Positions 1-64,000 of a stretch of DNA of 64,000 nucleotides are shown here, piece after piece; position 1 is the first letter of the stretch; the number at the start of each line of letters is the position of its first letter. The notes under the pieces are model-generated. The model was not told the DNA's origin. It saw nothing but the letters and a program-made list of their open reading frames with translations, and ran no database searches. Made by a program: the position numbers and the translations under genes. The DNA comes from Gammaproteobacteria bacterium (lineage in GTDB: Bacteria > Pseudomonadota > Gammaproteobacteria > Eutrophobiales > Eutrophobiaceae): assembly GCA_022826885.1 (NCBI GenBank), contig JAJDUB010000002.1:95902-159901 (forward strand), given 5' to 3'.

Positions 1-879
1 CTGGTCCAGCCTGCCCGGGTAAGACCGCAATTCGTCGGCCGCCTCGGCAATGTGCACGGACGCATTCTCCAGCAGTGCGTTGATGTCGGCCAGTCCGGAA
101 TCAAAGCGCTCAAGGGCCGCCAGTTCCTTTTTCACGGCATTGATGCTGTCGTTTACCGACTGCTCGCCGCCGTATAAACCGTCCAGGGCCTGGCGGGATG
201 TTTCAAGCAGGGTGTTTATGTTGGACAGTCGCTTGTATTCATCTTCCAGCCGTTCCAGTTCATTCTCTTCCAGCTCAAGCGCCTGTAATTCCTGCACCTG
301 GTACCTGAGCAGTGATATACGGTCGCCGGTTTCTCCGTCGGGTTCGGTCAGTGAGCGCAGCTCCCGGTTCACCCCGTCCCATTTTTCATACGCCCTGCCT
401 ACCTGAAGCGTCAAGTTGCCGTAGTCCCCGAAGTCATCCAGCAATTCTCTTTGTTCGTCTCTTTTCAACAGCCCCTGGTGTTCGTGTTGCCCGTGGATAT
501 CAATTAACAGCGAGCCGGTGTCGCACAGCAGTTGCAGCGGTACGGCAGTGGTGTTTATGTAGGCTCGCGAAGGCCCGTCCCTGTTGACGGTCCGGCGCAG
601 CAGCAATTCGTTATCCGCGACACTTATGGACTGCTCATCCAGTAACTGCAGTAACTGTTCATTCGCCCCGACATCGAACATGGCGCTGATCTCGGCGCGT
701 GCACATCCCGTGCGTATAACAGTGGTATCCGCCCGATCGCCCAGCACCAGTCCCAGGGCATCGATCAGTATGGATTTACCGGCGCCGGTTTCGCCGGTCA
801 GCACCGTCATGCCTTCCCTGAACGACAACTCTACGTTTTCTATTACGGCAAGGTTGTTGATACACAGGTGCTTCAGCAT
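1..879 (-). CDS. recN: DNA repair protein RecN, N-terminal part (runs off the left edge)
   Basis: Reading the minus strand from an ATG at 879 gives an open frame to the window edge that begins MLKHLCINNLAVIENVELSF. It carries the Walker A motif GETGAGKS at about residues 29-36 and the IDIHGQHEHQGLL segment typical of RecN. RecN is an SMC-like ATPase of double-strand-break repair. About 293 residues are visible, covering the N-terminal ATPase half and the start of the coiled coil; the usual length is about 550. The ORF track omits it because the stop lies outside the window. It follows nadK by 25 nt and is probably co-transcribed with it. I saw no LexA-type box in the short gap. Confidence 0.93.
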   Translation of the reverse strand, partial: MLKHLCINNLAVIENVELSFREGMTVLTGETGAGKSILIDALGLVLGDRADTTVIRTGCARAEISAMFDVGANEQLLQLLDEQSISVADNELLLRRTVNRDGPSRAYINTTAVPLQLLCDTGSLLIDIHGQHEHQGLLKRDEQRELLDDFGDYGNLTLQVGRAYEKWDGVNRELRSLTEPDGETGDRISLLRYQVQELQALELEENELERLEDEYKRLSNINTLLETSRQALDGLYGGEQSVNDSINAVKKELAALERFDSGLADINALLENASVHIAEAADELRSYPGRLDQ

Positions 880-904
880 GTTAGTACCCTTTCCAGCTTC
901 CGGC

Positions 905-1771
905 TCACCCCCAGCTCAGTTTGTCCCTGAGGATCTTGAAATGATCATGGTCCGCGGGGTGGATAAGCCGTATTTTCTTGTCCTTTTTCTGTATGTTCAC
1001 CTTGTCGCCGGTCACCAGTTCGCAGACGATCTCGCCGTCACAGGTCAGGTAGGCGCGGTCAATCTGCGGCGTGCCGATGATGACTTCCACCACGCTGTTG
1101 CCGTCGATCACCACCGGACGGTTACTCAGGGTGTGCGGGCAGATCGGCACCAGCACCAGCGCGTTCAGCGCAGGATGCAGTATCGGTCCGCCGCCCGCCA
1201 GCGCATAAGCGGTTGAGCCGGTGGGAGATGAGATGATCATGCCGTCCGACCGCTGCCGGTGGAGAAAATTGCCGTTGACGAAGGTCTCGAGTTCAATCAG
1301 TTTGGCGATGTTGCCCTTCTGTATGATGACGTCGTTGAAGGCGTGGCTTTCCAGCAGGGACTTGCCCTTGCTTTCGATTTCGCAGTGTAACTGAAAGCGT
1401 TCGTCCTCGATGAAGTTCCCGCGCAGGATTTCGTCGAGCCGGCGGACCACGGCATTGGCGGGAATATCAGCCAGGAACCCGAGACGCCCGCGGTTGATGC
1501 CGAGTAACGGGACGTTGTAATCGGCCAGCAGGTGCGCGGCCCGCAACATGGTGCCGTCGCCGCCTATGGCAATGACGAGATCGCAGTTCATGCCGAAATA
1601 CTCCGCGTTTCCCTGCGGCAGATTCATGTTGGGCACCAGCCCGGTGGAGAACTCATCCAGGATCACTTCCTTTTCCCGTTCCGTCAGGTAATCAATAACT
1701 GTCTGTAAAGTATAAATTATTTCAGAGGTGCTATTATTGGTAATTATGGCTATGGTGTTAAACATGGTCAT
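905..1771 (-). CDS. nadK: NAD kinase
   Basis: This 288-residue protein phosphorylates NAD to NADP with ATP in the cytoplasm. The diagnostic GGDGTMLRA motif lies at about residues 70-78, followed by NRGRLGFLADI near 93-103 and the substrate-binding SSPTGSTAYALAGGGP segment. The length matches bacterial NadK. The start at 1771 (MTMFN) has a near alternative two codons downstream. The gene diverges from hrcA across about 120 nt containing a CIRCE-like element, so it may share heat-shock-responsive control. It is the upstream gene of a probable nadK-recN unit. Confidence 0.96.
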   Translation of the reverse strand: MTMFNTIAIITNNSTSEIIYTLQTVIDYLTEREKEVILDEFSTGLVPNMNLPQGNAEYFGMNCDLVIAIGGDGTMLRAAHLLADYNVPLLGINRGRLGFLADIPANAVVRRLDEILRGNFIEDERFQLHCEIESKGKSLLESHAFNDVIIQKGNIAKLIELETFVNGNFLHRQRSDGMIISSPTGSTAYALAGGGPILHPALNALVLVPICPHTLSNRPVVIDGNSVVEVIIGTPQIDRAYLTCDGEIVCELVTGDKVNIQKKDKKIRLIHPADHDHFKILRDKLSWG

Positions 1772-1828
1772 GGTTTATATTGGCCGCGGGTATAACTCAT
1801 CATGTCCGGCCCGGCAGGTCCGTGAGGT

Positions 1829-1855
1829 TTTGCGCTGACATGAATTGAGTGTTAA
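1829..1855. promoter_or_regulatory. CIRCE-like operator (predicted HrcA binding site)
   Basis: TTTGCGCTG and GAGTGTTAA are separated by exactly 9 nt. The CIRCE consensus is TTAGCACTC-N9-GAGTGCTAA; the left arm matches 6 of 9 and the right arm 8 of 9. It lies 39 nt before hrcA, in the divergent nadK/hrcA gap, where an autoregulated hrcA operon is expected to carry it. The degenerate left arm keeps confidence moderate. Confidence 0.55.
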
Positions 1856-1893
1856 ATTTTCCATTGAGAAACTTTGCCACATTAAACTGAACA

Positions 1894-2952
1894 ATGCCAA
1901 AAAATCGTCCGCAGTCAGTACAGGATTTAAACGAACGCAGCCTGTTGTTGTTTAAATCCCTGGTTGAGCATTTCATCCACGATGGTCATCCGGTCGGTTC
2001 GCGCACCTTGTCCAGGGATACGGACCTGGCCCTGAGCCCGGCTACCATCCGCAATGTAATGGCCGACCTGGAGGACATGGGATTGTTGCGATCCCCCCAT
2101 ACATCAGCCGGACGCGTGCCCACGGCGCGCGGCTTCCGCCTGTTCGTTGACAGCCTGCTCAGCGTTGAACAAATGGAAGAAAGAATGATGGAGCGCATGG
2201 CGCGGGAAATGGCTGCGGAAGTTGATGTCCAGCACCTGGTCGTGCGCACGTCAAGCCTGTTGTCCGATATTACCAAGCTGGCCGCCGTGGTCATGCTGCC
2301 GCGCGTGAGGCAGCATTCGCTCGAACACATCGAGTTCATCACACTGTCCGGGAATCGTATTCTCGTCATACTGGTGTTAAGCAACAAGGAAATCCAGAAC
2401 CGGATCATACACACGGCAAAAACCTATTCCCAATCACAGTTGCAACGGACCGCAAACTATCTTAACTCCACTTTTCGCGGCAAGGACCTGGATACGATCC
2501 GCGCCGAGATGCTCACCGAGTTGAGAAAGCTGAAGGAAGATGTGAACGAACTGATGCAGGCCGCCATCGAAGTGGCGCAGAAGGCGTTTGTCTCCCCCTC
2601 TGCCGAGGATGATGTCGTGATTTCAGGACACACCAACCTGATGGGGGTGGCGGAACTGGGCGACCTGGACAAATTGAAACGGTTGTTCGAGAGCTTCAAC
2701 CAGAAGCGGGACATCCTGCACCTGCTGGAAAATGCAATTAACGCCAAGGGGGTGCAGATCTTCATTGGCGAGGAAGCGGGTTACGAGGTGCTGGATGATT
2801 GCAGTATCGTAACCTCACCGTACCAGCGCGAAGGGCAGGTCATCGGCGTGCTGGGTGTAATCGGGCCCACCCGTATGGATTATGAAAGAGTCATTCCGGT
2901 CGTGGACGTGACTGCAAGAATTCTGGGCTCGGTCTTGAATTCTGCAGATTAG
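1894..2952 (+). CDS. hrcA: Heat-inducible transcription repressor HrcA
   Basis: This 352-residue repressor of class I heat-shock genes has an N-terminal winged helix with the typical SRTLSRDTDLALSPATIRNV and LLRSPHTSAGRVPTARGFRL segments (about residues 36-90). A GAF-like dimerisation region follows, with FIGEEAG and GVLGVIGPTRMDYERVIPVV near the C-terminus. Length and order match the family. It heads the hrcA-grpE-dnaK-dnaJ cluster, and a CIRCE-like palindrome lies just upstream, which suggests autoregulation. The start codon has no strong Shine-Dalgarno sequence. hrcA is absent from enteric bacteria but present in some other gammaproteobacteria. Confidence 0.96.
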   Translation: MPKNRPQSVQDLNERSLLLFKSLVEHFIHDGHPVGSRTLSRDTDLALSPATIRNVMADLEDMGLLRSPHTSAGRVPTARGFRLFVDSLLSVEQMEERMMERMAREMAAEVDVQHLVVRTSSLLSDITKLAAVVMLPRVRQHSLEHIEFITLSGNRILVILVLSNKEIQNRIIHTAKTYSQSQLQRTANYLNSTFRGKDLDTIRAEMLTELRKLKEDVNELMQAAIEVAQKAFVSPSAEDDVVISGHTNLMGVAELGDLDKLKRLFESFNQKRDILHLLENAINAKGVQIFIGEEAGYEVLDDCSIVTSPYQREGQVIGVLGVIGPTRMDYERVIPVVDVTARILGSVLNSAD

Positions 2953-3034
2953 TCCATATCTTTTTCTACGGGTAACGCAGCGCCGGTCGCGCCCGCCCGC
3001 AATAATGTTATGAGTAAATAATGGTTTGATCATT

Positions 3035-3652
3035 ATGGCAGAAGAAAAAAAACATGCCGGCAACGGGGCGGAACCCGTGCCCACTGATGGCCCTGACCCG
3101 GAGCAGGAACACGCGGAAGAGAATGGGGTCGAGGCTGTAGTACAGGGACTGGAGGAAGCCGGTGAGGGCCGGGATGAGGTTTCTGAAGAGGGCGCAGACC
3201 TGTTGCAGGAAAACGAACGGTTAAAAATGGAAGTCCGTGAAAGTGCGGATAAGGCGCTGCGCGCCACGGCGGAACTTGAGAATATCCGTAAACGCACTTC
3301 CCGTGATATCGAAAACGCCCATAAATATGCCCTGGAACGCTTCGTGAACGAGTTGCTGCCGGTCATCGACAGTATGGAGCTGGGCATCAACGCATCGCAA
3401 TCGGCGGAAGACATCGAGAGTCTGCGGGAGGGGATGGACCTTACCCTGAAGAAGCTCTTCGACTGCCTGGAAAAGTTCGGGGTGAAGGCTATTGACCCGA
3501 CCGGTGAAAAATTCGACCCCGAATGGCATGAGGCCGTCTCCATGCAGGAACTGGAAGGCAGCGATTCGGGCCAGGTCGTGACCGTGATGCAGAAGGGCTA
3601 TGAACTGAACGGGCGACTGGTCAGGCCGGCAATGGTCGTGGTGGCGAAATAA
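3035..3652 (+). CDS. grpE: Nucleotide exchange factor GrpE
   Basis: GrpE releases ADP from DnaK. The protein of about 205 residues has an acidic, low-complexity N-terminus, a long coiled-coil helix (about residues 60-120, containing ATAELENIRKRT), and the C-terminal beta domain with the hallmark WHEAVSMQE and VVTVMQKGYELNGRLVRPA. The ORF track begins at a TTG (3026); the ATG at 3035, encoding MAEEKK, is the more normal start. It sits between hrcA and dnaK in the conserved order. Confidence 0.96.
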   Translation: MAEEKKHAGNGAEPVPTDGPDPEQEHAEENGVEAVVQGLEEAGEGRDEVSEEGADLLQENERLKMEVRESADKALRATAELENIRKRTSRDIENAHKYALERFVNELLPVIDSMELGINASQSAEDIESLREGMDLTLKKLFDCLEKFGVKAIDPTGEKFDPEWHEAVSMQELEGSDSGQVVTVMQKGYELNGRLVRPAMVVVAK

Positions 3653-3654
3653 TC

Positions 3655-3681
3655 CTTGAATTTCAGGGGAATGACCCACAC
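3655..3681 (+). promoter_or_regulatory. Possible sigma-32 type promoter before dnaK
   Basis: CTTGAA is followed after 13 nt by ACCCACAC, which resembles the heat-shock pattern CTTGAA-N13-CCCCATNT (5 of 7 informative positions in the -10). It overlaps the end of the grpE region, about 54 nt before dnaK, where an internal heat-shock promoter would make sense. Assigned by eye. Confidence 0.35.
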
Positions 3682-3734
3682 ATACATCTCTGGACATAAA
3701 ATCTGATCTGAAGAATATCAAAGAGGCTTGAAAG

Positions 3735-5675
3735 ATGAGCAAAATTATCGGTATAGACCTGGGCACGACCAATTCCTGCGTTGCCGTTCTGGAAGGTGGT
3801 CAGGCCAGGGTTATAGAGAACAGCGAAGGCGGCAGGACCACGCCGTCCATCGTCGCATTTTCCGACGATGATGAAGTCCTGGTAGGGCAGTCGGCCAAAC
3901 GCCAGGCGGTTACCAATCCCGACAACACCCTGTTTGCGGTCAAGCGTTTGATCGGCCGGCGCTATGAAGACGGCGTCGTGCAGAAGGATATCAACATGGT
4001 CCCCTATAAAATTGTCAAGGCGGACAACGGTGATGCCTGGGTTGACGTAAAAGGCAGGAAGATGGCTCCCCCGGAGGTCTCCGCGCGCGTGCTGATGAAA
4101 ATGAGGCAGACTGCGGAGGATTACCTGGGTGAAAAAGTAACCGAGGCGGTGATTACCGTACCGGCCTATTTCAACGATTCGCAACGCCAGGCGACCAAGG
4201 ACGCAGGCAAGATCGCGGGACTGGAAGTGCGGCGCATCATCAACGAACCGACGGCTGCGTCGCTGGCCTACGGCATGGACAAGAAACAGGGAGACTCCAG
4301 GCTCGCCGTTTACGACTTGGGCGGCGGCACCTTCGACGTATCCATCATCGAAATTGCGGAAGTGGACGGCGAGCACCAGTTCGAGGTGTTGTCCACCAAC
4401 GGCGATACGTTCCTGGGCGGCGAGGACTTTGACCTGCGCATCATCGATTTTCTCTGCGATGAATTCAAGAAGGACCAGGGCATCGACCTGCACAATGATC
4501 CCCTGGCCCTGCAGCGCCTGAAGGAGGCGGCGGAGAAGGCCAAGATAGAACTCTCATCCAGCCAGCAGACCGACATCAACCTGCCGTATATCACGGCGGA
4601 TGCCGGCGGCCCGAAGCATCTCAATATCAAGATGAGCCGCTCCAAACTCGAGGCGCTGGTGGAAGACCTCGTTGACCGTACCATTGAGCCCTGCCGCATA
4701 GCACTGGAGGATGCCGGATATTCCGCCTCGGACATCACCGACGTCATCCTGGTGGGCGGGCAGACCCGCATGCCCAAGGTACAGGAAAAGGTCAAGCAGT
4801 TCTTCGACAAGGAACCGCGCAAGGATGTCAACCCGGATGAAGCCGTTGCAGTCGGCGCGGCGATCCAGGCCGGCGTACTGGGCGGTGACGTGAAGGACGT
4901 ACTGCTGCTCGACGTGACACCCCTCTCCCTGGGCATCGAGACCCTGGGCGGAGTAATGACCAGGCTCATCGACAAGAATACGACGATACCGACCAAGGCG
5001 CAGCAAGTTTTCTCCACTGCGGACGATAACCAGACTGCGGTGACCGTGCACGTCCTGCAGGGCGAGCGCGAGATGGTCGCAGGCAATAAGTCCCTGGGCC
5101 GCTTCGACCTGACGGATATACCGCCTGCGCCCCGGGGCATACCCCAGATCGAGGTGACTTTTGATATCGACGCAAACGGTATCATGAACGTATCGGCAAA
5201 GGACAAGGCCACCGGCAAGGAACAGTCCATCGTCATCAAGGCTTCCAGCGGACTGTCGGACGACGAGATCGAGAAGATGGTCAAGGACGCGGAAGCCCAT
5301 GCCGAAGAAGACCGGCAGGCAAGGGAACTGGTCGAGGCGCGCAACCTGGCGGAGAACCTGGTGTATTCAACGAAGAAATCCATGGAGGAACTGGGCGACA
5401 AGGTCGAAGACCAGGAGAAACAGGATATCGAGGCTGCGATTACCGGGGTCGAGGAAGCCGTAAAGGGGGATGACAAGGGCGTCATAGAAGAGAAAACTCA
5501 AAAACTGACCGAAGTTGCGGGTAAACTTGCCGAGCGGGCATACCAGCAGGCCGCGGCTGCCGGCGGGGATGCCGACGGTGGGGGCGGAGACAGGCCCGCG
5601 GACGGGAATAGCGGCGCAGGTGACGAGAACGTCGTCGATGCCGAGTTCGAGGAAGTGGATGACACCAAGAAGTAA
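3735..5675 (+). CDS. dnaK: Molecular chaperone DnaK (Hsp70)
   Basis: The 646-residue Hsp70 chaperone has the N-terminal [15 protein letters not shown] phosphate-binding motif, the [10 protein letters not shown]-type second phosphate loop (here [13 protein letters not shown]), and the hinge and linker ending [20 protein letters not shown]. The C-terminal substrate-binding domain and lid end in the acidic tail [10 protein letters not shown]. It works with GrpE (upstream) and DnaJ, whose ATG overlaps the dnaK stop as TAATG, indicating translational coupling. A Gly/Asp-rich stretch precedes the tail. No abnormality was seen. Confidence 0.98.
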
Positions 5676-6805
5676 TGGCCGCCAAACGAGACTATTATGA
5701 TGTTCTCGGCGTATCAAAAAATGCGTCCGATGCCGACATAAAAAAGGCATTCCGCCGCCTGGCGATGAAATACCATCCGGATCGCAACCCGGATGACAAG
5801 GAGGCGGAGGAGAAATTCAAGGAGGCCAAGGAAGCGAACGATATCCTGAGCGACCAGCAGAAACGGGCTGCTTACGACCAGTTCGGTCATGCCGGCGTCA
5901 GCACTTCGGCCGGAGGGCCGGATGCCCAGGGTTTCAGCGGGTTCGGCGATATATTCGACAGCGTGTTCGGCGACATATTCGGCGCGCAGGGACGCGGCGG
6001 CCAGCGCGCCCAGTCCGGCGCGAACCTCCGTTACGACCTGGAATTGAACCTGGAAGAAGCCATAGCCGGCTCCACCATCAAGATACGTGTGCCCAGGCTG
6101 GTGACCTGTAATGAGTGTTCCGGCAGCGGCGCCAAACGGGGTTCGAGTCCGGTCCAGTGCCCCACCTGTAACGGCGTCGGCCAGGTTCGCATGCAACAGG
6201 GGTTCTTCTCGGTCCAGCAGACCTGTCCCAAATGCCGGGGGAGGGGAAATATCATCAATGACCCGTGCCGTGCGTGTCAGGGGCAGGGACGACTCCGGGA
6301 CAGCAAGACCATTTCCGTAAAAGTACCGCCAGGCGTCGATACCGGTGACCGTATCCGCCTGTCCGGTGAAGGCGAGGCCGGCGAGTTCGGCGCGCCGCCG
6401 GGCGATCTTTACGTGCATGTCATCGTCAGGGACCACGAGATATTCACCCGCGACGGCGCCGACCTGTACTGCGAGGTGCCCATCAGTTTTGCCGCCGCTG
6501 CCCTGGGCCGGGATATAGAAATTCCGACGCTGGACGGCAAGGTCAAACTGCGCATCCCGCAGGAAACCCAGAGCGGCAAGCTGTTCCGCCTGCGCGGCAA
6601 GGGTGTGCGCTCGGTGCGGTCGTCGGCAAGAGGCGACCTGTTATGCCGCGTAATGGTTGAGACCCCGGTGAACCTGAGCAGGAAACAGAAAGACATACTG
6701 GAATCCTTTGAGGATTCCATGGTGGATGATGAACCGCGTTTCCGCCCCCGCGCCAGCAACTGGTTCGACAGCGTGAAAAAATTCTTTGATAATGCGAGCC
6801 AGTAG
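5675..6805 (+). CDS. dnaJ: Chaperone protein DnaJ (Hsp40)
   Basis: This 376-residue type I Hsp40 stimulates the DnaK ATPase. The J domain occupies residues 1-70 with the HPD motif in [11 protein letters not shown] Gly/Phe-rich linker follows, then four zinc-binding CxxCxGxG repeats ([32 protein letters not shown]), and C-terminal substrate domains. The start overlaps the dnaK stop. The last sense codon and stop (CAG TAG) coincide with the first copy of the downstream tandem repeat, so the repeat abuts the reading frame exactly. Confidence 0.98.
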
Positions 6806-6930
6806 AATAACCGTCTCAAACTAACCGTCATTCCCGCGCAGGCGGGAATCCAGTAGAATACCAGTCTCGACTAACCGTCATTCCCGTGAAAACGGGAATC
6901 CAGTAGAATACCCGTCTCGAAGAGACACCT
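6800..6930 (+). repeat. Tandem repeat of about 50 bp (2.5 copies) with ATTCCC-N8-GGGAAT palindromes
   Basis: CAGTAGAATA begins copies at 6800, 6851 and 6901. The first two copies contain the 20-bp palindromes ATTCCC-N8-GGGAAT at 6830-6849 and 6880-6899, with different loop sequences. This resembles the dRS3-type and REP-like repeats of many proteobacteria. A third single palindrome of the same class lies inside lhr. The array fills the dnaJ-dapB gap and could act as a transcript-end hairpin. A small GTCTC-GAA-GAGAC hairpin ends it. Confidence 0.85.
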
Positions 6931-6939
6931 TATTGACTC

Positions 6940-7743
6940 ATGACAAAAGCAGCAATATGCGGCGCCGCGGGACGAATGGGAAAAACCATCCTGGAAGTCA
7001 TCGGCGAAACTGACGGTATTACGGCCGGCGCAGCAATAGAACAAAGCGGCTCCCCGGCGCTCGGCTCGGACGCGGGCGAACAGGCCGGAATCGGCAGCCT
7101 GGGCGTCAGCGTAACCGACAATATCGAGTCCGTCATTGACGACTTTGACGTGCTCATAGACTTCACCCGGGCCGATGCGGTGCTGGAGAACCTGGAAGCC
7201 TGCCGGACAGGTAACAAAAGGGTGGTTATCGGCACAACCGGCCTGTCCGCGGAACAGCAACAGGTGCTGCACAGGGCGAGCGAGGAAATCGCCATCGTAT
7301 TTGCGCCCAACATGAGCGTAGGCGTCAACCTGTGCTTCAAACTGGCGGAACTGGCGGCAAGTATAGTCGGTGACAGCACCGACATTGAGATCATTGAGGC
7401 GCACCACAACCGCAAGATCGACGCCCCCTCAGGCACCGCAGTACGCCTGGGCGAAATCGTGGCCGCGGAACTGGGACGCGACTTGGCGGAGTGCGCAGTC
7501 TATGGCCGGGAAGGTTTTACCGGCCCGCGGGAGCGCAAGACCATCGGCTTCGAGACCATCCGCGCCGGCGACATCGTCGGCGAACACACACTCATGTTCG
7601 CCGGTGCAGGCGAACGGGTGGAGATCAGGCACGTCGCCACCAGCCGCAAGACATTCGCCAGCGGCGCGGTGCGCGCCGCGCAATGGATCATGGACAAGGA
7701 AGCCGGCCTGTACAGCATGCAGGACGTGCTGGGGTTGAGCTGA
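6940..7743 (+). CDS. dapB: 4-hydroxy-tetrahydrodipicolinate reductase
   Basis: The 267-residue enzyme reduces 4-hydroxy-tetrahydrodipicolinate with NAD(P)H in the diaminopimelate/lysine pathway. The nucleotide-binding GAAGRMG motif lies at residues 8-14. The catalytic and substrate segment [15 protein letters not shown] is near residues 154-168, and [19 protein letters not shown] follows. The length is normal. Its position after dnaJ and ahead of carAB is the common gammaproteobacterial order, although here about 7 kb of accessory genes separate it from carA. Confidence 0.96.
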
Positions 7744-7745
7744 GC

Positions 7746-8228
7746 ATGCCGGTAGAAACTCCATTCCAGGCAAGCAGGCAGGTGATCCTCCCCGACTGGA
7801 TCGATTACAACGGTCACATGAACGTAGCCTACTACGTCCTGGTGTTTGACCACGCCACCGATGATTTTTTCGACTTCATGGGAATGACCGCCGAATACAG
7901 GGCCGCGGGCAACGTCTCCGCCTTCACTGCGGAAATGCATGTCAATTATATCCGTGAGGTGAAGGAAGGCGACGAAGTATACGTAACCACCCAGTTGCTG
8001 GGTTACGATGAAAAACGCTTCCATTATTTTCACCAGATGTACCACGCCGAGCAGGGCTATCTTACCGCAACCAGTGAACTGCTATGCCTGTTCGTGGACA
8101 TGAACCAGAGACGGGTAACGCAGATGCCGGCTCCGATCCTCGACCGGCTGGCCGAAATCAAGCAAAGCCACGATGAACTGCCCCTGCCGGAACAGGTCGG
8201 GAGTGTGATGAGGGTTAAACCGATGTGA
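7746..8228 (+). CDS. Acyl-CoA thioesterase family protein (hotdog fold)
   Basis: The ORF track extends this frame to 7491, but the homologous part starts at the ATG at 7746, two bases after the dapB stop, giving 160 residues. The sequence PDWIDYNGHMNVAYYVLVFDH is characteristic of the 4HBT/FcbC-like thioesterases and of the thioesterases associated with carnitine/betainyl-CoA metabolism. The Asp of the DYNGHMN motif is the expected catalytic position. The substrate cannot be told. Close spacing suggests co-transcription with dapB without implying a lysine role. Confidence 0.75.
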   Translation: MPVETPFQASRQVILPDWIDYNGHMNVAYYVLVFDHATDDFFDFMGMTAEYRAAGNVSAFTAEMHVNYIREVKEGDEVYVTTQLLGYDEKRFHYFHQMYHAEQGYLTATSELLCLFVDMNQRRVTQMPAPILDRLAEIKQSHDELPLPEQVGSVMRVKPM

Positions 8229-8277
8229 CAGTTTCCCTTTACTGTCTGCGCCGCGATAAAAAAGCTGATAAACAACC

Positions 8278-8307
8278 TTGCAAACTCAATCATGAGTATT
8301 TTATACT
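8278..8307 (+). promoter_or_regulatory. Promoter with nested operator-like repeat for the ParD/PIN operon
   Basis: TTGCAA, an 18-nt spacer and TATACT form a good sigma-70 style promoter 39 nt before parD. Inside the spacer lies the inverted repeat ACTCA-N4-TGAGT (8284-8297), a plausible binding site for the ribbon-helix-helix antitoxin encoded downstream, since such operons are usually autoregulated. Confidence 0.5.
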
Positions 8308-8345
8308 AACACGTAGGAAATATTCGTACTGATGAGGGGCCAAAC

Positions 8346-8720
8346 ATGCCGATGGTCAAAAAAAGTATCTCAGTGACAGAACAACAGAACGCCTGGATCA
8401 ATGTGCAAATCGAAACCGGACGTTACGGCAACGAAAGCGAAGTTGTGCGCGACCTTATCCGCGAGAGACAAATCCGGGGACAGCAAAGACCCGCCGAAAT
8501 CAAGGCCGTCCACCATGTATCCGAACCCGAACCGTTACCTTACACTGTTCCCATTACGGCGGCAGAAGGGGGAGCGGCCGGCGCTGACTCACTCGTTGCG
8601 CTTAACCAGTTGCAAACTTCCTTGCGGGAACGCAACATCGACCTTGCCCGGTGGGAGCAGGACGTGAAGGCCGAGCGTCTGGCTGCCGGCCCGCATCACC
8701 CGGTGAGAAATGCGGGCTGA
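8346..8720 (+). CDS. ParD-like ribbon-helix-helix antitoxin with extended C-terminus
   Basis: The first 45 or so residues (KKSISVTEQQNAWINVQIET, then GRYGNESEVVRDLIRERQ) match the ParD/CopG-type DNA-binding domain. The protein is 124 residues rather than the usual 80 or so; residues 50-124 are unlike normal ParD tails. A GAGGGG Shine-Dalgarno precedes the ATG. Instead of a ParE toxin, a PIN-domain protein follows after 24 nt, so the extension may be a PIN-neutralising domain. The DNA-binding role is well supported by the motif; the partner assignment is inferred from position. Confidence 0.75.
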   Translation: MPMVKKSISVTEQQNAWINVQIETGRYGNESEVVRDLIRERQIRGQQRPAEIKAVHHVSEPEPLPYTVPITAAEGGAAGADSLVALNQLQTSLRERNIDLARWEQDVKAERLAAGPHHPVRNAG

Positions 8721-8744
8721 CCTGGCGCAGCCGTCCGGTTCGGA

Positions 8745-9116
8745 ATGATCCACCTGGACACGAGTTTCCTGATTCGGGCGTTGCAACCAGGGTCGCCCCA
8801 GGACCAAAAACTGAGGAGCTGGATAGCAGAAGGCCAGACACTGGGAATCAGCGCAGTCGCCTGGACCGAATTCCTGTGCGGCCCAATCTCCCTGTTTGAC
8901 ATGTCATTGGTCACCAGGGTCGCCGGACAGCGGCGCGACTTCAGCGCGGAACACGCTGCGATTGCAGCCCGTTTATTCAACGAGTCGGGCAGGCGTCGCG
9001 GGTCCTTGACTGATTGTATGATCGCAGCGACGGCTATCGCCGACAAAGCAGCTATCGCGACAGCGAATGAGTCAGACTTTCGCCGGTTTGAAGGTTTCGG
9101 ACTGACCCTGGCGTAG
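8745..9116 (+). CDS. PIN-domain ribonuclease toxin (VapC family)
   Basis: The 123-residue protein has the acidic PIN residues in order: D5 (LDTSFLIRAL), E42 (AWTEFLCG), D90 (SLTDCMIAATA) and D111 (NESDFRRF). VapC toxins are Mg-dependent RNases, often cutting tRNA or rRNA. It lies directly downstream of the ParD-like antitoxin and converges with lhr. All catalytic positions are present, so it is probably active. Confidence 0.85.
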   Translation: MIHLDTSFLIRALQPGSPQDQKLRSWIAEGQTLGISAVAWTEFLCGPISLFDMSLVTRVAGQRRDFSAEHAAIAARLFNESGRRRGSLTDCMIAATAIADKAAIATANESDFRRFEGFGLTLA

Positions 9117-9142
9117 GGCGACGTAAATTACCCGCTCATATC

Positions 9143-12100
9143 TCAGGCCATGCCCGCAGGCGGTTTGTCGACAAAGCCAGCGGGGTTGCGCCGGCGGGCC
9201 AGCAGGTTGTCGATTTCCCAGCGGGCGGCTGGTTCGACGTCTGTGAGGCAGGTAGTTACACCGTTCAGTTGTTTGGCGACCGGCAGGCCGTTCCTGAACA
9301 ATACCCTGTTGGTATGCAGCGCCGGGATGCGTTCGCCGGGTAATATGATGCCGACCAGGTTCAGCGGGTCGGCGGCGGAGATGACGACGGGGGGCAGTTC
9401 CTGCGGTGCGTTTTTCTGTTTCCTCAGCAGTGCGATGGCCTCCGGCCGGGCGAACTGTTCTCCCGAGCAGCCCTCGACGAAGTACCCGCCGCGGATCTCG
9501 CCCCGCGCTTCCATGCGCCGGCACACATACAGCAGTTCCCTCCACGGCGGCAGGTCGGGCTCCCGTTCCAGAACCTTGCGGAACAGGACCCCGTAACGTT
9601 TGAGCAAGGTATCGACGACGGCAGCCAGCGTGTTTTCATCGGTGCCCGGCCAGACGTTCCTGGCCGGGGGGTCAGGGGTTTCCGGTGCGTAGGCAATGGT
9701 CGACCAGCGGCCTGCGGCATCGACGCTGTTCATGACGGACACTCGCCTGCGCCGGTTCTTCCGGCCGTAACCGGGACGCCTGCTCTCCGGCGTGATCAGC
9801 GCTCGCAACCCCGCGTAGCTGTCGGAGGTGACCGCTCCGCGGGCCGCAAGTTCCGCCAACGCGGTTTCCACCTGCGTGCGCAACAGGCCGGTATGTTGAA
9901 CCAGGTCCAGGAAAAAAGACGCTCCCCGGCGCCGCAGGACGTCCAGGGTTTTTTCGGCCTTGGACGATAACTTCCTGTCCTGTATCGCTTCGGTGGAATT
10001 CAGTTTATGCCACAGGTCCAGGTGTTCGCGATCCAGCAACGTGATTGGTGTATTTCTCAGCAATACCGCGTTGCCGGCAGACGCTTGCTCCAGGTTCGGC
10101 TTGTGCCTGGCGGAAGGCAGGCGGGCCCAGGCGATGCGTCCGCTGCTGCACAGCCGGTCCAGGGCCGCGCCTGAGTAATCGTTCAGGCGGGCCAGCAGGA
10201 TATCCTTCTCCCACGCTGCCGCGGGGATGGAATATCCCTCCAGTTTTTCCAGCGCGGCCAACAGCGCGCTGTCTCCCTCGGGCCGGATTTCCCCCATGCC
10301 GTGCCAGGCAAACAGGAACCGCATATAGTCGGCGGCCGGCACCGGTTGGATTTCCTGCCGTAACGATTGAATGGTGTAGCGGTGCATCCGGGCCAGCAGA
10401 CCCCGCTCACACCACTCCGTCTCCACAGCATCCGGACTGAACCGTCCCTGCATGGCATAGCCCTCATTCTGTAATGCCAGCAGAGCGACATTCACCTCGG
10501 TTCCGGTTGCTTCAAACAATTCGGCCAACTCCGCTTCCGCCACGGGTCCGCTGCATTCAAGCCGGGCGCGGATGAGTTCGATCAGGGCGGATTCTTTGGT
10601 CCAGTTCGCTGAATAAGGGGCCGCCTCCGGCGGCATGTTATCTGACTGGATTCCCGCATGCGCGGGAATGACGGTGGGGGTTGCGGGAGTGGTGGTGGTC
10701 GGGGACAGACTTAAGTCCGTCCCCTGGGTAGATTCCTCATCTCCGCCGGCATACACCGCTGTAACCTGGGGCAGGCGTTCGGCGCAGGCCCACAGTGTCT
10801 GTTTCCCGGTGCGTATGACGGTCGCGCGTTGCTCCTCCTCAAGCTGGGCAAGCCAGGCGCGGCCGTCCGCCGCCGCCGGGTTGGCGCCGTTGATTTCCCG
10901 TTCGGTCATGACACCCGTCAACATCAGGGCATCGTACAATTCATCCGGATCGTTAAAGGAAGGCCAGGCTTCATTACGCACCCGGGCGATGGCTTCCGGG
11001 CTCAAACGAGCCAGGTCCGCAGCGTCGGCTGGATCCAGGAAGCGCCTGGCAATGACCGCATTGGTGCGGCGCTCTTCCGCGGGCGCGTCATCCAGGAACG
11101 CATACGGGCGCGCGTTCAGGATTTCCTGCGCCAGGGGAGAAGGGCCGCCCAGATCCCGGCAGTGGAACCGGATGCGCCCGTCTTCGTATGCGCGTAATAC
11201 TTCTTCGAGCCCGGTAATATCCATCAGGTCGTTCAGGCAGTCGTCAACGGTTTGTTCGACCAGCGGATGCTGCGGTATCTCCCTTTCCCCGATGAGGTTG
11301 TCCTGGCAGGCCAGTTGATCAGGGAAGACTACCGCCATCAGGTCTTCCGCGTCGCTGCGCTGGAACTGCGCGGGCACTTTCTGCCCGCCGTTGTTGCGCC
11401 TGACGGCCAGGGCCGTGGTGGCGTTCCAGCGCCAGTGGGTCGGGAACATGGGCGTTGCCAGCAGCGCCTGGGTGACCGTTTCCCTGACCCCGGCAGATTT
11501 CAGGTAACGGGTCACGTCTTCCAGGGGGAAACTGTGGATCGCGCCCAGGGAGATGACGATGCTGTCATCCAGGGCCGCGGCCTGCAATTCGAAGTTGAAC
11601 TGGCGGCAGAAACGTTTGCGCAGGGCCAGCCCCCAGGCGCGGTTGATGCGGGACCCGTAAGGACTGTGCAGCACCAGGTGCTGGTCCCCGGCCTCGTCAA
11701 AGAACCGCTCGAATACGATATCCTGCCGGGTCGGTACGCGTCCCAGGGCGGCGCGGGCGCCGGCCAGGTGGTCGGTCAACTGGCGGGCAGCCGATTCGTC
11801 CAGTTTTAACTCGTCAACCAGCCAGCGGTATGCGGCGTCCATTCCTTCAGTCAGCTTTTCATCCATGGCGCCGCGCAGGCGCGAGACCGAGTCGCTGAGT
11901 TCATCCGACCGGCCCGGCGCTTCGCCGAACCAGAACGGGATATTGGGAGGCTGGCCCTGTGCGTCCGCCACCCGCACCTTGCTCTGTTCGACCTTGAGGA
12001 TTCGATAGGAGGTGTTGCCCAGTTGGAAGATGTCCCCGGGCAGGCTCTCGAAAGCGAAATCCTCGTCCAGTGTCCCGATAAAATGGCCGTCCGGTTCCAG

Positions 12101-13606
12101 CACCACGTCGTAATCGAACTGGTCCGGTATCACCCCGCCGTTGGTCACGGCTGTGAGCCTGGCGCTCTTCCTGGGCCTGATGCGCCTGTTTACCGTGTCA
12201 TGGTGGATGTAACGGCTGCGCCGGCCGCGCCGGGTCGAAAACCCCTGCGCCAGCATGCCCAGCACCTCCGTGAATTTCTGCGGGACCAGGCCCCGGTAGG
12301 GGTAGGCCAGTGTCACCTGCCGGAACAACTCGTCTTCCTGCAATTCACCGCAGGCAGCCTCCGCAACCAGGTGCTGGGCCAGCACATCCAGGTGGCCCCC
12401 GGGTATGCTGAGCCGGTCCAGTTCATCGCGCCGCACCGCGTCCAGTAACGCTGCGCATTCCACCAGGTCGTCCCGGCTGAGAGGGAACAGGCGGCCCCTG
12501 GGGGTTGCTCCCAGGTGGTGGCCGGAGCGTCCCACCCGTTGCAGGAACACGGCGATGGACCGCGGCGAACCCAGTTGGCAGACCAGGTCGATATCACCGA
12601 TATCGATCCCCAGTTCCAGGGATGCGGTCGCGACCAGGGCCTTGAGTTCTCCCCGTTTCAGTCGTTGTTCGGCGTTAAGGCGATGTTCCTTCGCCAGGCT
12701 GCCGTGATGGGCTGTAACGTATTCTTCACCGACTCGTTCCGCCAGGGCGCGGGCTGCGCGCTCGGCCAGGCGCCGGGTATTGACGAAGATCAGCGTGGTT
12801 CTGTGCTGACTGATCAGATTGGCCAACTCCCCATATAGTTCCTGCCATACCTCGCCGGCCATCACTGCTTCCAGGGGCGAATCCGGGAGTTGAAGCGCAA
12901 TATCGACCTGCCTGACATGCCCGCGATCCAGGATGTTGCAATGTTCTTCCCGGTTCCCGACCAGGAACCGGGCAATCTCTTCTATGGGCCGTTGCGTCGC
13001 GGACAGGCCGATGCGCACGGGAGCGCGGTTGGTCAGCGCTTCCAGCCGTTCCAGCGATAACGCCAGGTGTGCGCCCCGCTTGTTCGGCGCCAAGGCATGG
13101 ATCTCGTCGACGATGACGTTGCGCACGGTTTGCAGCATCTTCCTCCCGGAACTGCTGGTCAGCAGGATATAGAGGGATTCCGGGGTGGTCACCAGGATAT
13201 GGGGCGGTACCCGCCGCATGCGCTCGCGCTCTGACTGCGTGGTGTCGCCGGTGCGCACCAGGGCGCGGATATCCACCTCCGGCAATCCCTGCGCCTGCAT
13301 CATGTCCCGGATGCCCTGCAGCGGCCCCTGCAGGTTCTTCTGTATATCGTTGGACAGGGCTTTCAGGGGGGAGACATACAGGATATACGTCTCGTCAGCC
13401 AGTCCCCCGGCCAGCGCTTCGCGCACCAGGTCGTCAATCGCCGCGAGAAACGCAGCCAGGGTCTTGCCGCTGCCGGTCGGCGCCGCGATCAGGGTATGAC
13501 CGCCCTGTTTTATCGCAGGCCAGGCATCTTCCTGCACCGGCGTAGGTCCGGTGAATTCACCGTGAAACCAAGCCGAGGTAACCGGGTGGAAAATATCGGT
13601 TGACAT
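9143..13606 (-). CDS. lhr: Lhr-type large ATP-dependent helicase
   Basis: At 1487 residues this matches the long form of Lhr (superfamily 2, 3'-5' helicase implicated in DNA repair). The N-terminal core has [12 protein letters not shown], Walker A APTGSGKT at about residues 41-48, the DEIH box in [16 protein letters not shown], and motif [13 protein letters not shown]. Winged-helix and Lhr-specific domains follow, then a long C-terminal region. Around residues 960-990 is a Thr/Pro-rich segment ([13 protein letters not shown] to VIPAHAGIQ) that is encoded by two palindromic repeats and is probably a repeat-derived linker between core and C-terminal domain. The frame remains open through it. 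It is monocistronic and diverges from the GFA gene. Confidence 0.93.
10650..10669. repeat. ATTCCC-N8-GGGAAT palindrome inside lhr
   Basis: This 20-bp palindrome, loop GCATGCGC, is the same class as the two in the dnaJ-dapB gap. On the lhr strand it encodes VIPAHAGIQ, a peptide that commonly arises when this repeat family enters a coding sequence. It preserves the reading frame. Confidence 0.85.
10701..10724. repeat. GGGGAC...GTCCCC palindrome inside lhr
   Basis: GGGGACAGACTT is followed immediately by AAGTCCGTCCCC, a near-perfect 24-bp palindrome with one mismatched pair. On the lhr strand it encodes GTDLSLSP. A sister copy lies in the 4-hydroxybenzoyl-CoA reductase gamma gene at 55794-55818. 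Confidence 0.8.
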
Positions 13607-13660
13607 AGACCGACAGTTTATCTAAAAGTCGGGTAAATAGCAGGACAACCGGATGATTAT

Positions 13661-14062
13661 ATGAGTAAAGAAATGCTGGTCCATGAGGGGGGCTGTCATT
13701 GCGGTGCAGTCCGGTTCGAGGTGGACGCCCCGGCGGCGGTGACCGTACTGGACTGCAACTGCTCCATCTGCCGTATGAGCGGCTACCTGCACCTTCAGGT
13801 CCCGAAATCGCGCTTCCGGCTGCTGCGGGGTGAGGATGCCCTGTCGATTTACACTTTCAATACCGGCACCGCACAACACTATTTCTGCGGCGCCTGCGGC
13901 GTGAAATCATTCTACGTGCCCCGGTCTTATCCCGAGGGGTACAGCATCAATCTCAACTGCCTGGACAGGGCGCAAATAAAGAACGTTACGGTTGAGAAGT
14001 TCGACGGCGACAACTGGGAAGCGGCTTACGACAGGAAAAAACATGCTCCGCAAAATAACTGA
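13661..14062 (+). CDS. GFA/CENP-V family zinc-binding protein
   Basis: The 133-residue protein has the GFA pattern: GGCHCGAVRFEV near the N-terminus, CNCSICRMSG around residues 28-37, and CGACGVKSFY around 74-83, which together supply the zinc-binding cysteines. The family includes S-hydroxymethylglutathione synthase (Gfa), but most members have unknown substrates, so no specific reaction is claimed. It diverges from lhr across 54 nt and stands alone. Confidence 0.85.
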   Translation: MSKEMLVHEGGCHCGAVRFEVDAPAAVTVLDCNCSICRMSGYLHLQVPKSRFRLLRGEDALSIYTFNTGTAQHYFCGACGVKSFYVPRSYPEGYSINLNCLDRAQIKNVTVEKFDGDNWEAAYDRKKHAPQNN

Positions 14063-14115
14063 ATATTGGGGGTTCTGATTAAGTCAGGCGTGACGTAATC
14101 TCAAACCTGAACCAA

Positions 14116-14541
14116 CTAAGCAGCCCGGTCGGCAATAACAAGGCTTTGACCAAGAACCCTGAGAGCCTTCTCAACCTGGCCTATATGGGAACGGTGGTCC
14201 GGATCAAGCAGCTTGCGGACCGCGCCTTCACTTAACCCCAGCCTCCGGGCGAGAGCGGTTTTTGTCATGCCCTGCCTGCGCATTGCCGAGTAGAGAGCCA
14301 GTTTGGATGCAACAATCAGCGGTACGGAGATGAGTTCCTGACCTTTAATGACAGCACTCGGTACGGGTATATCTTCACGGGCATAGACGCATGCGCTCAA
14401 CGCGGCTACTAAAGCATCTATAGCCTGGGTCAGCGCATCCCGCCTGTCAATGCCACAGGTAAGTGCTTCGGGAATATCGGGAAAGGAAACGGAAAAACCG
14501 TCTCCTTCAGGCGCCAATATGCAAGGGTAGGCGTACTGCAT
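14116..14541 (-). CDS. Solitary HicB-family antitoxin/regulator
   Basis: The 141-residue protein begins with the HicB fold (YPCILAPEGDGFSVSFPDIPEA, residues 4-25, then the amphipathic DALTQAIDALVAAL helix). It ends in a helix-turn-helix (MTKTALARRLGLSEGAVRKLLDP, about residues 93-115). HicB antitoxins neutralise the RNase HicA, usually encoded immediately upstream. The gap to the next gene is only 85 nt, too short for hicA, and nothing HicA-like lies downstream, so it appears orphaned. A palindrome 20 nt upstream of the start is a likely autoregulatory site. Confidence 0.85.
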   Translation of the reverse strand: MQYAYPCILAPEGDGFSVSFPDIPEALTCGIDRRDALTQAIDALVAALSACVYAREDIPVPSAVIKGQELISVPLIVASKLALYSAMRRQGMTKTALARRLGLSEGAVRKLLDPDHRSHIGQVEKALRVLGQSLVIADRAA

Positions 14542-14560
14542 TTCCGATCATGACTGTCCA

Positions 14561-14584
14561 ATTTCGTACTTAAAGCTACGAAAT
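14561..14584. promoter_or_regulatory. Operator-like inverted repeat upstream of hicB
   Basis: ATTTCGTA-N8-TACGAAAT is a perfect 8-bp inverted repeat located 20-43 nt upstream of the HicB start codon, in the position expected of an operator bound by its C-terminal helix-turn-helix. This is inferred from symmetry and position only. Confidence 0.5.
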
Positions 14585-14626
14585 CACGATAGTATCATAA
14601 ACTGTCAAGTGAATAAAATTATGCGG

Positions 14627-15241
14627 TCAAATACTTGACATCGCGGGATGTAACTTCTTTTTCAGCTTTTCCAGGTCGGCGGGGACATCCAGGTCAAATT
14701 CGGCTTCGGGTATGGGGAGTGTCTTGACTCGTGCGGCATTGTTTTTCAGGAGGGGCTTGGCCCCCGCGTCGCCCTCCAGGGCCAGGACCTGCGGGTAGAA
14801 TTCAGCGGGAATTATCGCAGGCGTGCCGACGGTGCCGGCATAAGCGCTTGCCGTAATTTCAGACGGAAAGGCAAACCAAAGGTTGAGCAGTCGGCGCAGG
14901 TGCTCCCCGGTGACCAGCGCCTGGTCGCACAGGGTAATCATAACGGCCCGGCAATCCGGTTCTACACTGTTCAGTCCGGCCTTGAGAGAGGATGCCAGCC
15001 CCTGTTGCCAGTGTTCATTGAGAACGACATTTACCGGCAGGTCGCTGGCAGACTGCGCCACTGCCTCCGAGTTCGCCCCGACTACGACGGTAATCCTGTC
15101 AATGGGAAATAACGCCGAAAGCTTGTCGACCGCTTGCCGCACCAGGCTGGAACCGTTTATTTCTACCAATTGTTTACACCGGCCGTACCTGCTCGAACCG
15201 CCCGCCGCCAGGACAATCGCCGATAATTTGCCGGTATCCAT
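14627..15241 (-). CDS. mocA: MocA-like molybdenum cofactor cytidylyltransferase
   Basis: The track ORF starts at 15445, but the family N-terminus is at the ATG at 15241 (MDTGKLSAIVLAAGGSSRYG), giving 204 residues. The nucleotide-binding motif LAAGGSSRYGRCKQL and the later ITLCDQALVTGEHL and GTPAIIPAEF segments fit the NTP-transferase family that attaches CMP (MocA) or GMP (MobA) to molybdopterin. The CKQL form and overall shape favour MocA, which serves xanthine-dehydrogenase-family enzymes such as the 4-hydroxybenzoyl-CoA reductase encoded about 40 kb away. It diverges from carA. Confidence 0.75.
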   Translation of the reverse strand: MDTGKLSAIVLAAGGSSRYGRCKQLVEINGSSLVRQAVDKLSALFPIDRITVVVGANSEAVAQSASDLPVNVVLNEHWQQGLASSLKAGLNSVEPDCRAVMITLCDQALVTGEHLRRLLNLWFAFPSEITASAYAGTVGTPAIIPAEFYPQVLALEGDAGAKPLLKNNAARVKTLPIPEAEFDLDVPADLEKLKKKLHPAMSSI

Positions 15242-15330
15242 AACAGTATGATGATGAAGAAAAATATCGCTGTCAAAATGAATACATGATTCCCTGGTGC
15301 GAGAGGTCAGGGGGAAACAGGAAAAACCAA

Positions 15331-15364
15331 TCGACACCCAACCCCCTGATTTAGTACACTGTAC
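15331..15364 (+). promoter_or_regulatory. Putative carAB promoter with overlapping palindrome
   Basis: TCGACA, an 18-nt spacer and TACACT make a moderate sigma-70 promoter. The perfect palindrome GTACA-C-TGTAC (15354-15364) overlaps the -10 and could be an operator for pyrimidine or arginine control, the usual inputs to carAB. It is not a recognised PyrR or ArgR site by sequence. Confidence 0.4.
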
Positions 15365-15375
15365 AACATCGGTAA

Positions 15376-15406
15376 GCGGGAGTAATCGGGAGGTTGCTCC
15401 CGTTTT
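15376..15406 (+). terminator. Terminator-like hairpin in the carA leader (possible attenuator)
   Basis: CGGGAG-GTTG-CTCCCG followed by TTTT (15387-15406) is a compact intrinsic-terminator-like hairpin 30 nt before the carA start. A second CGGGAG just upstream, in GCGGGAG (15376-15382), could pair with the same CTCCCG and form an alternative structure. That arrangement suggests, but does not prove, attenuation. Confidence 0.45.
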
Positions 15407-15436
15407 GTATGTGTATTGCTTCTGCGGAGGAATTTC

Positions 15437-16567
<1,131 letters not shown>

Positions 16568-16576
16568 GCCCGGCTA

Positions 16577-16681
16577 CAGGTTGGGATGGCCTTTTCAAGA
16601 CACGCTGTAAATACATCCCTGTACGCTCGCTTCCAGCCATCCATGGCTTCCAGACGGTCTTGAAAAGGCCATCCCAACCTG
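16577..16681. repeat. 105-nt palindromic element between carA and carB
   Basis: Perfect 25-bp inverted arms (16577-16601 and 16657-16681, starting CAGGTTGGGATGGCCTTTTC) enclose a 55-nt centre. The centre itself contains a smaller palindrome, AGCCAT-CC-ATGGCT. It has the form of a non-coding palindromic repeat or MITE-like element. In RNA it would fold into one long stem separating the carA and carB messages. Confidence 0.9.
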
Positions 16682-16702
16682 TCGAGACTCCGTTTTAAGA
16701 AT

Positions 16703-19908
<3,206 letters not shown>

Positions 19909-19912
<4 letters not shown>

Positions 19913-20385
19913 ACAGAATGCCGATGACAGCAGAAGGCGCCGAACGGTTGCGCCGCCAACTGGACGAATTGAAATCAGTCGAGCGCCCCAGGGTAATCCA
20001 GGCCCTGGCGGAGGCCAGGGCCCATGGCGATCTCAGCGAAAATGCGGAATATCATGCCGCGCGCGAGCGCCAGGGTTTTATCGAGGGCCGTATCGCGACC
20101 ATTGAAGAGGCCCTGGCCATCGCAGAAATCATTGATGTGACGAAAATCGACGCGGAAGGAAAAATCGTCTTCGGCGCCACGATCGAATTATTCAACCTTG
20201 ATACCGAACAGGAAGTCCGCTACCAGATCGTCGGGGAGATGGAAGCGGATATCGACCAGGGGCTGCTGTCCGTGACCGCCCCGATAGCCCGCGCCATGAT
20301 CGGCAAGGAGGAGGGCGATGTAATCCAGGTCAATGCCCCCGGGGGGATTGTCGAATACGAAGTACTGTCGGTTGCGTATATTTGA
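19909..20385 (+). CDS. greA: Transcription elongation factor GreA
   Basis: GreA rescues backtracked RNA polymerase by stimulating transcript cleavage. The ATG at 19909 overlaps the carB stop (ATGA) and gives 158 residues ([18 protein letters not shown]); the track start at 19888 adds seven unlikely residues. The coiled-coil tip [15 protein letters not shown] contains the acidic residues needed for cleavage. The C-terminal FKBP-like domain ends [13 protein letters not shown]. Confidence 0.96.
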
Positions 20386-21000
20386 ATGTCAAAAAGCAGC
20401 AAACGCTGGTTGCAGGAACATAACCGGGACCGGTACGTCAACCTGGCCAGGAGCAGGCAACTACGTTCCCGCGCGGTGTTCAAGCTGGAGGAACTGGATC
20501 GGCGCCACAAGCTGTTCCGCCCCGGACAGACGGTGGTGGACCTGGGCGCGGCGCCGGGGAGCTGGTCAGCCTACGTGGTTGAAAAAGTGAGGCCCGGCGG
20601 GAAGGTCATCGCTGTCGATTTGCTGGACATGCAACCCATCGCCGGCGTGGTCTTCCTGCAAGCCGACCTGAACGATGCGGAAAGACTGCAATACTGTATT
20701 GCCGAACTGGGTGAAAACAGCGCCGACCTTGTAATTTCGGATATGGCCCCCAATTTATCAGGTATAGCCGCTGTGGATCAGGCCGGCAGCCTGAACCTTG
20801 CAGAATCCGCATACCGGGTAGCGTGTTCCGTGCTTCGGGAAAAGGGGCATTTTCTGGTAAAGCTGTTTCAGGGCAGCGACAGCGCCGCATTCGGAAAGCA
20901 ATTGGCTGAGAAATTTGATAAAGTATTGCAGGTCAAGCCACGGGCGTCCAGGGCGAACTCCAGCGAGTTATACATCCTGGCAAAAGGCTATACTATGTAG
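20386..21000 (+). CDS. rlmE: 23S rRNA (uridine-2'-O-)-methyltransferase RlmE
   Basis: RlmE (RrmJ/FtsJ) methylates U2552 of 23S rRNA with SAM and is a heat-shock protein in E. coli. The 204-residue protein has the SAM motif VDLGAAPGSWSAYV, SDMAPNLSG, and the catalytic Lys in LVKLFQGSD. The start ATG immediately follows the greA stop. The conserved rlmE-ftsH order is preserved. Confidence 0.96.
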   Translation: MSKSSKRWLQEHNRDRYVNLARSRQLRSRAVFKLEELDRRHKLFRPGQTVVDLGAAPGSWSAYVVEKVRPGGKVIAVDLLDMQPIAGVVFLQADLNDAERLQYCIAELGENSADLVISDMAPNLSGIAAVDQAGSLNLAESAYRVACSVLREKGHFLVKLFQGSDSAAFGKQLAEKFDKVLQVKPRASRANSSELYILAKGYTM

Positions 21001-21040
21001 TAAACCGGTTATTTAAGGAACAGCGTAGGCGTAAGGCGTT

Positions 21041-22969
21041 ATGTTAAAGAGTATATTGTTATGGGTAGTCATCGCCCTGGTCATGATGATGGTATTCCAG
21101 AATTTCGGGGTCCGTCCCGTTGATACCACCATCCCCTATTCACAGTTTATCCTGGATGTAAAAACCGGCAAGGTAAACTCCGTCACGATCGAAGGCAGCA
21201 CCATTTCCGGCAGCCTGGCCGATGGCACCCGGTTCAACACCTACAGTCCGGAAACCAGCAATGATGCCTTGATCGGCACCCTGCTGGACAACAACGTGGA
21301 GGTGCTGGCTTCGGAGCCCAACAAGAATTCGTTCTGGGCCCATGCCTTTATCTCCTGGTTCCCTATCCTGCTGTTACTGGGAATCTGGATTTACTTCATG
21401 CGCCAGATGCAGGGCGGCGGCAGTGGCCGTGGCGCGTTGTCGTTCGGCAAGAGCCGGGCGCGCCTGTTGAATGAAGACCAGGTCAAGATTACCTTTAACG
21501 ATGTTGCCGGCGTCGAGGAGGCGAAGGAAGAAGTCGTCGAGCTGGTCGAATTCCTGCGCGACCCGGGCAAGTTCCAGAAACTGGGCGGCAAGATACCGCG
21601 CGGCGTATTGATGGTAGGCTCGCCCGGCACCGGGAAGACCCTGCTGGCCAAGGCGATAGCCGGCGAGGCGCAGGTGCCGTTCTTTACCATTTCCGGTTCG
21701 GATTTTGTGGAAATGTTCGTCGGTGTCGGCGCTTCCAGGGTGCGTGACATGTTCGAACAGGCCAAAAAACACGCGCCGTGCATCATTTTCATTGACGAAA
21801 TCGATGCGGTGGGGCGCCACCGCGGCGCCGGTCTCGGCGGCGGCCACGATGAACGCGAACAGACGCTCAACCAGCTCCTGGTCGAAATGGACGGCTTTGA
21901 AGGCAACGAAGGAATCATCGTTATTGCGGCGACCAACCGGCCCGATGTGCTGGACCCGGCCCTGCTGCGCCCCGGGCGGTTTGACCGGCAGGTGGTTGTT
22001 CCGTTGCCGGACATCCGGGGGCGTGAACAGATACTCAAGGTGCATATGCGCAAGGTCGCATTGGCTGATGACGTGGATCCCTCCATCATCGCGCGCGGCA
22101 CACCCGGATTTTCCGGGGCTGACCTGGCCAACCTGATAAACGAAGCGGCGTTGTTCGCGGCCCGGGCCGACAAGAAACAGGTCGATATGGAAGAGTTTGA
22201 ACGGGCCAAGGACAAGGTGATGATGGGCACTGAGCGGCGTTCCATGGTGATGAGCGATGAGGAAAAGAAACTCACCGCCTACCATGAAGCGGGCCATGCC
22301 ATCGTCGGACGGCTCGTTCCCGGCCATGACCCGGTCTACAAGGTCACCATAATCCCGCGCGGGCGCGCCCTGGGCGTGACCATGTTCTTGCCGGAACAGG
22401 ACAGGTTGAGCTACTCCCGGCAGTTTTTGCAGAGCCAGATCTGTTCCCTGTTCGGCGGGCGTATCGCCGAGAGCCTGATTTTCGGGGAAGATGCCGTGAC
22501 AACGGGCGCGAGCAACGATATAGAACGCGCCACGCTGCTGGCAAGAAACATGGTGACCAAGTGGGGCCTCTCCGAAAAAATGGGGCCGCTCGCATACCAG
22601 GAGGATGAAGGAGAGGTCTTCCTGGGGCATTCCGTGACCAAGCATTCAACTGTTTCCGCGGCGACGCAGAATGATATAGACGCAGAGGTGAGACGCCTCA
22701 TTGACCTGAACTATCAGCGCGCAAAGGAGTTGCTTGAGGCAAACATGGATAAACTGCACCTGATGGCGGACGCCCTCATCAAGTATGAAACCATCGATTC
22801 CGGCCAGATTGACAGTATCATGGAAGGAAACGAGCCGGGACCGCCGGCGGACTGGGGCAATGATAACAGGACGCGCGGCAAACAGGCCGGACCCGATGAA
22901 ACACAGAAGAAAGATGAAGGTGAGCCAGTTGAAGGTCCTGCCATTGACGGGCCGGCGCGACCTGCCTGA
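21041..22969 (+). CDS. ftsH: ATP-dependent zinc metalloprotease FtsH
   Basis: The 642-residue inner-membrane AAA+ protease has two N-terminal transmembrane helices (about residues 4-22 and 102-120) flanking a periplasmic domain. The AAA module has Walker A GSPGTGKT and Walker [10 protein letters not shown] plus the [24 protein letters not shown]. The zinc site is HEAGH. FtsH degrades misassembled membrane proteins and regulators such as sigma-32. In many gammaproteobacteria folP follows ftsH; here glmM follows directly. Confidence 0.98.
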
Positions 22970-22999
22970 AGCATAACAGGACAACCACGGATCAGGGAT

Positions 23000-24337
23000 A
23001 TGCAGGTTAATTCGCGCAAATATTTCAGTACGGACGGCATTCGCGGCAGGGTCGGCGAGGAACCCGTCACGCCGGATTTCGTTATGAAGCTGGGCTGGGC
23101 CATCGGTAAGGTGCTGCGCCAAAAAACCGCGGGTCCCATTCTTATCGGCAAGGATACCCGTGTGTCCGGTTACATGTTTGAATCGGCGCTGGAAGCAGGA
23201 TTATCTGCCGCAGGTGTCGATATCCGCCTGCTCGGGCCGGTGCCCACGCCGGCCGTCGCCTACCTGACAAAAAATACCCGCGCCGAGGCGGGGATTGTCA
23301 TCAGCGCTTCACACAACCCTTATTTCGATAACGGCATCAAGATCTTTTCCAGGAATGGCAGGAAACTGTCGGATGCCGTCGAATTACAGATAGAAAAGCA
23401 ACTGGCCAACCCGCTCATGGTTGTTGAACCGGACAAGCTGGGCAAGGCGCGCCGGATCACGGATGCGGCGCGCAGGTACATAGAGTACTGCAAGAGCAGG
23501 GTCGATTGTGACCTGGGCGGAATTCGCATGGTAGTCGATTGCGCCAACGGCGCAGCCTACAGGATTGCTCCCAGGGTATTTGAAGAACTGGGCGCTGAAG
23601 TCCATGCGATCGGCGTGGAACCGGACGGTTTCAATATCAATGACGGTTGCGGCGCCACGAAGCCGGAGAGCCTGCAACAAATCGTGCTGAACAAAAACGC
23701 GGACGTCGGCATCTCGCTGGACGGAGACGCCGACAGGTTGATCATGGTCGATCATAAGGGTCAGCTTGTGGACGGTGATGAACTGCTCTACATCATTGCG
23801 AGACACCAGAGAAAGATGCTCAATGGAGGCGTTGTGGGTACCTTGATGAGCAACCTGGGGCTGGAACGGGCGTTGAAAGAGATGGGGTTTGAGTTTTTCC
23901 GGGCAAAGGTGGGGGATCGGTATGTCGCGGAAATGCTGGATGAAAAAAAACTGGTGCTGGGCGGAGAGCAGTCGGGCCATATCGTAAACAGGAATTTCTC
24001 CGATACGGGTGACGGCATCATTTCCGCCCTGCAGGTATTGAGCGCCATACGGCACACCGGGGAGAGTTTGCACTCCTTAAAAGCAGGCATGCAGAAATTT
24101 CCCCAGACATTGATGAATATAACCTTGCGCAAACCGGTGCGACTCAAGGATTATCCGGAGATAGACGGGATAGTGAAAGAAGTTGAAAAACAACTCGAGG
24201 AGCCCGGTCGGGTATTGTTGCGTCCATCCGGTACCGAGCCTGTGCTGCGGGTCATGGTGGAGGGCCGTGGCGCCGGGAAAGTCCGTAAGCTGACGCGCAA
24301 GCTGGCCGGGGATATTGACGAGTTGATCAGTGGATAG
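23000..24337 (+). CDS. glmM: Phosphoglucosamine mutase
   Basis: GlmM converts glucosamine-6-phosphate to glucosamine-1-phosphate for peptidoglycan and LPS precursors. The 445-residue protein has the phosphoserine loop ISASHNPYFDNGIK (about residue 100), the metal-binding DGDADRL, the sugar-binding GGEQSGH, and the C-terminal phosphate-binding RPSGTEPVLRVM. The stop overlaps the GTG start of serA by 8 nt. folP is absent from its usual upstream position. Confidence 0.97.
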   Translation: MQVNSRKYFSTDGIRGRVGEEPVTPDFVMKLGWAIGKVLRQKTAGPILIGKDTRVSGYMFESALEAGLSAAGVDIRLLGPVPTPAVAYLTKNTRAEAGIVISASHNPYFDNGIKIFSRNGRKLSDAVELQIEKQLANPLMVVEPDKLGKARRITDAARRYIEYCKSRVDCDLGGIRMVVDCANGAAYRIAPRVFEELGAEVHAIGVEPDGFNINDGCGATKPESLQQIVLNKNADVGISLDGDADRLIMVDHKGQLVDGDELLYIIARHQRKMLNGGVVGTLMSNLGLERALKEMGFEFFRAKVGDRYVAEMLDEKKLVLGGEQSGHIVNRNFSDTGDGIISALQVLSAIRHTGESLHSLKAGMQKFPQTLMNITLRKPVRLKDYPEIDGIVKEVEKQLEEPGRVLLRPSGTEPVLRVMVEGRGAGKVRKLTRKLAGDIDELISG

Positions 24338-25931
24338 AAATCCCCGGCTGAAACGTATCCTGGTCGCGGACAGGATCTCCCCTGAAGGCAAGGCTTTCCT
24401 TGACGGGCAGGAGAATATTGCCGTAGATCATCTCACCGGTCTTGACGAAACCGCGTTGTGTGAAAAGATTGGCGACTACCATGCCGTCATCGTACGCAGC
24501 GCCACGACGATTTCGGCAAGAGTCATAGACGCGGCTGACAGGCTCGAAGTGATCGGCAGGGCCGGTATCGGAGTCGATAATATCGACGTGGACCGAGCCA
24601 CGGGCAAAGGCATCGTCGTGCTGAACACCCCGGACGCCAACGTGACGACCACGGCGGAACTGACCCTGGCTCACCTGTTTTCCCTGAGCCGGAACCTGCC
24701 CCAGGCCAACAGGTCGGTAAAAGCCGGTGAATGGAAACGCTCCCGCTTCATGGGAGTGGAACTCAGCGGCAAGGCCCTGGGTATTATCGGCTATGGTCAT
24801 ATCGGCAGGATTGTGGCGGCCAAGGCGCTGGCCCTGGAAATGCAGGTGATCGCATTCGATCCGTTCGTTACCGAGGAAAAGTTTCTCGCCGACGGCGTCA
24901 CTGGCGTCAGGCTGGACGAACTTGTGAGCGACGCGGACTATATCAGCCTGCATTGCCCGCTGAATGACAAGACCCGCAATATTATGAATGCCGACCGCAT
25001 CAATGCCATGAAACCCGGGGCGAGATTGATCAACTGCGCGAGGGGCGGTCTGGTCGACGAGGAGGCGCTTTATGATGCGCTCAGTAAAGGGAGTCTGGCC
25101 GGCGCTGCGCTGGACGTGTTTTCCCGCGAACCCCCCGAGGATTCACCCCTGCTGACCCTGGATAACGTGCTGCTGACGCCGCACCTGGGAGCGTCGACCC
25201 GGGAAGCGCAGGCCGCGGCCGGTATGGAGATTGCCCAGCAGGTCTGTATATATCTGAGGACCGGCGAACCCATTAATGCAATCAACCTGCCGGCGGTATC
25301 ATCCGAGGAACTGGTGAAGCTGCAACCGTACATGACGCTGGCGAGACGCCTGGGAAAACTGCTGGGCCACATGATTCCCGGCTCCAGCCGCCAGTTGGAA
25401 GTGTCACTCTTCGGCAACGCGGCTGAGCGGGACATGAGAAGCATCTCCACGGAGGGGCTGGTGGGGTTATTGAGCGTCCATATGTCGACCGAGGTAAACC
25501 GGGTGAACGCGAAACATATCGCTGAGCAGCAGGGATTGAGCCTGGTGGAGGCCCGCGGGGGGGAACATCCGGATTACCATTCTGCGGTAAGCCTTTCGGT
25601 TCATGACGGAGACCGGGAAACGCGGGTTGTCGGGACACTGTTCCACAGGAGGTACCCGCGCCTGATCAGCATCAATGATTACGAGATTGAGGCCGTGCTG
25701 GAAGGCCACCTGCTGGTTACCCGCCACAATGACCAGCCCGGCGTGGTCGCCGCCATCAGCAACCTCCTGGCCGATGAACGGATCAACATATCACGCATGC
25801 AACTGGGCATTGTGTCCGGCAGCGACAAGGCGATTGCGGTGATTGGTGTATCTACTCCGCTGAACGATAAACTGATGGACGAACTCGCTCAAATCGAGGC
25901 CATCAACAAGGTGATGCAGGTCAGCCTGTAG
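24330..25931 (+). CDS. serA: D-3-phosphoglycerate dehydrogenase (long form)
   Basis: This 533-residue enzyme starts serine synthesis from 3-phosphoglycerate. The NAD-binding motif GYGHIGRIVAAKAL lies near residue 152. The catalytic Arg, Glu and His regions include NCARGGLVDEEAL and LTPHLGASTREAQ. An intervening domain and a C-terminal ACT domain (RHNDQPGVVAAISNLLADER) mark the long form, often serine-regulated. The GTG start overlaps the glmM end. A DUF1015 gene lies downstream, an association seen in many genomes. Confidence 0.95.
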   Translation: MDRNPRLKRILVADRISPEGKAFLDGQENIAVDHLTGLDETALCEKIGDYHAVIVRSATTISARVIDAADRLEVIGRAGIGVDNIDVDRATGKGIVVLNTPDANVTTTAELTLAHLFSLSRNLPQANRSVKAGEWKRSRFMGVELSGKALGIIGYGHIGRIVAAKALALEMQVIAFDPFVTEEKFLADGVTGVRLDELVSDADYISLHCPLNDKTRNIMNADRINAMKPGARLINCARGGLVDEEALYDALSKGSLAGAALDVFSREPPEDSPLLTLDNVLLTPHLGASTREAQAAAGMEIAQQVCIYLRTGEPINAINLPAVSSEELVKLQPYMTLARRLGKLLGHMIPGSSRQLEVSLFGNAAERDMRSISTEGLVGLLSVHMSTEVNRVNAKHIAEQQGLSLVEARGGEHPDYHSAVSLSVHDGDRETRVVGTLFHRRYPRLISINDYEIEAVLEGHLLVTRHNDQPGVVAAISNLLADERINISRMQLGIVSGSDKAIAVIGVSTPLNDKLMDELAQIEAINKVMQVSL

Positions 25932-25946
25932 TTTCAAGGCATTGAA

Positions 25947-25981
25947 GTCAGAGTAAGAAATTCGCCAGACATTACTCTGAC
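25947..25981. repeat. REP-like inverted repeat between serA and the DUF1015 gene
   Basis: GTCAGAGTAA-N15-TTACTCTGAC followed by CCC is a perfect 10-bp inverted repeat. The (GG)GTCAGAGT...ACTCTGACC(CC) pattern is a familiar dispersed repeat in proteobacteria. It may also act as a partial terminator, although no T-run follows. Confidence 0.6.
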
Positions 25982-26004
25982 CCCGGATATAGAAAACAGA
26001 ATAA

Positions 26005-27249
26005 ATGCAAATAAAGGCTTTCAGAGGTTATCGCCCCTGCAAGGACAGGATTGCCAGGGTTGCATCGAGACCGTATGACGTGCTCACCACGGCTGAAGCC
26101 CGGCAGGAAGCAGCCGGAAACTCCTATTCCTTCCTGAACGTCACCAAACCGGAGATCACGTTTCCCGATGGTACGGATCCGGACAGCCCCGATATTTACC
26201 GTGCGGCTGCGGCAAATTTCCAGGCTTTAATCGATAACGGAACGTTTGTACGTGATGAGCATGAATGCCTGTATATCTACGAGTTGAGCGCGGACGGGAA
26301 ACCGAGAACAGGAATTGTTGCGGCCGCAGCCGTAGAGGATTACCTGGCCGGCCGTATCAGGAAACATGAATTGACCCGGTTTGATAAGGAGGCGGACCGG
26401 GCGCATCATATTCGAACAACCCTGCTCAACGTAGAGCCGGTGATGTTCGCCTATCGCTATGACCGCCGAATCGATGGTCTTGTCAATTCGGTCAAATCAG
26501 CGCAACCGGAGTACGAGTTTGTTGATGCGGACTCGGTTCAACACCGGTTCTGGATCGTAGAGGAACCTGAAACCCTTGAAGCGATTATTCGCGCATTTGC
26601 CGGCATCCCTGCAACTTACGTGGCTGACGGGCACCACCGTACCGCCGCTGCCGCGATAGTCAGCCGGGAACTGGACAGGGAAGGCCGGCACAACGGCGCC
26701 GGCCCGGGACATAATTATTTTCTCGCGGCGCACTTTCCTGATAACGAACTGGAAATTCTCGATTACAACCGGTTGGTCGCCGACCTTAACGGCCTTGAAC
26801 CGGATGAATTCCTGCGGGAACTGGCGCCGCTATTCGCTGTTGACAGGATGGGAAACCAGCCTGTCAGGCCGAAGCAACGGGGTGTGACCGGGATGTACCT
26901 GGCCGGCACATGGTACCGACTGAGCGCCCGGTCCGGTACGTATGATCCTGACGATACCATGTCGGCGCTGGGTGTCAGCATCCTGTCGGACCTGATCCTG
27001 GAGCCGGTCCTGGGCATCCGCGATCAGAGGACCGACCCGCGCATAGTCTATGTCGGCGGCGCGCGCGGCACGGCGGAACTCCAGAACAGGGTGGACAGCG
27101 GCGAGATGGCCGTTGCCTTCACTCTCTACCCGGTGTCCGTACAGGAATTGATGACCATCGCGGACTCCGGCAGGATTATGCCCCCCAAGGCCACCTGGTT
27201 CGAACCGAAACTGCGCAGCGGCCTGGTCGTCTATAGCCTGAAGGGCTGA
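26005..27249 (+). CDS. DUF1015 family protein
   Basis: The 414-residue protein starts MQIKAFRGYRPCKDRIARVA, typical of DUF1015, and carries YVADGHHRTAAAAIV at about residues 210-224. The GHHR signature recalls the nucleotide-binding motif of the ParB/sulfiredoxin superfamily, which includes serine kinases. No activity is established that I can cite. Its place 73 nt after serA suggests a link to serine metabolism. No signal peptide or membrane segment was seen. Confidence 0.85.
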   Translation: MQIKAFRGYRPCKDRIARVASRPYDVLTTAEARQEAAGNSYSFLNVTKPEITFPDGTDPDSPDIYRAAAANFQALIDNGTFVRDEHECLYIYELSADGKPRTGIVAAAAVEDYLAGRIRKHELTRFDKEADRAHHIRTTLLNVEPVMFAYRYDRRIDGLVNSVKSAQPEYEFVDADSVQHRFWIVEEPETLEAIIRAFAGIPATYVADGHHRTAAAAIVSRELDREGRHNGAGPGHNYFLAAHFPDNELEILDYNRLVADLNGLEPDEFLRELAPLFAVDRMGNQPVRPKQRGVTGMYLAGTWYRLSARSGTYDPDDTMSALGVSILSDLILEPVLGIRDQRTDPRIVYVGGARGTAELQNRVDSGEMAVAFTLYPVSVQELMTIADSGRIMPPKATWFEPKLRSGLVVYSLKG

Positions 27250-27272
27250 TCCGGGCGCTCACGCGGGAAAAC

Positions 27273-27593
27273 TCACAACTCAGGAAAAGAATAGTCCTTT
27301 TCCACCTTGCATACCTTTACGGAATAATTCCTGTACCACTTTGATTTTCCCAGTTTTTGCGCATGCCTGTGGCGGACTTCATGCTTCCACGCCGATATGG
27401 CCTCCAGGCTGGTCCAGTAGCAAACCGTTATATTTGTGGGGCCTTGCGCGGTATCCATTGATATGAATCCTTCCTGTTGCCGGGCCAACTGTTCCATTTC
27501 TTCGGCCATCTCTGCGTAACCTTCGTCTTCATCATTCCGGGTGGAAGTGAAGATTACCGCATAGTATGGTTTCTTGACGTTTTCTCCAGGCAT
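27273..27593 (-). CDS. Antibiotic biosynthesis monooxygenase (ABM) domain protein
   Basis: The track ORF begins at 27716, but the family N-terminus starts at the ATG at 27593 (MPGENVKKPYYAVIFTSTRN), giving 106 residues. The sequence GFISMDTAQGPTNITVCYW, then WKHEVRHRHAQKLGKSKWY, is typical of small dimeric ferredoxin-like ABM proteins. Some cleave heme or oxidise quinols, but most are uncharacterised, so the substrate is unknown. It points away from the Fe-S gene to its right. Confidence 0.8.
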   Translation of the reverse strand: MPGENVKKPYYAVIFTSTRNDEDEGYAEMAEEMEQLARQQEGFISMDTAQGPTNITVCYWTSLEAISAWKHEVRHRHAQKLGKSKWYRNYSVKVCKVEKDYSFPEL

Positions 27594-27722
27594 GAGTTGT
27601 TTTCCGCTATGCCCATAATATACTGTCTTCGCGAGGATTTTTCGAAATTCCAGATGACAGGTCCTGAAAGCAAATTCGACGTGCGCGGCGACGGCTTGCT
27701 GACTGAATGCAAACATACGATT

Positions 27723-27863
27723 ATGTTTGCAGTATACGTGGCGCAGACCTTTTTTTCCTGGGTGTTCTTTGGCGGAAGGGTTCGACGGGCATACAGAAAA
27801 GCGCTCAGGGAAGGGCGCCTGTTTTATGTTGATCGATTACCGTCCGGTGAGGACAGCCAATGA
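27723..27863 (+). CDS. Predicted 46-residue membrane protein coupled to the RdhA-like gene
   Basis: An ATG at 27723 opens a 46-residue frame: a hydrophobic helix (MFAVYVAQTFFSWVFFGG) followed by a basic segment (RVRRAYRKALREG) and a short hydrophilic tail. Its stop overlaps the next ATG as ATGA. One transmembrane helix with positive-inside flank is predicted. It could be a membrane anchor for the downstream enzyme, analogous to but much shorter than RdhB. No strong Shine-Dalgarno was seen, so it remains tentative. Confidence 0.4.
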   Translation: MFAVYVAQTFFSWVFFGGRVRRAYRKALREGRLFYVDRLPSGEDSQ

Positions 27864-28828
27864 GGCCCAAGGAGCCGCCGGCGCCGGAATATGGTTATGC
27901 CTATGTGAATCCACCGCGTTCCGGTAACGAGATTAACGGTATGGGCGTACCGGAAAAAATTCCTCCCAGGAAGATTGCCCCGGACGACTTTACCATTGAG
28001 GACTATGACTATAAGGACCTGTTCGATTTCTTTTTCATGACAATGTCATGGCCGGTATTCAAGGAATTCGTCCTGGGCATGTTCGAAAGCAGAAAGGCCC
28101 GGGGCAGAGTTGCCGGACGTCGCACCGAAGTCGATGATCCGGTCTCCATGGCGACACATGTCAAGCAAAAGGCAGAGGAGATTGGCTTTGATACAGTCGG
28201 GATTACCGAAGCCAGGGACGAGTTGTTACTCTACGAGGGAGATCGACCTTATCCCTATAAATATGCGATTTGCCTCGGGACCGAACAGGACCGCAAGACC
28301 ATGGAGCAGGTCCCGCAGCCGGAGGCGGGGCTGGAGGTGGTAAGGACCTACCGCAGGAGCTCCTCCTGCAGCAACCGTCTGGCTGCGTATATCCGCTCAC
28401 TGGGCTGGCCGGCAGAAGCCTTCGCGGTCGGCAGGGATATCCTGATGATGCCGTCTGCCATACAGGCGGGACTTGGGCAACTGGGAAAGCACGGCTCATT
28501 GATCAACAGGGAGTTAGGGTCGAATTTCCGCCTGACCCTGGTATTGACGGATTTGCCGATGGCGACCGATGCACCGGTAGATATCGGGGTGGAGGACGTC
28601 TGTGCGACATGCCGTGCCTGTACCCGGTATTGCCCTCCCGATGCCATTTATGATGACAAGAAAATGGTTAGGGGAGTAGAGAAGTGGTACGTGGATTTTG
28701 ATCGGTGCGCCTGGTATTTTTCCATGACCACCGGTTGTTCCATCTGCGTTGAGGTGTGTCCCTGGTCGAAACCTGGCCGCGGTCCAAAGCTGTCGGAAAT
28801 AGTACTGGCCAGGCGGGAGAAAAACTGA
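27860..28828 (+). CDS. Reductive-dehalogenase-family (RdhA/QueG-like) 4Fe-4S protein
   Basis: The 322-residue protein has the C-terminal double Fe-S signature of RdhA: C248xxC251xxC254xxxC258P (CATCRACTRYCP) and C283...C293xxC296xxxC300PW (CSICVEVCPW). The preceding corrinoid-domain-like stretch GLGQLGKHGSLINRELG and VLTDLPM also matches that family. RdhA enzymes use cobalamin to remove halogens; QueG is a relative that reduces epoxyqueuosine. There is no TAT signal, so a cytoplasmic or loosely membrane-associated enzyme is likely. A GAGGA Shine-Dalgarno precedes the ATG. The substrate is unknown. Confidence 0.75.
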   Translation: MRPKEPPAPEYGYAYVNPPRSGNEINGMGVPEKIPPRKIAPDDFTIEDYDYKDLFDFFFMTMSWPVFKEFVLGMFESRKARGRVAGRRTEVDDPVSMATHVKQKAEEIGFDTVGITEARDELLLYEGDRPYPYKYAICLGTEQDRKTMEQVPQPEAGLEVVRTYRRSSSCSNRLAAYIRSLGWPAEAFAVGRDILMMPSAIQAGLGQLGKHGSLINRELGSNFRLTLVLTDLPMATDAPVDIGVEDVCATCRACTRYCPPDAIYDDKKMVRGVEKWYVDFDRCAWYFSMTTGCSICVEVCPWSKPGRGPKLSEIVLARREKN

Positions 28829-28861
28829 GAATAACAATCTTTTTAAGTTATACAGTCTCGC

Positions 28862-29137
28862 ATGAATAAATATGAACATTTTCTGTTTTTGATGTTGTTC
28901 TTATTCGGGTTTCAGGCTTTCGCAGGCACCTTTCAATCCTGTTTGGAAGCTGCCCGGGGTGGTAGCCCTGTTAAAAGTCAAACAGACGTCAGCGGGATGA
29001 CAACGGGCTGCCATAAAACAGAAAATGACATGACCGGTAATACCGATACCTGTGATGCCCGGCATTTCTGTATCGGTACCACATTCTCAATCGCGTATCC
29101 TTCAGGCCATTCGATTGCGAAATGGTCTGAATCTTGA
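28862..29137 (+). CDS. Small secreted cysteine-rich protein, unknown function
   Basis: This 91-residue ORF begins with a good signal peptide (MNKYEHFLFLMLFLFGFQAF, probable AFA-G cleavage). The mature part of about 70 residues has five Cys and four His (FQSCLEA, TGCHKTEND, DTCDARHFCIG). The composition could suit metal binding or disulfides. It starts 34 nt after the RdhA-like gene. I do not recognise a family. Confidence 0.45.
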   Translation: MNKYEHFLFLMLFLFGFQAFAGTFQSCLEAARGGSPVKSQTDVSGMTTGCHKTENDMTGNTDTCDARHFCIGTTFSIAYPSGHSIAKWSES

Positions 29138-29142
29138 GAGCG

Positions 29143-29160
29143 TTGTAACTGGAGTTACAA
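29143..29160. promoter_or_regulatory. 18-bp palindrome upstream of the membrane-protein promoter
   Basis: TTGTAACT-GG-AGTTACAA is a perfect palindrome 20 nt upstream of the predicted -35. Its length and position fit an activator or repressor site. No regulator gene lies adjacent. Confidence 0.4.
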
Positions 29161-29179
29161 ATGGGTATTTTCCTCCGCG

Positions 29180-29207
29180 TTGGTTCGGGGCTACGGTACG
29201 GTATAAT
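29180..29207 (+). promoter_or_regulatory. Sigma-70 type promoter for the membrane protein / lipoprotein pair
   Basis: TTGGTT, a 16-nt spacer and a perfect TATAAT lie 23 nt before the GTG start at 29230. Confidence 0.5.
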
Positions 29208-29229
29208 TGGAAATAAAAGATTCTAGTAC

Positions 29230-29898
29230 GTGCTAACGGTTGCTTCATTAAATGAAAGGTGGGGCCTGTTTTCGTTACTGGTGTTCATCGCCAGTATCGT
29301 AGTACTGGCTTGCTGGTTCATAACCAATCTTTCCGGAGAGCAGGAATACCGGCACATGATCCGTGTCTCGGTACGTTGCTCCCTGCCTTTGCTTATCTTG
29401 GCTTTTACAGCCTCGGCGCTGAACCGTTTGTGGCCGTGTGAAGCATCTGCCTGGCTGTTAAGGAATCGCAAGTATCTGGGACTCGCGTTTTCTGCAGTGA
29501 TGCTCTGGCAGATACTGTTCATTGTTCTGCTGATTAGCACAGGGGCAAGCCTGTTCCCGCCGGGGCCCGCGGCCATGTTCATTGTTTCCGACCTGATCGG
29601 GTATACGCTCCTTCTGTCAATGACCGTCACATCTTTCGAAATGTTCAGGAACCGCATGTCCCCGGTCGCCTGGAAACGGCTGCACCGGACGGGTATTTAC
29701 TATATATGGGTGATCTATCTGTACAGTTTTCCCATCGGTATTTACTTTTCAAGAGACAACCACATGGAAGTTGCGGGTTACGGTTTCCTGTTCTTTATTA
29801 CGCTTGCAGCAGGTATACTTCGCCTGCTTGCCTGGGGAAAAGACAGCAAAATAACATTCAACAAGTGGGCAGATAATATTGTTAAAGCAACAGATTGA
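29230..29898 (+). CDS. Multi-pass membrane protein, ferric-reductase-domain-like
   Basis: The 222-residue protein has about six hydrophobic helices. The segments RNRKYLGLAF and VAWKRLHRTGIYYIW resemble the ferric reductase/MsrQ transmembrane domain (RR-LGL and W-LHRL-Y motifs). The His usually found in the helix after the first motif is replaced here (VMLWQILF), so heme binding is uncertain. The start is GTG at 29230 behind a plausible promoter. The next gene begins 10 nt after its stop, suggesting one transcript. Confidence 0.6.
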   Translation: MLTVASLNERWGLFSLLVFIASIVVLACWFITNLSGEQEYRHMIRVSVRCSLPLLILAFTASALNRLWPCEASAWLLRNRKYLGLAFSAVMLWQILFIVLLISTGASLFPPGPAAMFIVSDLIGYTLLLSMTVTSFEMFRNRMSPVAWKRLHRTGIYYIWVIYLYSFPIGIYFSRDNHMEVAGYGFLFFITLAAGILRLLAWGKDSKITFNKWADNIVKATD

Positions 29899-29908
29899 GG
29901 AATTAATC

Positions 29909-30379
29909 ATGCGTAAGAGGCTTCGAAATATAACGTTAACCGTTTTAAGCGTCCTGGCCATGTGCGGGATAGCGTCGTGCGCCATGGATGACGTTACTGG
30001 TGAACTGGATGAGTTCAAGCAGGCAATCCGCGCCAAGTACGATTTGAAGGAACAGGCCTTTGCCAATAATGATCCTGAACCGATAATGGAGCAGTTCTAT
30101 ACAGAGGATGCGATTTCCAGCGGACCGGACGGCACCACCCATTTCGGTATCGAGGAATTACGCCACGTCTATGAAGAGGTTATCGGTGCAAATGTGCGGG
30201 TCGAGTCCTTCCATACCCATGTAAACGGCAATGCCGGTTGGGACTGGGTCAATTTTCATGTTGTCCCCGCGGAAGAGGGCGCCGAAGCCTTTACGTTCAA
30301 GATGCTGTTCCTGTGGGAGAAGATTGATGGTGAATGGTGGAGTAAAGGAGAGATGTATACGATGGGGGCGTTTGAATAA
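29909..30379 (+). CDS. Lipoprotein with NTF2/SnoaL-like domain
   Basis: The ATG at 29909, preceded by GAGGA, gives 156 residues; the track start at 29879 overlaps the previous gene. The N-terminus is a lipoprotein signal with lipobox IASC (residues 22-25). The remainder (FKQAIRAKYDLKEQAFANND, TEDAISSGPDG, WWSKGEMYTMG) follows the SnoaL/DUF4440 cone-fold pattern. These domains bind small hydrophobic ligands or act as isomerases; no catalytic assignment can be made. Confidence 0.7.
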   Translation: MRKRLRNITLTVLSVLAMCGIASCAMDDVTGELDEFKQAIRAKYDLKEQAFANNDPEPIMEQFYTEDAISSGPDGTTHFGIEELRHVYEEVIGANVRVESFHTHVNGNAGWDWVNFHVVPAEEGAEAFTFKMLFLWEKIDGEWWSKGEMYTMGAFE

Positions 30380-30411
30380 CAGGCAGGTATGGCTACGGAA
30401 AGATGATATCA

Positions 30412-31392
30412 CTAATCGTTAGCTTCGACGCCGAAGGTCATCCCGAGTTCGCGCAACCAGCGTCGATAGGCGACCGCAGTCTTGTCAGGACGCATACTCA
30501 ATTCGGCGCCCGGGTCCAGCGGCAGGCATTTCGGCCGCTGGGATTCCACGATGGGTTTATCCTGAGCGAAGATTGAATCCTGCCAGTCAACCAGGTCCTG
30601 CTCCGGAAGGTCATCGCCGTAATTCATGGCCATCCACATCCAGGCGCTGCTCTCGACCGGGCTGTGGGGCGTGATTACCAGCAGGATTGAAAATCGGGGA
30701 CCTTCGGATTCCTTCAACAGGTAGGCTGTCAGCGTTCTCGGCGCGACATAGGTATATATGACGGTGTCACCCTGGCCTGTACCGTACGGGTCAGGTTGAT
30801 AGACTTTGACGTTGCTTGCCGTAACACCTGTGCTGTCTGTAGTCACCTTGTAGTCGACGATCTCCGTGTACTGCCGGGCGCCGAGTATGTTTTCGTGGAC
30901 AAAAGGGAAGTGCGCAACGTCGAGGAAGTTTTCAACGATACGGGGCCCACTGGTTTGCACGGTGTACGGTCCGCAAAGCAGTTTCCTGAACTCCGGTTCA
31001 TGCCATTCCGGGAACGGGGCGATGTCATTGGCAGGTTCACCCACGCACACCCAGACAAGTCCATATTCTTCCCTCGCCTGGAAAGACTTGACGCGCGCCC
31101 GCGCCGGTGGTATGTGATCCGGCATGGCCGGTATCCGGATACATTGCCCGGCGCTGTCATACACCCACCCGTGGTAGGGGCACTGTATACAGTTACCGTC
31201 GATGACCTTCCCCAGGGAAAGCCTGGTCCCCCGGTGCACGCATGCATCACGCCAGGCATGTATTCGGTTCCCGGCGCGCCAGACGACAATATCTTCGTCC
31301 AGCAAACGTATTCCGGCTATGGGCGACTCGTCCAGTTGGGCGGTCGTTGCCACGGGGTGCCAATCGTTGAGTAACACCGGATCGTTCGTCAC
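30412..31392 (-). CDS. Rieske non-heme iron oxygenase (aromatic ring-hydroxylating/O- or N-demethylase type)
   Basis: The 326-residue oxygenase alpha subunit has the Rieske [2Fe-2S] ligands C51-x-H53 (DACVHRG) and C71-x2-H74 (CPYHGW). The mononuclear iron motif is ENFLDVAHFPFVHE, with D158, H161 and H166. The short, VanA-like architecture is common in demethylases and monooxygenases. No reductase or ferredoxin partner lies in the window. An MFS transporter lies 40 nt upstream on the same strand, so uptake plus oxidation of one substrate is likely. The substrate is unknown. Confidence 0.88.
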   Translation of the reverse strand: MTNDPVLLNDWHPVATTAQLDESPIAGIRLLDEDIVVWRAGNRIHAWRDACVHRGTRLSLGKVIDGNCIQCPYHGWVYDSAGQCIRIPAMPDHIPPARARVKSFQAREEYGLVWVCVGEPANDIAPFPEWHEPEFRKLLCGPYTVQTSGPRIVENFLDVAHFPFVHENILGARQYTEIVDYKVTTDSTGVTASNVKVYQPDPYGTGQGDTVIYTYVAPRTLTAYLLKESEGPRFSILLVITPHSPVESSAWMWMAMNYGDDLPEQDLVDWQDSIFAQDKPIVESQRPKCLPLDPGAELSMRPDKTAVAYRRWLRELGMTFGVEAND

Positions 31393-31432
31393 GGATCTAA
31401 CTCCTTTCGCCCGGCAGCCGCATCATCGTATG

Positions 31433-32707
31433 TCACGCCGCGGGCTCCAGGTGGTAAGTCTCTTTCTTGACCACAGCCAGGATCAAGGCCAGCAGCAACG
31501 CCGCGGGAAAAATCAGCGCTGCCGCGCTGAGCGGGACGTTGAAGTCTTCGATGAGTCTGGCCGGAGCCGGCATCAACAGCGCGCCGACGACAAACGAAAC
31601 ACAGGTCAGCAGTCCGAATGCGGTGCCGGCCCTGGCTTTCTCACAGAACCGCGTCGTCATCGTGTAACACATGGGACTGACGCCGGCAAAAAAACCGATG
31701 GACAGGAACAGGGTATAGGCAACTCCCGTTGAGAGTTCGCCGAGCAGCAGAAACAGCAGCAAGGCGATTAAGTCGCATACTAAAAAAATGACGCAGGTGA
31801 GTTTGAAACTGCGCACATAATCCGAGAATATATGCACCAGCAGGGCGCCGGTCCCGAAACCGAACCAGATTGTGGCATTGATATTGCTCGCACTGGTCGG
31901 ATCGAACCCTTTGAAGATCAGCAGCTTGATACCCCAGATGATACCCACACCCAGCATCAGCCCGAACGTCAAGCCGCTTATCAGTGTGACCTGCCAGAAC
32001 AGGGGCTGGACGGACAGGACCTTCAGGTCCCGCCACAGGCCGGCCCAGAACGGCGGGTGCGCCCCCGGTTTTACCGGTTCACCCTTGCCGTCACCCGGTT
32101 CACTGACCAGCAGGACGAACGCAATCAGTAACAGGAGCCCGATGAGCGCCTCCAGCAGCATGACGTCCTGCCAGGTCATAACCAGAATCAGGTAGCCCAC
32201 CGCGGCCTGGCCCAGGGTGTTCGCCGTGGCGGCCACGGTCTGGGCAGTGCCGAAAACCAGCCCGAAATACTTGATTCCGAACCAGTACCTTGTCAGGTAG
32301 GCAAGGCCCGGGTAACCGAATGCCCCGCCGATGCCCATTAACGCCTGGCCGGCGACAATCACCGCCGTGTTTTCCGCAAGACCGAAGATCAACGCCCCTG
32401 CAGCAACCGTTGCGACACCGGCGCTCAACACTGTCCGTGCGCCGTAGCGGTCGAGCAGTCCGCCGGCCGGGATGGTCATTACTGCATAGGTAATCGCATA
32501 TACCGCTCCCAGTTCCCCGACCTGCAACAGCGTCAGGGACAGAGATTCCGCAATATCGGCATTCAGTACCGCGTAACTGCTTTGCGTCTGAAACTTGTAG
32601 ACCACGTAGGTAACGGCCAGCCCCCAGATGATCCAGGCCAGGGGGCGTCTGAGGTTCTGTTGTCCGACAATATGTTCGGTATGTGAGTTCATGCTTGTTG
32701 AAGCCAT
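31433..32707 (-). CDS. MFS transporter
   Basis: The 424-residue protein has 12 predicted hydrophobic helices. The MFS signature lies between helices 2 and 3 (PAGGLLDRYGARTVLSAG), and a long charged central loop sits near residues 210-230. It starts at 32707, with an alternative ATG at 32692 (MNSHTEH). It lies immediately upstream of the Rieske oxygenase on the same strand and diverges from the SDR gene. It probably imports the oxygenase substrate, by inference. Confidence 0.88.
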   Translation of the reverse strand: MASTSMNSHTEHIVGQQNLRRPLAWIIWGLAVTYVVYKFQTQSSYAVLNADIAESLSLTLLQVGELGAVYAITYAVMTIPAGGLLDRYGARTVLSAGVATVAAGALIFGLAENTAVIVAGQALMGIGGAFGYPGLAYLTRYWFGIKYFGLVFGTAQTVAATANTLGQAAVGYLILVMTWQDVMLLEALIGLLLLIAFVLLVSEPGDGKGEPVKPGAHPPFWAGLWRDLKVLSVQPLFWQVTLISGLTFGLMLGVGIIWGIKLLIFKGFDPTSASNINATIWFGFGTGALLVHIFSDYVRSFKLTCVIFLVCDLIALLLFLLLGELSTGVAYTLFLSIGFFAGVSPMCYTMTTRFCEKARAGTAFGLLTCVSFVVGALLMPAPARLIEDFNVPLSAAALIFPAALLLALILAVVKKETYHLEPAA

Positions 32708-32810
32708 GGTCGTCGGCAGTATCTAATGATACAGGTGATAGAAAGTGACACAACACCGGTTTGCGAATACTATGGCGTTGTACCGTACAGGATGATTTAC
32801 CGGAAAAATC

Positions 32811-33599
32811 ATGATGCTGAAAGATAAGGTTATTTTTGTTACCGGCGGCGCAAGGGGCATCGGTTACGGCATCGCCCGGGCCGTACTCGACGCCGGTGCA
32901 CGGGTTGCCATAGGCGACCTTGATGAACAGGCAGTGTCTGATGCACGAACTTCCCTGATTGCCGAGACACCTGTTACCGGCGATGCGGTTTTTGCAACGG
33001 TTATCGATGTTACCGATGAATTATCAGTGGAAACGGCGCTGTCCGCGACACGTTCGCATTTCGGTTTTCCGGACGGACTGGTTAATAACGCGGGAACCGT
33101 TCGCCTGGGGAAAGATCTGGAGGCCAGTACGAAAGACTGGCAGGTGCAGATGGAGGTGAACGTCATCGGTACCCACTTGTGTTCCAGGGTGTTCGCAAAG
33201 ATACTCATCGACGCGGACCGGGCCGGGGCTATCGTTAACATTGCTTCCAATTGCGGCAAGGTCGGCTACCCGAACATGGCCGGCTATAACGCCAGCAAGG
33301 CCGCGGTCATCAATCTTACCCGTTCGTTATCGACGGAGTTGAGTGAGCATGATATTAACGTCAATGCGATCTGTCCCGGCGGCGTTTACACGCCCATGCT
33401 GATGGAGGTGGCCGAATCCATTGGCGCATGTATCGGCCAACCTGCAGATGAACTGATCAAGACCATGGTGCCGGCACAATTGGGCCGACACATCGAACCC
33501 CTGGAGATTGGGCGGGTAGCCGCGTTTCTTCTGTCCGATCATGCCGGTATCATACGCGGGCAATCGATCAATGCCGATGGCGGGGACACGCCTTATTAA
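32811..33599 (+). CDS. Short-chain dehydrogenase/reductase
   Basis: The 262-residue classical SDR has [12 protein letters not shown] near residue 11 (cofactor binding), NNAG, catalytic Ser in [15 protein letters not shown], and YNASKAA with the Tyr-Lys pair. PGGVYTPM is at the substrate side. NAD(H) preference is suggested by the acidic residue in IGDLDE. The substrate is unknown. Its end overlaps the start of the nucleotidase/sulfatase fusion. Confidence 0.9.
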
Positions 33600-36500
33600 C
33601 CCGCATCATCCCCGGGCCGCCGGAACGTACCTGGCGATCTGCCTGCTGGTATTGTTTTCACATTCTGCGGAAATCCCCGGGGCGGAAACGGCAACACCTG
33701 ATATCCCGGATAACTCCACGACGGTTACGTTGCTGTTCACGAACGACCTGGAAAGCACTTATGATCCGGTCCTCGCATACTGGCGCGACGATATGGAGCA
33801 TATCGGCGGCATCGCCCAACTGGCAACACTGATCGACGATTTTCACTCCTCGGAAGAAAACGTGTTCCTGTTCGACGCCGGCGACATATTCACCGGGGTC
33901 CTCGCCAAGTTGACGCGCGGCGAAGTGTCATTCGAACTCATGAACACCATGGGTTACGACGCGATGGCGATAGGGAACCACGAGTTCGAATACGGCTGGC
34001 AGGTGCTTGCCGGGCAAAAAAACCGCGTCCCATTCCCGGTATTGGGCGCTAATCTCTTCTACAAGGGTACCGATATCCATTTCGCCCAGCCTTATTCAAT
34101 CATCGAACGTGACGGGGTTCGTATCGGCGTAATAGGCATCCTGGGCCAGGATGCCGCCACGGCCCTCAATCCTCCGAATATCGCCGGGCTGGAAGTGCGC
34201 GATCCGAAGTCAGTCGTTCCGGAATCTGTGAAACTTCTGCGGCCGGACGTGGACCTGGTCGTGCTGTTGACCCACCAGGGTAAAACCGCGCCCATGCAGA
34301 CGGATGATGACGCGCATCCCGAAATCAGGCGGGATATCGAGGCGGATATCGAACTGGCAGGCATCGTGGACGGCATCGATGTGCTCCTGGCGGGTCATGC
34401 GGACGCCGGTACGGAGCGGCCCGTCATACAGCCGCAGACCGGAACCCTGATCATGCAGACCTACGGCCAGGGCTTTCATCTGGGATTCCTGCAGTTACAG
34501 GTCGATACGGTAAAACAGGAAGTGCTCGCTTATGAGGGACGCCTGGTGCCGGTCGATAGCGCTCAGCTTGAACCCCACGCGCGTGTCGCCGAAAAGCTGG
34601 CCGCCTATCGCAACAAGCACAGTGAGATCTACGAGGTCGCCGGATATGCCTCGGATCGATTGAACCGCCGCTATAACGAAGAATCGGATCTGGGCAACCT
34701 GTTTGCCGATATCCGGCGCGCAGAAAACGGGGCCCAAATTGGAGTTTCACTTTCCGGCGCGATTCGGCGCGATATTCCGGCCGGCCCGGTAACTGTCGCA
34801 ATGCTGCTGGATGCTTATCCATTCATCGACGATATAATCACGGTGCGATTGTCGGGCGCCAGTATTATTAATGCGCTTGAGCACGGCCTCTCTCTTGAGC
34901 GGGGAATTATGCAGGTGTCGGGTATGACGGTACGGTACGACCCGGGGCGTCCCGTTGGCTCGCGGGTCCTCGAGGTCCGTGTCGGAGAAGATGTACTGCG
35001 GCAGGACGCGACCTATACAATCGCGGCAGGCAGTTTCCTGGTTAACGGAGGAGACAAGTACACCGACTTCATGGACGCCGAGGTAATCTCCGTGGGGCGT
35101 GAATTCTCACAGGCCCTGGTTGATTATTTCAGGTCACGTGACAGTGTCGGTATTCCGGCAAGAGGCCGCCTGATACCGGAAGGAGATCGGCCCAATTTCA
35201 TCGTGGTGCTGACCGACGACCAGGGTTATAACGACGTCGGTGTGTACGGCTCTCCGGACATCAGGACACCGGTCCTGGACCGGATGGCGCAGGAAGGCAC
35301 CAGGTTCACCAGTTTTTACGCCCAGCCGGTCTGCGGCCCATCCAGGGCTGCGCTGCTTACCGGTTCCTACCCGGTAAGAGTGGCGGAGCCTGAAAACAGG
35401 AAAAACCCGAATACCATTCTGCACTCACACGAAATAACCATTGCCGAGACCCTGAAGAGCGCCGGCTACGCGACCGCGGTGATCGGCAAATGGCACATGG
35501 CTGGGGACGGTGACGAGCCCTGGGATTTCGCTCCGCCGCCGCAACCGCCGGGCCGTCCCGGCGGCAAGGGGCCGTTCAAGGCCGAACTGATGCCGAATGC
35601 CCAGGGCTTTGATTACTTCTACGGCACGCCCATGTACCATGGCTACACCCGTGACGTTGACCTGGCGCGTTTCATCCCCGAGATGATGCGCAACCGCGAG
35701 GTCATCGAAAGCCCCGCGGACGTGGACCTGCTGACCCGGGAATACACGGAGGAAACGATTGGATTTATCCGGGACAACCGTGACAAGCCGTTTTTTATCT
35801 ATCTTGCCCATCACATGCCCCATTTACCGCTGGGCGCATCACCCGGCTTTAAGGGCAAGTCACAGCGCGGGTTCTACGGGGACGCCGTGGAGGAACTGGA
35901 CTGGAGCATGGGCGAGATCTTCAGGGAACTGGAGCGCCTGCAACTGGATGACCGGACACTGGTGATTTACCTCTCCGACAACGGCCCCGAGGTAGGCCAC
36001 AGCGAAGAATATACCGGCAGCGCCGCCCCCCTCCGGGGCAGAAAATACTCCAACTGGGAGGGAGGTGTCCGGGTGCCTGCCATCATGCGCTGGCCCGGGA
36101 AGATCCCGGAATCAACAGTCAGTGACGAACTGGTCACGATAATGGACATCTACCCGACCCTCGCGGCGCTGGCCGGCACGCGATTGCCGGCGGGAATAGT
36201 ATTCGACGGCGCCGACATCAGTCCGATACTGTTTGACCATCCGGCTGCGAAAAGCCCGTACGCCAGGTACTTCTATTATTCCCTGACGCAATTGCAGGCA
36301 GTGCGGGCCGGACGCTGGAAACTCGTCCTGCCCCGGCAGGCAAATACGCCGTATACCTCTTGGCTTGGCCGTTATACGGATGCGGTTGAACAACCGCTGT
36401 TATTCGACCTGCAGCAAGACGTGGGCGAGCAGGATGACCTGGCCGGGGAACATCCTGATATTGTCAGGAAACTGATGCGGGAAGCGGACAGGGCCAGGAC

Positions 36501-36618
36501 GGAACTGGGCGATTACAACCGCATCGGGACCGGCGCGCGGTTTTTTGACGTAGGCGAGAGGCGACCTGCTACGTTTTTTCCCGCTGAACATGACAATATC
36601 ACCTGGAAAGAGTACTAG
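33577..36618 (+). CDS. Secreted fusion: UshA-like 5'-nucleotidase domain plus type I arylsulfatase domain
   Basis: One uninterrupted frame of about 1013 residues from ATG 33577 (the track start at 33541 lies deep in the SDR gene). A signal-peptide-like segment ([20 protein letters not shown]) precedes a metallophosphatase/5'-nucleotidase half: [76 protein letters not shown]. From about residue 538 a sulfatase follows: [18 protein letters not shown], the formylglycine-type motif [11 protein letters not shown] (Cys 586), GKWHM and YLSDNGPE. Oddities: the usual DxH and GHxH metal motifs read D-L-E and GHADA, so phosphatase metal binding may be altered. The fusion is unusual. Confidence 0.88.
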
Positions 36619-37127
36619 TCTGCCGTGCCATCGGACAGCACGACATCAAACGGCGTAGCGAGATCAAGAAACTCCTCGTCGCCGCTGCTGCCGTCGCACC
36701 ACATTAAAACTGCCATTACGGCCGTTTCATCAAGTGCTGTCATAATGTGGTGCCAGATGCCACGGCGGTATGTAACACCCTGGTTACCCCCGGATACAAA
36801 GGCCCTGACCCGGGTCAAATCCGGGCCTTCATCGCTGCCGTCCGGCGCGACAACGACTAAATACCTGGATGCCTTCAATGGCAGGAAAGTCTGACTTGAA
36901 AATGGGTGGCGTTCCATCACGGTCGCATGCAGGGGCAGCCTGTCGACAGGTTCTATCGCAGTAAGGTATAGATCGGCCCGTGCGCCTGCGCGGGCATTTT
37001 CGAGCAGCTCGTTGTAGTGTTGGCGGACGCCTTCGGGCGGTCTCTGAATGATCTCTCCAAATTCAGAAAAACTGTCTGCATTCAAGGGTTCGGCGATAAT
37101 TTTCGGCACACTGGTCATGTCGGTCAA
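36615..37127 (-). CDS. allA: Ureidoglycolate lyase
   Basis: AllA splits ureidoglycolate into glyoxylate and urea in allantoin breakdown. The 170-residue protein has [20 protein letters not shown] at the start, [14 protein letters not shown], and [16 protein letters not shown] in the core, all typical of the family. Its ATG overlaps the stop of the upstream Sel1-hydrolase gene as ATGA, so the two are translationally coupled. It converges with the fusion gene. No other allantoin genes are seen nearby. Confidence 0.85.
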
Positions 37128-38962
37128 AGCTCACCAAGCCGTTTCAGCAGCAGGTCGATAGCATAACCGGAAGACCAGGCTTCGCAGTGTCCGGTATCGG
37201 GCAGCACGTGCCACTGCTTGTTTTCATCCGGTTTCAACCGGGTGAAGGCATAGGTGAATTCTCCCAGTGAATAATATTCGTCACCGCCGCCGCGGGGGTC
37301 TTCCATGCTCCTGTTGATATTCGCGACCAGGTCAATCCTGTGGTCCGGTTCCCAGTCGGCTTCCGGCCGAAAAGCCATGCTGCTGTCATCGAAGGGAGGG
37401 TAGGGCTCCAGTTCTCCTTCCAGCGAATAATCACAAGCATCCGTCTTGTGGACGTGGTTCGCAAAGATCTCGTACGTGACGCCGAAATGAGTATAGGAAC
37501 CGGGCATGCGGCACTTGCTGCCCGGAGCAAGCGCGGCACAGTCGTTGTCGGTTGAACAAACGCTGGCGCCGTCTGCGTCACAATGACCCCGGGTATATTG
37601 GTGCCGGCTGCAATGGGCATTGAAATCCCAGTTATTCGGGCCGCCTACGAGCAGTTGATAATCGATAATCGGATCCAGCCCATGCCAGAGTCTCGGCAGA
37701 AAAGTTGCATTGCTGCCCATGCTGCAACCCGCCGTCGCAAACGCTCCGTCTCCCGCCAGGTTTTCATGTACCCATGCAATGACCGCGGCAACGCGTTTGT
37801 TCAATTCATACACATTGGTGGCTTCATCACTGGTGCGCGAGTACCAGCCCCAGTTAATGCGGCCGCGGAAAGGCGGGTCGAAATCCGGCGCGGTAAAGCC
37901 TTTTTCCCAGCGCACCATGACGCTGCGAACAGGCGCCTGCCGTTCCAGTTCCGGCACGTACTCTGCATAACGGTAATCCGTGCCGCCGGCGCCCGAGTGC
38001 AACAGCACCGTCTTGTCGCCGTCCGGCGTGAGCGCCAGGTGGCCGGCCATATCATCAACCACGTAGGCGAGCGCTAGCCTGGGCTGGTCCGGGTTGCGTC
38101 CCTGCGTCAACAACTCCATGCCGTCATCCTTGTATGCGGGAACCAGGCATTCACGCCAGTCGGCGCAAGCCTGTTTGCAGCCGTAGTTCACGTGGTAATC
38201 GCCGTTCTCATCGGGAGTTGATTTTGCCAGGGTGAATGCGGAGGAAGGTACTGTCGGGTCCGGCGTCCGGCATATCTGTACCTGTGCCGCAAACGCTTCA
38301 GCTACACTCACCGGCCCGGTTGCCGCAGCCGCCTTGTCCGGCAGGTCACCTGCAGGCCCGTAAGTTTCCGGGTACTCCCGTAACCGATCCTGCGCACCGG
38401 TATGACCGCGCTCGGCCGCCAGGCGGTACCAGTGGATGGCCTCGGCATCATCCCTGGGCAACCCGTCACCGATGGAGAACATGTATCCCAGGTAATACTG
38501 GGCCACGGCATGCCCCTGTTCGGCGGCTGCGCGGAACCAGCGCGCGGCCTCAGCCTTGTCTACCGGCGCTTCCTCGTCATTGAAGTACATGGCGCCGAGC
38601 CGGTACTGCGCGGCGGCATGGCCCTGCCCGGCGGCCTCGCGCAGCCAGCGGACGGCTTCGCCGGTATTTACGGCCACCCCTTCCCCCTGCGCAAATTTGT
38701 ATCCCAGGTAGTACTGCGCGGACGCGTGCCCCTGCTCCGCCGCGAGGCGATACCAGCGCACAGCTTCGGCGTCATCCTCAGTTACGCCCTGGCCGTGGTC
38801 GTAGCGGCTGCCGAGCAGGAACTGCGCCCCGGCATCGCCCTGTTCCGCGACCCTGGCCAATTCCTCGGGGTCGGACGCGGCGAGCGCCAGGCCGGCGCAC
38901 AGCAGCAGGACCGGCAACAAGGACGTTAATATGAAGAATCTGGAATTACACAATTCAGGCAC
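37124..38962 (-). CDS. Secreted Sel1-repeat protein fused to a serine-hydrolase-like domain
   Basis: The track ORF extends to 39394 across deoD, but GTG 38962, preceded by AGGTGGAG, gives a 612-residue protein with a signal peptide (FFILTSLLPVLLLCAGLALA). Residues 36-195 hold four Sel1 repeats (for example AVRWYRLAAEQGHASAQYYL). From about 225 a Cys-rich domain follows with a nucleophile-elbow G-C-S414-M-G and a late LPDTGHCEAW that could supply the catalytic His, suggesting an alpha/beta hydrolase. A short Cys-rich insert (CDADGASVCSTDNDC) is present. Substrate unknown; likely periplasmic or extracellular. Confidence 0.75.
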   Translation of the reverse strand: MPELCNSRFFILTSLLPVLLLCAGLALAASDPEELARVAEQGDAGAQFLLGSRYDHGQGVTEDDAEAVRWYRLAAEQGHASAQYYLGYKFAQGEGVAVNTGEAVRWLREAAGQGHAAAQYRLGAMYFNDEEAPVDKAEAARWFRAAAEQGHAVAQYYLGYMFSIGDGLPRDDAEAIHWYRLAAERGHTGAQDRLREYPETYGPAGDLPDKAAAATGPVSVAEAFAAQVQICRTPDPTVPSSAFTLAKSTPDENGDYHVNYGCKQACADWRECLVPAYKDDGMELLTQGRNPDQPRLALAYVVDDMAGHLALTPDGDKTVLLHSGAGGTDYRYAEYVPELERQAPVRSVMVRWEKGFTAPDFDPPFRGRINWGWYSRTSDEATNVYELNKRVAAVIAWVHENLAGDGAFATAGCSMGSNATFLPRLWHGLDPIIDYQLLVGGPNNWDFNAHCSRHQYTRGHCDADGASVCSTDNDCAALAPGSKCRMPGSYTHFGVTYEIFANHVHKTDACDYSLEGELEPYPPFDDSSMAFRPEADWEPDHRIDLVANINRSMEDPRGGGDEYYSLGEFTYAFTRLKPDENKQWHVLPDTGHCEAWSSGYAIDLLLKRLGEL

Positions 38963-39029
38963 CCGAACTCCACCTTTGTAGTAACATTTAGCCCGCAGAT
39001 GATAATACCGAAAATAATGAACTAAAAAC

Positions 39030-39740
39030 ATGACAGCAAACATCTTTAACGCCGCGCCGGGCGATATCGCCGAAACGGTGCTCATGCCCGGCGATCCGCT
39101 ACGGGCGAAATATATCGCAGAGAAGTATCTTACTGACGCCCGCCAGGTGACCGACGTGCGCAACATGCTGGGTTTCACCGGCTCATACAAGGGCATGAGG
39201 ATTTCGGTGGCAGCCCACGGCATCGGCATCCCCTCTGCCTGCGTATACTGCACCGAACTGATCACCGCGTTCAGCGTCAAGCGCATCATCCGGGTCGGCA
39301 GTTGCGGGACCATTTCGGACTCGGTCAGGATGCGGGATATCGTCATCGCCATGGGGGCCTCCACCGACTCCAATGTCAACCGGGTCCGGTTCAACGGCTT
39401 CGACTTCGCCGCGCTGGCCGATTACGACCTGTTGCAGAATGCCGTCAGCGCGGCAAAGGCGCAGGATGTAAGCTTCCACGTCGCCAACGTGTTTTCCTCG
39501 GACCTGTTTTTCCCGCCGCCGGGCAAGGAGATGTGGGACGTGATGGAACGGTTGAACGTGCCGGTGGTGGAGATGGAAGTGGCCGGCATTTACGGAGTCG
39601 CCGCCGAATACGGCGCCAGGGCGGTTGCCCTGTGCACCGTCACCGACGATGCCCGCGCGGTCACCGGGCTGTCGGTGGAAGCGCGCCAGAACAGCCTGGA
39701 CCAGATGATAGAAGTGGCGCTGGAAGCGGCGCTGTTATAG
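39030..39740 (+). CDS. deoD: Purine nucleoside phosphorylase DeoD-type
   Basis: The 236-residue enzyme phosphorolyses purine nucleosides to free base and (deoxy)ribose-1-phosphate. Motifs include [64 protein letters not shown] and [17 protein letters not shown]. The late acidic residue of the active site falls in TVTDDARAV, diverged from the enteric SDHIRTH form. It diverges from the Sel1-hydrolase gene. Together with the nucleotidase domain and allA it suggests nucleotide or purine use. Confidence 0.92.
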
Positions 39741-39830
39741 TCCGGTTGCCCTGGCCGGTGCCTTCGATGTCTTGTCCGACCTGGATATGGTATGTTGATC
39801 ACGTAATAAACAGGCAGGAGTTTTATCATC

Positions 39831-41231
39831 ATGGCTGAGTTGTGGGAACTGAATGCCCTGGACCTTGCCGCCGTCATCCGCAATGGAGAAGCCAGTGCCG
39901 GTGATGCGGTCGAGTCCTGTATCAAGCGTATTGACGCAGTCAACGGCGAGGTCAACGCGGTCACCGTCGTTTACGCGGACGAGGCTCGCGCCGCTGCAGT
40001 CGCCGCCGATGCGAAACAGGCGGCAGGTGGAGACCTGGGCCCCTTGCACGGGGTACCATTGGGGGTTAAGGAGAATATCGATGTGCAGGGCTGGCCGACG
40101 ACCTGGGGTGTCCCGGCGTTTGCCGAGGCGTTTGCGCCGCAGGACGCGCCAATCGTCGCGCAGCTCAGGGAGGCCGGCGCCATACCGGTAGCAGCTACGA
40201 ATTTACCCGATTTTGCTTTACGCTGGCACACCGACAGCAGTTTGCGCGGCGCTACCCGCAATCCCTGGGCGGAGGGCCGCACGGCAGGCGGTTCCAGCGG
40301 CGGCTCGGCGGCGGCTCTTGCCACCGGAATGGTGCCGCTGGCCCTGGGCAATGATCTCGGCGGTTCGTTGCGCGTGCCGGCGCAGTTTTGCGGTGTATCA
40401 TCGGTGCGGCCCAGCCACGGCCGCATCGCCCGGGCCAGTTCCACCATGCGAGGCGAACTGCCCATCAGCTTTCAACTCATGTATGTCGAAGGTCCGATGG
40501 CGCGCAGTCCCGGTGACCTGCGCGCCGCGCTCGCGTCCTGTTGCGGCTTCGATGCGCGCGATCCCTGGTGGGTCCCCGCGCCGCTGGAGGAACCGGCGGG
40601 GGACCTGCCGACTATTGCGGTATCGACGAATCCGGGCGGCATGGGCGTCAACCCGCAGGTGGCAGATGGCGTGCGCAAGGCCGCCGACGCCCTGGCGGAC
40701 GCCGGTTATCCCCTGGAAGAGGCGGACCCGCCGGATATCGGGGAAGCGCTTCAGACCTGGCAAAGACTGTTATTCAACGAAGTGCGCGTGATGATGTTTG
40801 AGACCATCGAACAACTTTCGATGCCGGATGCGCCAAATTCCCTGAAATTATGCGAGCCTTTTGTGCCGGCGCTGAACCAGGAAGGCCTGGTGCGCGCCTT
40901 CGCCGAGCGCACCCGGCTGTTTCGCGATTGGCTGGAGTTTTTTCAGCGCTATCCCCTGCTGCTGGGTCCGGTTTCCACCGAACCGCCTTTTTCGCTGGGG
41001 GCAGACCTCGAAAGCACCGGGCGTTCGAAACAGATGATGGACAGCATGCGACTGGTGGTCGCAGTCAATCTTATGGGCCTGCCGGTATCAGTGGTGCCGG
41101 CAGGTGTTGCCGAAGGTCTGCCGCAGGCCGTGCAGGTTATCGGCCCGCCCTTTTCGGAAGCCCGCTGCCTGCAGGCGGGGGCAGCCATCGACGCGGCCCT
41201 CGGCGCGATTACGCCGATCGATCCCCGTTAA
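39831..41231 (+). CDS. Amidase (amidase signature family)
   Basis: The 466-residue protein has the Ser-cisSer-Lys triad of the family: Lys in LGVKENIDVQG (about residue 81), cis-Ser in GGSSGGSAAALATG, and nucleophile Ser in LGGSLRVPAQF. GatA is the best-known member, but no gatB/gatC lies here and the protein is less like GatA than like catabolic amidases. Substrate unknown. The gene is 90 nt after deoD behind a GGAG Shine-Dalgarno. Confidence 0.88.
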   Translation: MAELWELNALDLAAVIRNGEASAGDAVESCIKRIDAVNGEVNAVTVVYADEARAAAVAADAKQAAGGDLGPLHGVPLGVKENIDVQGWPTTWGVPAFAEAFAPQDAPIVAQLREAGAIPVAATNLPDFALRWHTDSSLRGATRNPWAEGRTAGGSSGGSAAALATGMVPLALGNDLGGSLRVPAQFCGVSSVRPSHGRIARASSTMRGELPISFQLMYVEGPMARSPGDLRAALASCCGFDARDPWWVPAPLEEPAGDLPTIAVSTNPGGMGVNPQVADGVRKAADALADAGYPLEEADPPDIGEALQTWQRLLFNEVRVMMFETIEQLSMPDAPNSLKLCEPFVPALNQEGLVRAFAERTRLFRDWLEFFQRYPLLLGPVSTEPPFSLGADLESTGRSKQMMDSMRLVVAVNLMGLPVSVVPAGVAEGLPQAVQVIGPPFSEARCLQAGAAIDAALGAITPIDPR

Positions 41232-41284
41232 GGAACCTCTGAGCTTCCCTGACATCCCGGCCCGTTTGCCTTGCAGGCCGCGTG

Positions 41285-42970
41285 TCACCCGGCGAGACCG
41301 GTTGCCCGGGCCAGGGCGTTCGTTACCTTTACCCGGTTGAACTTGCGCCAGCGGCCGGCAACGTGCTGGTCGGGCCGCACCAGGTAATAGGTGCCCGGAC
41401 GGGCGTCGTAGTGCCGGTGCAGCAGGCCGTTTTTATCCAAGATATGTTTGCCGCCGTTCCCTGCCTCCGTCACGATCAGGGTATCGACCGGGATTTGCCC
41501 TGAGCCCACCGCGTCAAGCTCTGCCGGCGCGCTGCCGTCGCCGCTGAAATAAATCCCCACGAAGCGGCTTCCCAACTGGTTCAGGAACCAGGCGTCCGCC
41601 CCGTTGATGTAGACCGGGGCGTCCAGGCAGGGCGCGCCGGGCCGTTGCCGGTCGCTGAATTCATCCTCGTCCGGAGTGTTCAGGGGAGAGCCGTCCAGTA
41701 CGCTTGGAGTGGACAGGCGGCCGGGGTTGACGAACCTGCGGGCAAACTCGAAATCCTTGGCCAGCTCCAGCGTGGCATTGCGGAACGCGAGGCTGACCTC
41801 GCTTTTCGGGGTCATGAAGTCCGTGCTGCGTGATGAGTTCATCACGTTTTCCTCCGCGCCCAGGATGCGTTCATCATCATAACTGTTGATGAGATGGGGT
41901 GGCGCGGCGCCGGTCAGGACCAGGTGGAGTTTCCAGGCCAGGTTGTCCACGTCCTGCAATCCGCCGTTTGCCCCTCGCGCCCCGAACGGCGACACGAGAT
42001 GGGCAGAATCGCCGGCGAAGATGGTGCGGCCATGGACGAATTTTTCCATGCGGCAGCACTTGAAGGTGTACAGGCTCACCCACTCGTACTCGAATTCGAG
42101 ATCGGAACCGAGAAAAGCCCTGATTTTGGCGTCTATATTCTCTTCCTTCATCACCTCCTCGCGGTCGATGTCCCAACCCATCTGGAAATCGATGCGCCAG
42201 ACGTCGTCGGCCTGCTTGTGGATCAGCGAGGTCTGGCCGGGATTGAACGGCGGGTCGAACCAGAAGCGCCGGATCGCGGGGAAGTCCGCCTTCATGCGCA
42301 CGTCGGCGATCAGGAAGTTGTCCTCGAATACCCGGCCTATGAAATCCAGTCCCAGGGCCTCACGCGCCGGGCTGCGATGCCCGTCCGCGGCGATCAGGTA
42401 ATCGCAACTGAGCCGGTATTCCCCTGCGGGGGTGTTCACGGTCACGATGACCTTGTCAGTGTCATTGACCACATCGGTTAACTCGTTCTGCCAGCGGATG
42501 CCGGTCTGCGGATACTGTGGAAACAGGTCGATCAGGTATTCTTCCGCATAGAACTGCTGCAGGTTGATGAACGCGGGGAATTTCTGTTCCTTGTCCGGCA
42601 GCAGGTCGAACTTGTACACAGGCTCGGTTTCCTCGCCGAAATAGACCCAGCCCTGGTTCCACACCACGCCTTTTTCCATCATGCGCCCACTAGTGCCGAT
42701 GCGGTCCAGGATCTCCAGCGTACGTTTTGCCCAGCAGATGGCGCGCGAACCGTCGCTCACGGTGTTGTATTTCTCCAGCACCACGGACCGGATACCGTAG
42801 CGCGCCAGGTCTATGGCGCTGGCCAGGCCGATGGGTCCTCCACCTGCGATGACCACCGGGAAATGGGTGATTGCCCCGCTGTCGATCTCAGGGGGCTTTA
42901 CAAAATCATAAATGCGCCGCGCCTGGCGACTGGTCTGCCGCGCCTTGCCTATATCTCCATACTTTGCCAT
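41285..42970 (-). CDS. FAD-dependent aromatic hydroxylase (phenol/3-HPP hydroxylase type)
   Basis: The 561-residue flavoprotein has the FAD dinucleotide motif VVIAGGGPIGLASAIDLARYG, the DG motif in LIAADGHRSPAREALG, and the GD motif in TIFAGDSAHLVSPFGARGANG. This puts it among class A hydroxylases such as MhpA, PcpB and TfdB, with a C-terminal thioredoxin-like region. These add a hydroxyl to phenolic rings using NAD(P)H and oxygen. It diverges from a TonB receptor, suggesting use of an imported aromatic compound. The exact substrate cannot be read. Confidence 0.85.
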   Translation of the reverse strand: MAKYGDIGKARQTSRQARRIYDFVKPPEIDSGAITHFPVVIAGGGPIGLASAIDLARYGIRSVVLEKYNTVSDGSRAICWAKRTLEILDRIGTSGRMMEKGVVWNQGWVYFGEETEPVYKFDLLPDKEQKFPAFINLQQFYAEEYLIDLFPQYPQTGIRWQNELTDVVNDTDKVIVTVNTPAGEYRLSCDYLIAADGHRSPAREALGLDFIGRVFEDNFLIADVRMKADFPAIRRFWFDPPFNPGQTSLIHKQADDVWRIDFQMGWDIDREEVMKEENIDAKIRAFLGSDLEFEYEWVSLYTFKCCRMEKFVHGRTIFAGDSAHLVSPFGARGANGGLQDVDNLAWKLHLVLTGAAPPHLINSYDDERILGAEENVMNSSRSTDFMTPKSEVSLAFRNATLELAKDFEFARRFVNPGRLSTPSVLDGSPLNTPDEDEFSDRQRPGAPCLDAPVYINGADAWFLNQLGSRFVGIYFSGDGSAPAELDAVGSGQIPVDTLIVTEAGNGGKHILDKNGLLHRHYDARPGTYYLVRPDQHVAGRWRKFNRVKVTNALARATGLAG

Positions 42971-43144
42971 GGTCGTATTATACCGTCTTGATCCCGGATC
43001 ATTCCCGGCAATATGACTGTCTCTTCCGTTTCATCCAAGTTTTGCTTCCGCTACGGCTAAGCCCGGTTGATTAAATATCCATACACTACCCGGACACGAT
43101 ATCCGTGCATGGACGCCGGCACACGCTATTAGGAGGGTAGAGTT

Positions 43145-45448
43145 ATGAAATGTCACTGTTATTCACTGCTGTGGAGTGTTGCAATCATCGTCCTGGTCCT
43201 CCCCACCGCCGCTTACCCGCAGATAGAGGAAATCGTCGTCACCGCGCAAAAGCGGGAGGAGAACCTGCAGGAAACGCCCATCGCCATCACCGCGTTCACC
43301 GAGGAGGCCCTGGAAGGGCGCATGATCAACGACATATCGAAACTGGCGGACTTCACGCCTAACGTCATTTTCGATACCACCGCGCCCATCAGCGGCCTGT
43401 CCAACGGCGCAGCGGTGTTCATCCGCGGGGTAGGGCAGCTTGATTTCGGCCTGACCACGGACCCCGGCGTCGGCACGTATATTGACGGTGTGTATTCATC
43501 CCGCGCGGTCGGCGGCGTGCTGGACGTGGTGGATATCGAGCGTATAGAAATCCTGCGCGGTTCCCAGGGCACCCTGTTTGGCCGCAACACTATCGGCGGC
43601 GCCATCAATATCACTACCAAGCGGCCTGCCAGGGAGTTTGGCGGCATGGTCGAAGCCACTTTCGGTGAGTTTGAGAGGACTGATTTCAAGGGTTCCCTGG
43701 ATGTGCCCGTCACGGACAGGTTCGGCGCCAAGTTTGCGATCTCCAGCAAGAACAGGAACGGCTTCGTGGACCGCATTGCGGTAGGCGACAGGCTGGGTGA
43801 TGAGGACCGGCAGTCGGCGCGGGCTTCTTTCCTGCTGGAAGCGACGGACGATATTGAATTGTATGCCACCGTGGATTACACCAACATCGACGAGCAGAGC
43901 GCCGGCTCGGTCATGGTAGGCATTACCGAATTCCCCGGGGAGCCTTCCCAGGGCCTGGCGCCCAGCAGTACCTGGGCCTACAACCAGGTGTTTGTGCCGG
44001 CCAACCCCGGCGCGGCGCCCTACACCGTTGAGGAGTTTTTACCGGGCGGGAAAGATCAGACCCTGGCTACCGGACCCACAGGCACTGATCTTGAAAGTTT
44101 CGGCGCCACCCTGACCTTTACCTGGTCGCTGCCCTGGGTTGAGTTCAAATCCATCACGTCATACCGGGATACCGAGGGCGAATTTTACCGTGACCCGGAT
44201 AATTCCTCTGTCGAAATCACCGAGACCACCAACCCCAATTACAACCATGAGCAGTTCAGCCAGGAAGTGCAGTTGACCGGCAGGGGTTTCAACGAGCGCC
44301 TGCAATACGTGCTGGGCGCCTACTACTTTGAGGAAGACGGGACCGATGACGTGTTTGTGCCTATCTACGGGGCTCTCCCTACCCCGGTGGGACTGATAGC
44401 GCTGCCGCTGTATATCAACAATTATGTAACGGTGGATAACGACAGCAAGGCCGTGTTTGGGCAAGGCACCTTTGACGTCACCGAACAAATCGCCTTGACC
44501 TTCGGGATGCGCTACACCGAAGATAAAAAGGACTTCGGTTATCGTCAGTACATCTCACCGGACCCTTTCCCCGGTAACATTGCCGTGTTGGCGTTGCTCG
44601 GCCCGCCCCTTGCAGCTCCGGGGCCGGCGGACGCGCTTGTTTTCTGGGATGAGGTTTCACAGAAATTCGATGAATTGAATTTCCGCGCAGGGCTGGAGTA
44701 CCAGCTCAATGACGATACCCTGCTCTACTTCACCTATGCCGATGGCTACAAGAGCGGCGGGTTCAATTATCGCTACGTGGTGCCCCGCCTGGCCCCGTTG
44801 CCGTTTGACCCGGAAACCCTGGAATCCTACGAGGCAGGGTTGAAATGGCAGGGACTGGATGATCGCCTGCGTATTAATGCGGCGGGCTTCGTCAGCGAGT
44901 ACAGCGACGTGCAGATCCAGCTATTCGAGACCGGCGGCGGTCCCCTGACCCAGAATGCCGGCGTTGCCGATATCATCGGTGTGGAAGTGGAACTGACCGC
45001 GGTGCCACATGAGCGCCTGCTGCTCAATGCCGGGTTCGGTTACATCGACGCGGAATATGACGAGCTCAACCTGCCCACAACGAACGTGGCGCAGGCAGTC
45101 AACCTCGATACGAAACTGCCCAATACTCCGGAGACCACGGTGAATGTCTCGGCGCAGTATTCCCACCCGTTATCCTGGGGTTCCCTGGTCGTTCGGGGTG
45201 ATTACCGCTATACCGACGACCTATACAACGATGCGCAAAATTCCCCGTTCCTGTACCAGGACGGATACAGTATGTTTAACGCTTCGTTGACCGTTGCTGC
45301 CGGCGGCTGGGAGTTCAGCGTATTCGGGACCAACCTGACGGACAAACGGGTGATCACCAGCGGCGATTCCAACTTCGGTCTGGGGTTTCACGAGGCAAAT
45401 TACAACCGCCCTCGGGAGTTCGGCGGTCTGGTAAGATACCGGTTTTAA
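43145..45448 (+). CDS. TonB-dependent outer-membrane receptor
   Basis: The 767-residue protein has a signal peptide and a TonB-box/plug start EEIVVTAQKREENLQETPIAI. A plug domain runs to about residue 180 with RGVGQLDFGLTTDPGVGTYI and LRGSQGTLFGRNTIGGAINI. The 22-strand barrel ends in the usual aromatic Phe (GGLVRYRF). Such receptors in marine bacteria import siderophores, glycans or aromatic compounds. An AGGAGGG Shine-Dalgarno precedes the ATG. It sits between the flavin hydroxylase and an AraC regulator, so a role in aromatic uptake is plausible. Confidence 0.93.
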   Translation: MKCHCYSLLWSVAIIVLVLPTAAYPQIEEIVVTAQKREENLQETPIAITAFTEEALEGRMINDISKLADFTPNVIFDTTAPISGLSNGAAVFIRGVGQLDFGLTTDPGVGTYIDGVYSSRAVGGVLDVVDIERIEILRGSQGTLFGRNTIGGAINITTKRPAREFGGMVEATFGEFERTDFKGSLDVPVTDRFGAKFAISSKNRNGFVDRIAVGDRLGDEDRQSARASFLLEATDDIELYATVDYTNIDEQSAGSVMVGITEFPGEPSQGLAPSSTWAYNQVFVPANPGAAPYTVEEFLPGGKDQTLATGPTGTDLESFGATLTFTWSLPWVEFKSITSYRDTEGEFYRDPDNSSVEITETTNPNYNHEQFSQEVQLTGRGFNERLQYVLGAYYFEEDGTDDVFVPIYGALPTPVGLIALPLYINNYVTVDNDSKAVFGQGTFDVTEQIALTFGMRYTEDKKDFGYRQYISPDPFPGNIAVLALLGPPLAAPGPADALVFWDEVSQKFDELNFRAGLEYQLNDDTLLYFTYADGYKSGGFNYRYVVPRLAPLPFDPETLESYEAGLKWQGLDDRLRINAAGFVSEYSDVQIQLFETGGGPLTQNAGVADIIGVEVELTAVPHERLLLNAGFGYIDAEYDELNLPTTNVAQAVNLDTKLPNTPETTVNVSAQYSHPLSWGSLVVRGDYRYTDDLYNDAQNSPFLYQDGYSMFNASLTVAAGGWEFSVFGTNLTDKRVITSGDSNFGLGFHEANYNRPREFGGLVRYRF

Positions 45449-45485
45449 ATGTTGGAGTTGGCTATTGTGAAATAGGAGAGGGGTT

Positions 45486-46475
45486 TTGTCTGACTTCCTT
45501 ATACCCAAAGGGCATACCACATCGACAGAGGATGTTACCGAGAAAGAGCGGCTCGAATACTGGATAGATTTGATCTGTGATGAATTCGTGCAGCTGGATT
45601 GTTCCACTGATCAGAAAACGGATTTCTGGGGAGAGATCCGCGGTTGTGAACTCGACAAAATATGGATTTCGGAAGTCGGTGCGTCCCGACAACGAGTCAT
45701 CCGTTCAAAAAAACAGATTGCTAAATCGACTGAGAGAGAGTTTAAGTTAAGTCTGCAACTGGAAGACACCGGTATTGTCAACCAGGATGGGCGCTCGGCA
45801 GAACTGCATCCGGGAGATTTTGCGCTGTATGACAGCACCCGGCCGTATACCCTGCACTTTGATCGGCCGTTCCGACAGATTGTCCTGCAAATTCCATATG
45901 ATTCCCTGGCTGAGATGTTCTTAAGGCCGGAAAATATTACTGCACGACGGGTTTCCGCGCGCACTGCGGTCGGCGCCCTGACCTCACAGTTTATACAGTC
46001 CGTTGCCGGTCGTCTGGATATCTTGTCCCACCAGGAACGCGGGGCGATTAACCAGCACATCATTGAGCTCATCGCACTCGCCATGAGTTCAATGTCCTCG
46101 TTACGCGAACTGGACGGCCGCTCCATAGCAAGGACCGCCATGCTGGAACGGATCAAGCAGTATATTGAAATCAATATCCGCCACCCGCAACTTACGCCTG
46201 CATTGACGGCCTCACACCACCATATCAGCGAGCGTTACCAGCGTATGCTGTTTGCATCAAGCGGCACCACCGTCTCCAGGTTTATCCTGGATAAACGGCT
46301 GGAATTATGCCGGGAGGCTCTGGAGAACAGCGCATTGAGCGATTACAACATCACACAGATTGCCTTTAGTTACGGTTTCAACGACGCCGCTCATTTCAGC
46401 CGCAAATTCAAGGAGCGTTACGGTACTTCCCCCAAAGACTACCGCGAAAAGTTCTTAAGTAAAGAAACAGCTTGA
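45486..46475 (+). CDS. AraC-family transcriptional regulator
   Basis: The 329-residue regulator has an N-terminal AraC-binding-like domain (GDFALYDSTRPYTLHFDRPF, about residues 106-125) and a C-terminal double helix-turn-helix ending ITQIAFSYGFNDAAHFSRKFKERYGTSPKDYR. Such regulators, including XylS/FeaR types, often control aromatic catabolism. A TTG start follows AGGAGAGG, a strong Shine-Dalgarno, and no better ATG lies nearby. It is 37 nt after the TonB receptor and about 2 kb from boxB, so control of either is inferred. Confidence 0.9.
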   Translation: MSDFLIPKGHTTSTEDVTEKERLEYWIDLICDEFVQLDCSTDQKTDFWGEIRGCELDKIWISEVGASRQRVIRSKKQIAKSTEREFKLSLQLEDTGIVNQDGRSAELHPGDFALYDSTRPYTLHFDRPFRQIVLQIPYDSLAEMFLRPENITARRVSARTAVGALTSQFIQSVAGRLDILSHQERGAINQHIIELIALAMSSMSSLRELDGRSIARTAMLERIKQYIEINIRHPQLTPALTASHHHISERYQRMLFASSGTTVSRFILDKRLELCREALENSALSDYNITQIAFSYGFNDAAHFSRKFKERYGTSPKDYREKFLSKETA

Positions 46476-46519
46476 GTGCTGTCCCCTGAGATGTAATCCC
46501 CGGAAAGGGTTGACGACTG

Positions 46520-46699
46520 TCAACGCTCATTCATCTCATCCCGGGTAAACTTTCTCCCGCCTGTGAATAAAACGCCGCGTAATGCCCTGATAGTCTGCAT
46601 CGCAACATAGGCCTGTTGAGGGCGCCGGACGTAGTCTTCCAACCATAGCCGGAGTTGCTCATTCGCGAGCTTGCAGTAATTCCTTAACCTCAAAATCAT
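46520..46699 (-). CDS. Small ORF of unknown function downstream of the Phd remnant
   Basis: A 59-residue frame (MILRLRNYCKLANEQLRLWL... ending RKFTRDEMNER) too short for the track. The central part LEDYVRRPQQAYVAMQTIRALRG has protein-like composition, but I recognise no family. It overlaps the 3' end of the broken Phd gene in another frame. It could be a decayed toxin fragment. Confidence 0.25.
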   Translation of the reverse strand: MILRLRNYCKLANEQLRLWLEDYVRRPQQAYVAMQTIRALRGVLFTGGRKFTRDEMNER

Positions 46700-46895
46700 T
46701 CATAAAGCCTTCATTTTCGGCAGCCTACGCTTTCAGGTCCCAGAACATACCTTCAAGTTCACAGAGCTGATCATAGCGATGCTTGGACAGTAGAACGCAG
46801 GTCACACGACCTGACTTCTCAATGACCACGGGTTCCACCTGGACCGCTTCAAGGTAGCGTCCCAGACGAAAAAGAATACCCGTGTAGCGAAACAT
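46659..46895 (-). pseudogene. Phd/YefM-type antitoxin interrupted by an in-frame stop
   Basis: The minus strand reads LGRYLEAVQVEPVVIEKSGR then VTCVLLSKHRYDQLCELEG, the recognisable Phd/YefM core, then a TAG at 46725-46727. Without the stop, the same frame continues AAENEGFMNDFEVKELLQARE to a TGA at 46659, which looks like the normal C-terminal helix. Hence a single nonsense change has truncated it to 56 residues. The N-terminus is also atypical. No partner toxin is evident. Confidence 0.6.
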
Positions 46896-46937
46896 GCTGA
46901 TATTATAATCTCTGTATAAACGAAAGGGATAGCCAAA

Positions 46938-47012
46938 GTGAAGCGTGTCTTATGTATAGGTTCATCACGTACGGACCTGAAAGGGTTCCCGGTTTTCGTC
47001 CCATTGAATTAA
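46938..47012 (+). pseudogene. Truncated HigB/RelE-type (Gp49-like) toxin remnant
   Basis: A GTG at 46938 starts MKRVLCIGSSRTDLKGFPVF, the typical N-terminus of this toxin family (usually about 110 residues), but the frame stops after 24 codons. The antitoxin-like gene begins 2 nt later, in the normal toxin-antitoxin order. The catalytic part is lost, so no active toxin is made. Confidence 0.55.
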
Positions 47013-47013
47013 T

Positions 47014-47352
47014 ATGAACAAGAAAGACAATAGCTCCGTACAAGAAAGCAGTGGAAATATCTTCGCCGATATCGGCATGCAAGATCCTGATCAGGAACAA
47101 CTTAAAGCCGGATTGACGCTTCAGGTATATCGCCTTATCAGAAATCGTAAACTCACACAGACGGAAACCAGCGAAATTCTGGGTATCAAACAATCCCATG
47201 TGTCTGCGCTTATGCGCAACCGGTCCGGAAATTTTTCCACCAAGCGTTTGAAGGATTTTCTTGGCATCCTGGGACAGGGAGTTGAAATGAACGTCAGGCC
47301 GGCATCAAAACGCAAAAAACAGGGTGCAGCGCCTGCCCATGTCCAGGGGTGA
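47014..47352 (+). CDS. XRE-family HigA-like antitoxin (toxin truncated)
   Basis: The 112-residue protein has FADIGMQDPDQEQLKAGLTLQ followed by the helix-turn-helix LTQTETSEILGIKQSHVSALMRN and GNFSTKRLKDFLGILGQGVEM, the pattern of HigA-like antitoxins found with RelE/HigB toxins. Its toxin is reduced to the 24-codon remnant just upstream. Its last 13 codons belong to a 70-bp sequence repeated before boxB. Confidence 0.8.
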   Translation: MNKKDNSSVQESSGNIFADIGMQDPDQEQLKAGLTLQVYRLIRNRKLTQTETSEILGIKQSHVSALMRNRSGNFSTKRLKDFLGILGQGVEMNVRPASKRKKQGAAPAHVQG

Positions 47353-47383
47353 GGTCAGCGAGGTCGTTTGACAGTCAAGCAGC
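47314..47383 (+). repeat. 70-bp direct repeat, copy 1
   Basis: Matches 48699-48768 at 67 of 70 positions by eye. It covers the 3' end of the HigA-like gene and the following sequence up to AGTCAAGCAGC. Confidence 0.9.
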
Positions 47384-47442
47384 GTTACGGCGTTTCCCCG
47401 AAAAAATATCGGGGGAGGAAAGTTCAGGGAAACTCTGAATAA
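47377..47442 (+). pseudogene. Remnant of an AraC-family C-terminus
   Basis: The frame KQRYGVSPKKYRGRKVQGNSE ending in TAA has the KxRYGxSPxxYR signature that closes AraC-type helix-turn-helix domains. Homology begins inside the direct repeat, so the rest of the gene was lost at that junction. Compare ERYGTSPKDYREK in the intact regulator at 45486. Confidence 0.5.
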
Positions 47443-47454
47443 ATCAGAGTTTCC
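47428..47454. terminator. Bidirectional terminator-like hairpin
   Basis: GGAAACTCTGA-ATAAA-TCAGAGTTTCC is a perfect 11-bp inverted repeat directly at the 3' end of the ATPase gene and after the AraC remnant. No long T-run follows on either strand. Confidence 0.5.
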
Positions 47455-48633
47455 TTAACCCGCACTTCTCACCAGTCTGCCCATAAAGCCGGGCAGGGAG
47501 ACGACGGTCGTGTCCGTTTTAATCGGAAATTCATCATCGCCGCCGTAAATGACAAACTTCCTGGTGGCATTAATATCTTTCGCTCCCTGGTGAAACCCCG
47601 GCCTGATTTGCGGGACCAGGCCATGCTTGATCTCTATCGCCCACAACTCCCTGCCTGACAGCTTGAGGACGAGGTCGATTTCAGCCCCCGCGGCGGTACG
47701 ATAATAATAAGATTCAACATGGTTCGGCACAACGGACAGGATATTATCAATCACAAAGCCCTCCCAGCTTTTTCCCAGGACGGGATTGGACAGCAGGTCA
47801 TCATAGTCCGAAATGCCCAGCAACCGGTGCAGGATACCGCTATCCCGGATATAGTACCGGGGCGATTTGACCAGGCGCTTTTTTACATTCCCGTACCAGG
47901 GATGCAGCCGCCGTACCAACAGGAGATCAACCAGGATGTCCAGGTAATGGCGTATCGTCTTGCCATCGACCTCCAGGTTGCCGCCCAGTTTCAGGAAATT
48001 CAGTGTTTCTCCCTGGAGATGGGCGAGCATGGTCCACAAACGTCTCAGGCGACTGGCCGGTACCCGGAATCCCATTTGTGGCACATCACGTTCCAGGTAG
48101 GTGCGGAGCAACATTTCGAGCCATTCCATGCTGTCGGTATCCGAAGACGCCAGGTAGCTGTTCGGGAACCCGCCGCGCAACCACAACTTGTGAAGGTCAC
48201 TCTGCCTGGTGTGCGGCGCTTCCAGGATATTGAAACCACCCAGTTCCATATAGCTGATACGCCCCGCCAGACTTTCCGAGGATTGGCGCAACAAATCCAT
48301 TGAGGCAGAACCGAGCAGCAGAAATTGCCCTCCCTGTTTGTTGCCCCGGCGATTTTTGTCGATAAGTCCGCGCAGTGTCATAAACAGGTCCGGCGCCCGT
48401 TGTATCTCATCGAGAATAACCAGTTTGTCGCTGTGCCGGCGCAGGAAGGACAGCGGGTCTTGCAGCTTGACCAGGTCATCCGGCGCTTCCAGGTCCAGGT
48501 AGATTGATTTACGGGCCTTGCCCAGGGCCAGGGCCAGTGTGGTTTTCCCGACCTGACGCGGGCCCAGCAATGCAACTGCCGGGAAGCGCCGTATGGTTTC
48601 TTTAAGTTTATTGGTGAGCCACCTCTTAATCAT
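47455..48633 (-). CDS. AAA+ ATPase with DUF4143 domain
   Basis: The protein has Walker A in LLGPRQVGKTTLALALG, Walker B in KLVILDEIQRAPDLF, sensor segment FLLLGSASMDLL, and a C-terminal DUF4143 region with a nuclease-like AEIDLVLKLSGRELWAIEIK. The start is set at ATG 48633 (MIKRWLTNKLK); the track start adds 12 upstream residues. The length is about 392. These proteins are common accessory genes, of unclear function, and often appear next to mobile or toxin-antitoxin genes. It lies exactly between the two copies of the 70-bp repeat. Confidence 0.85.
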   Translation of the reverse strand: MIKRWLTNKLKETIRRFPAVALLGPRQVGKTTLALALGKARKSIYLDLEAPDDLVKLQDPLSFLRRHSDKLVILDEIQRAPDLFMTLRGLIDKNRRGNKQGGQFLLLGSASMDLLRQSSESLAGRISYMELGGFNILEAPHTRQSDLHKLWLRGGFPNSYLASSDTDSMEWLEMLLRTYLERDVPQMGFRVPASRLRRLWTMLAHLQGETLNFLKLGGNLEVDGKTIRHYLDILVDLLLVRRLHPWYGNVKKRLVKSPRYYIRDSGILHRLLGISDYDDLLSNPVLGKSWEGFVIDNILSVVPNHVESYYYRTAAGAEIDLVLKLSGRELWAIEIKHGLVPQIRPGFHQGAKDINATRKFVIYGGDDEFPIKTDTTVVSLPGFMGRLVRSAG

Positions 48634-48698
48634 ACCTTGTATTTTAGGAGTCTGTCTCCGAAAAAACAAGGTAATATTCGGATTAACAGGTTCTCAAA

Positions 48699-48759
48699 AA
48701 AAAACAGGGTGAAGCGCCAGTCCATGTCCAGGGGTGAGGTCAGCGAGGTCGTTTGACAG

Positions 48760-48768
<9 letters not shown>
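48699..48768 (+). repeat. 70-bp direct repeat, copy 2
   Basis: Second copy of the sequence at 47314-47383. The boxB stop codon and its last two Ala codons lie within the right end of this copy. Its left end resembles the 3' end of the HigA-like gene without the rest of that gene. Confidence 0.9.
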
Positions 48769-50199
<1,431 letters not shown>

Positions 50200-50201
50200 C
50201 G

Positions 50202-51917
50202 TCATATCCTGTCTTTATCGTATTCGGGGCGCAGTCCCGTGCCGTAACGGCGCAGCGCGCCGGCGTCACTTACCGCGTTGGGTCGTTGAAATATCCAGTT
50301 CTGCCAGGCAGTCAGCCGGCCGAAGATCTTGGTTTCCAGCGTTTCCGGCCCGGCGAAGCGTAAGTTGGCCTCCATCCCGACCAGGGCATCGGGAGAGAAA
50401 CTGGCCCGTTCTTCCAGCAACATCCTGATCTCGTCCTCCCAGTCGATGTCATCCGGGGTAAAGGTGACCAGTCCCAATTCAGCGGCCAGGGCCGCGTCCA
50501 GTTCCCGGCCGATATGATCTCTCGCTCCTGCGACACTGCCAGGTTCACCGAGAAAACGCGTCTCAAGGCGCGTCAATCCGTTGGGCATCGGCAGCGGGCC
50601 GAAGTTGCTTTCGCTCAGCATGATGGTTGGCGCCGGCGTGTCATCATCTTCAAACTGGCCTTCGAGCATGTAGCTGCGGTCCACGGCGAACAGTAACTCG
50701 GCCAGCAGGCCGACGAAACAGCTTCCGGGTTCAACCAGGGCAAAACTGGTGCGAGACGTCAGGTCCAGCCGTTTCAGGGTGCGTTTCCAGTAGAGGACGA
50801 TCTCGCGTATCAGCCAGTTGTCCTTGTGACGCTGCAGGAATGCGTCATGTCCTTTGACGGTCCCGGCAGCGCCGGCGCTGGTGATGATGATGGTGCCGAT
50901 GTCCGGTTCGTTGAAACGCAGGTGCAGCAGGGCGTCATCCAGTTGCCGGACCAGGGCCAGTGGCCAGAAGCGGTCGCCCATGGTTATGACGTCTGCCATG
51001 CCGTTCGGCGCTGCACTGTCAGGCCCCCTGATTTGCAGGGTGACGTTGCGGTTTTCCCTGTCAATGACCAGGTCCAGCCAGTCGTACCCGATACCATCTG
51101 TCTTCATCGTCCTGGATAACGACGTCAACTGCACCCCCGTGGCTGAATCCGGGCGGTCAGACATCAGACTCATTTCCCGGGCACGTTCCGCCACGCGTTC
51201 ATCGAACCGGGAACCGGGCACGATCTCGTCAACCAGGCGCCAATCGACTGCACGCCGGCCTTTCACGCCTTCCTCTACGGTACAGAACACGTCTGCCAGA
51301 TCCCGGCGCACCTTTCTTTTGTCGACGATGCGGGTGAGCCCGCCGGTGCCGGGCAGCACGGCAAGCAGGGGGATTTCCGGCAACGACACCGCGGCATTGC
51401 CGTCGTCGATCAGGATCAGGTAATCCATGGCCAGCGCCAGTTCATAACCGCCGCCAGCCGCGGTCCCGTTCAGCGCGCACAGGTAGCGCTGGCCCGAAAA
51501 TTCCCCGGCGTCCTCAATGGCGTTCCGGGTCTCATTAGTGAACTTGCAGAAATTCACCTTGTGGCCGTGGGACGCTCCTGCCAGCATACGGATATTGGCC
51601 CCGGCGCAGAACATGGTGGGCTTGCTGGAACTGACCACCACGGTTTTCACTTCCGGATGTTCAAAACGCAATCGTTGAATTGCATCGTACAGTTCGATAT
51701 CGACCCCTATATCGTAGGAGTTGAGTTTCAGTTCGTAGCCGGGAAACACGGCGCCATCCTCACTCACGTCCATCTCCAGGCCGGCAATGGCGCCGGATGT
51801 CGACAGTTTCCAGTGACGGTAATTATCAGGGTGCGTCTGGAAGTCCAGCAGCCTTGCCGCGTGCGCGGCCACCGGCAGTTCGGTTACATTATTGCCAGTT
51901 TTTTCCGGGTTGAGCAT
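50202..51917 (-). CDS. boxC: Benzoyl-CoA-dihydrodiol lyase BoxC
   Basis: BoxC opens the ring of 2,3-epoxybenzoyl-CoA hydrolytically, releasing formate and 3,4-dehydroadipyl-CoA semialdehyde. The 571-residue protein has the crotonase-like fold in duplicate form: VVVSSSKPTMFCAGANIRML and CALNGTAAGGGYELALAMDY in the first half, a second enoyl-CoA-hydratase-like half after residue 300, and a length normal for BoxC. The start at 51917 is 2 nt after the AOR stop, and boxB follows immediately. Confidence 0.93.
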   Translation of the reverse strand: MLNPEKTGNNVTELPVAAHAARLLDFQTHPDNYRHWKLSTSGAIAGLEMDVSEDGAVFPGYELKLNSYDIGVDIELYDAIQRLRFEHPEVKTVVVSSSKPTMFCAGANIRMLAGASHGHKVNFCKFTNETRNAIEDAGEFSGQRYLCALNGTAAGGGYELALAMDYLILIDDGNAAVSLPEIPLLAVLPGTGGLTRIVDKRKVRRDLADVFCTVEEGVKGRRAVDWRLVDEIVPGSRFDERVAERAREMSLMSDRPDSATGVQLTSLSRTMKTDGIGYDWLDLVIDRENRNVTLQIRGPDSAAPNGMADVITMGDRFWPLALVRQLDDALLHLRFNEPDIGTIIITSAGAAGTVKGHDAFLQRHKDNWLIREIVLYWKRTLKRLDLTSRTSFALVEPGSCFVGLLAELLFAVDRSYMLEGQFEDDDTPAPTIMLSESNFGPLPMPNGLTRLETRFLGEPGSVAGARDHIGRELDAALAAELGLVTFTPDDIDWEDEIRMLLEERASFSPDALVGMEANLRFAGPETLETKIFGRLTAWQNWIFQRPNAVSDAGALRRYGTGLRPEYDKDRI

Positions 51918-51919
51918 GA

Positions 51920-53632
51920 TTACTGCGGGAGCCAGCTATCTACGAGTTGGTTGACTTCGTCTGCGTGGAAGCGGGCGACCCGGTTGCTGGGTTCCAGCGG
52001 TTCGTTGTAGAAGAAGCCGGGTAACTCATCGTCATTTTCCGTAAAGCCCGCCGCCCGGTTGAACTCTCTTTCCAGGCGCAGGGTGTCCCGGCCCAGTTCC
52101 CGGAAGAAGGACGGCTCCAGTTCGGAACCGACCGCGGCGTTGATCGCATCGGTGATCATTTCCAGTTGCGTATTGGTCACGGTGCGCCCGAACACGCAGA
52201 ATCCCAGGGAATCCGTCGCCGCGGTGAGTACCTGGGCGTCGTGGCTGGCGCCGGCGACCTCTTCCAGGGTCTTGTCCGCGGTTTCCATCTTGGGGACGTT
52301 GCCTGCCGTATGGTCGGCGCCCTGGGCTGTGACCATCATGGTGATCCCCGTGGCCTCGATTACCCGCGGGTCGTATGCGCTGATGGCCTGGCGCTTGATG
52401 ACCGGCACACGGTTGACCCGGTAATGATCGCCGACCGCAGCCGTGCCCCGCGCCCAGAGCCGGCCCTGTTCGGTTCCCGCGCGGATCTGCTCCAGGACGT
52501 CCGTGATAAAGCCGGCATCGCCGAATTCACCCAGACCGGCCTCCATCAGTACGCCGACCATGGCGCCGGCTTCGATGGTGTCGATGCCGAGGTCGTTGGC
52601 GATGGCGTTCAGCCTGGCCAGGTCATCGGGCTCCTTGATGCCGCAGTTGGTGCCCAGCAGTCCCAGGGTCTCGTACTCCACCGGCGAAACGATCTCCTTG
52701 CCGTCGGCATCGGCATAGACGTTGCTGCAACGGATCAGGCACCCGGGCATGCAGGCATGGTCCTGCTCGCCGCCGCGGGCGATATTCTGCTCGCGGATGA
52801 AGTCCCCGCCCATTTTCATTATTTCGGTATTGGTGTCCACCAGGCGCCCCGAAGAAAAATTGCGCACTGGCAGGCCGCCCACGTGGTTCGTATAATCCGA
52901 CATCATGGCCGTGCCGAAGCGCTTGTAGCTGTCGATCATCGGGTCCTTGCCCAGCTTGTCCGCGTAACTGCGCACCGCGCCGATGACTTTCTTGCGCTCA
53001 TGCAGTTGCGGCATCCGGTCCAGGTCGGCAACGACGGCCTTCACCTTCTTGCTGCCCATGACCGCGCCGACGCCACCCCGCGCCGCCAGCCTGGAAGGGC
53101 GCCGGTCGGTATCGCTGACGGCAATCCCGGCAAGCAGGCCCCAGTATTCGCCAACGGGGCCGCACAGGGCGAGGCTGACTTTTTTGCCGTATTTCTCATG
53201 GAGCCGCGCGGCCGTCTCGAAATTGCCCATGCCCATGAAACCTTTGGCTGAATCGAAACCGACGCTGCCGTCCTTCCTGAGATGGATGATCACCCATTCA
53301 TCGGCCGCGCCGTGCAGGGTAAACCCCGACAGGTGCAACTGACCCAGCGCCACGCCCAGTGTGCCGCCGGCGTTGGCTTCCTTGACGCCGCCCGTAAGCG
53401 GGCTTTTGCAGCCGATGCTGGTGCGGTTGGCGTTGGAGAAGTTGGTGCCGGCGAAGGGACCGGCTGAGAAAATCAGCGGATTGTCCGGTGACAGCGGGTC
53501 GACGCCTGCAATATTTTCTTCCACCAGGGTTTTGGCGATGAGATAGCGGCCTACGCGTACCAGCGCTTCCCCTTTTTGTTCGACGGCCTGTACCGTTCGG
53601 TTTTCCAGGTCGATGTGAAGATAATTACGCAT
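51920..53632 (-). CDS. Aldehyde:ferredoxin oxidoreductase (AOR) family protein
   Basis: The 570-residue protein begins MRNYLHIDLENRTVQ and has the bis-pterin-binding pattern GGVGAVMGSKKVKAV (residues 186-200). Fe-S cysteines are C294, C298, C302 and, in TDSLGFC, C479. The first three are spaced C-x3-C-x3-C rather than the usual C-x2-C-x3-C. AOR enzymes carry W or Mo with a [4Fe-4S] cluster and oxidise aldehydes to acids with ferredoxin; the family also includes the benzoyl-CoA reductase subunit BamB, but the length here is that of AORs. Operon context suggests action on an aldehyde intermediate of the box route. Confidence 0.87.
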   Translation of the reverse strand: MRNYLHIDLENRTVQAVEQKGEALVRVGRYLIAKTLVEENIAGVDPLSPDNPLIFSAGPFAGTNFSNANRTSIGCKSPLTGGVKEANAGGTLGVALGQLHLSGFTLHGAADEWVIIHLRKDGSVGFDSAKGFMGMGNFETAARLHEKYGKKVSLALCGPVGEYWGLLAGIAVSDTDRRPSRLAARGGVGAVMGSKKVKAVVADLDRMPQLHERKKVIGAVRSYADKLGKDPMIDSYKRFGTAMMSDYTNHVGGLPVRNFSSGRLVDTNTEIMKMGGDFIREQNIARGGEQDHACMPGCLIRCSNVYADADGKEIVSPVEYETLGLLGTNCGIKEPDDLARLNAIANDLGIDTIEAGAMVGVLMEAGLGEFGDAGFITDVLEQIRAGTEQGRLWARGTAAVGDHYRVNRVPVIKRQAISAYDPRVIEATGITMMVTAQGADHTAGNVPKMETADKTLEEVAGASHDAQVLTAATDSLGFCVFGRTVTNTQLEMITDAINAAVGSELEPSFFRELGRDTLRLEREFNRAAGFTENDDELPGFFYNEPLEPSNRVARFHADEVNQLVDSWLPQ

Positions 53633-53691
53633 ATTCGTCAGCTCCGGGACAGATATATCCTATTATAAGTAAATAAGGCGCATCTTTGCGG

Positions 53692-55206
53692 TCATATACT
53701 CCTCCAGTCACAGGACTGTTCGAAGCCGTACGCCGCCCGGTAGATGGCCGGTTCGTCACAGTGTCCGCCTACCAGCATCATGCCGACGGGCAGCCCGTTC
53801 CTCATGCCGCAGGGCAGCGACATGGCAGGATGACCCGAAATGTCGAACTGGCAGGTGTTCAGCACAGTGTTGAATGCCAGGTAGATGATGTCTTGCATGG
53901 CGGGGTCGGAGGCGGAAGCCGGGTTCTTTTGCGCCTGCATCAGGGTGGTCGGCAACAATAACAGGTCGTATTCTTCCAGCACGTCATCGTAGGCCTTGAT
54001 CAGTCTCGGCAGGTGGTTTTTTGCTTTCGCATAATAACTGCCCCGGAACTTCTCCAGGTATTTGCCCAGCATCAGGACCAGGTGCAGGTTTACCGGGAAC
54101 CTGTCGAATTTGTCCTGCCAGCCGGACATGAACGATTCCAGCGCAGGTGAATTAATGGCGTTTGTATTCAAGGCAAGACCGTTATGGCGCATGGTCTGCC
54201 AGAGGCCGTCACTGATAATGCTGCTCCAGAGCGGGACACCATCGAGGTGCATGGGGATGGATACTTCCTCCACTTCAATGCCGATGCCGGCAAATTTACC
54301 TGCAGCATCAAGTACGCAGTTATCAACGTCCGGTTCAGACAGGGGGTGGCCGAAGCCTTCCCTGACTACGGCGATTTTCATTCCGCTGATGTCCTCATTG
54401 AGTGCCCGGGTATATTTATATTGCCGTAACTGGCGTTGCCGGCTGTCCAGTCCGTCATAGCCTGCCAGTACTTCCAGCATGAGGGCATTATCACGCACGT
54501 TTGACGTCATCGGGCCGACGTGGTCCAGCATGGCTTCCATACCCATGATGCCGGTATAGGGGAGCAGGCCATGGGTTGCCTTCATACCGTAAACTCCGCA
54601 GAAACTTGACGGTATTCTCACCGAGCCGGCCTGGTCGCAGCCCAGGGCCATATCCACGTCGCCGTTGGCAACCAGGGCGGCGCTGCCGGATGACGAACCG
54701 CCGGCAGAGTAATCGTGATGATGCGGGTTTCTGACAAGACCGGTATTGGCTGTGGCGCTGGCGCCGGAGACACAGAGAAATTCGCAGACTGCCTTCCCGG
54801 TGATCTCTGCGCCTGCGTCCAGCAGCCGCGTGACGACGGTCGCATCGAAATCCGGTATGAAACCTTCAAGGATCGACGCGCCGTTCGTCATGGGAACATT
54901 CGCGACGAAAATGTTGTCCTTTATTGCGACTGTCCTGCCCTTGAGGGAGCCCGAATCCCTGCCTTTCAGGTCGGTCCTGACGTACCAGGCGCCCAGGGCA
55001 TTTTCCTCCGGGGTGGGAGGACGGTAACTCCTGTCGGGATAGCGGATTTCAGGCAGGTTATCTTCCAGTTGATCCATGAATTGATAGGCGCCGCCGAACA
55101 AGACCATTTGTTCCAGCATGTTGTCCGTATGCGAGTCGTCCATGCTCAATCCCATGGAAGCGGCAAGGGTTTTCAACTCATCTCTGTCAGGCAGTTTGAA
55201 AGTCAT
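53692..55206 (-). CDS. Amidase (amidase signature family)
   Basis: The 504-residue protein has Lys in TVAIKDNIFVA, the GGSSSGSAALVANG motif, and nucleophile Ser in CDQAGSVRIPSSFCG. A roughly 80-residue N-terminal helical extension is typical of catabolic amidases that hydrolyse aryl or alkyl amides. It heads the AOR-boxC-boxB operon with a 59-nt gap, so release of an aromatic acid from its amide is plausible. It diverges from the 4-hydroxybenzoyl-CoA reductase operon across 75 nt. Confidence 0.88.
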   Translation of the reverse strand: MTFKLPDRDELKTLAASMGLSMDDSHTDNMLEQMVLFGGAYQFMDQLEDNLPEIRYPDRSYRPPTPEENALGAWYVRTDLKGRDSGSLKGRTVAIKDNIFVANVPMTNGASILEGFIPDFDATVVTRLLDAGAEITGKAVCEFLCVSGASATANTGLVRNPHHHDYSAGGSSSGSAALVANGDVDMALGCDQAGSVRIPSSFCGVYGMKATHGLLPYTGIMGMEAMLDHVGPMTSNVRDNALMLEVLAGYDGLDSRQRQLRQYKYTRALNEDISGMKIAVVREGFGHPLSEPDVDNCVLDAAGKFAGIGIEVEEVSIPMHLDGVPLWSSIISDGLWQTMRHNGLALNTNAINSPALESFMSGWQDKFDRFPVNLHLVLMLGKYLEKFRGSYYAKAKNHLPRLIKAYDDVLEEYDLLLLPTTLMQAQKNPASASDPAMQDIIYLAFNTVLNTCQFDISGHPAMSLPCGMRNGLPVGMMLVGGHCDEPAIYRAAYGFEQSCDWRSI

Positions 55207-55281
55207 CGGTTTGTCGGTTAAATTTCTGCACCGGGCTAATGTGATGTATGCTTACTATAACAAACATGTAGTTTGCGGGGA

Positions 55282-55833
55282 ATGAACAAAGTAACGACTC
55301 TCAAACGCAGTCAGCAGCAGAACGCCCATATCGGTTGCCAGGTAAACCGAGAGCCGGTGCAGGTCTCGGTGGCGCCGGGCAAGACGCTGCTTGAGATGCT
55401 GCGGGAAGACCTGCAACTGACCGGCACCAAGCACGGTTGCGAACTGGGCGAGTGCGGCGCCTGCGCGGTCCTGGTCGACGGCGAGCCCATACTGTCCTGC
55501 CTGTACCTGGCGCTGGAAGCGGAAGGCTGTTCCATCGACACCGTAGAGGGCATGGCCCTGGACGGGCGACTGCATCCGCTGCAGGAGGCATTCGCCGACC
55601 TTGGGGGCGCCCAGTGCGGTTATTGCACTCCGGCTATTTTACTGACCTGCAAGGCCTTGCTCGATAAGCAGCCCGACCCGGACCGGGATCAGATCCGGGA
55701 AGCCCTGTCCGGCAACCTGTGCCGCTGCACGGGCTACCAGCAGATCTTCGAGTCCGTGGAAGAAGCCATACTGCGTCTTGACCATTCGGAACAGGGGACG
55801 GATTTGAAATCCGTCCCCGGTAGCGGCGGATGA
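55282..55833 (+). CDS. hcrC: 4-hydroxybenzoyl-CoA reductase gamma subunit (2Fe-2S)
   Basis: The protein of about 183 residues has the plant-type cluster GCELGECGACAVLVDG with its fourth Cys in ILSCLYL, and the second cluster QCGYCTPAI...CRCTGY, as in all XDH-family small subunits. The C-terminus is extended by GTDLKSVPGSGG, encoded by a palindromic repeat. The start is ATG 55282; the track start nine bases earlier is TTG. Assignment to the 4-hydroxybenzoyl-CoA enzyme rests on the partner beta subunit. The stop overlaps the alpha start as ATGA. Confidence 0.85.
   Translation: MNKVTTLKRSQQQNAHIGCQVNREPVQVSVAPGKTLLEMLREDLQLTGTKHGCELGECGACAVLVDGEPILSCLYLALEAEGCSIDTVEGMALDGRLHPLQEAFADLGGAQCGYCTPAILLTCKALLDKQPDPDRDQIREALSGNLCRCTGYQQIFESVEEAILRLDHSEQGTDLKSVPGSGG
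55794..55818. repeat. GGGGACGGATT...AATCCGTCCCC palindrome inside hcrC
   Basis: Perfect 11-bp arms flank TGA in the 3' end of the gamma-subunit gene, encoding GTDLKSVP. It is related to the palindrome at 10701-10724 within lhr. Confidence 0.85.
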
Positions 55834-58313
55834 GTAAGGAAAACTCATACTCCGTAATCGGTAAACCGCGCCGGCGCGTGGATGGCGCCGACAAGGTGAC
55901 AGGGCAGACCTGTTTTGCCGACGACATCATGCTGCCGCGTATGCTGCATTGCAAGTTGCTGCGTTCCCATGTGCCCCATGCCCTTATCCGGTCGATCGAT
56001 ACCCGCAAAGCGGAACGCCATCCCGGCGTGAAACTGGTATTGACCGGCAGGGATTTTCCCAATGAATACGGTATCCTGCCGGTAAGCCAGGATGAACAGC
56101 CCCTGTGCCGGGAAAAAGTGCGTTTCGTCGGTGACCCCGTTGCCGCGGTCATTGCCCGGGACGAGTTCGTCGCGGAAGAGGCGCTGGAACTGATCAGGGT
56201 CGAGTACGAACCGCTGGATACCATCTCCGACCCGGTTGAGGCGCTGAAACAGGAGCCCGCGCGCCTGCACGACTACAGCGAAGAGGGGAACATCCATAAA
56301 CGCCTCAGCTACGAGTTCGGTGACGTGGAGGAGAGCCTGGCGAACAGCGCCCACGTGTTTGAGGATATCTTTTTCTTCGAAGGCAATACCCACCTGCCCC
56401 TGGAGCAGCATGCCGCAGTCGGCGTGCCGGAGGCTGAAGGCCGGGTAACCCTCTGGTCCAGCACCCAGTGCCCCCACTACGTGCACCGGGCTGTGGCCAA
56501 GGCCCTGGACCTGCCCATGGCCCATGTCCGCGTCATCGCCACGCCCAATGGCGGTGGTTTCGGCGGCAAGACCGACCCGTTCAACCACGAAATCGTCGTA
56601 GCCAGAGCCGCGCTGATGCTGGGCCGTCCCATCAAGATCTGCCTGAACCGCGAAGAGGTTTTTTATTGCCATCGCGGCCGCCACCCGGTGCTGATGAAAT
56701 TTCGCACCGGTGTGGACGTAAACGGCGCGCTGACCGCCATGCACCTGCAGACCCTGCTGGACGGCGGCGCCTACGGTTCCTACGGTGTCGCCAGCGCGTT
56801 CTATACGGCGGTGCTGCAGCCGGTCACCTACCACCTGCCACGCTATGCCTTCGATGCCTGCCGGGTGTTTACCAACAAGCCCCCCTGCGGGCCGAAGCGC
56901 GGCCACGGCACTGTCCAGCCCCGCTTCGGCCAGGAAGTGCAACTCGACAAGATCGCGGACAGGTTGAAAATTGACCCTGCCGAACTGCGTCTCAACATGG
57001 TCGAGAAGCCGGGGGCGCTGACGGCCAATTACCTGAAGATAGGCAGTATCGGCCTGGCCGAGTGCATCAACAGGGTGACCGAACGTTCCGGCTGGAAGGA
57101 CAAATACCGGAAACTGCCGTCGGGCAGGGGCGTGGGCCTGGCCTGTTCCAGTTACCTGACCGGCGCCGGCAACTCCATCTACTGGAACGCCATGCCCCAC
57201 TCCGGCGTACAACTGAAACTGGACCGCAGCGGCAGGGTTACCGTATTCTGCGGGGCCACGGAGATCGGCCAGGGTTCCGACGACGTGCTGGTGGCCACCG
57301 TCGCGGAGATCCTGGGCATAGATCCCCTGGATATCCGCTGTGTCACCGGCGACACCGACCTGACGCCGGTGGACCTGGGATCCTATTCATCCCGCGTTAC
57401 CCTGATGATGGGCAACGCCGCCATCCAGGCGGCAGAGCGGGCGCGGGATTTGATTGCGCAGGCGGCGGCGCAGAAATTCGGTGCGGACGCCGAAGTCATC
57501 GAATTTGCCGGGGGGCGGGTATTCAACACCGGCCGGCCCGAACAGGAGATGCCGTTTCAGGAGGCGGTTGTCTGCGCTGAGGAAATTTACGGCTCCCTGG
57601 GTACGACGGGTTCATACACGCCGGCGCCCCCGCCGGGCAAGTACAAGGGCGGAGGGGTAGGGCCGTCGCCGGCTTATTCCTATACTGCGGCGGTGGTGGA
57701 AGTGGAAATCGACACGGCGAGCGGCTGGATCACCGTCCCCAGGGTCTATATCGCCCATGACCTGGGTCGGACCATGAACCCGGTGCTCGCCCGCGGCCAG
57801 GTGGAAGGCAGCGTTTACATGGGACTGGGCGAGGCGCTGATGGAGGAGTCCGCGTTCCGCAGGTTGCCGGCGCGCCTGTCAGGCGCGCTGGTCCATCGCG
57901 AGCCTTCCATGCTGGAATACAAGAGTCCCACCTCCACGGACATGCCGGAAGTGATTACGGATCTCATTGAATACCCGGATGACAACGGCCCGTTCGGCGC
58001 CAAGGAAGCGGGGCAGGGGCCGCTGTTACCGGTTATTCCGGCGCTTGCCAACGCGGTTTACGACGCGGTGGGGGTGCGCATCGACGAGGTGCCCATCACC
58101 GCGGAGAAGATATTGCAGGCCCTGGACAGCAAGGCCCGGGGTGGGAGCGGCCGGGTGGGACCTGCAAAATTCCCGGAGCTGGAATGGCCGGAACCGTACC
58201 GGGTGCCGCCGCCCTGGGAGGGCGGAGACGGTAACGCCGTTAATAAACCGCAACGCAAACGGGCCGCCAAGATGCACGATATGGACAGGTTCAGGAAGGT
58301 CACCGCATCATGA
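55830..58313 (+). CDS. hcrA: 4-hydroxybenzoyl-CoA reductase alpha subunit (molybdopterin-binding)
   Basis: The catalytic subunit of XDH family enzymes carries Mo-MCD. The 827-residue protein starts IGKPRRRVDGADKVTGQTCFADDI and has ATPNGGGFGGKTDP, CGPKRGHGTVQPRFGQEVQL, ATEIGQGSDD and the catalytic Glu in FGAKEAGQGP. Compared with the roughly 770 residues of known 4-HBCR alpha subunits, about 55 extra C-terminal residues, Pro- and Lys-rich, follow the core. Gene order gamma-alpha-beta is the same as hbaBCD of Rhodopseudomonas palustris. Both ends overlap neighbours as ATGA. Confidence 0.88.
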   Translation: MSKENSYSVIGKPRRRVDGADKVTGQTCFADDIMLPRMLHCKLLRSHVPHALIRSIDTRKAERHPGVKLVLTGRDFPNEYGILPVSQDEQPLCREKVRFVGDPVAAVIARDEFVAEEALELIRVEYEPLDTISDPVEALKQEPARLHDYSEEGNIHKRLSYEFGDVEESLANSAHVFEDIFFFEGNTHLPLEQHAAVGVPEAEGRVTLWSSTQCPHYVHRAVAKALDLPMAHVRVIATPNGGGFGGKTDPFNHEIVVARAALMLGRPIKICLNREEVFYCHRGRHPVLMKFRTGVDVNGALTAMHLQTLLDGGAYGSYGVASAFYTAVLQPVTYHLPRYAFDACRVFTNKPPCGPKRGHGTVQPRFGQEVQLDKIADRLKIDPAELRLNMVEKPGALTANYLKIGSIGLAECINRVTERSGWKDKYRKLPSGRGVGLACSSYLTGAGNSIYWNAMPHSGVQLKLDRSGRVTVFCGATEIGQGSDDVLVATVAEILGIDPLDIRCVTGDTDLTPVDLGSYSSRVTLMMGNAAIQAAERARDLIAQAAAQKFGADAEVIEFAGGRVFNTGRPEQEMPFQEAVVCAEEIYGSLGTTGSYTPAPPPGKYKGGGVGPSPAYSYTAAVVEVEIDTASGWITVPRVYIAHDLGRTMNPVLARGQVEGSVYMGLGEALMEESAFRRLPARLSGALVHREPSMLEYKSPTSTDMPEVITDLIEYPDDNGPFGAKEAGQGPLLPVIPALANAVYDAVGVRIDEVPITAEKILQALDSKARGGSGRVGPAKFPELEWPEPYRVPPPWEGGDGNAVNKPQRKRAAKMHDMDRFRKVTAS

Positions 58314-59329
58314 TGCGCCTGCCCCGGTTTCACTACTACCGGCCGCGGGACATCCGTGAAGCGGCCCTGGTCCTGGCCGGTGAGGAGAATGCCATGGTCA
58401 TTGCCGGCGGCACCGACCTGCTGCCCAACATGAAGCGCCGCCAGCAGACGCCGCGTACCCTGGTGGCCCTGCGCCACCTGGATGAACTGAAGCGCGTAAC
58501 AAACGGCAGCGGCCTGGTTATCGGCGCCGGGGTCACCCTGACGGACCTGGTTCAGGACCGGGGAATCAAATCGGCATACCGGGGGTTGTGGCAGGCCGCG
58601 GCCCAGGTGGCGACACCGCACCTGCGCAACATGGGTACCCTGGGCGGCAACATCTGCCTGGATACCCGCTGCAATTATTACGACCAGAACCATGAATGGC
58701 GCAAGGCCATCGATTTCTGCATGAAAAAGGACGGCGCGATCTGCTGGGTGTCCACCGGCAGCAAGACATGCCTGGCAACCTCGTCTACCGATACCGCGCC
58801 GGCGCTGGTTTCCCTGGGCGCAGAAGTGGAACTCGAAACAGCGCACGGGCAGCGCACGATCCCCCTGCACGAGTTGTACAGGGACGACGGCATTCATTAC
58901 CTGACGCGCAGCAACGAAGAGATCCTCACCCGCATCATCCTGCCGGACGGCGCCGGGACGCGTAGTGTCTACTGGAAACTGCGGCGGCGCGGTTCGTTCG
59001 ATTTTCCCGTGCTCTCGGTTGCCGCGGCGATCAGGTTCGGCGCCGGCGGCGCGGTCGATGAGGCCCGGATCGTACTGGGCGCGGTCGCATCACAGCCCGT
59101 CCTGTGCGACTCCGCCAGTGAATTTCTAAATGACAGGTCCCTGACGGACGAAGTGATTGAAGAAGCCGCGGCGCTGTGCGCCAGGGCGGCAAAGCCGGTC
59201 AAGAATACGGATTTCTCTCCCCACTGGCGCAAACGCGCCGTCGCCCGGCTTGCCGCGTACGCGCTGCAGGAACTGCGCGGCGACGATATGCGCGCAACCA
59301 GGGAGAAGATCGCGCGCCAGGCGTTGTGA
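58310..59329 (+). CDS. hcrB: 4-hydroxybenzoyl-CoA reductase beta subunit (FAD, extra 4Fe-4S)
   Basis: The 339-residue FAD subunit has IAGGTDLLPNMKR and ATPHLRNMGTLGGNICLDTRC. An insert after residue 116 holds C121, C137, C145 and C154 with spacings x15, x7 and x8. These equal the spacings of the [4Fe-4S] ligands (Cys122, 138, 146, 155) in the Thauera aromatica enzyme, a feature described as special to 4-hydroxybenzoyl-CoA reductase. This is the strongest evidence for the substrate assignment. The enzyme removes the 4-hydroxyl of 4-hydroxybenzoyl-CoA, giving benzoyl-CoA, with low-potential electrons from ferredoxin. Confidence 0.92.
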   Translation: MMRLPRFHYYRPRDIREAALVLAGEENAMVIAGGTDLLPNMKRRQQTPRTLVALRHLDELKRVTNGSGLVIGAGVTLTDLVQDRGIKSAYRGLWQAAAQVATPHLRNMGTLGGNICLDTRCNYYDQNHEWRKAIDFCMKKDGAICWVSTGSKTCLATSSTDTAPALVSLGAEVELETAHGQRTIPLHELYRDDGIHYLTRSNEEILTRIILPDGAGTRSVYWKLRRRGSFDFPVLSVAAAIRFGAGGAVDEARIVLGAVASQPVLCDSASEFLNDRSLTDEVIEEAAALCARAAKPVKNTDFSPHWRKRAVARLAAYALQELRGDDMRATREKIARQAL

Positions 59330-59408
59330 CAAGTCCTGGATGGACTTGATCAGAGCTTCCCTGATATAATCGGCCCGATTTAATTGTATTTTCCAGGAGT
59401 ATGCAGTA

Positions 59409-61745
59409 ATGCCGTCCGTTAACAAAAGTCTGTGTCTTGTTGTATCCGTAATAGTTACCTTGTCAGCCGTCTCTTTCATAGCGAAAGCCCAGGATGGCGC
59501 TTCAGTGCTGGAAGAGATCATCGTCACCGCGCAGAAACGCGAACAATCCGTCCAGGACGTGGGACTGACCATCTCGGCCTTTTCCGACGAACAGTACCGG
59601 GAATTGACCCGGGGCACCCTTGACGGCCTGGCCGCGCAGGTGTCCAACCTGCAGGCTTACGCCAACAATACTTTCCTGGAGAGCGTGCACATCCGCGGCA
59701 TCGGCCTGAATGAATTCCAGGGGCAGTTCGATTCCCCGGTCGCGACCCACTTCGATGAAGTCTATATCGCCAAACCCTGGATGAAGGCGCGCCGCAATTA
59801 TGATATCGGCAGGGTGGAGGTGCTGAAAGGGCCGCAAGGCACCCTGTTCGGCAGGAACACCACCGGCGGGTCGGTGAACTACTATACCAAGGCCCCGGTT
59901 GACGCGTTCGAGGCTGAACTGGAAGCGGCTATTGACGAACACGAACGTTACCGGGTGACAGGCATGATCAACAGCCCGCTATCCGACCAGTTGAGCGGGC
60001 GCCTGTCATTCAATACCGAACTCGGCAACGGCGGCCCACAGAAGAACCTGTTTTCCGGCGATGAACACGGCAGGCCGGAGATAATCGATATACGCGGCCA
60101 GTTGCTCTGGACGGGCGAGAAACTCACCGTGCGCGGACTGGTCCACGGCGGCATTAACAAAAGCGATTCGACAGCCTGGAAAGGTCCAGGCATTTTTAAC
60201 CTGGGCGCGCCCGGGTTGTGCCCGCAACTGTTTACCGGTGAAGTATCGAAAAACCCGTCGTCTTGCGCCAAGACCGCCGGCTTCGCCATACTGAACGGTT
60301 TCCCGCAGGGCGAGTTCGAGCCTGAGGCCATTCATACCATCAACCAGAACAAGCCGCCGACCGGGGACGATACCTTCTACGGCGGCTACCTGCGCTGGGA
60401 TTATGAAATAGGCAATGCGACGCTGACCTCCATCACCGCCTACGAGTATTATGAGCGGATCCATACGGACGACAGCCAGGCCGATATGTTCAACTCCACC
60501 AGCACCCACTATTACAACGAGATGAACCAGGTCAGCCAGGAACTCAGGCTGTCCGGTTTCCTGAGCGAACGCTGGCGCTATATCCTGGGGTTTTTCTATG
60601 AAAATGACGGCCTGGACCAGGTTGACGGTTCCGACCTGAGCCAGCAGCAACTGCCTGGGGTCGTCATACCGCCTGTAGACCAGTTCTTCTCCCAGTTCGC
60701 GCTGGATACGGAATCCATCGCCGTGTTTGCGCACAATGAATTTGATTTTACCGACAGCCTTACCCTCAACCTGGGGCTGCGTTACACGGACGATACCATT
60801 GAAGTCAGTGACGCGATAATGGGCGTCGGCCTGCTGCCGCAGTTCGGCAAGGAAAAATTCGTCACTCCCTGTGTGGTCACCACGTACCCTGGGGGCCCGA
60901 TAGGTTCCCCTGCCTGCCGGTTCCTCGGACCTGTCGCGCCGCCGTTCAACGACAGTCGTACCGACACGGATTTCTCCTGGCGCGTCGGCGTCGAATGGAA
61001 CGCAACGGATGACCTGCTGGTTTATACCAATATCGTGACAGGGTACCGCAGCGGCGGCTACAGCCTGCCGTTCGCGGGCGCGGCCACCACCTTTGAACCG
61101 GAGGAACTGCTGACCCTGGAACTGGGCTTCAAGTACCAGTTGCTGGACGACACCATGCGCATCAACGCGTCGGCTTTCCGCTATGTGTACGACGACGTTC
61201 AGGTGAACGTGGATGACCCGGTCTCACCCCTGGTGCCGATTACCCGCAACATCGGCGAGCAGTTGAATACGGGCTTCGAGGCCGAGATCACCTGGCAGCC
61301 GGTGCCCGCCCTGTACCTGAGGCAGAGCGTCGGTTACCTGGATTCCGAATTCAACGACACGGACCGCGTGGTTACCACCTACACCGGCGCCATCCCCCTG
61401 GAAGGCAAGCGCCCGGTGAACTCGCCCGAATGGACCTACAACGGCGCGGCCCGCTGGCAGCAGCAGGTGACTGACGGACTGGACCTGATCATCGGCGTGG
61501 ATTACCGCTGGATCGACGACCGCTTCCTGGAGGCGACCAACCAGGTATTCGATAAATCGGATAATTACTGGGTGGCCAACATGCGGGTTGCCCTGGCGTC
61601 CGATAAATGGGAAGTTGCGGTGTACGGAACCAACCTGTTCGACGAAGACTACCTGACCTATATCAATAATATCGGGTTCTTCAAGCTGGATATCTTCGGC
61701 GAGAGGCAGACCTTCGGCGCGTCGGTGCGTTACCGGTTCCAGTGA
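59409..61745 (+). CDS. TonB-dependent outer-membrane receptor
   Basis: The 778-residue receptor has a signal peptide and TonB-box region SVLEEIIVTAQKREQSVQDV. The plug has HIRGIGLNEFQGQFDSPV and VEVLKGPQGTLFGRNTTGGS, and a long barrel ends VRYRFQ. It lies 79 nt after hcrB, on the same strand, behind an AGGAG-like Shine-Dalgarno. Context suggests uptake of the aromatic compound or its precursor rather than iron. It belongs to the same broad type as the receptor at 43145. Confidence 0.92.
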   Translation: MPSVNKSLCLVVSVIVTLSAVSFIAKAQDGASVLEEIIVTAQKREQSVQDVGLTISAFSDEQYRELTRGTLDGLAAQVSNLQAYANNTFLESVHIRGIGLNEFQGQFDSPVATHFDEVYIAKPWMKARRNYDIGRVEVLKGPQGTLFGRNTTGGSVNYYTKAPVDAFEAELEAAIDEHERYRVTGMINSPLSDQLSGRLSFNTELGNGGPQKNLFSGDEHGRPEIIDIRGQLLWTGEKLTVRGLVHGGINKSDSTAWKGPGIFNLGAPGLCPQLFTGEVSKNPSSCAKTAGFAILNGFPQGEFEPEAIHTINQNKPPTGDDTFYGGYLRWDYEIGNATLTSITAYEYYERIHTDDSQADMFNSTSTHYYNEMNQVSQELRLSGFLSERWRYILGFFYENDGLDQVDGSDLSQQQLPGVVIPPVDQFFSQFALDTESIAVFAHNEFDFTDSLTLNLGLRYTDDTIEVSDAIMGVGLLPQFGKEKFVTPCVVTTYPGGPIGSPACRFLGPVAPPFNDSRTDTDFSWRVGVEWNATDDLLVYTNIVTGYRSGGYSLPFAGAATTFEPEELLTLELGFKYQLLDDTMRINASAFRYVYDDVQVNVDDPVSPLVPITRNIGEQLNTGFEAEITWQPVPALYLRQSVGYLDSEFNDTDRVVTTYTGAIPLEGKRPVNSPEWTYNGAARWQQQVTDGLDLIIGVDYRWIDDRFLEATNQVFDKSDNYWVANMRVALASDKWEVAVYGTNLFDEDYLTYINNIGFFKLDIFGERQTFGASVRYRFQ

Positions 61746-61770
61746 TGGTTGACCGGCGGAGGGAGCAACA

Positions 61771-62268
61771 ATGAATAGAAACATGCAATTCATCGGTGTT
61801 TTTCTTGCGGGCCTGGTTACCTGTACTGCATCGCTGTCAACAACAGTATTCGCCGCGGATGACGGGCACCCGGTCGTAACACGAAGTCTTCCGTTCTTTT
61901 ACTACAACGATCTGCCTGCAGCGGCGGACTGGTACCGGAACAAACTTGGTCTCAAGCCGCTGACTGAAGAAGACTGGGTGGTCATCTTCGAACTCAACGA
62001 ATCATCCTGTATCGGCCTGGTTAAAGCCGGCAGCGGCCTGTTGAAACCGACCGAGGACAAGGGCGCAATTTTCTCCATCGACACACCGGAACTGGAAGCC
62101 TGGTGGGACAGGCTGAAGGACATGGAAGGCATCAATATTAAAAACGGCATCAGGGCCGGTGCCGACGGGATGATCGAGTCATTCAGCGTGTACGATCCGG
62201 AAGGCTACATCGTCGAGTTCTTCCGCTGGAAAGAACACCGCCCGGAGGCACAACGCTACCTTAAATAG
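61771..62268 (+). CDS. Exported VOC/glyoxalase-fold protein
   Basis: The 165-residue protein has a signal peptide (FIGVFLAGLVTCTASLSTTVFA). A single VOC domain follows, with FYYNDLPAAADWYRNKLGLK at the start and SVYDPEGYIVEFFRW at the end, the DPEGxxxEF segment being typical of glyoxalase/dioxygenase-fold proteins. Export of a VOC protein is less common. The function is unknown. It follows the receptor by 25 nt and is probably in the same transcript. Confidence 0.8.
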   Translation: MNRNMQFIGVFLAGLVTCTASLSTTVFAADDGHPVVTRSLPFFYYNDLPAAADWYRNKLGLKPLTEEDWVVIFELNESSCIGLVKAGSGLLKPTEDKGAIFSIDTPELEAWWDRLKDMEGINIKNGIRAGADGMIESFSVYDPEGYIVEFFRWKEHRPEAQRYLK

Positions 62269-62680
62269 CCGGCAAGAAAGTGTTACGGAACGAGCCTGGG
62301 GTAAGAATCGGAATGGAAAAGACCGGCGCAAGGGCAAGAAGATCATTGTCGCCGGTTACCAATGCATCAGCCTGGGACGCAAGCGCAAGAAAGGGGAGAT
62401 CAAAGGGATCGCGGCACTGCGGTATCGGAGGTGGCCCTGATACAACAACAGTCTCGCACCAAGGCAGATAATCTGCCAGAAGGTCTTCCTGTTCATCCTT
62501 GGTCAGGTTGAATTTCGGGTAGCCCAGAACCCGGATTAACTCGCTTATTGTTTCCCGGCTCGATAACGGTCGAATGTCGTCTGCCTGCCAGACTTCGCGG
62601 AACCAGGAGAGTCTCCCTGTATGGAACAGCAAGGCCGAAAGCAGCACATTTGTGTCGAGGACAACGCGCGGATGCTTCAT
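62261..62680 (-). CDS. PIN-domain toxin (COG1569 type)
   Basis: The 139-residue protein has PIN acidic residues D9 (VVLDTNVLLSALL), E47 (TISELIRVLG), D91/D94 (CRDPFDLPFLALA) and D111/D113 (VTGDNDLL). It is a likely RNase toxin. Its ATG overlaps the stop of the upstream AbrB-like antitoxin by one base, indicating a coupled pair. Confidence 0.85.
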   Translation of the reverse strand: MKHPRVVLDTNVLLSALLFHTGRLSWFREVWQADDIRPLSSRETISELIRVLGYPKFNLTKDEQEDLLADYLPWCETVVVSGPPPIPQCRDPFDLPFLALASQADALVTGDNDLLALAPVFSIPILTPGSFRNTFLPAI

Positions 62681-62901
62681 CAGGCGCGACGCGCCCAGGA
62701 TACTGCATCGGCAATGTCAGCCTCTGACACGCCCATCTCGGCCAGCTTCGCGCGCACGGCGCCTGCACGAGTGAAACGCACAGGCGTCAGCACGATACGG
62801 CCGTTCTCCTTGGTCACATCGAAATACTCCGCGTTTTCCAAGTCGGACATCACCGCTTTCGGCAAAGTCAACTGGTTTTTGGACGTCAATTTAGCTAACA
62901 T
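62680..62901 (-). CDS. AbrB/MazE-fold antitoxin
   Basis: The 73-residue protein begins MLAKLTSKNQLTLPKAVMSD, the swapped-hairpin AbrB DNA-binding pattern, and ends with a helix (VSEADIADAVSWARRA) likely to bind the PIN toxin encoded next. It is the first gene of the operon and probably represses it. Confidence 0.85.
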   Translation of the reverse strand: MLAKLTSKNQLTLPKAVMSDLENAEYFDVTKENGRIVLTPVRFTRAGAVRAKLAEMGVSEADIADAVSWARRA

Positions 62902-62979
62902 GGCGATCTCTGGTAAGGATGTAAGGAAAGTATATATCCCATTTTCATTATTTCAAGGAAAAGTTAGTTCATGTGACAG

Positions 62980-63011
62980 TCTGACCCTATACCCATCTGA
63001 CCCTATACCCA
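62980..63011 (+). repeat. Two tandem copies of TCTGACCCTATACCCA
   Basis: The 16-bp unit occurs twice head to tail between the two toxin-antitoxin modules. CTGACCC motifs are common in dispersed proteobacterial repeats and also occur at 25972-25984 and near the right edge. Confidence 0.8.
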
Positions 63012-63094
63012 ATGAAATCAAACCTGCACCCTGATATAATATTGAAACAATTTGACCATCTGACGTCTGATTTTTTTACTAGCGCTACCCGGCC

Positions 63095-63508
63095 ATGACA
63101 GCAAAAACTGCCACAACTGAATTCAATATTCACGACCGGATATACAGGAATCTGTCAAGCGATACCATCAATGCAATCCGCCTGTTCGTGTCACACCTGT
63201 CAAAAGCGAAGCTGGATAATGTGTCCAAGGTAATACTCTATGGCAGCCGCGCGCGCGGCGACCACCGTCCGGACAGCGATATTGATATTGCGGTTATATT
63301 TCACCACACAAACCCGGATGAAGCTGTCCGCCACAAACTCCAAATGCGCCTTTCCGAGATACGATCAGAGGCCATGTTACAGGCCGACATACCCGTATCC
63401 GCCATTGCCTTATGGGAAACGCAGGTCCATCACCCGGAAGCTCAGAACAATCCTTACTTCTTCCACGACATTAATGCAGAAGGCATTGATGTTGGCAAGC
63501 TGCTATGA
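63095..63508 (+). CDS. MNT-type nucleotidyltransferase (antitoxin of HEPN/MNT pair)
   Basis: The 137-residue protein has the minimal nucleotidyltransferase motif LYGSRARGDHRPDSDIDIAV, with G50-S51 and D62-x-D64. In HEPN/MNT systems this protein AMPylates or otherwise blocks the HEPN RNase. The stop overlaps the HEPN ATG as ATGA. Confidence 0.88.
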   Translation: MTAKTATTEFNIHDRIYRNLSSDTINAIRLFVSHLSKAKLDNVSKVILYGSRARGDHRPDSDIDIAVIFHHTNPDEAVRHKLQMRLSEIRSEAMLQADIPVSAIALWETQVHHPEAQNNPYFFHDINAEGIDVGKLL

Positions 63509-63918
63509 CGCCCGAACAACACATAGAGATCGCCCATGATCGCATCAAAGAAACAAAAATCATGCTCGATAACAACTGTTGTGGCGCCGCCTGCAACCGC
63601 GCTTACTATGCTGCGCACGTCGCCGCGCGCGCCGCGCTTATCGCCTCAGGCGTTCGACCTCCCAAAACCCACAACGGCCTTAACCAGCAATTCCATCTGC
63701 ATATTGTAAAAAATGGCCATGTAGATAAACCAACAGGTTCGTTCTTATCCAAATTAGAGGACAATCGTATAGCTTCTGACTACCTGCTCGACATGAGCAG
63801 TATTGAAAAAGCGGAAGAGTCATACTCCATGGCAATCACTTTCGTCGACGCTATCCAGAAAAATATAAGGCAGATGCAATTAGCCGAAGATCAAGACACA
63901 TGCGTCGATGATGGCTAA
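63505..63918 (+). CDS. HEPN-domain toxin
   Basis: The 137-residue helical protein has CNRAYYAAHVAARAAL, with R32-x5-H38 matching the HEPN RNase R-x4-6-H motif, so catalysis is likely intact. The conserved Tyr next to the motif is the kind of residue modified by MNT partners. It is translationally coupled to the MNT gene. The remaining 82 nt to the window edge hold no recognisable gene. Confidence 0.88.
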   Translation: MTPEQHIEIAHDRIKETKIMLDNNCCGAACNRAYYAAHVAARAALIASGVRPPKTHNGLNQQFHLHIVKNGHVDKPTGSFLSKLEDNRIASDYLLDMSSIEKAEESYSMAITFVDAIQKNIRQMQLAEDQDTCVDDG

Positions 63919-64000
63919 TCCGGGTCAGACCGGGCTCTCAGCCAGAAACATGTGAAAGCATGGGGTCAAGTCGGGAAATGCACCCAGTTCTTCGCAGACA

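Follow-up and report, generated by a model that had tools for sequence, protein, structure and literature searches.

What does an aldehyde oxidoreductase (AOR) do among genes for the epoxidation of benzoyl-CoA (box genes)? A sequence-only reading had noted an AOR-family gene 2 nt from boxC and proposed that its product could replace BoxD. We followed up this proposal in the window (the whole 64,000-nucleotide stretch of DNA analysed here), in the genome to which it belongs and in genomes of other gammaproteobacteria. The window forms one end of a contig from a 3.43 Mb genome (94.6% complete). This genome is related to MAGs from marine bacteria (Granulosicoccaceae, Chromatiales and a Bugula neritina symbiont), and the bacterium is marine and probably animal-associated, with an animal host suggested by isolate names.

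The AOR gene and its locus

The open reading frame at 51920..53632 on the minus strand begins with ATG and encodes a protein of 570 amino acids, with matches to the Pfam domains AFOR_N (175.7 bits, E = 1.3e-51, cut-off 29.8) and AFOR_C (199.4 bits, E = 1.3e-58, cut-off 27). Its best solved relatives in a search of the PDB are the AORs 9g7j, 1aor and 9mqx (E ~1e-50). It belongs to a same-strand run, amidase-AOR-boxC-boxB, with gaps of 59, 2 and -4 nt. The AOR gene ends 2 nt from the start of boxC, and boxC and boxB overlap by 4 nt. Together with the matches to the boxC and boxB models, these results confirm the observation from which the proposal started. The features of the locus are as follows.

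48760..50205, minus strand: boxB, benzoyl-CoA 2,3-epoxidase (benzo_boxB TIGR03225, 853 bits, cut-off 499)
50202..51917, minus strand: boxC (benzo_boxC TIGR03222, 910 bits, cut-off 712)
51920..53632, minus strand: predicted tungstopterin aldehyde oxidoreductase of the AOR/WOR family, single large subunit, 570 aa (open reading frame, AFOR_N and AFOR_C, AOR relatives in the PDB)
52196..52198, minus strand: fourth cluster cysteine, C479 (PfAOR C494 in the alignment; invariant in orthologues)
52727..52753, minus strand: cluster motif C294-MPG-C298-LIR-C302, C-x3-C-x3-C (kept in orthologues; aligned to PfAOR C288/C291/C295, the first cysteine one column off)
53692..55206, minus strand: amidase, first gene of the run, 59 nt upstream of the AOR gene (PRK07235, 655 bits, cut-off 545; nearest solved relatives the amidase 3a1k/3a1i; adjoins the AOR gene in same-genus loci)
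55273..55833, plus strand: [2Fe-2S] (gamma-type) subunit of a 4-HBCR-like enzyme, divergent from the amidase gene (Fer2 and Fer2_2; adjoins the alpha and beta subunits)
55830..58313, plus strand: 4-HBCR-like molybdenum (alpha) subunit (TIGR03194, 769 bits, below the cut-off of 994.6; best PDB match 1rm6_A, E = 4e-169)
58310..59329, plus strand: 4-HBCR-like FAD/[4Fe-4S] (beta) subunit (TIGR03195, 278 bits, below the cut-off of 404.6; best PDB match 1rm6_B)

We infer that the four genes of the run are co-transcribed; a scan for promoters and terminators gave no decisive signal on this point. The enzyme predicted from the three divergent genes is closest to 4-HBCR, and the cysteines of the 4-HBCR [4Fe-4S] insertion are conserved in its beta subunit relative to 1rm6_B, yet its alpha and beta subunits score below the curated cut-offs and we therefore call it 4-HBCR-like. 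As in the canonical boxABCD operon of the Azoarcus type, boxB and boxC are adjacent and overlapping. Unlike that operon, the cluster has no boxD, the genome has no boxA, and an amidase gene and the AOR gene lie upstream of boxC. Directly downstream of boxB, a 70-nt direct repeat (window positions 47314-47383 and 48699-48768, 96% identical) brackets a DUF4143/AAA ATPase gene (47455-48669), the second copy overlapping the boxB stop codon, which would fit an insertion or duplication of that gene at this site.

The amidase-AOR-boxCB neighbourhood is conserved within the genus. The AOR gene precedes boxCB in the genome of the window (G000) and in G001, G002, G003 and G006, separated from boxC by inserted genes in two of them (G002 and G003). 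In G005 the AOR and box genes are on two contigs. The only congener without an AOR orthologue, G004 (95% complete), is also missing boxB. Outside the genus, AOR and boxB are unlinked in the loci that we read, and the orthologues occur in unrelated contexts with genes for glycolate oxidase, the homogentisate pathway, XdhC or tungstate transport. Three orthologues (L179, L180 and L027) are directly downstream of genes that by sequence appearance resemble those for glycolate oxidase (GlcDEF-like). Two others (L076 in G027 and L126 in G014) adjoin homogentisate dioxygenase- and fumarylacetoacetase-like genes. In the genome of the window, that place is held by a 36% identical paralogue instead of the orthologue.

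Enzyme type, active site and clade

The query and 29 orthologues, which are 59-86% identical to it over their full length, were aligned with PfAOR. The second-shell residues Thr243, Glu311, Glu313, Tyr427 and His448 (PfAOR numbering) are kept in 30/30 sequences including the query, and Tyr312 in 29/30. PfAOR Tyr452 is replaced by Asn in all 30 and Trp316 by Gly in 29. BamB and YdhV do not have the conserved second-shell residues (PMC12096430). Since these residues are present here, the pattern is that of aldehyde oxidisers and not that of BamB or YdhV. Class II benzoyl-CoA reductase BamB, which has a Cys ligand to W, belongs to the same WOR superfamily and acts in a benzoyl-CoA context. We rejected a BamB-like function on the second-shell residues, all of which are present in the alignment with PfAOR, and on BamB being the weakest of the solved relatives (E = 8e-13, N-terminal part only). 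A Foldseek search with a predicted structure of medium quality (pLDDT 64, pTM 0.71) placed PfAOR first (E = 1.5e-25, TM 0.77), and of the WORs that it matched, BamB came last.

The four cluster cysteines (C294, C298, C302 and C479) would bind one [4Fe-4S] cluster, with the spacing of the first pair one residue longer than in PfAOR. PfAOR cysteines 291, 295 and 494 are kept in the query and the 29 orthologues, and the first cluster cysteine sits one residue away from its PfAOR counterpart. The motif CMPGCxxxC occurs in 30/30 orthologues covering the region, and C-x-x-G-C-x-x-x-C in all five paralogues of 35-38% identity, whereas AorB-type proteins and solved AORs, PfAOR and AaAOR among them, have C-x2-C-x3-C. 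The longer spacing had been taken as a hint of a distinct subclade. A separate clade is indeed what we recovered, but C-x3-C-x3-C is the rule throughout it and not a Box-specific trait, since the motif is shared with the paralogues and thus marks a broad clade and not the box operon.

The references for the phylogeny (PfAOR, AaAOR, CaAOR, HvWOR83 and PfFOR) were few PDB sequences drawn from printed alignments, with partial sequences for PfAOR, PfFOR and HvWOR83, and long branches. In this tree, the orthologues and the C-x3-C-x3-C paralogues grouped together with full support (100/100), apart from PfAOR, AaAOR, CaAOR and HvWOR83, and the box-linked copies of the genus formed one group (92/100) inside the orthologues. 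On this tree, the C-x3-C-x3-C subclade is older and wider than the link to the box genes. HvWOR83 grouped with PfAOR and AaAOR, so that with these few references, and a partial HvWOR83, the query clade was not placed with clade 83 (BmWOR and HvWOR83). Only eight residues set the box-linked copies apart, with no second-shell residue among them; the alignment thus gives no sign of active-site specialisation.

WorS and WorN genes are absent beside the AOR gene, whose neighbours are the amidase gene and boxC. The lack of an adjacent small-subunit gene makes the predicted enzyme a class I WOR by the scheme of PMC13328260. With other class I enzymes (PfAOR, 1aor; BmWOR of Brevibacillus massiliensis) it shares both Pfam domains, the second-shell residues, the four cluster cysteines and the absence of an adjacent WorS-type subunit, while it is ~26% identical to PfAOR over the fold match and differs from it in the displaced cysteine and the Asn at Tyr452. 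TupA/TupB-like genes (tungstate transporter), which score below the equivalog cut-offs, adjoin the orthologue in L181 and lie at a greater distance from it in L176, and an XdhC-like gene is present at orthologue locus L029. These genes point, indirectly, to tungsten as the metal of the query enzyme. Its metal, electron acceptor, substrate and electron destination are all inferred.

Four further AOR paralogues were identified in the genome of the window (C80:19200-20819, C71:7492-9120, C29:40373-42061 and C79:12308-13957). The paralogue on C80 adjoins homogentisate-pathway-like genes. The one on C79 (locus L119) matches 8c0z with 993 bits and looks like part of a full Aromatoleum-type AorABC set, in contrast to the large-subunit-only setting of the query.

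BoxD, PaaZ and BoxA across genomes

The genome was searched with family models. No Aldedh domain was found on the contig of the window, and all 11 matches in the genome are on other contigs. Eight aldehyde dehydrogenases (ALDHs) were named with NCBIfam, and only one of them exceeds the BoxD cut-off. This is a 681-aa bifunctional PaaZ on contig C41, ~21 kb from paaA, which scores 635 bits against the BoxD model (PRK11903, cut-off 444) and 998 bits against the PaaZ model. The query AOR has no ALDH domain. A dedicated BoxD was therefore not found among the ALDHs of the genome, so the reported absence of BoxD holds for the cluster and for a dedicated enzyme, but not for a homologue above the BoxD cut-off. 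Across the tested genomes, full-length bifunctional PaaZ always occurs with paaA, including in congener G004, where both boxB and the AOR are absent. PaaZ thus tracks paaA and not boxB, and so belongs to phenylacetate degradation. It could serve the Box pathway as well, because BoxD is homologous to the dehydrogenase domain of PaaZ and both use NADP (PMC4498308). Box clusters that have lost BoxD have been described earlier (PMC10803450). Three genomes (G143, G264 and G364) have paaA but no PaaZ/BoxD-type ALDH at E = 1e-50, which means that these genomes must use a different dehydrogenase for the phenylacetate semialdehyde.

No match to BoxA above the cut-off was found genome-wide, nor in any tested genome of the same family. 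Every tested boxB-positive genome of this family (f1; for example G000, G017, G025 and G027) has boxB and boxC without BoxA, which raises the question of what reduces BoxB there. One of these, G025, has no orthologue of the query and carries a different AOR-family protein (L064:564-2282) with C-x2-C-x3-C, ~7 kb from boxB/boxC; the same genome has an incomplete PaaZ, located where a contig ends, that scores below the cut-off.

The AOR orthologue and boxB occur together far more often than expected by chance. In a sample of 369 gammaproteobacteria, the orthologue is present in 8 and boxB in 17, and 5 carry the two together (Fisher's exact test, p = 6e-6). Of 37 genomes of the same family, 10 have both, 2 only the AOR and 2 only boxB, while the other 23 have none of the two (p = 1e-5, or p = 0.02 when tested by genus). 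The association extends beyond the family, with boxB in 3/6 AOR genomes outside it (p = 0.001), although species counts are not phylogenetically independent and these tests ignore phylogeny in part. Metabolic breadth could drive the presence of both genes. Five of 18 tested AOR genomes have no boxB (G011, G014, G103, G308 and G403).

A stand-alone BoxD-type ALDH is present in 4/27 boxB genomes (G017, G050, G126 and G159), none of which has the AOR orthologue. This apparent exclusion (0/4 versus 13/23) is suggestive and not significant (p = 0.10). Neither BoxD nor PaaZ exceeds the cut-off in 11/27 boxB genomes. Four of these have the AOR (G021, G023, G145 and G265) and seven do not (G113, G139, G143, G264, G315, G364 and G410), which shows that loss of BoxD does not require the AOR.

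Proposed role and alternatives

We propose that a tungsten-type AOR of class I (large subunit only) from an uncharacterised C-x3-C-x3-C clade was recruited into the benzoyl-CoA epoxidation operon in this genus. The enzyme would oxidise the product of BoxC, 3,4-dehydroadipyl-CoA semialdehyde, to 3,4-dehydroadipyl-CoA at its tungstopterin site, in place of the NADP-dependent BoxD, and would hand two electrons to ferredoxin. It would take the same place in the pathway as BoxD or PaaZ with an unrelated fold and cofactor. The replacement is plausible but unproven, because a back-up dehydrogenase, PaaZ, is encoded elsewhere in the genome, and we put its chances at somewhat below even. In its favour are the tight gene run and its conservation in the genus, the joint absence in G004, the co-occurrence with boxB within and beyond the family, the four boxB genomes that have the AOR but no BoxD or PaaZ above the cut-off, the non-overlap of stand-alone BoxD and AOR, the tracking of paaA by PaaZ, the second-shell residues and the tungstate-transporter-like genes. 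A dedicated substitute for BoxD is argued against by orthologues in genomes without boxB and in unrelated contexts, the seven boxB genomes with neither enzyme, the PaaZ of the genome itself and the unspecialised active site. A CoA-thioester aldehyde is not known to be a substrate of any characterised aldehyde-oxidising WOR. The interpretation offered by the sequence-only reading is thus partly supported.

The strongest alternative is a general or aromatic-aldehyde oxidase encoded in the same operon. It would convert free aldehydes, such as benzaldehyde and 4-hydroxybenzaldehyde, to acids destined for the pathway via CoA ligation, yielding reduced ferredoxin, while PaaZ or another ALDH takes the Box semialdehyde. 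This is a serious, if tentative, possibility. It is favoured by the unrelated contexts elsewhere, with orthologues in genomes without boxB beside other catabolic genes (homogentisate, glycolate oxidation), and by an active site that is identical in box-linked and unlinked copies. Furthermore, BmWOR prefers aromatic aldehydes (PMC13328260) and has been proposed to supply aromatic acids and reduced ferredoxin to an aerobic aromatic pathway (PMC9424855), and feeding of aromatic acids is suggested by the presence of the upstream amidase and of the 4-HBCR-like enzyme. However, the operon contains no gene known to make a free aromatic aldehyde, and such an activity alone leaves unexplained why the orthologue follows boxB across families. 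Alternatively, PaaZ carries out the BoxD step and the AOR gene lies beside the box genes without a role in the pathway, for example as a housekeeping gene for aldehyde detoxification that happened to enter the operon. The score of PaaZ well over the BoxD cut-off and the homology and shared cofactor of the two dehydrogenases are consistent with this. In G017, which has boxB but no paaA, the sole BoxD-type protein over the cut-off is a 515-aa PaaZ-like ALDH without the hydratase domain, and the genes inserted between AOR and boxC in G002 and G003 show that tight linkage is dispensable. We consider this explanation unlikely in view of the conservation of amidase-AOR-boxCB in the genus, the joint absence in G004, the co-occurrence in genomes where the genes are unlinked and the tracking of paaA by PaaZ.

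If the AOR does replace BoxD, its reduced ferredoxin could supply electrons to the low-potential 4-HBCR-like enzyme and perhaps also to BoxB, whose usual reductase BoxA is missing. A self-fed loop, in which ferredoxin returns the two electrons from the semialdehyde to the 4-HBCR-like dehydroxylase or to BoxB, would let one tungsten enzyme stand in for both BoxD and BoxA; we regard this as very doubtful. The pairing of an AOR with an oxygenase had seemed odd on account of oxygen sensitivity. That objection was dropped because BmWOR, which comes from an obligate aerobe, is active in air with its ferredoxin, and the aromatic acids and reduced ferredoxin that it yields are said to be used in the aerobic degradation of aromatic compounds (PMC9424855).

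The enzyme family is known, and our search, which covered the open-access literature, found no description of its box-operon context and no publication that links an AOR with box genes. In a 2026 classification of WORs, physiological roles are defined in only 5 of 92 clades (PMC13328260). If the proposed role is correct, it would provide a substrate for an uncharacterised WOR clade, and an oxygen-dependent aromatic pathway would gain a tungsten, ferredoxin-linked step that yields low-potential electrons instead of NADPH.
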